Source of the DNA: Deltaproteobacteria bacterium
Lineage (GTDB): Bacteria; Desulfobacterota; Syntrophia; Syntrophales; JAFGIO01
Assembly: GCA_016929555.1 (NCBI GenBank)
Contig: JAFGIO010000271.1
Coordinates: forward strand, 1 to 39,886
DNA: 39,886 nt
Direction: 5' to 3'
Shown one piece after another: positions 1-39,886 of this stretch (the first letter of the stretch is position 1; every line of letters begins with the position of its first letter). The notes beneath the pieces were generated by a model. It ran no database searches. It saw nothing but the letters and a program-made list of their open reading frames with translations, and was not told the DNA's origin. Made by a program: the position numbers and the translations under genes.

Positions 1-206
1 AGAGCAAAGTGTAGTGCCAAGACGATTTTGAGGGGATCTATGTCTTCAGGATCTCAAAACATTTTTTTGGCAACTGTAAAAGATGAGATAACATCATGGT
101 GTATAGAACAAGCAATAGGATTATTTTCTTCATGTTTATACCTTCCTTAGCTGTTTTAACGCTTTGACTAAGAGATGCAAATCAGGGCACCTGGGCCATG
201 CAGTCT

Positions 207-884
207 TTAGACTTGAGAGGGCCATGCCTCACATAAAACTTTGGCAAGTTCTGGCATCTTCAACTCGTCGTTTGCAATCTTGTCAAGTATGAATGCAGAA
301 GGATGCGTGTTAACCTGCCACCTATCAACTTCGGTTTCTCTTTCCCCAACCCATCCCAAAAGTCCTCCCTTTTCGTCAGGGTCTACACTGTGGATGGCAG
401 TATATCTTTTCTGGCACGCAAACTCATGGGATTGGAAGTAAGGCACCAGATGGACTTTATATTGGTTTGCCTTCTCGTCTGCACTCGCTCTCAGGATGAG
501 GGTTTTAAGGTAACAACAGCGTTGTGGTGGTGTAAGTGTAAGTTTTGCCAACTTCGCAAATTGCGGCATCCTGCGAATTGCGTCGGAGTTAAGCACGTGT
601 TGAAACACATACAGCACTTTCGTAATAATCGGCGCCGCTGCCTGAAACCGCTTCGCTTCGTCAGGTTCTTTGCCGTCTGAGAAATCCATGACGAGCTGTG
701 AATGCCCGAAAGTAAGAGGGGCACGAACCAAGAAAATCTTAGCCACTGAGCAGCTATGAATGTCTTGGGTGGCTCTTGTTTGAATTGCTCGGTAACGGTC
801 CGCAGGCTTTTGAAACTCTGACGACCAGTTTTCAACCGCAAAGTACGTCGAAAAAAACCACATTCTTGGTATCCGAGGATCCAT
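207..884 (-). CDS. hypothetical protein in a gene cassette (start at MDPRIPRMWFF; the longer ORF start at 968 would run through an attC-like site)
   Basis: ORF track; start chosen because 885-968 contains an attC-like inverted repeat; no family recognised. Confidence 0.5.
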   Translation of the reverse strand: MDPRIPRMWFFSTYFAVENWSSEFQKPADRYRAIQTRATQDIHSCSVAKIFLVRAPLTFGHSQLVMDFSDGKEPDEAKRFQAAAPIITKVLYVFQHVLNSDAIRRMPQFAKLAKLTLTPPQRCCYLKTLILRASADEKANQYKVHLVPYFQSHEFACQKRYTAIHSVDPDEKGGLLGWVGERETEVDRWQVNTHPSAFILDKIANDELKMPELAKVLCEAWPSQV

Positions 885-903
885 TTGTGCTCCTTTTATT
901 ACA

Positions 904-967
904 GTCCAACGGCCAGCATCACCGGCGCGGGCGGCAGCCCGCGTGCGTGTGCATGCCGTTGTTAGCA
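904..967 (-). repeat. attC-like recombination site of the DUF3800 cassette
   Basis: + strand GTCCAAC...GCGGGCGGCAGCCCGC...GTTAGCA imperfect inverted repeat; on the minus strand R''=TGCTAAC is exactly complementary to the start of the same cassette (GTTAGCA at 1718-1712). Confidence 0.75.
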
Positions 968-968
968 C

Positions 969-1709
969 CTAGTGTATGCAACCTAGATAAACAGCCCCGA
1001 ATGTTTTATCAGTTTTTTCCTTAAGCTCATTTGAGCAGCTATCACTTATAAAAAAACCATAACCATACGTAGGGAACATAGCCATACTCGGCATGTCTTC
1101 TCCAAAAGGAGTATCTGAATGTAGCATTGAATAGCGTAGTGATGCCCATAATTCATATCCAATCTCAGCTTCAATTGGTGGATCGTATCCTGATTTGTTA
1201 CCATAGCTTAAAAACTTCGGATTCTGACCAATTTCATCTCGGAGGCGTACACCGCACAGGGCGGCAACCAAATCAGCCAATTGAACGCCTTGTTCAAGTG
1301 CCGAGTTGCATATTTGGGCAGTATCAATGAATCCGATTTTCTGGATTTCAATCAATTCTTGTTTTGAGACAATCCCCTCATCAATAAAAAGATTACAGTG
1401 TTTTATTATACCATTTTTGTATATCTCATTGAGTAAATTGAGAAGGTCAGATAGAAGATTGAATCTACTACCACAGGGAAAAACCATAACACCCCAATAG
1501 GAATTGGAATTGATATAAGACAGAAATTCCTGCTTAACTTCTTGCATTGCTTTGTTGATACTCATTTTATCAGATGCGTGAAATTCAGATACTCCATAAG
1601 ACATTAGTATTTTTTGTAGGTCATCATTCGGACTTTTCTTGCAAAGGACATATGCGATGAGCATGAATCCATATTTCTCATGAATGCTTTCATCGATATA
1701 AATATTCAT
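969..1709 (-). CDS. DUF3800-like protein
   Basis: Starts MNIYIDESIHEKYGFMLIAYV; later LADLVAALCGVRLRDE, typical of the DUF3800 layout; stop abuts the attC-like site. Confidence 0.65.
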   Translation of the reverse strand: MNIYIDESIHEKYGFMLIAYVLCKKSPNDDLQKILMSYGVSEFHASDKMSINKAMQEVKQEFLSYINSNSYWGVMVFPCGSRFNLLSDLLNLLNEIYKNGIIKHCNLFIDEGIVSKQELIEIQKIGFIDTAQICNSALEQGVQLADLVAALCGVRLRDEIGQNPKFLSYGNKSGYDPPIEAEIGYELWASLRYSMLHSDTPFGEDMPSMAMFPTYGYGFFISDSCSNELKEKTDKTFGAVYLGCIH

Positions 1710-1711
1710 AG

Positions 1712-1804
1712 TGCTAACGGTGAGCTGACCGGTGGCACGAGCCTGCACAAAAACCTTTGGTTTTTCGCAGGCGTAGTGACGACCGGTCGAGCGTTTTGTT
1801 AGGC
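1712..1804 (-). repeat. attC-like recombination site
   Basis: TGCTAAC ... GACCGGT ... GCCTGC-ACAAAAACC/GGTTTTT-GCAGGC ... GACCGGT ... GTTAGGC imperfect inverted repeat. Confidence 0.75.
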
Positions 1805-1994
1805 GGGCCGCCGAAAGCGGCACGCCGAGAAACGCGAGTCCGGGCGTAGCCGGGAAGCTCACCGTAAGGCGGGCGAGCCTCCGAGCGATTCAGTCCGGCG
1901 CAGCCGGACAGCGAGGAAGGCGAGAGCGTAGAATCGTGCCATTTATTTGATTTTATTATTATTTATTATGGCACGATTCAAGCGGCCCGCCTTA
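1718..1994 (-). mobile_element. ORF-less (~277 bp) gene cassette with a strong internal hairpin
   Basis: Lies between two attC-like sites; minus-strand start GTAAGGCGGGCCGC is complementary, with one mismatch, to its own R'' end GCGGCCCGCCTAAC; no ORF longer than ~27 codons. Confidence 0.55.
1931..1979. repeat. 12-bp perfect inverted repeat GAATCGTGCCAT / ATGGCACGATTC around a 25-bp AT-rich loop
   Basis: Read directly from sequence. Confidence 0.9.
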
Positions 1995-2061
1995 CGTGGT
2001 GCTGACCGGCTGGGGTTGAGTACGAGCGAAACCCCAGTCGGCGTCCAGCACATGGTTATAT
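1989..2061 (-). repeat. attC-like recombination site of the HNH cassette
   Basis: GCCTTAC...GTGCTG..CTGGGGTT...AACCCCAG..CAGCAC..GTTATAT; minus-strand R''=ATATAAC matches the cassette start GTTATAT at 3202-3196. Confidence 0.7.
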
Positions 2062-2071
2062 GGAATTTTTG

Positions 2072-3184
2072 TTAAATCATTATATTTCCGCTAAAGCTCA
2101 TTCCTCCATACTCAACTACAGTATCTTCTAGCTCATCGAAGTCTTTACTATATGTCTCTCTTATCTTATTAATATGCGTGTAGATTCTTTCATACTCTTT
2201 GGGAAGGTGCTCTGGAATATTATGGCTTGATCTGAAAACATCTGAGTCCTTGAATAGTTTGTAAACCACTCTGATATAATAGGGCCATTCCCATCCAAAT
2301 TCTTTGTGGTGGTCGTATAATATTGCTTGTTCGAATCTTGTTTTTATTAGGTCCTTCTGGGTCTGTTTGATAAAAGCGTCTATGTCTCCCCACTCATGGT
2401 GGATCTCATGCTTCCGTGGTAATAAATCAATTTGCTCCGATAGTTCTTTGTGCTTAGCTTCATAAAATTGGACTATTTCTTTCAATTTAAGAACTTTTTT
2501 GCGGTGTGGAGCTCTAAGCTTATATATTCTAAAGGGTTTGCCATTAAACGTTGTCTCCATTCTTTTAATCACTATCAATTCAGGCCTAATTATCAAATCT
2601 ATGAAAATTTTTTTCTTGCCATCAATGATTTTCCAGATTTTTAATGAATTGCGGGAATATCTCATATCCCATATATCTGTGAGATCAATCATCAACTCAT
2701 TTTCTTTAATCAAATAGATTTTTTCACTGTCGACAATCTTTTGAAGTATACTCAATTTTAGGTTTCCATCCGATAGATCTATGGATGTTAGATGACTACC
2801 ATCACTGAACCTTATGAGATTGGCCCTGCTTCCATTAGCTATAAAGTTACTGCCAACAAAGAATGAAAATTGTTTTTTTCGATCTAAAGGCAATCTGTCT
2901 CTCAAGATCGATGGTCGTTTCGGGCTTCTCTTGTATTCATAAAGTTCTTGTTTAGAAAATAGATTTCCCCCTTCACCATGTATTCCCCTGTGGCATAAAT
3001 CACAAATTGGTATTAGTACTTCATAATCATTGGAATGTGTTTTTGACCACTCTTCTATGTGATGAAAGACAATAGGAATTTTACCGCAAATAGAACAAGA
3101 GAAGTTCGATTTTTGTAGGAGTTTGTGCTTTACATCAGCAGGGATATTATCTCTAGATTTTTTAGCACAATTTTGAGAATTCAT
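2072..3184 (-). CDS. HNH endonuclease-like protein
   Basis: N-terminal FSCSICGKIPIVFHHIEEWSKTHSNDYEVLIPICDLCHRGIHG matches the HNH pattern with CxxC pairs. Confidence 0.75.
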   Translation of the reverse strand: MNSQNCAKKSRDNIPADVKHKLLQKSNFSCSICGKIPIVFHHIEEWSKTHSNDYEVLIPICDLCHRGIHGEGGNLFSKQELYEYKRSPKRPSILRDRLPLDRKKQFSFFVGSNFIANGSRANLIRFSDGSHLTSIDLSDGNLKLSILQKIVDSEKIYLIKENELMIDLTDIWDMRYSRNSLKIWKIIDGKKKIFIDLIIRPELIVIKRMETTFNGKPFRIYKLRAPHRKKVLKLKEIVQFYEAKHKELSEQIDLLPRKHEIHHEWGDIDAFIKQTQKDLIKTRFEQAILYDHHKEFGWEWPYYIRVVYKLFKDSDVFRSSHNIPEHLPKEYERIYTHINKIRETYSKDFDELEDTVVEYGGMSFSGNIMI

Positions 3185-3500
3185 TTTTTCTTAACATATA
3201 ACAATTAATATACTTGATTGGTATTTGCGAAATACCGTTCAATTATAATCCTACTCAGGAAAAATGAAAATGAAAAATTATATCGAAAAATCAAAAAAGT
3301 TGAACTTTCACACTGGGCATTTTTCGTTAATAAAGACCAAATACTGAGTGGGCAAAAAATGGGAAAGATGGCAAAAGATCATAACGAATGACGTTTGAAA
3401 GAGCACATTCACGATAAAATTACGTAACACTCGCTTTCAGGAAGACACAAACGAGACCGTTGCTCAGAAAAATTGGCGGTCAGAATTTGTATCTTTCGCC

Positions 3501-3556
3501 CCGTATTCATCGATCTGACCGGACCAGCCTACCTCTCTCTTTGTATTTGTATTCAG
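3501..3556 (+). repeat. diverged dispersed repeat, copy R1
   Basis: CCGTATTCATCGATCTGACCGGACCAGCC...CTTTGTATTTG aligns with 8214-8270 and 10854-10909. Confidence 0.55.
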
Positions 3557-3606
3557 CAAATGATTTTAATGATCTTCAACTCATGAAGGTAGGTGGTATT
3601 TAGTTA

Positions 3607-4686
3607 TTACCCTTTTGGCATAATCGATTTACCTCTCTTGGCGGCAATATTTATCAACTGCTCGCGTGCAGAATGTGGAGGTTCAACCCAGCGGTCTTTG
3701 GATTTTTTTTGCAGATGCAGTGATCCTGTGGGGCATGTCGTGACACATAAGCCGCAGCCGATACAGCGATCCAAGTTGATCATTGCCGCAATTCCATCCC
3801 TTATCTCGACTGCCCTCATCGGGCATCTGTCTTCACAGATACCACAACCGGAACATAATTCAGCTTCAACAACAGCAAAAAAATTCGAGACAACCACTTC
3901 GGCGGGGCGTTCCATCCTGTTCAGAGTGCGAAGCTGGACACAACAGTCACGACAACAGTTGCAGATGGCACCTGGATTCTGCGAGTTGGCCGGTTGTGTT
4001 ACCAAGCCTGACTCTTCTGCCAAATCCAGGATTTTAAGCGCTTCCTCCACGCTGATCGGTCTTGCCCGCCCCATATCGATGAAGTGCTGGGCACCAGCCC
4101 CAAAGGCCATGCATACCTCAAGCGGTTTGTCGCAGCCATGACCCAGCAAATGCTTCTCCTCACGGCACAGACAATGGGTGACAGCTATCAGCTTTTGTTT
4201 TTTGACGATTTCACGGGAGTCTTCATAAGTCGCTACGAACATGCCTACATCGATGGCTCGATTCACAGGAATGGGCCTCAGGAGCTGTTCATGCTCGGAG
4301 ATACGATCGATCAGGGCTTCCTCAAAATACTTGAAATAGAGTTCGGCCATGGGACGGGTAATGCTGCCGGCCTGAAACTCGTAGATACCCAAGACGAAAG
4401 GGACGGCCGCATACCGATCCACGCCGTCCCGGCGCAGTCTGAATACAGTACCTTTTGCTGCCATTTGTTCCGCCATGGCGGTCACGTAAGCAGAATCTTG
4501 CCCCGATCTCTCCGCTATCACCCCTGACGTTTCGATCATCAGGCTCATGTGCAGGAAAAGCTCGGCTTCTTCAGGAGTGAAAAGCCTTTCAAGGATTTCG
4601 ATTTCAACACCAGAAGGCGATGAAGGGAACCCGATCGAATATTCGTCAAGCCTCTCTCTAAGCTTGAAATAAACCTCGCTTGCCAT
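3607..4686 (-). CDS. 4Fe-4S ferredoxin-type protein
   Basis: CSGCGICEDRCPMRAVE and CIGCGLCVTTCPTGSL motifs plus an upstream Cys-rich CNCCRDCC. Confidence 0.85.
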   Translation of the reverse strand: MASEVYFKLRERLDEYSIGFPSSPSGVEIEILERLFTPEEAELFLHMSLMIETSGVIAERSGQDSAYVTAMAEQMAAKGTVFRLRRDGVDRYAAVPFVLGIYEFQAGSITRPMAELYFKYFEEALIDRISEHEQLLRPIPVNRAIDVGMFVATYEDSREIVKKQKLIAVTHCLCREEKHLLGHGCDKPLEVCMAFGAGAQHFIDMGRARPISVEEALKILDLAEESGLVTQPANSQNPGAICNCCRDCCVQLRTLNRMERPAEVVVSNFFAVVEAELCSGCGICEDRCPMRAVEIRDGIAAMINLDRCIGCGLCVTTCPTGSLHLQKKSKDRWVEPPHSAREQLINIAAKRGKSIMPKG

Positions 4687-4737
4687 GAATTACTCCCTGT
4701 TCCCTGTCTTGGAAACCAAGCTGCGGTTCCGATGCAC

Positions 4738-5358
4738 TCATTGCATCTTAACCGGTTTCAAACCCTGCAAAAGTAATTGTTGGAAGGTGCGTAAATAGTC
4801 TCCCGAGTCAAGAATGGACCGGTTGTGCTGAAACTTCAAGTAAGCGCCTTCCATCAAGCCGATAATCATGTATGCCAGACTGTGAGTGTCCAAGTTTTGG
4901 TCGAATTGGTTTTGCCGTTTACCCTCTTCGATGATACGGCGAAGAACTCGGGCGTACCTGGCGTAGACTCGATTCAGCTCTTCGCCGATTTTGCCTCTGA
5001 TGCCCTGAAACTCGGCAGAGACAATCGCCAGAAGAATGGCCAGATCAGGGTCTCTACCGGCAAATCGTCCTGCAAAGATAAAGAAATGACCGAGAGCATC
5101 CAGCGCTTCTTCATGATGGGCTTTGAGTTCTTCTGAAAGACTATCCAGAAAATCGGCTTCAAATTTTCTAATCAATGCCATCAACAGTTCTTCCTTGCTA
5201 TTAAAATGCCGATAGAGGGCGCCGGCAGTCAGGCCTGTGGCAGACGCGATGTCGGCGACAGATGTGCCGTGGTAGCCTTTTTGAACAAAAAGTCGCCCTG
5301 CGGCATTCATGATATTTGTTCGCGACGACCCTGCCCCGCTTTTATTTCCTTTTACCAA
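4738..5358 (-). CDS. TetR/AcrR family transcriptional regulator
   Basis: IMNAAGRLFVQKGYHGTSVADIASATGLTAGALYRHFNSKEELL helix-turn-helix. Confidence 0.92.
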   Translation of the reverse strand: MVKGNKSGAGSSRTNIMNAAGRLFVQKGYHGTSVADIASATGLTAGALYRHFNSKEELLMALIRKFEADFLDSLSEELKAHHEEALDALGHFFIFAGRFAGRDPDLAILLAIVSAEFQGIRGKIGEELNRVYARYARVLRRIIEEGKRQNQFDQNLDTHSLAYMIIGLMEGAYLKFQHNRSILDSGDYLRTFQQLLLQGLKPVKMQ

Positions 5359-5392
5359 GTTGCCTCCCTTTATGGAAAATGAAGATAGATAA

Positions 5393-5408
5393 GTAAATTA
5401 TCATTCAC
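5393..5408. promoter_or_regulatory. candidate TetR operator GTAAATTATCATTCAC
   Basis: Imperfect 16-bp palindrome in the divergent intergenic region; related copy at 5524-5539. Confidence 0.5.
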
Positions 5409-5523
5409 CATACATTTTATTTTTTTTCTGTCAATATCTTTTGGCATTCTCGAATATTTGATAATTATGATAATCGATTTTTATATTTTTCTTGACAGCT
5501 GATTTTTAACGTCATAGAGACTA

Positions 5524-5539
5524 GTAAACGATCATTCAC
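5524..5539. promoter_or_regulatory. candidate TetR operator GTAAACGATCATTCAC
   Basis: 14/16 identical to the 5393-5408 site. Confidence 0.5.
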
Positions 5540-5626
5540 AAAGGCGGTAACGGTTAAGCAAAGTTCTGACCAAGCTCGGCCGCCCACAAACCAATCGGCC
5601 GGCAAGATTGAGAGAGGAGAACTGAC

Positions 5627-7297
5627 ATGAGATTCGAAGACAAACCATGGCTCAAATATTACGATCCCTGGGTTTTACCCGAACTGGAAGTTCCTCCTAC
5701 CACTTATATGGATCTTTTCGAGAAGACTTTCAAAGAATTTCCAGACAAACCTTCCCTACACTTTTTGGGAACGGCTCTTACCTTCGCCCAGTTGGATGAT
5801 TGTTCGGCAAGATTTGCTTCTTATCTTAAAGAGATCGGCTGTGGTTCTAAGGATGTGATCGGGATCTGCCTGCCGAATTTCCCCCAATGGTTGATTGCAT
5901 ACCTGGGTGCGCTGAGGGCCGGTTGCGTTACAACCGGTGTTTCGCCTCTTTTACGACCGAAAGAAATGCAATTCCAACTCAGCGACTCCGGCGCTAAAGC
6001 GATCGTCATTATGGATGTATTCTACGAAAATACTTTCTTGAAGATCGCCGATGACCTCCGGGGGGTTGAACATGTCATCGTTACGGCAGCAACCGACTAT
6101 TTCCCCGAAGCAATAAAGCCGGCAACACCTTACGCCGCCCCAGCGCCCCGAAAGCAGGCACTCGCGACATTCATGAATGTCATGGAGCAATCCTTACCGG
6201 TGAAGGGATACGCCCGACTGAAGCCAGATGACCCATGTGTCATCCAGTACACGGGTGGTACGACAGGCACACCCAAGGGGGCTATTGTGTCTCACCAGGC
6301 TCTAATTGACAATACACGCCGTTTCGAGAACTGGTTGGGCGAGGTGCGGGGCCGATCTGTCTCCATTTCTGCCTTCCCCCTGTTTCATATGGCCGGATTG
6401 TGGTCTATCAGCCATTATCTGCAGATGGGCTTTACCCAGGTGCTCATCCCAAACCCCAGGGACACAAAATATATTTGCCAGGCCTTTGAAACATATAGGC
6501 CGAATGAGTTCGGCTTTGTTCCTTCCCTTTACCAGATGTTGCTGGATACCCCCGAATTCAGAAAGTTGGACTTTTCGAACGTGGACCATTGCATTTCCGG
6601 AGCCGCACCGATGCCGCTGGAAACTTTGCAGGCGCTTGAAAATCTGATCGGAAAGGGAAAGGTTGTCGAGATATACGGCCTCACCGAATCTGCACCGCTC
6701 ATCACCATGAATCCCAAGAACAGGCCTAAACCCGGTTCGGTTGGAGTACCCATCCAGAATGTCATGGTGAAACTCGTGGATCTGGAAACGGAAACCACAG
6801 AGGTTCCCATTGGCGAGCCGGGACATCTCATATACAGGGCGCCCAACATGATTACCGGCTATCACGAACGGCCTGAGGACACAGAAGCAACTTTCCGTCT
6901 GTTTCAGGGGGAGCGGTGGCTCTTCACGGGCGATGTCGCCCGCATGGATGAAGAGGGCTATCTTTACATCGTTGACCGTACGAAAGACATGATCATCGTC
7001 AGCGGTTACAAGGTCTTCTCGAAGGAAGTGGAAGAGACGCTCTATCAGCATCCGTCGGTTCAGTACTGTGCCGTGGTTGGCGTTCCCAATCCGGAACGGC
7101 CGGGCAGCGACCAGGTCAAAGCTCTGATTCAACTGACGGACGCCTATAAAAACCGTGATCCTCAAAAGCTTGTAGAGGAAATCATCAAATTCTGTCGTGA
7201 GAACATGTCACCCTACAAAGTTCCAAAAATTATCGAGTTTACAGAAGCAATTCCCTTGACGCCGATCGGCAAGGTGGACAAAAAAGTGCTTAGATGA
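5627..7297 (+). CDS. AMP-binding acyl-CoA ligase (long-chain fatty-acid--CoA ligase-like)
   Basis: YTGGTTGTPKGAIVSH, YGLTESAPL, GDVARMDEEGYLYIVDRTKDMIIVSGYKVF motifs. Confidence 0.92.
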   Translation: MRFEDKPWLKYYDPWVLPELEVPPTTYMDLFEKTFKEFPDKPSLHFLGTALTFAQLDDCSARFASYLKEIGCGSKDVIGICLPNFPQWLIAYLGALRAGCVTTGVSPLLRPKEMQFQLSDSGAKAIVIMDVFYENTFLKIADDLRGVEHVIVTAATDYFPEAIKPATPYAAPAPRKQALATFMNVMEQSLPVKGYARLKPDDPCVIQYTGGTTGTPKGAIVSHQALIDNTRRFENWLGEVRGRSVSISAFPLFHMAGLWSISHYLQMGFTQVLIPNPRDTKYICQAFETYRPNEFGFVPSLYQMLLDTPEFRKLDFSNVDHCISGAAPMPLETLQALENLIGKGKVVEIYGLTESAPLITMNPKNRPKPGSVGVPIQNVMVKLVDLETETTEVPIGEPGHLIYRAPNMITGYHERPEDTEATFRLFQGERWLFTGDVARMDEEGYLYIVDRTKDMIIVSGYKVFSKEVEETLYQHPSVQYCAVVGVPNPERPGSDQVKALIQLTDAYKNRDPQKLVEEIIKFCRENMSPYKVPKIIEFTEAIPLTPIGKVDKKVLR

Positions 7298-7323
7298 ATT
7301 CGATTACCCCTATGGAGACTCTC

Positions 7324-8118
7324 ATGAATTATGAAACCATTATCTTTGAAGAGACGGAGCTGGGGCTTTACGTATTGACTCTCAACCGGCCTGCATCGCT
7401 TAATGCCATGAACATGAAGATGGTTGGGGAACTTTACGACATCTTCAGCTTTCTTCAAGATTCGAGCAGCACGCGCGTGATCGTTCTCACGGGGGCCGGT
7501 CGAGGATTCTGTTCGGGGGCCGATCTGCGGGATTCGTCGGTCATGTCGCCGTCTTCCGAAGGGGCATTATCCCATTTCGACAAGACACAAAGGGTGTTTT
7601 CCGGACTGGTCGTCCAGTTGACAAAACTCCCCCAGATCCTGATTGCCGCAGTCAACGGTCCGGCCATCGGAGCGGGATTGAGCCTGGCTTTGGCTGCAGA
7701 TGTCGTTTTCGCCGGTCCTGCTGCCTCCTTTACCCCTGCGTTTATCAATGTTGGCTTATCAGCCGGCGAGCTTGGATCTTCATATTTCCTGCCCCGAATT
7801 GTCGGATTGCCGAGGGCAATGGAAATACTTTTGACGGGGCGCACAGTGGGGGCAGATGAGGCAGAGCGTATTGGATTGATCACCCGGCAAGTTGGCCAGG
7901 AAGATCTGTTGAAAGAAGCCTTGGAAACTGCAAGAGCAATGTTAGACAAGACCCCGGCGGGCCTGCGCCTGACCAAGGAAGCCGTGCGCCTGAATCTGAG
8001 TGCTGCCAACCTTGAAGCTGCAATAGCTCTTGAGGATCGGAATCAGAGCCTATGCGCCGCAAGTCCCGAAAGCTACAAAATGGTAGAGAGATTCATCAAG
8101 AAGAAACCTCCTGCATGA
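7324..8118 (+). CDS. enoyl-CoA hydratase/isomerase family protein
   Basis: LNRPASLNAMN, GAGRGFCSGADLRD, AAVNGPAIGAGLSLALAADVVFA; GGAG ribosome-binding site before ATG 7324. Confidence 0.9.
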   Translation: MNYETIIFEETELGLYVLTLNRPASLNAMNMKMVGELYDIFSFLQDSSSTRVIVLTGAGRGFCSGADLRDSSVMSPSSEGALSHFDKTQRVFSGLVVQLTKLPQILIAAVNGPAIGAGLSLALAADVVFAGPAASFTPAFINVGLSAGELGSSYFLPRIVGLPRAMEILLTGRTVGADEAERIGLITRQVGQEDLLKEALETARAMLDKTPAGLRLTKEAVRLNLSAANLEAAIALEDRNQSLCAASPESYKMVERFIKKKPPA

Positions 8119-8213
8119 TGAAATACTTTCGGATTTTTAGGTCTGAAGACACAATAAAGATATTCAGCCCCACCTCAATAATATTAGCACACGCGAGGAC
8201 GCCCTATTTCAAC

Positions 8214-8270
8214 CCGAAATAAAGGAACTTGCCGGATAGGAGGCGGTGTGACTTTGTATTTGAACTGAGT
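8214..8270 (+). repeat. diverged dispersed repeat, copy R3
   Basis: CCGAAATAAAGGAACTTGCCGGAT...GTGACTTTGTATTTG aligns with R1 and R2. Confidence 0.5.
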
Positions 8271-8386
8271 GGGGGTGGTTAATGAAAAAATGAGATACTC
8301 CAGACATTGATGCCACCTACCTACTGTTTAGCAGCGGGTCGTCATCGAAAGTGAGGATTACCAAAAGAACTGCTTTATAAAAATAA

Positions 8387-8507
8387 CCTCAAAGAACCTT
8401 CAGGAGACTGAAGACAAAATGCCGGTGGGGAATCTTCTTGAGCACGTCCATCCGCAGCCATTCCCCGAATTCCACCATGCGCTTCTGATAACAGGAAGGA
8501 CAGAAAT
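8387..8507 (-). pseudogene. IS91-like transposase relic (zinc-binding domain fragment)
   Basis: Minus-strand translation FHFCPSCYQKRMVEFGEWLRMDVLKKIPHRHFVFSLLKVL*, resembling the CPSCxxRR...PxRxWVLSLP block of IS91-type transposases; no intact ORF. Confidence 0.7.
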
Positions 8508-8597
8508 GAAAATCTCGAATGGTTCATACCAACACCTGATATCCGCAATGTTGTCCATTTTTTCTATTCCTACAATTTGTTTACTGTAGCTGAGATT

Positions 8598-9404
8598 CTA
8601 TTCCCGGTTGAAACGGGGTTTGCGCTTTTCAATAAACGCCATCATCCCCTCCATCTGATCTTTTGATCCCCGGTTTCTTAAAACAGCCTGGCGCTCCTCA
8701 TAAAGGCTTTCCTGGAGAGATCGCTCTCCCGCTCCCACAACGCAACGAAGAACTCCGGCAACCGAACCAGCCGGCATCTCGCTGAGCTGTTTTGCCAGTT
8801 CATAAGCTTTCCGCTTGAGTTCGCTGTTGGGCCATACTTCATTTACTAGGCCAATTCTATAGGCTTCGGGACCGGAGATGTGTTTGACTCTCAGAATCAT
8901 ATCCAAGGCATGCATGCGCCCAACACAGCGGGTCAACCTAGCGGTTCCGCCCCAAGCCGGTATGGCACCGATATCCAATTCCGGCAAACCGATTTTGGCC
9001 CCTTCAGCTGCAGCCAGTCGAAAATGACATGCCAGGGGCAACTCCAGGCCGCCACCTAGGCAGTATCCGAATAGGGTGACAACCCATGGCTTTTCCATGT
9101 TCTCAATGGCTGCAAGAACTCGCAGACGCTGATCCAGTATCGCTTCCATATCCCCCCGGGTTTTCACTGAACCTGCCAGCTGTTTCAAGTGCATGCCGAC
9201 TGAAAAATTTTCCTCCCCGGCACTTGTTATAACGACTGCGCGGACTGATGTGTCCTCGGCCAGTTTTTCGACCCAGATCTCTAATTCGTTCATGAATTCC
9301 AGGCTCATGCGGTTCCAGGGAGCATCGTTGATGGTAATGGTTATTACAGCCCCATCCTGTTGAACGAGTAGGGGGAACGTTGATTCTTTGGGTGTGTTAG
9401 CCAT
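8598..9404 (-). CDS. enoyl-CoA hydratase/isomerase family protein
   Basis: VVTLFGYCLGGGLELPLACHFRLAAAEGAKIGLPELDIGAIPAWGGTARLTR. Confidence 0.88.
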   Translation of the reverse strand: MANTPKESTFPLLVQQDGAVITITINDAPWNRMSLEFMNELEIWVEKLAEDTSVRAVVITSAGEENFSVGMHLKQLAGSVKTRGDMEAILDQRLRVLAAIENMEKPWVVTLFGYCLGGGLELPLACHFRLAAAEGAKIGLPELDIGAIPAWGGTARLTRCVGRMHALDMILRVKHISGPEAYRIGLVNEVWPNSELKRKAYELAKQLSEMPAGSVAGVLRCVVGAGERSLQESLYEERQAVLRNRGSKDQMEGMMAFIEKRKPRFNRE

Positions 9405-9459
9405 GTATTATATACTCCAACTGGTTTATATTGATGAGATATTACTTTTTTACGGTTTG

Positions 9460-9489
9460 AGTATAGGACATGGTAATTTTGTATGTCAA
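9460..9489 (-). promoter_or_regulatory. sigma70-like promoter of the minus-strand enoyl-CoA hydratase
   Basis: TTGACA, 18-bp spacer, TATACT on the minus strand. Confidence 0.65.
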
Positions 9490-10003
9490 GGTGAAAAGGC
9501 GCAAAAGAGGGGAATCTGAGCCGGGAATTGCGAGAAGGATGTGAAGAAACGATTCGTTCCTTGGGAAATGTTGGCAGACGATCCTCTTGCTGATTGTTTT
9601 TCCCGTCGCGATGGCCATTTTGAGTGGAAAAAAAGGGAAGGATTTATTTTTTAATCACACCCTCCTCGTCTCGAGAGGGGCGAAAGTCATTCATTACCGG
9701 GGGACAAGCGAAGGCGACTCACCGAGTTCCATGCAATTGTCCCTCCAGCTGTACAAGAGGAGCAGCAGTGAGCTTGGTCTACCTCAGACGCGGATATCGG
9801 AGGTCGCGTTTACCGGACCGCATAGGAGGCGAGGAGACAATATCCAGATACCGTGCTTGTGATTGGAAGAAAGGGCTATTATATATGTAGCTAAATAGAG
9901 TCAGGGTTGCTGAAAAAAACGGCGGCCCGTGCGGATGTAAGAGTGAATTGAGAGGTGTGTGAACAAAGGAGAGTTCGATGACTTCGGTCGAAGGGAGGAA
10001 GCC

Positions 10004-10495
10004 ATGTCAGTCAGGGAATTGACCGCAAAGGAAAAAAGGAACATAGAACTCGTAAAGGATTGGGCAAAAATCTGGGACGCCGACGGGGGACGGATGGTAG
10101 ATGAGTGTTATGCGGCTTCGGCGGAAGTCTTCGGGCCCTTGCAGAACATTTACTTCTTGAGAAAGGGCGAGAGCAAAGTGACCTGGCGGGCATTGGAAGC
10201 GGCAATCCATGCCTTGTATCAATCGCGAAAGATGCACTTTCATACTCTCGTGGCCGAAGGGAACACCGTGGCGATGGAGGTTATCGTCGAGGAAACGAAC
10301 TTGAAGGGAAGGAAAAGAGAAGTCTGGTTTTCAGCTTTCCTCACCTTCGACGACGACGGGAAAATCGTCAAGGATCACACGTATCAGCTGAACATGGAGA
10401 AGACGCCGGACCCGGAGAAAGCCAAGGATCCGAAAATAAAGGAGGCGATGGAAACACTGCGGGAGATCCACTCTCGCATACTCGCCCAGCAGTGA
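10004..10495 (+). CDS. SnoaL/NTF2-like protein
   Basis: NIELVKDWAKIWDADGG...ALYQSRKMHFHTLVAEGNTVAMEVIVEETN...DGKIVKDHTY; GGGAGG ribosome-binding site. Confidence 0.6.
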   Translation: MSVRELTAKEKRNIELVKDWAKIWDADGGRMVDECYAASAEVFGPLQNIYFLRKGESKVTWRALEAAIHALYQSRKMHFHTLVAEGNTVAMEVIVEETNLKGRKREVWFSAFLTFDDDGKIVKDHTYQLNMEKTPDPEKAKDPKIKEAMETLREIHSRILAQQ

Positions 10496-10853
10496 GTAAG
10501 GTCTCAAGCTCACAGAGAATCAGAAGGCCGTGAAAAAAAAGGATGACGATTTCTTCCGCGAGAATATGAAGCATGCTTTGGAAGTTTATCGGTGTCTACC
10601 CTAATGAAACAACTGCGACAATCAAATCGCGGCACCTCTTTGTCATATCGATCACAGTCGTTAATGGCTTGTTACTCCTGAGAGATAATTCCGGAAAAGC
10701 GCATTATCGCGGCCACAGCGATTACCCGTAAGAGCAGAGTTTGCCACTTGAATTCAGCAACTATGAGGGAATCCGCGATTCAATAATAACAGGAAGGAGT
10801 GTGTCCGTTCCAGGAAAGATAAACGGGCATTCCGGTAGATACGCACTTTCGAT

Positions 10854-10909
10854 CCGAATTCAATGACCTGGCCGGATCACCCAGTATATGACTTTGTATT
10901 TGCAGTTCG
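10854..10909 (+). repeat. diverged dispersed repeat, copy R2
   Basis: CCGAATTCAATGACCTGGCCGGATCACCCAGTATATGACTTTGTATTTG. Confidence 0.55.
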
Positions 10910-11210
10910 CACCTCAAGTCATAGCCCCGCCAGCTTCACCTTGTACTTCTTTACCCATCCGTCGGCGCCGATACTCCGGAATATCGTCGAACCGGCAGAT
11001 GAGAATATCAAGAAATTGGAGAAGGATCAGGAACCCCTTTACGTCAAGAATTGATAGGCGCGCAGGTGCACATAACACCCCTTATCCGCGGGGTGAGTTG
11101 ACCTTGGGGTCGGCCACCGCTGGCAGGTTGCTTCGAACAGAGGGTGGTCACTGTTCGCGCCGCTGGGTTGAACGAGTCGGAGGTGTCTGGCACCAATGGG
11201 AGCCGCCGAC

Positions 11211-12833
11211 TCACAACAGCATCGAGGACCTCGGGTACGCGTCTTCTGGATCGGTCAACACATTGATGAGGTACGGCGCGTCGGCGGCGAAACCGCGCTT
11301 GAGCGCCGACCTGAGCGATTCGGGATCGCTGACCGTCTCACCAGCACCGCCCAGGGCGCGCACCACCTCGTCGTAGCGGGTAGCCGGCTGCAGATCGCAG
11401 GCCACGTCGTAGCCGTAGATCCTGTGCATGGGGTGCTTCTCGAGGCCCAAGATGCCGTTGTTGCCGCACACGATAACGACAGGCAGGTTATGGCGCACGA
11501 GGGAGTCGACGTCCATAAGCGAGAAGCCCGCCGCGCCGTCGCCCAGCAGCACGACGACCTGGCGGTCGGGATGCACCGCCCGTGCCGCCATCGCGTAGCC
11601 CATGGCGGTACCGAGGCACCCGTAGGGTCCGGGGTCGAGCCAACATCCGGGCTCATACGAATCGATGTACTTGCCGGCATACGATACGAAGTCACCGCCG
11701 TCGCAGACGACAACGGCGTCGCGGTCGAGCGCCTTGCGCAGCTCGCCATACACCCGGGTCGGCTTCACCGGCAAGGAGGTGGCGGCCAGGAGCTCCCGAT
11801 CAGTGGACTTGCTCGCCGACTCGGCGTCGCGCAGCTCGGTGATCCAGAACTCGTGGTCACGGCGGTCACCCTCCCATGCCGCGATTGTGGCCAGCGACCG
11901 ACCGAGGTCCCCGGCCGGTGAGCACACAGGCGTCACGTGAGTGGCGCGCTGGTCGGGGTGGTCGACGAAGTGCACCACCTGCGCGGCACCGAACTTGCCG
12001 AACGAGAGCCGGAAGTCGAGCGGGGTACCGATGACTGCGACCACGTCGGCCTTCTGCTTCAACAGGCCCCGGGTGCGGCTGAAGGCGAGCTCGTGGTCGG
12101 CCGGCAGGCAGCCCCGACCGAGGCCGTTGAAGAAGGTAGGCAGGCGCAGGGCTTCAACCATCTCCCGCAGTGTCGTCCAGGCTCCGGACCAGTATACGTC
12201 GGTACCGACGACGATGGCGGGGCGCTCGGCGTCGGCCAGCAGCTCAGCAGCGCGGTGCAGGTCGTCGGGATCGGCCTCAAGCACAAGCGCCGCTGGATGA
12301 TCGGGGATTTCGGCCTCGCCCAGCGAGAAGAGCACATCAAGCGGGATGTCGAGGAACACCGGGCCGCGGTGGGGCGTGGCCGCGAGCGCCATGGCCCGCG
12401 ACATAGCGTCCGGGATGTCTTCGAGGGCGAATACTGTTCGGGCATCCTTGGTGATGGAGGACAACAGGGGAAGGTGGTCGAACTCCTGGAGTGCACCTGT
12501 GCCCCACGTCGCCTGCTGGGCGCGCCCTCCCAGCACTACCATCGGTGAGCCGTTTATCCAGGCGCCGCTGACTGCGCTGATGCCATTGGTGACACCGGGC
12601 CCTGCGGTGAGCACCGCGACACCCGGGCGACGGGTGAGCTTGGCGTAGCCCTCGGCGGCGAAGGTGGCGGTCTGTTCGTGGCGGGTGTCGAGGATGCGCC
12701 AACCGCCCTTCACCGCGGCGTCGTAAAACGGCCACACGTGGGCTCCGATCAGCGTGAACAGTTCCTGCACTCCAAAGCGGGCGAGCGCGGCGAGCGCCAG
12801 GTCGCCCCCGTGGCCGACACGCACCTCAGCCAT
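11211..12833 (-). CDS. thiamine-pyrophosphate-dependent enzyme (acetolactate synthase/2-hydroxyacyl-CoA lyase-like)
   Basis: HEQTATFAAEGYAKLTRRPGVAVLTAGPGVTNGISAV; GDGAAGFSLMDVDSLVRHNLPVVIVCGNN TPP-binding motif. Confidence 0.88.
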   Translation of the reverse strand: MAEVRVGHGGDLALAALARFGVQELFTLIGAHVWPFYDAAVKGGWRILDTRHEQTATFAAEGYAKLTRRPGVAVLTAGPGVTNGISAVSGAWINGSPMVVLGGRAQQATWGTGALQEFDHLPLLSSITKDARTVFALEDIPDAMSRAMALAATPHRGPVFLDIPLDVLFSLGEAEIPDHPAALVLEADPDDLHRAAELLADAERPAIVVGTDVYWSGAWTTLREMVEALRLPTFFNGLGRGCLPADHELAFSRTRGLLKQKADVVAVIGTPLDFRLSFGKFGAAQVVHFVDHPDQRATHVTPVCSPAGDLGRSLATIAAWEGDRRDHEFWITELRDAESASKSTDRELLAATSLPVKPTRVYGELRKALDRDAVVVCDGGDFVSYAGKYIDSYEPGCWLDPGPYGCLGTAMGYAMAARAVHPDRQVVVLLGDGAAGFSLMDVDSLVRHNLPVVIVCGNNGILGLEKHPMHRIYGYDVACDLQPATRYDEVVRALGGAGETVSDPESLRSALKRGFAADAPYLINVLTDPEDAYPRSSMLL

Positions 12834-12930
12834 CACAGCTCCTCCAAGTGATCGGCACCGGCCACGCCTGCGGTGTCCGCGGTCGCTGAAGCTGCGGCCG
12901 CGTCGGCGAGGAACGCCCGCAGCGCCGAAT
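12831..12930 (-). pseudogene. truncated C-terminus of a former upstream gene
   Basis: Minus-strand translation DSALRAFLADAAAASATADTAGVAGADHLEEL* with its TGA overlapping the TPP gene ATG (TGATGG). Confidence 0.55.
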
Positions 12931-12976
12931 CGAATTGAGATTGATAATTGATAAGACATTACTTCTGACGGTACGG

Positions 12977-13005
12977 AGCATATGAGCGCTGTATTCTCGT
13001 GTCAA
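12977..13005 (-). promoter_or_regulatory. sigma70-like promoter upstream of the TPP enzyme gene
   Basis: TTGACA, 17-bp spacer, TATGCT on the minus strand; leader resembles that of the 8598-9404 gene. Confidence 0.6.
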
Positions 13006-13259
13006 GGGATATTTCCATCGAAAATTTCGGGCGACGATGGACTTGGGTATGGTATGTGGATTGACGGCGTACCTTCTTGAGCAATCGGTTCATCATTTGG
13101 ACGCATCACCCGTCGGTAAGGCAATGTGAGGCGCTTTTCGGTCAGACACATCCGGCATATGCCTGACGATTTCGGATTGGAAGGATACACTACCCACTGG
13201 AAGGAGAAGACAAAGATAAACCGCCATTTAATGAAGGCTTTTGATCGGCATCGGACAGA

Positions 13260-13616
13260 TTACTTGAGCTGCTTGGCCACCTCCGTGAACCAGAAAGCCG
13301 TTTCCGGGTCGCCTTCCAGCTTCAGGGAGCCATCCTGAAACGCCTGCATTCCCTTCGTGTCATCTCCCGAGGCAAGCACTTTGAAAGCAGTCGCGGCATC
13401 TATCCATACCATCGCGGCGGTGGGATTCGGCGCGATCCCACCTGTTGACGTGACCGCACCATTGCTGAACGTATAGTATCGCCCGATTTTGTTGTCAGCC
13501 GTCTTGATCTGAATCGTGCAATTTTTCTCTGAAATCTTCTTTTTGAAATCCGCTCTTGTCTTGGCCTTCTTCATCAGCTTCTTCCCGAGAATGTAAAGCA
13601 GGATCTTAAATTTCAT
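13260..13616 (-). CDS. SCP2 sterol-binding domain-like protein
   Basis: IQIKTADNKIGRYYTFSNGAVTSTGG...AFKVLASGDDTKGMQAFQDGSLKLEGDPETAFWF. Confidence 0.7.
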   Translation of the reverse strand: MKFKILLYILGKKLMKKAKTRADFKKKISEKNCTIQIKTADNKIGRYYTFSNGAVTSTGGIAPNPTAAMVWIDAATAFKVLASGDDTKGMQAFQDGSLKLEGDPETAFWFTEVAKQLK

Positions 13617-13835
13617 AATTTCCCCCTTCGTTTTCACAAAAAGCGATAAAATCCCAATCCCCTTTTCCTGATGATCTCAGTGCTGCCGAAGTACCGTCGG
13701 AGCGAATTGTTAATGGAACCAACAAGGAAATCATTTTTTCCGGGTTGGAGTGTACGGCAAGGAAATCTTGCCTGTCAAGGAGAATCAGGCGGCGATTCTT
13801 TGGCAACGAATCGATCTATGCTATGATCATCTCCG

Positions 13836-14579
13836 ATGAAGATCCAAGAGATAAAAGTGAAGGGCATCCTGTCCAAATCCCAGGTCTACGATTATGCGTT
13901 GAACCCTTACGTGGGCTGCCAGCACGACTGCGTCTACTGCTATGCACGATTTATGAGGCGGTTTACGGGGCACCGGGAAAAGTGGGGCGCCTTTGTCGAT
14001 GTAAAGATAAACGCCCCCGAACTTTTGGCCCTTGAGGCGGCGAAAAAAAGGCCGGGGCGGGTGTGGATAAGCGGCGTGTGCGATCCCTATCAGCCTCTCG
14101 AAGACAGATACATGCTCACGAAGAAATGCCTGGACATCCTCGTCGAAAATCATTGGCCCATCACGATCCAGACCAAATCCACCCTTGTCACCAGGGATAT
14201 CGCCGCGTTAAGAAAAGCCGACGATTGCGAGGTCGGATTCACCATAACCACCGCGGATGACAAGATCAGGAAACTCTTCGAGCCCGGTGCGCCGCCCTTG
14301 GGCGAGCGGATTGAGGCATTGGCTTCGCTTCATTCCCGGGGGATCAGAACGTTCGCCATGGTCGCCCCGATCCTCCCAGGCGCCGAGGGTCTCCTTCGCG
14401 TCCTTAGGGGCAAGGTGGATTACGTGATCCTCGACAGGCTGAACTATCACTACGCCGATTGGGCCTACAAACGATACGGGCTGCAGTCGGCCCGTGAGGA
14501 CCCGTTTTTTTCTCATCAGGCGGAAGGATTGAAAGGGGCCTTTGAAAGGGAAGGGATCCCCTGTCAAATCGTATTCTGA
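13836..14579 (+). CDS. radical SAM protein (SPL-like family)
   Basis: NPYVGCQHDCVYCYARFM motif. Confidence 0.88.
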   Translation: MKIQEIKVKGILSKSQVYDYALNPYVGCQHDCVYCYARFMRRFTGHREKWGAFVDVKINAPELLALEAAKKRPGRVWISGVCDPYQPLEDRYMLTKKCLDILVENHWPITIQTKSTLVTRDIAALRKADDCEVGFTITTADDKIRKLFEPGAPPLGERIEALASLHSRGIRTFAMVAPILPGAEGLLRVLRGKVDYVILDRLNYHYADWAYKRYGLQSAREDPFFSHQAEGLKGAFEREGIPCQIVF

Positions 14580-14702
14580 AGAAGCCATCGGGTCGTCGTC
14601 GATATTGCGGATTCCTTTACCAAGAAAGAGGCGCTCGTTTTTATCGGATCGCGGGAATCGCCTGTCCGGATCTTGAAAATCGAAAACAGGAGGAAGGGAA
14701 GA

Positions 14703-15281
14703 ATGGGAGAGAAAATACCTTCGCGGCAGGAAGCCTTGGATCTTCTTCATCGATACAATGAAAGCGACAGCCTGCGCAAGCATGCCTATGCCGTGGAAGG
14801 TGTGATGCGCTACATGGCACGGAAACGGGGAGAAAACGAGGAGCAGTGGGGGATTGTCGGTCTGATTCACGACCTCGATTACGAGAGATTTCCGGACCAG
14901 CACTGCGCCAAAACCGCCGAGATCCTCAGAGAACAGGACTGGCCCGAGGAATACATCCGGGCTGCCGTCTCTCACGGATGGGGCCTATGCACCGACATCG
15001 AGCCCCGGACCACCTTGGAAAAGGCCCTGTACGCCATCGATGAGCTTACGGGACTTGTCGCGACCACCGCCCTGGTGCGCCCCTCGAAGAGCGTTCTCGA
15101 TGTGCAGGTGAAGTCGGTGAAGAACAAATGGAAGGACAAGCGGTTTGCCGCCGGCGTGGACCGGTCGATCATTGAAAGGGGCGCGGAGATGCTGCAAGTG
15201 GGATTGGACGAACTGATCGACGATACGATCAAAGGGATGCAGGATGTGGCAGAGGCCATAGGGCTGAAGGGCCATCCGTAA
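14703..15281 (+). CDS. HD domain hydrolase
   Basis: LRKHAYAVEGVMRYMA...WGIVGLIHDLDYERFP. Confidence 0.85.
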   Translation: MGEKIPSRQEALDLLHRYNESDSLRKHAYAVEGVMRYMARKRGENEEQWGIVGLIHDLDYERFPDQHCAKTAEILREQDWPEEYIRAAVSHGWGLCTDIEPRTTLEKALYAIDELTGLVATTALVRPSKSVLDVQVKSVKNKWKDKRFAAGVDRSIIERGAEMLQVGLDELIDDTIKGMQDVAEAIGLKGHP

Positions 15282-15540
15282 CCGCGGGAGTTTCCGTGGG
15301 CAGGGCGATGCAGCGGGTTCGTTGAACAGCGCGGCGCAGCCGATGACGCGTTAGGCCGATTCCGGCCTCACAGCAAATCGCTCTTTTGGACCTGCAATCG
15401 AGTACGAAACCCCCATGCCCCGTGGGGTGCCACGAAGCATGAAAATCACCCCCCCTGACCCTCCCCCATCGAGGAGGAAGGATAGGAGGAGGATTTTATT
15501 ACTAAACAATGAAACCGGCTGTACTTTTCTCATGAAGACA

Positions 15541-16725
15541 TCAGCTTCCCCTGCCCGGCGGCACGAGATCGATGACGGTGATCTCCGGCGGCGCCAGGAA
15601 GCGCATGGGAGGCCCCCAGGTCCCCGTTCCCCGGCTCACGTACAGGGCGCCGTGGCCGGGCAGGCGGAAAAATCCGGTGTGGTAGGGAAAGAACAGCCGC
15701 GTGATCAGGCTGAAGGGGAAGATCTGCCCCTTGTGGGTATGCCCCGAAAGCTGCAGATCGAAGGCGCCCAGGCTCTCTTTCCGGAGAATGGGCTGGTGTT
15801 TGAGCAGAATCGTGAAGTGCTGCCGGGGCAGGCCATCGAGGATTTCCCGTTCCGGAGGCGACCCCCTCAGGCCGAAGTCCCGCCCCGTCGGATCATCGAC
15901 GCCGGCGATATTGACCAACCCCGCCACGGTCATCCCTTCCCCCCGCAGGACGGTGAACCCCGCCTGGCGCGTGAAGGCCAGCGCCTGGGGCAGGCCGGCG
16001 TAGAATTCGTGATTCCCCGTGACGGCGTACTTGCCGTATCTCGGCGCCACTTCCCGAAGCACCTCCCCCAGATTCCGGAGGCTGTCAATCTGGCCGTCGA
16101 CCAGATCCCCCGTTGACAGAAGGATATCCGGCTGCGCCTTCCGGACGGTCTCGACGATGTTCCGCAGGCGTTCTTCTCCGACGATAAGCCCCACATGGAC
16201 GTCGGAGATCTGGACCAGCCGGATTCTTTCAACCGCGGCAGGGATCTTCGGGCTTTCCAGGACGATCCGCTCCGTCCGGATCTGTATCGCCTCGTAGGCG
16301 GCATAGGCGGCAATCCCCAGGGAACAGACCAGCGGCAGGATCAGGGCCGTCAAGGGCGACGGCAGCAGTGGGGTGAAGTCCCTCTGCAGAGCATACGCGG
16401 CACCGGACAGGATCAGTCGGTAGAGATCCAGGCAGAGGGAGACGGAAAAGAAGAGAAAAAGCACCCCCATCCACAGATAGCCGACCCAGGAACAGAGGCA
16501 GGCCGGCATCTCGAAGCCGTATCTTTCGGCGAAACGGACAATGATCGGCGCCATCATCAACAGCAGGAGCGAGAGGATAAGCGCCGTCGCCTGGAGCTTC
16601 GACGGATGAAGGGCCGCCCGGATCTTGAGATAGGCGTAAGAATGAACGCCGCCGTAAATGAGAAAGAAGACCAGCAGAAACAGGACCATGGCAAGCAGTC
16701 GGGACATTGTGCGTTCTAACCCCAT
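15541..16725 (-). CDS. membrane-anchored metallophosphoesterase
   Basis: QISDVHVGLIVG, STGDLVDG, GNHEFYAG, LSGHTHKGQIFPF motifs after several hydrophobic segments. Confidence 0.9.
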   Translation of the reverse strand: MGLERTMSRLLAMVLFLLVFFLIYGGVHSYAYLKIRAALHPSKLQATALILSLLLLMMAPIIVRFAERYGFEMPACLCSWVGYLWMGVLFLFFSVSLCLDLYRLILSGAAYALQRDFTPLLPSPLTALILPLVCSLGIAAYAAYEAIQIRTERIVLESPKIPAAVERIRLVQISDVHVGLIVGEERLRNIVETVRKAQPDILLSTGDLVDGQIDSLRNLGEVLREVAPRYGKYAVTGNHEFYAGLPQALAFTRQAGFTVLRGEGMTVAGLVNIAGVDDPTGRDFGLRGSPPEREILDGLPRQHFTILLKHQPILRKESLGAFDLQLSGHTHKGQIFPFSLITRLFFPYHTGFFRLPGHGALYVSRGTGTWGPPMRFLAPPEITVIDLVPPGRGS

Positions 16726-17453
16726 AGCATTTCGGCAAAAAGACGATAGATCCGCTTCATCCGGTCGCGGACCTCGGTTCTCAGAAGGGCCAGCTCAAGG
16801 TCCGCCGGGGGCGCCATTTCGGGAATATCCCGACCCTCGATGCCCAGGTCGAAGCCCGTGTTCCCGACCACGCTGCCCAGCGATACGCCCGGCAGGAGGC
16901 TTTCCAGAACGATGCGCTTGCGTTCCCCGTCGAACCGCATGACGCACAGGGGGGTCACGGCATGGCTCATGCCGCCCCGCCGCCAGGGGGAAGGGACCCC
17001 TTCGTCGAAGGCCGCGGCATTGACGAAATCGACCCTGGGAACGAAGACCCGCCGGTCGTGGTTCATGGAGAAAAGGATGGTCCGCCCGCTGAGGGCGTAG
17101 AGCATGTTGGAACCGGCGCCGCCGGGAAGCCGGAGGTCGGGCTTCGCATAGTCGCCGATCGCCGAAAGATTGATGCTCCCGCATTGGTCGATCTGGATGC
17201 CCGAGAGAAAGAAGACATCCACCTTCCCCCTCTGGGCGAGGCCGAAGAGTTCGTAGAGCCCGTCGGAGATGCGGCTATCGGGATCGCCGTATATCAGGGG
17301 AACGATGTCAGGCCCGTGGGTGCGGCAGGCCAGGAGGCAGCCGGCGGCCGGCACCGGCGACAGGGTGCCCGTGGCCACCGTTTCGCCGTTTCGGAGGAGC
17401 CGGGAAACGGCGACGATCATCATTTCCAGGGGGTGGATCTCTTTACTTACCAT
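16716..17453 (-). CDS. CoA-transferase subunit B (glutaconate CoA-transferase-like)
   Basis: Subunit-B-like sequence (SGIQIDQCGSINLSAIGDYAKPDLRLPGGAGSN); overlaps subunit A by 11 bp. Confidence 0.8.
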   Translation of the reverse strand: MVSKEIHPLEMMIVAVSRLLRNGETVATGTLSPVPAAGCLLACRTHGPDIVPLIYGDPDSRISDGLYELFGLAQRGKVDVFFLSGIQIDQCGSINLSAIGDYAKPDLRLPGGAGSNMLYALSGRTILFSMNHDRRVFVPRVDFVNAAAFDEGVPSPWRRGGMSHAVTPLCVMRFDGERKRIVLESLLPGVSLGSVVGNTGFDLGIEGRDIPEMAPPADLELALLRTEVRDRMKRIYRLFAEMLWG

Positions 17454-18297
17454 AGCCCGCGAACCCCACTTTCCGGAGATAGGCGCTATGGTCCTCCGGT
17501 TCGAAGATGTAATGATCGAGGTAGCCCCGGAAGGCCGCCTCGTCCTTCGCGGCCGCGAGATATGTCCGGATATGCTCTCCGTCCACGGGATAACGTCCGG
17601 GGCACGCCGTTGGATGGGCACCGCCTGAAGCCTGGACCACCGCGTCGACATGGAGAGGCGCCACATAGACCTCCTGCAGGCCGGGAAGGACCTCATCGGG
17701 TTCCAGGATCTCCTCGACGACGGCGATGGTCGTACGCGCCGCCATGGCCAGCAGCCGGTCCTCGCGCGAGGAAACCGTCGTAAGGCCGCCGAAACGGTCG
17801 CCCTTCAGCGCGTGCACTACGGCCACATCGGGGATGATCGGCGGCACCACCACGTATTCCTTCCCGGAATAGGGGTCCCGGACGGTCCTGAGATCGTCTC
17901 GGATCTTCATGTAATCGGACCCCAAAAAGCCGATCACGGGAATGAAGGGCAGGTTCTGGGCCCCAGCCTGGAGCCCCAGCAGCAGGGCGGGTCAGATCGT
18001 CTCCCGGAGCCGGAGATCGCCGCGCTCCGCTTTGCGCCGGAAATTCGGGGCCAGGCCGAACTCGTCCATGACGATCTGGGGAAACTGAACCGTCTCCACG
18101 CACCCGGCCCCGATGAGCAGATCGGCCACGTAGCCTCCCGTCAGAACCGGCGTCAGGGTGAGCCCCCGGACGCCCCGGCGGATGATTTCCCTCACGACGG
18201 GCATGGGATTCATGGCCATGCCGGCGCCGACGCCCAGATGGCTGCCATCCTGAACGAAACGGGCCGCCTCGGCCGCGCTCATGCGCTTGTCTTTCAT
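17443..18297 (-). CDS. CoA-transferase subunit A with in-frame TGA at 17992-17994 (recoded, nonsense-mutated or sequencing error)
   Basis: ORFs 17992..18297 and 17443..17937 are in the same frame, separated only by one TGA; reading through gives ...LRLRETI[TGA]PALLLGLQAGAQNLPFIPVIGFLGSDYMK... Confidence 0.75.
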
Positions 18298-18311
18298 CTT
18301 TCAAAACCGCC

Positions 18312-18842
18312 TTAGAGAAGCCCCTTGAGTTCCGTGGAGAAAACCTCGTAGGCCCTGCCGTCGAAGAGCACGAAGCGGATCAGCTCGATGTCGCTGTGCT
18401 CATGAAGGTAATCGATCGCCGCCGTCAGCGCGATCCTGGCCGCTTCCTCCAGGGGATAGCCGTAGACGCCCGTGCTGATCGCCGGGAAGGCGACGCTCTT
18501 GAGGCCTTTCGCCGAGGCGAGCTTCAGGCTTTCGACATGGGCGCTACGGAGCAGGGCCGCCTCGTTTCTCGCGCCGCCGCGGTAGATGGGGCCCACGGTG
18601 TGGATGACATGTTTCGCCTTGAGATTGCCCCCCGTGGTGATGACGGCCTGACCCGTCGGGCATCCCCCGATCTTCCGGCACTCCGCCATGATCGCCGGGC
18701 CGCCGGCCCTGTGGATGGCGCCGTCCACCCCGGCTCCCCCGGCAAGCCTTTCGTTGGCGGCGTTCACGATGGCGTCCGTTGATTCCTCCGTGATGTCGCC
18801 GATGACGAGTGATAAGACGGACTTACCGATGTTGACTTCCAT
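18312..18842 (-). CDS. macrodomain protein (ADP-ribose/O-acetyl-ADP-ribose type)
   Basis: GDITEESTDAIVNAANERLAGGAGVDGAIHRAGG...AISTGVYGYPLEEAA. Confidence 0.93.
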   Translation of the reverse strand: MEVNIGKSVLSLVIGDITEESTDAIVNAANERLAGGAGVDGAIHRAGGPAIMAECRKIGGCPTGQAVITTGGNLKAKHVIHTVGPIYRGGARNEAALLRSAHVESLKLASAKGLKSVAFPAISTGVYGYPLEEAARIALTAAIDYLHEHSDIELIRFVLFDGRAYEVFSTELKGLL

Positions 18843-20439
18843 GGCTCTTCCTCCTTTCCGCTACGGGGGTCCCTTCCCCGTAGACGAGCATTCGGTAGGT
18901 CTTTTCGATCCGATCCCAGTTCTCCTCGCGATCCATGGACCAGTACCTCCCGATAACGGAAACGACCCGGCCCAGACGGATGTCTTCCGAACGCTTTTCG
19001 ACGGATTCTATATAACGCGCGCCGCTTTCGGGCAGCTCCCCCCGCCGCCCGAGCATGGCGTGAATGAAGACCTCTCCGACCCCTGCCCTGCGGGCCGTCT
19101 CCATCAGTGCAAAGAGATGGTCGAGAGAGCCGTGGGAGCTGAAAAAGGAAACGATTCCCAGCAAGTGCAGGGACCGCCGGTCCCGCTTGACGGCTTCCAT
19201 GACCCCAAGAAAGGCCTCGTTGGTGAAGAACGAGCCGTCGGCAATGGCACGGTCGATCCGGACACGGTCGGCATAGATCCGCCGGCCGGCGCCGATGTGC
19301 AGATGGCCGGCCTCGGAGTTGCCCACCGTGGACGGAGGCAGTCCCACGGCCTCGCCGGCGGCGGCGAGGCGTGTATGGGGCCAGGTTCCCTTCAGCTTGT
19401 CCATCGTCGGGGTCCGGGCCTGAGCGATGAGGTTCCCCCGATCGCTCTCCCGCTCCCCCCAGCCGTCGAGGATCAAAAGCAGCACCCTGCGGTCCTTTCG
19501 CGCCTCAACCTTCCAAGCGCCTTCGATCAGCGACCGTCCCGTCATGGAATCGGGCTTCGGCAGACCCAGCAGGGCCAGGACGGTGGGGGCGACATCCGTG
19601 AGCTCCCCGCTCCCGTGCAGGGTCACACCCTCTGCCTCAGGACAGACCAGAACGAAGGGCACGGGGCTGTCCGTGTGGCCCGTATCGACGGCGCCGTCGG
19701 GATAGAGCCATCTCTCGACCGTCCCGTGATCGGCCGTGACGATGACCGAGAGGTTCTCCCGGAGGGCCTCTTCGATGACCAGACCCGCCTCCCGGTCGAC
19801 GGCCTCGACGGCCCGGATGATCGCCCCTTCGTTCTCGATATGGCCGACGACGTCGACATTGGGAAAATTGACAAAGATGAAACGTCTAGAAGAATCGTGT
19901 ATCTGGGCGACCACGGCTTCCCGGATGGCCTCGATGGACATCTCGGGGGCCTCGTCGAAGAAGGCAACGTCCTTGCGGGTGGGGACGATGATCCGCTCCT
20001 CGCCCGGGAAGGGGCCGTTGCGCTTGCCGTTCAGGAAATATCCGACATGGACGGCCTTTTCCGCCTCGGTGATCTTGACCTGTCCCAGGCCGTGGCGGGA
20101 GATGACCTCGCTGAGGGTGTCCCCGATCGCCCCCTCGGAGGGAAAGGCGACCCGGACATTCAATCCCCGGTCGTATTCGATCATGGTCGCAAAGGAGAGC
20201 TGCAGCGGCTCCTGCACAGCAAAGGGCTGAAACCCCTCTTCCGTGAGGCTGCGGGTGAGTTCGATCTCCCGCTCGCCCCGGATGTTGTAAAAGATGACCC
20301 CGTCCCCCGGGGAGATCCTCCCCAGCGGACGGTCATCGGAACCGTACAGTACGAGAGGTTCCATGGTTTCGTCCTCTTCACCGGACCGGTAGGCTGCCCG
20401 TACGGCAGAAGACATGACAAAGCGATCGTCCGCCCCCAA
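18823..20439 (-). CDS. 2,3-bisphosphoglycerate-independent phosphoglycerate mutase homologue, circularly permuted
   Basis: Single ORF with C-terminal iPGM blocks (FYNIRGERE, TEAEKAVHVGYF, NFPNVDVVGH, TADHG, TGHT, MTGRSL) preceding N-terminal blocks (LLLILDGWG, VGNSEAGHLHIGAGR, HLFALMETA, GRYWSMDREENWDR); TTG start with AAGGAG upstream is proposed. Confidence 0.85.
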   Translation of the reverse strand: MGADDRFVMSSAVRAAYRSGEEDETMEPLVLYGSDDRPLGRISPGDGVIFYNIRGEREIELTRSLTEEGFQPFAVQEPLQLSFATMIEYDRGLNVRVAFPSEGAIGDTLSEVISRHGLGQVKITEAEKAVHVGYFLNGKRNGPFPGEERIIVPTRKDVAFFDEAPEMSIEAIREAVVAQIHDSSRRFIFVNFPNVDVVGHIENEGAIIRAVEAVDREAGLVIEEALRENLSVIVTADHGTVERWLYPDGAVDTGHTDSPVPFVLVCPEAEGVTLHGSGELTDVAPTVLALLGLPKPDSMTGRSLIEGAWKVEARKDRRVLLLILDGWGERESDRGNLIAQARTPTMDKLKGTWPHTRLAAAGEAVGLPPSTVGNSEAGHLHIGAGRRIYADRVRIDRAIADGSFFTNEAFLGVMEAVKRDRRSLHLLGIVSFFSSHGSLDHLFALMETARRAGVGEVFIHAMLGRRGELPESGARYIESVEKRSEDIRLGRVVSVIGRYWSMDREENWDRIEKTYRMLVYGEGTPVAERRKSHGSQHR

Positions 20440-20637
20440 TGTTGTTTCTCCTTTTCCGAAAACCTCTCCACATTGAAAAACCATGTGGACGGGTTTGAAA
20501 CATCTAACGGAATATCTTGAAACTGTAAAGGGAAACTTTGTACGTCCAGTCCAGGCGGGACTTAGCTTTTTTCTCTTGAAAATTGGGATATTAAGTGGTA
20601 TAAGGTGCCTTCGGATAAAATCGTGCGATGTGTTTTC

Positions 20638-21027
20638 ATGTTCAAGGCCAATACCGTAAAAAACCCCAACGATATCCTTCGGGAGGAGATCCTTCAGGAA
20701 CGGGCCGCCGTCCTCGGCCGCGCCGGACGAAGCGTCATGGCCACCCTGGAACAGTTGCAGGCTATCGAAGAAGGCATCGAAGCGTCCTTGGCCGGCTTCA
20801 GCAGATTCTGTGAAGGATCGGATACTGCCTGCGGCTCGGTACAAAGGCACCGGATCGTCCAGGAGATAAACGGAGAAATCCGGCGTTACAACAAGACGAG
20901 GGAACTGGCCAAGCTCAGATTCTATTACCTGATCGTGACCAGGGAAGCCCTGGGCCTGAGGAAGCATCAGCGGGTGGAGGAGATCTACAGGATCCCCCCC
21001 AGCAGGAAATATCTTCAACAGGGATGA
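20638..21027 (+). CDS. conserved-looking hypothetical protein
   Basis: ORF overlapping the pcm start by 4 bp; start not certain. Confidence 0.6.
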   Translation: MFKANTVKNPNDILREEILQERAAVLGRAGRSVMATLEQLQAIEEGIEASLAGFSRFCEGSDTACGSVQRHRIVQEINGEIRRYNKTRELAKLRFYYLIVTREALGLRKHQRVEEIYRIPPSRKYLQQG

Positions 21028-21686
21028 TGGATCGATACAAGAAACAACGGCTAAGGATGGTCGATTCCCAGATTCGGGCCAGGGGCATCATCGACGAGGG
21101 CGTGCTTCGGGCCATGGAAAAGGTTCCCAGGCACCTGTTCATCGATGAAGGTCTCTGGGATCAGGCCTACAATGACAACCCGCTCCCCATAGACGAACGG
21201 CAGACCATCTCTCAGCCTTATATCGTTGCAATCATGACGGAAGCCCTGGAGTTGAGGGATCGCGACAGGGTCCTGGAGATCGGAACGGGTTCGGGATACC
21301 AGACGGCCATCCTGGCGGAACTCGCCGACAGGGTCTATTCCATCGAGCGTATCGCCGCTCTGGCAACCAAGGCGAGAAAGGTTCTCGATTTCCTGAATTA
21401 TTACAATGTGGCCATCCGGGTGGGCGACGGGACTTACGGCTGGCGAGAAGAAGCTCCCTTCGAGGCGATCCTCGTCACCGCGGGCGCCCCGCACGTACCC
21501 AAGACCCTGGTGGAACAACTCGCCCCCGGCGGAAGACTGGTCATACCCGTCGGCAGCCGCCACACCCAGGATCTGGTCAAGATGACCCGCGGATCCGAAG
21601 ATCCGTCGGATATCAAGAGAGAAAACCTCGGGGGCTGCCGCTTTGTCGATCTGATCGGGGAGCACGGCTGGGAGGCTTACGTTTAG
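21024..21686 (+). CDS. pcm: protein-L-isoaspartate O-methyltransferase
   Basis: VLEIGTGSGYQTAILAELADRVYSIER; GAPHVPKTLVEQLAPGGRLVIPVG. Confidence 0.94.
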   Translation: MMDRYKKQRLRMVDSQIRARGIIDEGVLRAMEKVPRHLFIDEGLWDQAYNDNPLPIDERQTISQPYIVAIMTEALELRDRDRVLEIGTGSGYQTAILAELADRVYSIERIAALATKARKVLDFLNYYNVAIRVGDGTYGWREEAPFEAILVTAGAPHVPKTLVEQLAPGGRLVIPVGSRHTQDLVKMTRGSEDPSDIKRENLGGCRFVDLIGEHGWEAYV

Positions 21687-21705
21687 GGTCGTCCAAAGGA
21701 TAACG

Positions 21706-22680
21706 ATGTCGGTACAGGAGAAAGGCCTTGCAATCGCCATCCTGCTATTCTTGATTTCCGCCTGTTCCGGTCCGTATCTCCGGACCGATCAGGTCAAGGG
21801 AGTCTATCATCGCATCAAGGCAGGCGAAACACTGTGGGGCATTGCCCGGGCCTATGGAACCGACGTCCTGGATCTCGCGGTGACCAACTATATCGACGAC
21901 CCGGATTACATAGAGGCGGGCGGCATCATCTTTGTCCCCAATGCGGACCGGGTGATAGAGGATACCCGCACTGCCGTCAGAGAACCCCCGGCCCGCGAGG
22001 AAAAACGGACGCAAGTTAGGGTGGAGCCCCTTCCGCCATCGCCGCCAATGATGACGCCGGATGCAGAAACGCCCCGGGCCGCACCGGCGTCGTCTCCGAA
22101 GGACAGGGTCGAAGTCGCTTCGCTCCCGCGGGGTGAAACAGCCGCGATGCCAGCCCCTCCCGGCAGGTCCGAGGCGCCCGTAAAGCCTGCCCGGGTGGGC
22201 GAGGCCTTACCCCAAAAACCGATGGAGAAACCCCCGGGGAGGGATGAAGCGGAACCGGTTTCGAAACCGAAGATACAGGAAGCGGAATCAACCGAGAAGG
22301 CAACGTCGGACGAACCCTTCATGTGGCCCGTCCAGGGAAAAGTCACCTCTCGATTCGGCAACCAGCCCAACGGGATGTACTTCAATGGCATCGACATCAT
22401 AGGCAGCGAGGGAACCCCCGTCATGGCTGCGGCAAAGGGCCGTGTAACCTTTTCCGCCTTCCTGAAGGACTATGGAGAAACGATTATCATCCAGCATGAC
22501 GGTCACTACGCAACCGTCTATGCCCATCTGGGCAGAAGGATGGTGAGGGTAAAAGATCAAATTGAAAAGGGCGAGCAGATCGCCCTGTTGGGAAAAACAG
22601 AGAAAAAAGGAGAAGCTTATCTGAACTTCGGAATCTGGTACAAAAACAAGGCAAGAAACCCCCTTCCCCTTCTGCCATGA
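21706..22680 (+). CDS. nlpD: LysM and M23 peptidase-domain lipoprotein, NlpD-like
   Basis: Lipobox-like ISACSG; LysM HRIKAGETLWGIARAYG; C-terminal FMWPVQGKVTSRFGNQPNGMYFNGIDI...GKVTFSAFLKDYGETIIIQH; directly after pcm. Confidence 0.82.
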   Translation: MSVQEKGLAIAILLFLISACSGPYLRTDQVKGVYHRIKAGETLWGIARAYGTDVLDLAVTNYIDDPDYIEAGGIIFVPNADRVIEDTRTAVREPPAREEKRTQVRVEPLPPSPPMMTPDAETPRAAPASSPKDRVEVASLPRGETAAMPAPPGRSEAPVKPARVGEALPQKPMEKPPGRDEAEPVSKPKIQEAESTEKATSDEPFMWPVQGKVTSRFGNQPNGMYFNGIDIIGSEGTPVMAAAKGRVTFSAFLKDYGETIIIQHDGHYATVYAHLGRRMVRVKDQIEKGEQIALLGKTEKKGEAYLNFGIWYKNKARNPLPLLP

Positions 22681-22702
22681 TTCAATAAGCTCAAAATACA
22701 TT

Positions 22703-23851
22703 ATGGATCTATCATTCGAACAGGGACCGATCAGACCGCCGAGCGAGGCCAGGAGCCTCCTGATCAGGGCAACCAGAAACTGCCCCTGGAACAAGTGCGC
22801 CTTCTGCCACACCTATAGAGGCACCAAATTCTCGTTGCGCGACCCGGCCGAAATCAAGGAAGACATCCGGAAGGCGGGTCGGATCGCGGATGAGCTCAAG
22901 GAGTTGTCCTGGCGATACGGCGAGGGCGGCCAGATCACGGGCAGGGTGGTCAACCACATCTACGGACAGAGAGCGATCTACAACGACGGTTTCCGTTCCG
23001 TCGCCGCCTGGCTCTATTTCGGAGGTGAATCCGTTTTTCTTCAGGATGCCAATTCACTGATCATGAAAACGGACGTCCTTATCGATATTCTAACCTTCAT
23101 CAGGGAGCGTTTCCCCGAGGTCAAGCGGATCACTACCTACGGCCGATCCCATACGGCGGCCAGGAAATCCGTGGACGAGCTCGTCAGCCTGCACAAGGCC
23201 GGTCTTTCGAGGATTCACAGCGGCTTGGAGAGCGGCTGCGATGCCGTCCTCGACTTCATGCGCAAAGGGGCAACGGCGGCCGATCATATCAAGGGCGGCC
23301 AGAGAATCGTGGAGGCCGGCATCTCCTTGTGCGAATACGTCATGCCGGGACTCGGAGGCATCCGCTGGACGAAGGAGCATGCCGACGATACGGCCAGGGT
23401 TATCAACGCCATCGATCCCGATTTCGTCCGTCTCCGATCGCTGCATGTCGTGAGGGGAACCGAGCTTTACGAGATGATGCAGCGGGGCGAGTTCGAACCC
23501 TTGGGAGACGAAGCGATTCTCCGCGAAATCCGGCAATTCATCGAAAGGCTGGACGGGATCGGGACGACCCTCGTAAGCGACCACATCCTCAATCTCCTCG
23601 AGGAGTTGGAGGGAAGGCCCTCCGAAGACAAGCCGAAACTGCTTGCGACTATCGACCGGTATTTTTCGCTGCCCGAACAGGAAAGAATCATTTACAGGCT
23701 CGGACGAAGGATGGGTCTCTTCAGGCGGCTCGACGATCTGTCCAATCAAGAAACCTACCTGAAATTGAAGGGCATCGTGGACCGGTATGCCGGCGAAGAG
23801 CCCGGACGGATGGAACGGGATCTGGCGGAAGCGATGCAAAACTATATATGA
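22703..23851 (+). CDS. radical SAM protein
   Basis: IRATRNCPWNKCAFCHTYRGTKF Cys motif; GLSRIHSGLESGCDAVL. Confidence 0.85.
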   Translation: MDLSFEQGPIRPPSEARSLLIRATRNCPWNKCAFCHTYRGTKFSLRDPAEIKEDIRKAGRIADELKELSWRYGEGGQITGRVVNHIYGQRAIYNDGFRSVAAWLYFGGESVFLQDANSLIMKTDVLIDILTFIRERFPEVKRITTYGRSHTAARKSVDELVSLHKAGLSRIHSGLESGCDAVLDFMRKGATAADHIKGGQRIVEAGISLCEYVMPGLGGIRWTKEHADDTARVINAIDPDFVRLRSLHVVRGTELYEMMQRGEFEPLGDEAILREIRQFIERLDGIGTTLVSDHILNLLEELEGRPSEDKPKLLATIDRYFSLPEQERIIYRLGRRMGLFRRLDDLSNQETYLKLKGIVDRYAGEEPGRMERDLAEAMQNYI

Positions 23852-23990
23852 AAAGCGAGATCAACGCTCGGAAAGGAGCAGCCCCATTGACATCAAGACG
23901 ATCGTGACCCCATTTGTAAAAAGAGGGTTGACTGCTCGGTAAGTTTATGATAAGTTGCTAATTTCAATCTACAAATTGTAGGAGTGCACC

Positions 23991-24476
23991 ATGTTTAAGG
24001 TTGGTGATCTGGCGGTATACCCTGCCCAGGGCGTCGGCGTGATCGAGGCCATCGAGAACAGGGAGATCATGGGAAATAAGCGGCTGTTCTACATCATGAA
24101 GATCATGGGAAACGGCATGAAAATCATGATCCCGACGGATGGCGCCGAATCGGTCGGGCTGAGGGAGGTCATCACGAAAGACGATATTCCCAAGATCTAC
24201 GAGATCCTCAGGAACAAGGACGTTACCATTGACAAACAGACCTGGAACAAGCGTTACAAGGAATACCTGGAAAAGATCAAGACGGGATCCGTTTTTGAGG
24301 TAGCCAGGGTGCTCCGGGATCTTTTTCTGCTGAAAAGCGACAAGAATCTTTCCTTCGGCGAGCGCAAGATGATGGATACGGCCAAGAATCTCCTGATTCG
24401 GGAGATATCCATCGCAAGCCACGCCGAAGAAACGAAGGTGGAGCAGGATCTGAAAAAGATATTCACCGTTCAATGA
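23991..24476 (+). CDS. CarD/CdnL family transcriptional regulator
   Basis: MFKVGDLAVYPAQGVGVIEAIENREIMG N-terminal RNAP-interaction domain. Confidence 0.92.
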   Translation: MFKVGDLAVYPAQGVGVIEAIENREIMGNKRLFYIMKIMGNGMKIMIPTDGAESVGLREVITKDDIPKIYEILRNKDVTIDKQTWNKRYKEYLEKIKTGSVFEVARVLRDLFLLKSDKNLSFGERKMMDTAKNLLIREISIASHAEETKVEQDLKKIFTVQ

Positions 24477-24735
24477 TCCCTCTTGCGAAAAAAGCCGGAA
24501 AAGCTTCTCGCAGGCTGCACCCTGTTTTTTTCTATGTCACACGACCTCGAGGAATCAAACGCTTCCGCAGCTCCGCCCGATTCACGGCACCCGCGACGGA
24601 CAGCCCTTGAGGGTCTTTCATGCTCTTTCGTATCGAAAGAAACGCGGGGCGCTCTCGTCGCATCTGAACGGGCTGCGGTGGGAGCGCGAGATCCGTCCAT
24701 TTATAAAAATCTCAAAAGAAAGGAGGTGAACGCTA

Positions 24736-25758
24736 TTGATCGTCAGGTCACTCTTGCTTTTAGCCTGTTCCGTGAGCGGATATTTCATTGCCTTCCATTA
24801 TAACTGGCAATTTCCTAAAACACTCATAGGGTTATTATTCGGTGCTTTGATTGCCCTATTCGTTATTTATCTCGAGAAAACCATCAGAAAAGTTTCCCTC
24901 CGGGTTCTGTTCGGGGGCGTTGCCGGCATGATCGTGGGCCTTTTAATCGCCTTTCTTTTCGCCTACGGGTTGAGCTTTGTCAGCAACATTATGGAAAAAC
25001 AGCAAGTCGTCCCCTGGATTTACACGCTTTTAACCGGGGTGATGGGTTACCTGGGACTGGTCCTTGGGTCTAAAAAAATCGAAGAAATCCACCTCTTCGG
25101 ATTTAACGCCGTCAAGGAACATGACGATTACCGGATACTGGATACCAGCGTCATCATAGACGGCCGAATCGCGGATATCTGCGATACGGGCTTCCTCGAA
25201 GGCAACCTGATCGTACCGAGATTCGTACTGGACGAATTGCAGTACATCGCCGATTCTTCCGATTCGATGAAACGTTCCCGGGGTCGAAGAGGCCTGGAAA
25301 TCCTCAACCGGATGCAACGCGGCAGCGGCATAACCATCGAGGTTGTCGATCAGGACTTCCCCAAGATCAAAGGCGTCGACGCCAAGCTGGTGGCGCTTGC
25401 CAAAAAGATGAACGGCAAGATCCTCACCAACGACTTCAACCTGAACAAGGTGGCCGAGCTGCAGGGAATCAAGATCCTGAACGTGAACGAGCTCGCCAAT
25501 GCCCTCAAACCTGTGGTACTGCCCGGTGAGACGATGACCGTCAAAGTCATCCGGGAAGGCAAGGAACCCGGACAGGGAGTCGCCTACCTCGATGACGGAA
25601 CCATGATCATCGTGGACAATGCCCAGAAGCACCTGGGTGCCACCGTCGAGGTTCTGGTGACCAGCGTGCTGCAAACGACGGCTGGTCGGATGATCTTCTC
25701 CGAGATGAAGGGGATCGCCAGCGAGAAGAAAACCCCCGGGCTCAACACAAAAAATTGA
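24736..25758 (+). CDS. PIN/TRAM domain membrane protein (YacL-like)
   Basis: TM helices then DYRILDTSVIIDGRIADICDTGFLEG; TTG start after AAAGGAGGTGA. Confidence 0.9.
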   Translation: MIVRSLLLLACSVSGYFIAFHYNWQFPKTLIGLLFGALIALFVIYLEKTIRKVSLRVLFGGVAGMIVGLLIAFLFAYGLSFVSNIMEKQQVVPWIYTLLTGVMGYLGLVLGSKKIEEIHLFGFNAVKEHDDYRILDTSVIIDGRIADICDTGFLEGNLIVPRFVLDELQYIADSSDSMKRSRGRRGLEILNRMQRGSGITIEVVDQDFPKIKGVDAKLVALAKKMNGKILTNDFNLNKVAELQGIKILNVNELANALKPVVLPGETMTVKVIREGKEPGQGVAYLDDGTMIIVDNAQKHLGATVEVLVTSVLQTTAGRMIFSEMKGIASEKKTPGLNTKN

Positions 25759-25839
25759 TCAGAAGCATGATCGGGCCCCCGCCTTCCTACAACCCTTTAT
25801 TCCGGTTAAGGGGGGTGGGGGTCTCTATTGCCGTAACCC

Positions 25840-26541
25840 ATGAAAACGGTTGCCATCATCGCAGCGGGCGGTTCCGGAAGGCGGATGGGCGGTGGGAAGC
25901 GCAAGCAGTATCTCCGGCTTGACGGCATCCCCATCCTGGTGCATACCCTCAGGATCTTTCAAGAATCGCAGGCCGTGGATGCCATTTACCTCGTCGTGCC
26001 CGAAAGCGATATCGAGCAGACGCGCCGGCAGGTCGTCCAGTCCTACGGCCTGCCCAAGGTGCACCGCATCCTTGCAGGGGGTGCGCAGCGACAGGATTCG
26101 GTCCGCAACGGCCTTATCGCCCTGAACGAGGACTGCGGGATCGTCGTCATCCATGACGGCGTCAGGCCCTTTGTTTCGCGGGAACTGCTTGGGGCTGCCG
26201 TCGAAGGGGCAAAACAGAACGGCGCCGTCACCGTCGGCGTCCCCGTCAAGGACACCGTCAAAAAAGTGGATGCCTCGGGTTCCGTCGTTGAAACCCTGGA
26301 CCGGGACGGCCTTTGGCTGATTCAGACCCCGCAGGCCTTTAGGCGGGACATCATCGAAGCAGCCCATGGGCAGGCACACCGGAAGGGTTACTATGGTTAC
26401 GACGATGCCATCCTTGTGGAAAAGATGGGGTTTCCGGTGCGCATGATCCCCGGATCTTACAACAACATCAAAATCACCACCCGGGAAGACCTGGCCGTCG
26501 CCGAAGTCCTCCTGAAGCGGGGCCGCACAGGCGGCGCCTGA
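25840..26541 (+). CDS. ispD: 2-C-methyl-D-erythritol 4-phosphate cytidylyltransferase
   Basis: IIAAGGSGRRMGGGKRKQYLRLDGIPILVHTL; IHDGVRPFVS; followed by ispF. Confidence 0.95.
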   Translation: MKTVAIIAAGGSGRRMGGGKRKQYLRLDGIPILVHTLRIFQESQAVDAIYLVVPESDIEQTRRQVVQSYGLPKVHRILAGGAQRQDSVRNGLIALNEDCGIVVIHDGVRPFVSRELLGAAVEGAKQNGAVTVGVPVKDTVKKVDASGSVVETLDRDGLWLIQTPQAFRRDIIEAAHGQAHRKGYYGYDDAILVEKMGFPVRMIPGSYNNIKITTREDLAVAEVLLKRGRTGGA

Positions 26542-26560
26542 AAGGTTACGCGAGGTCCCC

Positions 26561-27040
26561 GTGAAGATCGGTTTCGGTTACGACAGCCACAGACTTGTGG
26601 AGGGCAGGCGGCTTATCCTGGGGGGGGTGGAGATCCCCTACGAGAAGGGCCTTTTGGGCCATTCGGACGCAGATGCCCTCGTTCACGCCCTCTGCGACGC
26701 CATTCTGGGGGCTGCCGGCCTCGGCGACCTGGGCGGACACTTCCCCGATACGGACCCCGCCTATAAAGACATCTCCAGCCTCGTCATCCTGGAGCGGGTG
26801 CGGGACATGGCGGCAGGCAAGGGCTATATCGTCGGCAACGTCGATGCCACGATCGTCGCGGAAAGGCCCCGGCTGCGGGGATACGTCGATGCCATGGCGG
26901 GCCGGATCGCCGGAATCCTCCAGGTGTCTCCGGAAGCGATCAACATTAAGGCCAAGACGAACGAGGGCATGGGCTTTACGGGACGCGCAGAGGGCGTGGC
27001 GGCCTTCGCCGTGGTCCTGATGCGGAGGCAGCCGGCTTGA
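26561..27040 (+). CDS. ispF: 2-C-methyl-D-erythritol 2,4-cyclodiphosphate synthase
   Basis: GFGYDSHRLVEGRRLILGGVEIPYEKGLLGHSDADALVHALCDAILGA. Confidence 0.96.
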   Translation: MKIGFGYDSHRLVEGRRLILGGVEIPYEKGLLGHSDADALVHALCDAILGAAGLGDLGGHFPDTDPAYKDISSLVILERVRDMAAGKGYIVGNVDATIVAERPRLRGYVDAMAGRIAGILQVSPEAINIKAKTNEGMGFTGRAEGVAAFAVVLMRRQPA

Positions 27041-28482
27041 GAACGCCTGAAAAAACAAGGGTCCGCTTTGCGCCCTCCCCAACGGGAGAACTCCATGTGG
27101 GAAACGTCCGGACGGCGCTGTTCAACTGGCTCTTTGCCAGGCACCACGGAGGCACCTTTGTCCTGCGCGTCGAGGACACGGATGCCGAGAGGACGACCCC
27201 CGCCTATACGGCGTCTCTATGTGAGGACCTGCACTGGCTCGATCTGGACTGGGACGAGGGCCCCGAAAGGGGCGGTGCCTTCGGTCCCTATCGCCAGAGC
27301 GACCGGCTCGATCTCTACGATACCGCCCTCCGCAGCCTGATGGCCGACGGCAGGGTCTACCCCTGCTACTGCACGGAAGAGGAACTGGAGGCCGACCGCG
27401 CCGCCCTTCTGGCCGCTCATCGGACACCCCGCTACACGGGGCGGTGCAGGAATCTGACAGCGGAACGGACGGCGCAACTGGAAAGGGAGGGCCGCAGGCC
27501 GGCCTATCGGTTTCGCGTCCTGCCGGGAGCCGTCGCCTTTGACGATATCATCCGGGGCGCCATGCATTTCGAAGGCGAAGACCTCGGCGATTTCATCATC
27601 GTTCGCTCCAGCGGCATTCCGGCCTACAATTTCGCCGTGGTCGTCGACGACCATCTGATGGAGATCACCCACGTCATCCGGGGCGAGGACCATCTGTCCA
27701 ACACGGCCCTGCAACTCCAGCTCTACGATGCCCTCGGATACCAGCCCCCCCGCTTCGCCCATCATGCGCTCATCCTGGGACCGGACCGGACCAAGCTCAG
27801 CAAACGGCACGGCTCCGTTTCCGTGGCCGCCTTCAGAGACGGGGGCTATCTGCCGGAGGCCCTTCTGAATTATCTGGCCCTTTTGGGTAGTTCTCTTGGA
27901 GGGGGAAGAGAGGTTTGCAGCCGGGAGGACCTCGTCCGCTCCTTCTCCCTGGAGCGTGCCGGCCGCAGCGCCGCCGTCTTCGATGAGGAGAAACTGCGGT
28001 GGATCAACGGCATCTACCTTCGCAAGGACGCCCCCCGCAGGCTCGCGGAGCGGCTTGTCCCCTTCATGGAGAAGGCGGGCTACAGCCTGAAGGATCTGGG
28101 AGAGTGCCGGGCCGAGGACATCGCCATGGCCGTCCGGGACAACCTGGTGACCCTTTCCGATGTGGAAAACTACCTGCCTATCTTCTTCGACGACCGCTAC
28201 GAAGTTCATGAGGAGGCCGGGCGTCTTCTCAAGAAAGAAGAAGCGCGCCGGGTCCTGACAGCCTTTCGAGACACACTGCTGTCCGCCCCCCACCTCGGCG
28301 AACCGGACTTCCGGGATGTGATCCGGCAGGTCAGCGAAAAAACGGGCCTCACGGGGAAAAAGCTCTTCATGCCCCTTCGGGCCGCCCTCACGGGAGACAC
28401 CCGGGGTCCGGAGCTGGATCGGATCTTCGGCGTTCTCAAAAGAACGTCCCTTCTGAAGCGGACGGAGAGGGCCCTCGCCTGA
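27037..28482 (+). CDS. gltX: glutamate--tRNA ligase
   Basis: RFAPSPTGELHVGNVRTALFNWLFAR; TKLSKRHGSVSV. Confidence 0.96.
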   Translation: MRTPEKTRVRFAPSPTGELHVGNVRTALFNWLFARHHGGTFVLRVEDTDAERTTPAYTASLCEDLHWLDLDWDEGPERGGAFGPYRQSDRLDLYDTALRSLMADGRVYPCYCTEEELEADRAALLAAHRTPRYTGRCRNLTAERTAQLEREGRRPAYRFRVLPGAVAFDDIIRGAMHFEGEDLGDFIIVRSSGIPAYNFAVVVDDHLMEITHVIRGEDHLSNTALQLQLYDALGYQPPRFAHHALILGPDRTKLSKRHGSVSVAAFRDGGYLPEALLNYLALLGSSLGGGREVCSREDLVRSFSLERAGRSAAVFDEEKLRWINGIYLRKDAPRRLAERLVPFMEKAGYSLKDLGECRAEDIAMAVRDNLVTLSDVENYLPIFFDDRYEVHEEAGRLLKKEEARRVLTAFRDTLLSAPHLGEPDFRDVIRQVSEKTGLTGKKLFMPLRAALTGDTRGPELDRIFGVLKRTSLLKRTERALA

Positions 28483-28505
28483 ACGGATAGAAAGGTTATG
28501 TGAAA

Positions 28506-28557
28506 ATCCACCACGCCATATCCCTTATGGGGAAGGGGGTGGGTCGATTTTCATCTT
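28506..28557. terminator. imperfect inverted repeat after gltX
   Basis: AAAATCCACC ... GGTGGGTCGATTTT. Confidence 0.35.
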
Positions 28558-28605
28558 TTGATGTGCCCGCGCTCGGGTGCATGAGTGAGAAACAAGGAGG
28601 GAGAT

Positions 28606-29031
28606 ATGCCACTTACAAGACAGGAAATCAGCGAGGCCATGGATCGGTGGAACCAGGCATGGGCGGACCATGACTTGGGCGGTGTCATGGACCTGTTTCA
28701 CGAAGACGTCTTTTTTGAACACTGGACTGGTACGGAGGTGAAGGGCAGCAAGGCCCTGCGGGAGGCCTGGACCCCTTGGTTCACGAACCACGGCGGTTTC
28801 CGCTTCACCACCGAGGACCTTTTCATCGACGAAAAGCAGCAGAAGCTGCTCTACCAGTGGACCCTCGACTGGCCTTCCGTCGAGCAGGGACGGGAAGGCC
28901 GTCCCGAGCGGCGGCGAGGCGTGGATGTCATCCATTTCCAGGACGGCAAGATCATCAACAAGCTGACCTATGCCAAGACGGCCATCGAAATCGAAGGCAA
29001 AAAAATGCGGCTGTCGGTCCCGGCCCTCTGA
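28606..29031 (+). CDS. SnoaL/NTF2-like polyketide-cyclase-fold protein
   Basis: MDRWNQAWADHDLGGVMDLFHEDVFFEHWTGTEVKGSKALREAW...VDVIHFQDGKIINKLTY. Confidence 0.75.
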   Translation: MPLTRQEISEAMDRWNQAWADHDLGGVMDLFHEDVFFEHWTGTEVKGSKALREAWTPWFTNHGGFRFTTEDLFIDEKQQKLLYQWTLDWPSVEQGREGRPERRRGVDVIHFQDGKIINKLTYAKTAIEIEGKKMRLSVPAL

Positions 29032-29103
29032 CGGGAGGTGCGAAGGGCGGCTCCCGTCAGCCCACGCCTCCGGACGGGGCGTCTGTCCCCAGGCCGTGCC
29101 CTC

Positions 29104-29263
29104 GGCCCATCCGGAGCGGATCCGGGACATGCTCGGGGTCCCGGAAAGGATCGCCATCGTTCTGGCCATCTCCCTGGGCTACCCGGACAGCGAGGCCCCG
29201 GTAAACCGCTATCGCTCCGAGAGAAGGGACATCGAGGAATTCGTGCGCCGGATCGGATGCTGA
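29104..29263 (+). pseudogene. C-terminal remnant of a nitroreductase-family protein
   Basis: HPERIRDMLGVPERIAIVLAISLGYPDSEAPVNRYRSERRDIEEFVRRIGC, without the rest of the domain upstream. Confidence 0.6.
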
Positions 29264-29313
29264 GGTACAAAGTTTGCAGGTAACTTCGCAAGATAAAAGC
29301 GCAAGGAGGATGC

Positions 29314-30498
29314 ATGAGATTCATAGAAGAGATCGACCTCAAGGGAAAGCGGGTTCTGTGCCGATTCGATTTCAACGTTCCCCTCGACAATACCCAGCAC
29401 ATCACCGATGACACCCGGATCCGGGCGGTTTTGCCGACGATCAACTATGCCCTAGACGAGGGGGCGAAGATCATCGCCGTCTCGCATCTGGGAAGGCCCA
29501 AGGGAAAGGTGGTCCCGGAATTGAGCCTCGCCCCGGTGGCAAAGCGGCTCTCCCGCCTGCTCGGAAAGGACGTGACGATGGCGAAGGACTGCCTGGGCAG
29601 GGAGGTCAAAAAACTGATCGCATCCATGCAGCCCGGCAACATCGTCCTGCTGGAGAACCTGCGTTTCCATCCCGGGGAGGAGGCCAACGACGATGCCTTC
29701 GCCCGGCAGCTCGCCGGCTATGCCGACGTCTACATCGACGACGCCTTCGGCAACGCCCACAGGAGCCACGCCTCGAACGTGGGCATCACCAAGTTCGCCA
29801 AGGTCTGCGGCTGTGGATTTTTGATCAAGAAGGAACTGAACTACTTTCAAACGGCCCTGGAGAATCCCGCCCGTCCCTTCGTGGCAATCATCGGCGGCTC
29901 CAAGGTCTCCGGCAAGCTGGAAACCCTGATCCGCCTCGTGCAGAGGGTCAACAAAATGATCATCGGCGGGGGAATGGCATTCACCTTCCTCAAGGCCAAA
30001 GGCTACGAAGTCGGCCAGTCCCTGGTTGAAAACGATCTGATCCCCCAGGCGAAAGAGATCATGGATACGGCCCAGAAGCTGGGCGTCAAGTTCTATCTCC
30101 CCGTCGACTGCGTCATCGCCGAGCGGAAAAGCGCCGACGCGGAATCGAAGATCGTTCCCGTCCAGGAAATCAATTCCTATTGGATCGGTCTCGACATCGG
30201 ACCGGCGACCATCACGCTCTTTACCGAGGCCCTCAGCAACGCCAAGACGATCGTCTGGAACGGCCCCATGGGTGTTTTCGAGATCGACGCCTTCAGCCGG
30301 GGCACCTATGCCCTCGCCCATAGCGTCGCCAACTCCTACGCCCTTTCCATCGTTGGAGGGGGCGACACGGATGTGGCCATCCACAAGGCGGGGGAAAGCG
30401 ACAACATCACCTATATCTCCACCGGCGGGGGGGCGTCCCTCGAGCTTTTGGAGGGAAAGGTGCTTCCGGCCATCGAGGCCCTGGATCGCTGCGCCTGA
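29314..30498 (+). CDS. pgk: phosphoglycerate kinase
   Basis: [35 protein letters not shown]-like; [13 protein letters not shown]. Confidence 0.96.
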
Positions 30499-30547
30499 CC
30501 GTGACGGTCGTCCTCCCCATCCCGCTTGACGGGGCTCGGGATCGCCT

Positions 30548-31522
30548 TCAACGGCGCAGGAGGGAAAAGACGATGCCGGCGCCGTTCTCCTGCCGGTAGA
30601 TGAGCCTCTTCTCCTCGAGGTAGCGGAGGTGGGCAATGGCCTCCCCGGTGGCAAACCACTTTTGCGCCACGGGGAAGAGGTCCCATCGGGAGTAGGCGAT
30701 GTCCCAGCTCATCTGCGAGGCGATCTGGAAGGCGTTCTGGGAACCGGCCGTCAGGATCGACAGAACCTCGTCGGCCCGCCTTCTATGATGTCTCTGGAGT
30801 TCTTCCACGCGCTCCCGGAAGAATGGAAAGAGCCTGCGGTGGCCGGGCAGGACGAGCTCGACCTGCAGGCCGAGCACCTTGTCCAGGCTGTTCAGGTAGT
30901 TCTGGAGCGCGTTTTCCCGGTCCGACCAGCACTGGATGTTGGGGGTGATGTCGATGAGGATATGGTCGCCGGCGATGAGGAGCTTCTTGGCGTCATCATA
31001 GAGACAGATGTGGCCCAGGGTGTGGCCGGGGGTCTCGATGCACCGCAGGCGGTAATCGCCGACCTCTATCGTGTCGCCTTCGACGAGAACGTTCAGCTCG
31101 GGAATCCATTCCGGCTTGTACTTGTACCCGGGATGGTTCATCAGGGCCGCCCGCAGCAGATCCTCCGGAAAACCGTTGAGACCGGCATAGGAGATCATGG
31201 GCTCCCAGCCGATGGTGGATTCGATGATCTCCTTGTCCGGCCGGTTGAAATAGACGGTGGTGCTTTCCGGCCGCGCCAGTTTTCCGACGAGACCGAAGTG
31301 ATCGGCATGGAGGTGGGTGATGAAGATGTCCGTTCTGTCCAGATCCACGTCGATCTCCCGTAGACCGGCCTCCATGGCCTCCTGGCACTCCTGCTGGTTG
31401 AGTCCCGTGTCGATGATCAGATGCCTGTCGTCGGATTTCAAAACGTAGGAATTGAGATATTTCAGGGGGTTCCCCGGCAGGGGGATTTCGATTCTGTACA
31501 GCCCGGGTCGAACCTCTTCCAT
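30548..31522 (-). CDS. metallo-beta-lactamase-fold hydrolase
   Basis: FITHLHADHFGLVGK; ETPGHTLGHICLYDD; GDHILIDITP. Confidence 0.92.
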   Translation of the reverse strand: MEEVRPGLYRIEIPLPGNPLKYLNSYVLKSDDRHLIIDTGLNQQECQEAMEAGLREIDVDLDRTDIFITHLHADHFGLVGKLARPESTTVYFNRPDKEIIESTIGWEPMISYAGLNGFPEDLLRAALMNHPGYKYKPEWIPELNVLVEGDTIEVGDYRLRCIETPGHTLGHICLYDDAKKLLIAGDHILIDITPNIQCWSDRENALQNYLNSLDKVLGLQVELVLPGHRRLFPFFRERVEELQRHHRRRADEVLSILTAGSQNAFQIASQMSWDIAYSRWDLFPVAQKWFATGEAIAHLRYLEEKRLIYRQENGAGIVFSLLRR

Positions 31523-31640
31523 GATGAACGCTCCTTTCGGTTTTTTGAAAGCGCCTGCTGACGTCGTGACGTCGGGTCTATAATATGGTAAGGTCTCCCT
31601 TGTCAATCCCTTTGTTCTGCAATTTACGGGCCTGTATGCC

Positions 31641-32576
31641 ATGGATCGTTTTGAATTTACGGGAGAACCTTCCTATCTGAGGCTGCACGGCGAGGGAAAG
31701 CTCGCCCCGCGCATTCGGCAGGCCCAGGAGCTCCTCCGCAACTGCTGCCTCTGCCCCCGGCAATGCAATGTCGACAGAACGGCAGGGCAGCGCGGCTTCT
31801 GCCGGTCGGGCCATCTGGCCAAGGTGGCTGCCGCCCATGCCCACTTCGGCGAGGAGGCCCCCCTCGTCGGACAGGGCGGTTCCGGAACGATCTTCATGAG
31901 TTCCTGCAATCTATTGTGCAGTTTCTGCCAGAACTACGAGATCAGCCACCTATCCGAAGGCCGCGAGGTCGAACCGGCCCATCTGTCCGCCTTGATGCTG
32001 CAGCTCATGGGAAGGGGATGCCACAACATCAATTTCGTAACCCCCACCCATTTCGTTCCCCAGATCCTCCACGCCCTGGGCATCGCCGTCGAGGCCGGCC
32101 TGAACATTCCCCTCGTCTACAACTGCGGCGGCTACGAATCTGTAGAGACCCTGAGACTGCTCGAGAGCATCTTCGACATCTATATGCCCGATTTCAAATT
32201 CTGGGATGAAAAATGGGCAGATCTCTACTGCAAGGCGCCCGACTATCGGGTGCATGCCACCGCAGCCATACAGGAGATGCACCGCCAGGTGGGGAACCTT
32301 CTGATCGATCCGGACGGGCTCGCAATCCGGGGCCTTTTGGTACGCCATCTGGTGATGCCGGGAGGTGTGGCCAACTCGAAAGAAATCCTGAATTTCATCG
32401 CCCGCGAAGTCTCACCGGAAACCTACGTCAACGTAATGGCCCAGTACCACCCCTGCGGCGCGGCTTCCGGGGATGAAATCATCAACCGGCGGATCACGCG
32501 ATCCGAGTACATCCAGGCCATCGATTGGGCCATTGAAGCCGGCCTGACCAGGTTGGATTCGAGGAGTCGTATCTAA
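31641..32576 (+). CDS. radical SAM protein, pyruvate formate-lyase activating enzyme-like
   Basis: FMSSCNLLCSFCQNYEISHLSEGREV; CCLCPRQCNVDR. Confidence 0.88.
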   Translation: MDRFEFTGEPSYLRLHGEGKLAPRIRQAQELLRNCCLCPRQCNVDRTAGQRGFCRSGHLAKVAAAHAHFGEEAPLVGQGGSGTIFMSSCNLLCSFCQNYEISHLSEGREVEPAHLSALMLQLMGRGCHNINFVTPTHFVPQILHALGIAVEAGLNIPLVYNCGGYESVETLRLLESIFDIYMPDFKFWDEKWADLYCKAPDYRVHATAAIQEMHRQVGNLLIDPDGLAIRGLLVRHLVMPGGVANSKEILNFIAREVSPETYVNVMAQYHPCGAASGDEIINRRITRSEYIQAIDWAIEAGLTRLDSRSRI

Positions 32577-32601
32577 TTCCCACCATACCGCAGTACCCAA
32601 T

Positions 32602-33900
32602 CTAAAACGCCCACTGACCGATTCTTTTCAGAATAGAGAAGTAAAGCAGGGAAAAGATGAATACCGACAGGCACGGTAGCCAGAGATATCGGTATGCCTC
32701 CCGAATGGTCGTCTCGAAATACTGATTTGTCAACAGGAGACAGAGATGGAGAGGGGAGAGAAGAACGCCCATGAAGCCGCTCACAACGGCTAGCATCATA
32801 TAAGCGTAGAGGTGGATTCCTTCTCCGAACGAATAGACCAGGGGGATGATGATGGGAAAGGTACTGCCCACAAAGGCGATCGAAATGCCTGCGACCAGGC
32901 CGACGATGAGGGGAAGAACAGTGACAATCAGCAGGAGCGGCAGGTGTGCCGAGTGCAAATCGGCACTGATCGACTTTACGGCATGGCTCCCTTCCAGCAT
33001 ACCCTTGAATACGAGAATGGATGCGACCATATACACCATGTCGATTAGGTGGCGGTCGGTCAATATCCTTCGGATTCGAACCCAATCCAGATCGTTTGTG
33101 ACCCAGACCCACCCGATTGCTACGACCAGGGCCACGACCAGACCCGCTTCCTTGGCCACCGATAGACCGGGATACACCAAAGACAAAAGGATACCAAGCG
33201 ACAGACCGAAGACAACGACAATCAGGATCGGTGTCAACTCAACTGCAAACGACTTGAACGAATGCATTCGATGATCGCTTTCTTTTTCTCCCGATATGCC
33301 AAGGCCCATCAGGGAAAACCAGCCAAATGCAACCGATGCGAGCGTCATCGGCCACATGATTGCAACGTAGATCCAGAGATTCAAATCGGCCAAGGCCGTT
33401 ACGAGAAGAACGGCGGGATACAGCGGCCACCAGTATTCCCAAATATGCCGGTACCAATAATTGATAAAGCTCATCTTCTCACCGCCGAGCCGAACCCATG
33501 CACCGATCTCCTTAACCATTGGCGCAGAAAAAACAGCACCGCCCGGCATAGGAAGCAAACCGATCAGGGCGGGAAAGACCACCATGTTCACCCTGATGCT
33601 TCGTACCAACCCTCGGAAACTGCTCAACAGCCGTCTCATCTGTCCGGTAGACTCCATACTGTCGCTCAAGACAAGTATCAATGAAACGATCAAAGCAAGT
33701 GCCACTGTCTTTGGATAGAAGATGGCACCACCGGCGGTCTTGAGAATCGAGGGCATAGACATACCGAAAAACAGACCCAGCAGCAAGGATCCAAGAAAAA
33801 AGGCATTCCCAAGGGAAAGCTTTTTCCGAATGGAAAAAACAACAATCCCAAAAACCACAGCAACCTTGACAATAGCCGGCACAACATCAAAAGCCATCAT
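32602..33900 (-). CDS. DUF401-like integral membrane protein
   Basis: Many hydrophobic segments; LLPMPGGAVFSAPMVKEIG and SPLHLCLLLTNQYFETTI blocks. Confidence 0.8.
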   Translation of the reverse strand: MMAFDVVPAIVKVAVVFGIVVFSIRKKLSLGNAFFLGSLLLGLFFGMSMPSILKTAGGAIFYPKTVALALIVSLILVLSDSMESTGQMRRLLSSFRGLVRSIRVNMVVFPALIGLLPMPGGAVFSAPMVKEIGAWVRLGGEKMSFINYWYRHIWEYWWPLYPAVLLVTALADLNLWIYVAIMWPMTLASVAFGWFSLMGLGISGEKESDHRMHSFKSFAVELTPILIVVVFGLSLGILLSLVYPGLSVAKEAGLVVALVVAIGWVWVTNDLDWVRIRRILTDRHLIDMVYMVASILVFKGMLEGSHAVKSISADLHSAHLPLLLIVTVLPLIVGLVAGISIAFVGSTFPIIIPLVYSFGEGIHLYAYMMLAVVSGFMGVLLSPLHLCLLLTNQYFETTIREAYRYLWLPCLSVFIFSLLYFSILKRIGQWAF

Positions 33901-33903
33901 GGG

Positions 33904-34473
33904 TCATACTCCGGAATCCCGCTCCACCAAAATCCAAGCCCTGAAACGATCACGACCTACAAGGGTTGCTTTCATATCCATGCTTTGCATTCTTCCCATC
34001 AACGTCTCCGGCGCCAGAAATCGGCTCTCCATAAACAACAGCCTCTCAAACAGGCACACCATTTTAACCACGGGACGACGAATATCCGGCTCCTCTATCA
34101 CCATCTTCCCATCCGGCCGAAGAACACGACAGAGCTCACGAATGGCACCCTGCTGATCGGACAGATGATGAAAGGCATCGACCATTAAGATACGATCGAA
34201 GGATCCGTCGGGAAAAGGAAGCCCCTCAATCCTGGCCACAACCGCATCCAATCCTTTCCCGTTTCTGGCAACCCGTAACATCGGATAAGAAAGATCGCAG
34301 ACCACCAGACTATCCGCCAAAGTCTTCAAAAGGACGGAATGCCGGCCCGTACCACCCGCTGCATCCAGAAGTCTTCCTTTGACAGGCAAATCGAGGAATA
34401 CCTTCAATTTGCCGATGTCCGTTTGCCCGGCAAATCGATCGTACAGCGAAGCGATATAATCGAAATGTTTCAT
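33904..34473 (-). CDS. class I SAM-dependent methyltransferase
   Basis: GRLLDAAGGTGRHSVLL; FDRILMVDAFHHLSDQQGAIRELCRVLRPDGKMVIEEPD. Confidence 0.88.
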   Translation of the reverse strand: MKHFDYIASLYDRFAGQTDIGKLKVFLDLPVKGRLLDAAGGTGRHSVLLKTLADSLVVCDLSYPMLRVARNGKGLDAVVARIEGLPFPDGSFDRILMVDAFHHLSDQQGAIRELCRVLRPDGKMVIEEPDIRRPVVKMVCLFERLLFMESRFLAPETLMGRMQSMDMKATLVGRDRFRAWILVERDSGV

Positions 34474-34791
34474 ACCTTGATCTTATGTCCGAAATTGGAT
34501 TGTAAGAATCAATTTAAAGTAATTTTAAAGTAACTTTAAATAATCATAGTAATAATAAGTCCTGTTGATACGGGTTAACGTAGCTTTTTCTCGATGTTCC
34601 TTCCATGTTTAAGGGATGTCACCCTGTTGATAGCTCCTGTTTGGATCTTGTTGGAGGTTGTTGACGGATGATCCGTTGAAAAATACGGACCGATCCATCC
34701 GGCTTTGCCGAAGGGCTCCTTCAAGTTTTCGCAAGGCGCTTTACATATGTTATGATCGTTAAATCAGCAACTTTTATTGTTATAAACATCT

Positions 34792-35496
34792 TTATGAACA
34801 GGTGTTGATAATGTCGCTCTGAGGCATTTCTTCGTGAATCTTTTCGTAGATCATGATGTTTCTCGTATGTCCCGTAAAGGGTAGGCGAAGGTCATGGCAC
34901 CCCTTGGATGAAAGACCGTATCTTTCAATGGATTTGGAGGCTTCTTCCACTTCTTCCTTTACCTTTGCCCCTTTCATTGCTATTAAAAGACCCCCCTGTT
35001 TCAGGAAGGGAGATCCTACTTCGATCCAGGAGGGAAGCCGAAAGGTTGCCCTTGAGATCACCACGTCAAAGGTGCTTTGGAAAGGCAATTCTTTGGAGAT
35101 GTCCTCGGCGCGTCCGTGGATGGGGATGGTCTCTTCGAGAGACAGGGTGTGAACGACCTTTTTGAGAAAGGATATTTTCTTTCTCGAGGATTCCAACAGG
35201 TGGATCTTCAATGATCCGAGAACGATCTTCAGGGGAATTCCCGGGAACCCTGCTCCAGTCCCGACATCGAGGAGTTTGACATGAGGTCCGGGAAGGAAAG
35301 GCAAAACGGTCAGGGAGTCTATGAAATGCTTGACAACGATATCCTCGGATGATCTCAAGGCCGTCAGGTTCATACGGACGTTCCATAGGATCAATTCACC
35401 ATGGTAACGGTCGAAAAGGCTCAACTCTCGATCACCCAGGGGAATGTGAATGGACCGGGCAGCTTCGGCTAGAAGATTCAGGATTTCCTTTTGCAT
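34792..35496 (-). CDS. rsmG: 16S rRNA (guanine527-N7)-methyltransferase
   Basis: VKHFIDSLTVLPFLPGPHVKLLDVGTGAGFPGIPLKIV; HGRAEDISKE. Confidence 0.93.
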   Translation of the reverse strand: MQKEILNLLAEAARSIHIPLGDRELSLFDRYHGELILWNVRMNLTALRSSEDIVVKHFIDSLTVLPFLPGPHVKLLDVGTGAGFPGIPLKIVLGSLKIHLLESSRKKISFLKKVVHTLSLEETIPIHGRAEDISKELPFQSTFDVVISRATFRLPSWIEVGSPFLKQGGLLIAMKGAKVKEEVEEASKSIERYGLSSKGCHDLRLPFTGHTRNIMIYEKIHEEMPQSDIINTCS

Positions 35497-35584
35497 TGCC
35501 GGTAAAAAAGATTCATAAAGAAGATAGATTTCACAAGAAGGTATCTCGCCTGAAAATGTTTCGCGAATCCTAACAGGCGCTTCA

Positions 35585-36337
35585 ATGGATGTAAAGGCAA
35601 AGTTGGAGAATGTGACGCTCGTCCTGAGCCGTCCCAAGTACCCCGGAAATGTGGGCTCCGTTGCCCGGTGCGCCAGGAATTTCGGTATCGACCGGATCAT
35701 GGTCGTCGGAAGCAACAGCCTCGATCCAGAGGCAATGAAACAGATGTCCACGCACTTTGCGGCCGATATTGTGGAGAAGATTATCTATTCCAAGGACCTG
35801 GATGAAGCATTGTCGCCCTTCCGGCACATCGTGGGTACCACAGCCAGAAAAGGGAGCGCACGGGGACCGTTCCTCAGCCCGAGAGATGCTGCGCCGCACC
35901 TTGCCGAGATGTCTGCGAACAATACGATAGCTATGCTTTTCGGTCCCGAAGATGCAGGACTGACCAATGAAGAAATCCGCCGCTGTCATACGGTCGTGAC
36001 CATTCCTACGGCCGATGCTTTCCGGTCCCTCAACCTTTCCCATGCAGCGATGATCCTCTGCTATGAACTCTTTGTCTGTTCGGCCGAAACACCCCAAGCC
36101 TTCACGCCCGCACAGGCGACTTCTCGTGAGCTGGAAGGCATGTTCGGGCAGATCAAGGAACTGCTCCTGGAGATAGGCTTTCTGAATCCGGAGAATCCCG
36201 ACTACTGGATGACACACCTGCGGCGTCTCCTCTTCCGCATCCGCCTCACCTCAAGGGAGGTCAAGATCATCCGGGGGATCTGCAGGCAGCTTTCCTGGTA
36301 CCTCGACCAGAAAAACCCCGACCGGAAAAACGCTTGA
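35585..36337 (+). CDS. TrmJ-like tRNA/rRNA 2'-O-methyltransferase (SPOUT)
   Basis: VLSRPKYPGNVGSVARCARNFGI; LFGPEDAGLTNEEIRRCHTVVTIPT; SLNLSHAAMILCYEL. Confidence 0.9.
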   Translation: MDVKAKLENVTLVLSRPKYPGNVGSVARCARNFGIDRIMVVGSNSLDPEAMKQMSTHFAADIVEKIIYSKDLDEALSPFRHIVGTTARKGSARGPFLSPRDAAPHLAEMSANNTIAMLFGPEDAGLTNEEIRRCHTVVTIPTADAFRSLNLSHAAMILCYELFVCSAETPQAFTPAQATSRELEGMFGQIKELLLEIGFLNPENPDYWMTHLRRLLFRIRLTSREVKIIRGICRQLSWYLDQKNPDRKNA

Positions 36338-36449
36338 CATCGAGGCGCCGTAACCGTAATACACGTGCTGGAACGGTCTTTCAACGGACTTTTGCCGGTG
36401 GATACGCCATAGAAAGCGGTTTTCCGCCAATGGCACGAGGAGATAAAAC

Positions 36450-37604
36450 ATGTACAAGCATTTTACTTTTACCGGAGCGAGGCAGATCACCTTCGGATGC
36501 GGGTCCTTCCGGAAACTACCGGATCATATCGACGCCTTCAAGACGAGACGTCCCCTGATCGTCCTCGATCGGAGCCTTTCAGAAGCCGGTTTTACCGAAA
36601 AATTCACCGAGGCAATAGGCCCCAAGATGGAATTTGCCCTTTTCGACAAGGTGGAGCCGGAACCGCACCTGGCGCTGGCCGACGAGGGGGCCGCCTTTGC
36701 CCGCAGGCATAAGAGCGATATCGTCATCGGAATCGGCGGCGGCAGCGCCATGGATGTCGCCAAGGCCATTGCCGCCCTAGCGCCGAGCCGGTCCAAGGCG
36801 GCCGATTTTCTCGGATTGAACAAAGTCGCCGGCCCCGGCCTTCCAACAATCATGGTCCCCACGACGGCGGGAACGGGCAGCGAGGTCACCTTCACGGCCG
36901 TCTTCATCCGGCCGGAGCTGAAGAAAAAAGAGGGGATGAACAGCCCCTACCTCTACCCGGATCTGGCCCTGCTCGACCCGGAGCTCACCCGGAGCCTTCC
37001 GCCCGGCCCCACGGCTACGACGGGCATCGACGCCCTCTGCCACGCCATCGAATCCTATACCTCGATCAGCGCCTCCCCCATGAGCGAAACCTTTTCCCTG
37101 GAGGCGATCGGCCTGATCGCGGCGAACCTGAGGACCTGTGTCCACGACGGCGGCAACCTCGATGCCCGGGAAGGGATGCTCCTGGGGAGCCTCTATGCGG
37201 GCCTGGGGCTGGCAAATGCCGGGGTGACGGCCGTCCATTCCCTTTCCTATCCCTTGGGCGGCACGTACGGTATCCCCCACGGCCTCGCCAATACGATCAT
37301 GCTGGCCCCGGTCATGGCCTTCAATGTACCGGCATCCCTTGAGAAGTTTGCCGTCATTGCAGAGACGATGGGAGAGGTCATTGACGATCTGTCGCTGCGG
37401 GAGGCGGCCTTTCTTTCGGTGGAGGCCGTGGAGGATCTGATCGAGGATTGCGGCCTGGAAGAGCGGCTCGAAGACTTCGGGATCAAAGAAGAGGACTTCG
37501 AGGAACTAGCCAGGGCGGCCCTGACGGTGGCGAGACCGCTGGCGAACAATCCCCGCAAGGTCACCCTGGAAGACGCCGTCGCCATCTACGGCGACGCCCT
37601 GTGA
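36450..37604 (+). CDS. iron-containing alcohol dehydrogenase
   Basis: IGIGGGSAMDVAKAIAAL; PTTAGTGSEVT; GIDALCHAIESY; GIPHGLANTIMLAPVM. Confidence 0.94.
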   Translation: MYKHFTFTGARQITFGCGSFRKLPDHIDAFKTRRPLIVLDRSLSEAGFTEKFTEAIGPKMEFALFDKVEPEPHLALADEGAAFARRHKSDIVIGIGGGSAMDVAKAIAALAPSRSKAADFLGLNKVAGPGLPTIMVPTTAGTGSEVTFTAVFIRPELKKKEGMNSPYLYPDLALLDPELTRSLPPGPTATTGIDALCHAIESYTSISASPMSETFSLEAIGLIAANLRTCVHDGGNLDAREGMLLGSLYAGLGLANAGVTAVHSLSYPLGGTYGIPHGLANTIMLAPVMAFNVPASLEKFAVIAETMGEVIDDLSLREAAFLSVEAVEDLIEDCGLEERLEDFGIKEEDFEELARAALTVARPLANNPRKVTLEDAVAIYGDAL

Positions 37605-37662
37605 CCGTGTCGAACAGGCTTTTTTGAAAAGATCTTTTTGTAGGGATTCGGATCCGTTAATA

Positions 37663-37691
37663 AGTTGTCATTCCCGCGAAAGCGGGAAGCC
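37663..37691. repeat. short palindromic repeat GTTGTCATTCCCGCGAAAGCGGGAAGCCA
   Basis: TTCCCGCGAAAGCGGGAA perfect hairpin, resembling widespread TCATTCCCGCG...GCGGGAATCC intergenic repeats. Confidence 0.7.
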
Positions 37692-37736
37692 AGGGAATTT
37701 GTCATAGACGTCCCGGTTTTTGAAGGGAGGAAGAAC

Positions 37737-38936
37737 ATGGCTGGAGCGGAGCTGATCGGTCAAGAGGAAATCAGGGAGGTCGTTGGGGTTCTCGAATCAG
37801 GGATCCTGGCACGGTACGGGTTCGACGCGGAAAGAAAGGGGATCTACAAGGTACGGGCCTTCGAGGAGGCCTTCGCCCGCTACTGCGGGGCGGGTTACGC
37901 CCAGGCAGTCTCCTCGGGATCGGCGGCCCTGAAGGTGGCCCTGACAGCCCTCGACGTGGGGCCCGGCGACGAGGTCATCGTTCCCGCCTTCACCTTTCTG
38001 GCCACCTACGAGGCGGTCCTGGAGGTGGGCGCCATCCCCGTCATGGCCGACATCGACGGGACCCTGAACCTCGATCCCGCCGAGATAGAGAGAAAGAAGA
38101 CACCGCGGACGAAGGCCGTCATTCCCGTCCACATGTGCGGCTCCGGGGCGCACATCGACCGGATCGTGGAGACCGCCCGCCGGAACGGCCTGCTCGTCCT
38201 TGAGGACAACGCCCAAGGCTGCGGGGCCTCCTTCCGGGGAAAGAAGCTCGGGACCTTCGGCGACATGGGGATCTTCAGCTTCGACCATTACAAGACCATT
38301 ACGACCGGCGAGGGGGGAATGGTCCTGACGAACGACCGGAACCTCCATTTGCGGGCCGAGTGGTACCACGATCACGGCCACGACCACCTGGGGGCGGACC
38401 GTGCCCTGGACGGGCGGACGATCCTCGGCTTCAACTACCGGATGAACGAGATCCAGGGCGCCATCGGTCTGGTTCAACTGCGGAAGCTCGACGAACTCAT
38501 CGCTGCCCAGCAGCGAAACAAGAGAGAGATCAAGGAGATGCTATCGGGGATTCCGGGCGTCGGCTTCCGGGAGCTCGTCGATCCCGAGGGCGATTCGGCC
38601 ACCTTCCTCGCCTTCAACCTGCCCGAGGAGGTCCTGGCCGAACGCTTCCAGAAGGCCCTGGCCGAGCAGGGGGTCGGCACCGTCTGCTTCAAGCGCAACT
38701 TCTGGCATTACGTGCCCAACTGGGAGCACTTTCTGGCCCGCTCGACGGCCAACTCCAGGAAGCACCCCTACAGCCATCCCGCCAACAACGGCGCCGTCGC
38801 CTACGACCGCAGCGCCATTCCCCGGGCCGAGGACATCTTGGGCAGGACCCTCGTCATGGGGCTGGCGGTCAGGATGCCCCCGGAGCGGATGGACAAGATC
38901 CGCGGCGCCCTGGAACAGGCGGCCAGGGTGCTTTAG
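37737..38936 (+). CDS. DegT/DnrJ/EryC1/StrS aminotransferase
   Basis: GDEVIVPAFTFLATYEAVLEVGAIPVMADID; EDNAQGCGASFRGKKLGTFGDMGIFSFDHYKTITTGEGGMV. Confidence 0.93.
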   Translation: MAGAELIGQEEIREVVGVLESGILARYGFDAERKGIYKVRAFEEAFARYCGAGYAQAVSSGSAALKVALTALDVGPGDEVIVPAFTFLATYEAVLEVGAIPVMADIDGTLNLDPAEIERKKTPRTKAVIPVHMCGSGAHIDRIVETARRNGLLVLEDNAQGCGASFRGKKLGTFGDMGIFSFDHYKTITTGEGGMVLTNDRNLHLRAEWYHDHGHDHLGADRALDGRTILGFNYRMNEIQGAIGLVQLRKLDELIAAQQRNKREIKEMLSGIPGVGFRELVDPEGDSATFLAFNLPEEVLAERFQKALAEQGVGTVCFKRNFWHYVPNWEHFLARSTANSRKHPYSHPANNGAVAYDRSAIPRAEDILGRTLVMGLAVRMPPERMDKIRGALEQAARVL

Positions 38937-38954
38937 CGCAAGGAGCGGCAGGCT

Positions 38955-39886
38955 ATGATCGTCGTCACCGGCGGCGCCGGATTCATCGGGAGCGCCTTCA
39001 TCTGGAAGCTCAACGGTCTGGGCATCGGGGACATCCTCGTCGTCGACGAACTGGGCGAATCGGAGAAGTGGCGAAACCTCGTCAACCGAAACTATGCGGA
39101 CTACGTCCACAAGGACGATTTCCTCCGGATGGTCCTGAGCGATACGGTTCCCTACGACGTCAGCGCCATCGTCCACATGGGGGCCTGCTCCTCGACGACG
39201 GAGCGTGACGCCGACTACCTCATGGAGAACAACTACCGCTACTCCTGCCGCTTGGCCGAATGGGCGCTGAAGCGCGCGGTCCGCTTCCTCTACGCCAGCT
39301 CCGCGGCCACCTACGGCGACGGCACCCGGGGCTTTTCCGACGACGACAAGGCGACCCCGACGCTCCGCCCCATCAACAGGTACGGCTACTCCAAGCAGCG
39401 CTTCGACCTCTGGGTACTGCGGCAGGGCCTGGAGGGCAAGGTGGCGGGCCTCAAGTTCTTCAACGTCTTCGGGCCGAACGAATACCACAAGGGGGACATG
39501 ACGAGCGTCGTCTACAAGGCCTGCCGGCAGATCGAACAGACGGGCAGGGTGCGGCTCTTCAAATCGGCGCGGCCCGACTACGGCGACGGAGGGCAGATGC
39601 GTGATTTCGTCTACGTAAAGGACTGCACGGAGGTGATGCAGTGGCTCCTCGAACACAGCGAGGCCAACGGCATCTTCAATGTGGGCACCGGCCGGGCGCG
39701 CACCTGGAACGACCTGATCGGGGCCGTCTTCGCGGCCCTGGGGCGCAAGCCCCAGATCGAGTACATCGACATGCCCGCTGAGCTTCGCAGCCAGTACCAG
39801 TACTTCACCGAGGCGAAGATGGAGAAGCTCCGGTCCCGGGGCTGCCCCGCCGCCTTCGGCCCCCTGGAGGAGACCGTCCGCGACTA
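38955..39886 (+). CDS. hldD: ADP-L-glycero-D-manno-heptose-6-epimerase-like (partial at window end)
   Basis: MIVVTGGAGFIGSAFIWKLNGLGIGDILVVDEL; HMGACSSTTERDADYLMENNYRYS. Confidence 0.85.
   Translation, partial: MIVVTGGAGFIGSAFIWKLNGLGIGDILVVDELGESEKWRNLVNRNYADYVHKDDFLRMVLSDTVPYDVSAIVHMGACSSTTERDADYLMENNYRYSCRLAEWALKRAVRFLYASSAATYGDGTRGFSDDDKATPTLRPINRYGYSKQRFDLWVLRQGLEGKVAGLKFFNVFGPNEYHKGDMTSVVYKACRQIEQTGRVRLFKSARPDYGDGGQMRDFVYVKDCTEVMQWLLEHSEANGIFNVGTGRARTWNDLIGAVFAALGRKPQIEYIDMPAELRSQYQYFTEAKMEKLRSRGCPAAFGPLEETVRD

Follow-up and report, generated by a model that had tools for sequence, protein, structure and literature searches.

The in-frame TGA that interrupts the gene for subunit A of a CoA-transferase-like enzyme in a Syntrophales genome can be read as a selenocysteine (Sec) codon with a probability that we estimate at roughly 0.97, and the full-length product is very likely a selenoprotein that holds Sec at a catalytic position. 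The first-pass annotation of the window, which is the whole stretch of 39,886 nucleotides analyzed here, had left Sec, a nonsense mutation, and an error side by side; Sec is now selected because the TGA column is conserved in two phyla, three homologs have Cys at that column, a covarying hairpin follows on the 3′ side, and selA, selB, and selD are present in the genome. The proteins appear to form a new selenoprotein family, computationally well supported, of hitherto unrecognized selenium enzymes of acyl-CoA metabolism. The features of the window that bear on this reading are listed below.

17443..18297, minus strand: gene for subunit A of the putative Sec-containing CoA-transferase-like enzyme; 284 codons, with codon 102 for Sec, then the stop (PF01144, AF2 model, Foldseek)
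17992..17994, minus strand: UGA codon 102, very probably read as Sec; the column is TGA in all 51 genomes read by codon and Cys in three homologs; its counterpart in IpdA is Glu105
17958..17976, minus strand: SECIS-like hairpin (compensatory changes, RNAalifold, −13.1 kcal/mol, codon constraint)
16716..17453, minus strand: gene for subunit B, intact; 11-base overlap with the end of the subunit A gene; Tyr at the position of GctB Glu54
15541..16725, minus strand: calcineurin-like phosphoesterase gene, which adjoins the A-B genes in several Syntrophales loci and probably lies outside the A-B enzyme

The interrupted gene and its product

Direct reading of the minus strand from 18297 to 17446 gives a single frame of 284 codons whose sole interruption is the TGA at 17994..17992, codon 102, in the context RETI-TGA-PALLLGLQAGAQNLPFIPV, and the open reading frames at 17992..18297 and 17443..17937 share that frame. 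The earlier claim that this TGA is the only break in a CoA-transferase subunit A is confirmed by this reading, as is that of an intact, overlapping subunit B. Read-through subunit A belongs to PF01144 (E 2e-22), both subunits exceed the gathering score of that family, and subunit A aligns over almost its full length with IpdA, AibA, and GctA. The AF2 model of the read-through protein (pLDDT 90.1, pTM 0.90) places Sec102 as the first residue of a helix that spans residues 102-113. Directly upstream of the gene, the frame at 18312-18842 on the minus strand likely encodes a macro-domain (ADP-ribose binding) protein, as judged by eye from the sequence, and no link between the two genes was seen. 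An Rfam scan of positions 17700-18300 returned nothing relevant; its only hit, to SNORD35, lies on the other strand and was dismissed as chance.

Conservation of the TGA column

A search of 60 relatives gave eight homologs, 44-78% identical, and every one of them has a single TGA. The gene with TGA was found in 15 of the 155 genomes of the same class by a whole-class search, and 21 more carriers came from 395 genomes of the same phylum. A scan of genome_contigs added four carriers, all MAGs of Candidatus Rokuibacteriota, and in the Rokuibacteriota set TGA was found in 19 of 95 genomes, 15 of them codon-checked; for G197, G233, G246, and G247 it was reported outside the codon-level reading. Wherever codons were read (51/51 genomes, from Syntrophales, other members of the phylum, and Rokuibacteriota), the same column is TGA, and neither TAA nor TAG occurs there in any genome, while the identity between proteins of the clade falls to about 45%. 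Three homologs have Cys at the column, from Nitrospinota (L075, TGT), from Methylococcaceae (L077, TGC), and from the genome G593 (L167, TGT). The alignment of homologs that had been proposed as a check thus shows TGA in 51 genomes and Cys in three, which supports recoding. Outside the clade Asn predominates, and some groups have Glu or His; L094, L095, and L169, all with Glu, are IpdA-like. No relatives were found in a scan of viral_contigs.

The supposition that the TGA is a nonsense mutation in a decaying pseudogene, or a sequencing or assembly error, draws on the sight of a frame that is whole apart from one stop, in a draft genome, and almost all of the data compared here are from draft genomes. 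However, only TGA is found, at the same site, in 51 separately assembled genomes from two phyla, and both flanking frames and subunit B are intact, so that a mutation or an error has a negligible probability. A second TGA or TAG in L142-L145, considered as a further Sec codon, is the normal end of the gene.

In the phylogenetic tree, which was built by a quick method with SH-aLRT support only, the sequences with Sec and those with Cys group together (support 82), and the Cys homolog from Nitrospinota stands beside those of Rokuibacteriota within the Sec clade (support 89). In the gene of this homolog (L075:5001-5837), the CTC and CAG codons of the hairpin are kept and the stem is broken by a C-C clash, and its genome still has selB and tRNA-Sec. 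This looks like a recent change from Sec to Cys with a decaying SECIS, a reading that we make only tentatively because the support in the tree is moderate.

A SECIS-like hairpin behind the UGA codon

A stem of eight base pairs, GGGCUCCA-GGC-UGGGGCCC, can form 15 nt behind the UGA codon from arms at 17969-17976 and 17958-17965 with a loop at 17966-17968, and its energy is −13.1 kcal/mol. The hairpin would act as a bacterial SECIS, at which SelB and Sec-tRNA decode UGA to give full-length subunit A of 284 amino acids. In a set of 18 sequences, 95.1% of the cells are paired, against 89.6% after shuffling and just 26-54% in slid registers, and compensatory double changes were found at three pairs: G-C to A-U in seven sequences at pair 21/35, C-G to G-U in one sequence at pair 22/34, and G-C to C-G in one sequence at pair 20/36. 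The covariation score was reached by none of 500 shuffles, and RNAalifold independently recovered seven of the eight stem pairs. When 50 distinct sequences are compared, pairing holds in 285 of the 300 core cells, against a mean of 258 and a maximum of 268 under the null; the sequences are related by descent, and the counts are not independent. The first-pass annotation had pointed to short CTGG/CCAG or CTGGG/CCCAG stems downstream; these are not the conserved ones, and the comparison supports the hairpin at 17958-17976 in their place.

Because the hairpin lies within coding sequence, its conservation is partly driven by the protein, and the codon null gives P values of 0.0025-0.08 per sequence. 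The codon for Gly112 is GGA or GGG in all 50 sequences, where 46% is expected from the genes as a whole, and that for Leu109 is CTC in 42 of 43, where 38% is expected; by this measure, codon choice in the hairpin region is constrained beyond what the protein needs. In the most distant group (L163-L166 and L168), only five of the eight pairs form in the hairpin register. When 42 nt of the window sequence are folded by themselves, the structure of minimum energy differs from the conserved hairpin.

Selenocysteine machinery and other ways to read the UGA

The genome check for selA, selB, selC, and selD that had been advised succeeded in part: selA (595 bits), selB (370 bits), and selD (378 bits) are all present above their cut-offs, and selC, the gene for tRNA-Sec, was not found in this MAG, which is 88% complete and in which scoring covered just a part of the candidates. 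Matches to RF01852 below the cut-off in this genome were rejected as tRNA-Sec, being other tRNAs (Ser, Leu, Arg, and Asp). Its selD (L050, G000:C160:15559-16485) has one in-frame TGA itself and appears to encode a Sec-containing selenophosphate synthetase. Among the carriers tested, this genome counted, tRNA-Sec was found in 10 of 12 from the same class and in 4 of 4 from Rokuibacteriota, 14 of 16 together, and selB in 14 of 15 and 4 of 4, respectively. The presence of selB is permissive and not specific because the gene is near-universal in the class (140/155 genomes). The Methylococcaceae genome with the Cys homolog (L077; G160) has neither selB nor tRNA-Sec. In one carrier, G126, tRNA-Sec is present and selB was not found in an assembly 87% complete, probably through its incompleteness.

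That tRNA-Sec was not found in this MAG might instead suggest that UGA is decoded as a residue other than Sec or passed by unspecific read-through, or that it is a conserved regulatory stop, in which case the GTG start at 17937, after the stop and within the downstream reading frame, would give a second half-protein. These possibilities have to contend with Cys at the same column in three homologs, with a covarying hairpin at the distance usual for a bacterial SECIS, with the presence of selA, selB, and selD in the genome, and with tRNA-Sec in 14 of the 16 carriers tested. Moreover, another residue or read-through is at odds with the carriers L142-L144, where TGA is the true stop of the same gene, and the downstream half made from GTG 17937 would be without the conserved helix. 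We consider all of them very improbable, if slightly less so than a mutation or an error, and adhere to Sec as the residue encoded by the UGA.

Probable position of Sec in the active site and the likely reaction

In the alignment, Sec102 falls on the residue of IpdA for which 6co6 has Glu and 6coj, by its title an E105A mutant, has Ala. From the work on IpdAB, we take Glu105 of IpdA to be the catalytic residue. Sec102 would take the place of this Glu at the start of the helix and might act as a catalytic nucleophile or as an acid/base. Subunits A and B would form a pair like those of glutaconate CoA-transferase, IpdAB, and AibAB. In subunit B, the glutamate that bears CoA in true transferases seems to have been lost: where GctB has Glu54, the aligned Sec systems have Tyr, Leu, or Ile, subunit B of the Cys system L077 likewise has no Glu, and the neighboring, ordinary CoA-transferase pair A′B′ in the same cluster of G022 keeps it. 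In IpdAB the same Glu is absent (Gly57 of the β subunit), and the enzyme is a ring hydrolase that was found to transfer no CoA (PMC5380842), while AibAB, which has Cys56 at the position of GctB Glu54, is a decarboxylase (PMC7756340).

Because subunit B is without the catalytic Glu, like those of the non-transferases IpdAB and AibAB, and Sec102 is found at the column of Glu105, we favor, with some reserve, an acyl-CoA hydrolase or C-C lyase of the IpdAB/AibAB type with a catalytic Sec over a CoA-transferase or a redox enzyme. As a doubtful extension of this idea, the nucleophilic Sec102 might form a covalent selenoester (acyl-Se-enzyme) with the acyl-CoA during cleavage of the thioester or of a C-C bond. 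If that were true, Sec would have a non-redox use in acyl-CoA catabolism, and the selenoester would stand in for the glutamate chemistry known from the CoA-transferase superfamily.

An ordinary CoA-transferase, in which the inserted Sec replaces an Asn of the α subunit lining the active site, would agree with membership in PF01144, with Asn as the usual residue at the Sec column in ordinary relatives, and with the genes for acyl-CoA ligases or acyl-CoA dehydrogenases that lie close to some of the copies. It is nevertheless unlikely, given that subunit B has Tyr, Leu, or Ile and not the Glu on which the acyl-enzyme anhydride is formed and that IpdAB and AibAB, likewise without this Glu, are not transferases (PMC5380842; PMC7756340). 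We give a similarly low chance to a redox or metal-binding role of Sec on the CoA-transferase fold, for example in peroxide or disulfide chemistry, which would be in line with the view that most known selenoproteins are redox enzymes (PMC13188914). No CxxU or UxxC motif was found near Sec, the next residue being usually Pro or Gly, no conserved gene for a redox partner stands beside A-B, and some relatives have Glu at the Sec column.

Gene neighborhood

Subunits A and B are the only genes conserved across all 31 loci compared, and the substrate is not readable from the gene neighbors in these loci. The phosphoesterase, Rieske/ABC genes, acyl-CoA ligase/dehydrogenase genes, and a cluster of A′B′ and an amidohydrolase were each found in subsets of them. 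In G002, G022, G006, and the distant G514, the Sec pair comes after an additional CoA-transferase pair and an amidohydrolase, and acyl-CoA dehydrogenases or ligases are near other Sec pairs. These neighbors suggest acyl-CoA catabolism, and the substrate is probably a catabolic acyl-CoA, as judged by homology. The cluster in which this additional CoA-transferase pair and an Amidohydro_2 protein accompany Sec A-B (L055, L056, L057, and L180), seen in three Syntrophales genomes and in G514 from another group of the phylum, is possibly a catabolic operon; a sigma-54 regulator adjoins it in L056 and L057.

Significance and comparison with known systems

A review of May 2026 counts 119 families and subfamilies of prokaryotic selenoproteins, with no CoA-transferase among them (PMC13188914). 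In NCBIfam 20.0, the protein of the window passes no model cut-off, and the families matched by 14 aligned members include no Sec model. A full-text search of the literature, limited to open papers, returned no report of a Sec-containing CoA-transferase-like family, and the papers with terms for both selenocysteine and CoA-transferase appeared unrelated in the parts available. Where an annotation pipeline has no Sec model that fits, the gene would probably be broken in two or labeled a pseudogene. A redox function is assumed for the majority of known selenoproteins (PMC13188914), and here, in two phyla or more, Sec has the likely catalytic position on a fold of acyl-CoA enzymes. With this family, non-redox catalysis by selenium can be tested directly, and the metabolism of uncultured syntrophs and Rokuibacteriota would gain a step that depends on selenium.

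The present system shares with the known families of bacterial selenoproteins a UGA codon for Sec, a hairpin on the 3′ side, and homologs with Cys, but none of the families listed in Table 1 of the review has the CoA-transferase fold (PMC13188914). The likeness to glutaconate CoA-transferase, GctAB (1poi), lies in PF01144 and the organization of the subunits, whereas the CoA-carrying Glu54 of GctB is missing here and the residue of GctA at the Sec column is neither Sec nor Cys. AibA/AibB (5mzw), the 3-methylglutaconyl-CoA decarboxylase, has the same fold and two-subunit layout, has the Glu of subunit B replaced, and is likewise not a transferase; its special residue, Cys56, is in subunit B, while the chalcogen residue of the present system is in subunit A and subunit B has Tyr, Leu, or Ile. 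The best Foldseek match (TM 0.88) is IpdAB, the hydrolase that cleaves the ring of COCHEA-CoA, with structures from R. jostii (6co6, 6co9, and 6coj) and M. tuberculosis (6con). Its steroid-ring gene set (ipdC, echA20, and ipdF) was not recognized among the neighbor genes examined here. The two systems nonetheless have in common two subunits, a subunit B without the catalytic Glu, and a residue of subunit A in the catalytic position at the same column, which, at about 29% identity, is Glu105 in IpdA and Sec, or Cys, in the family described here.
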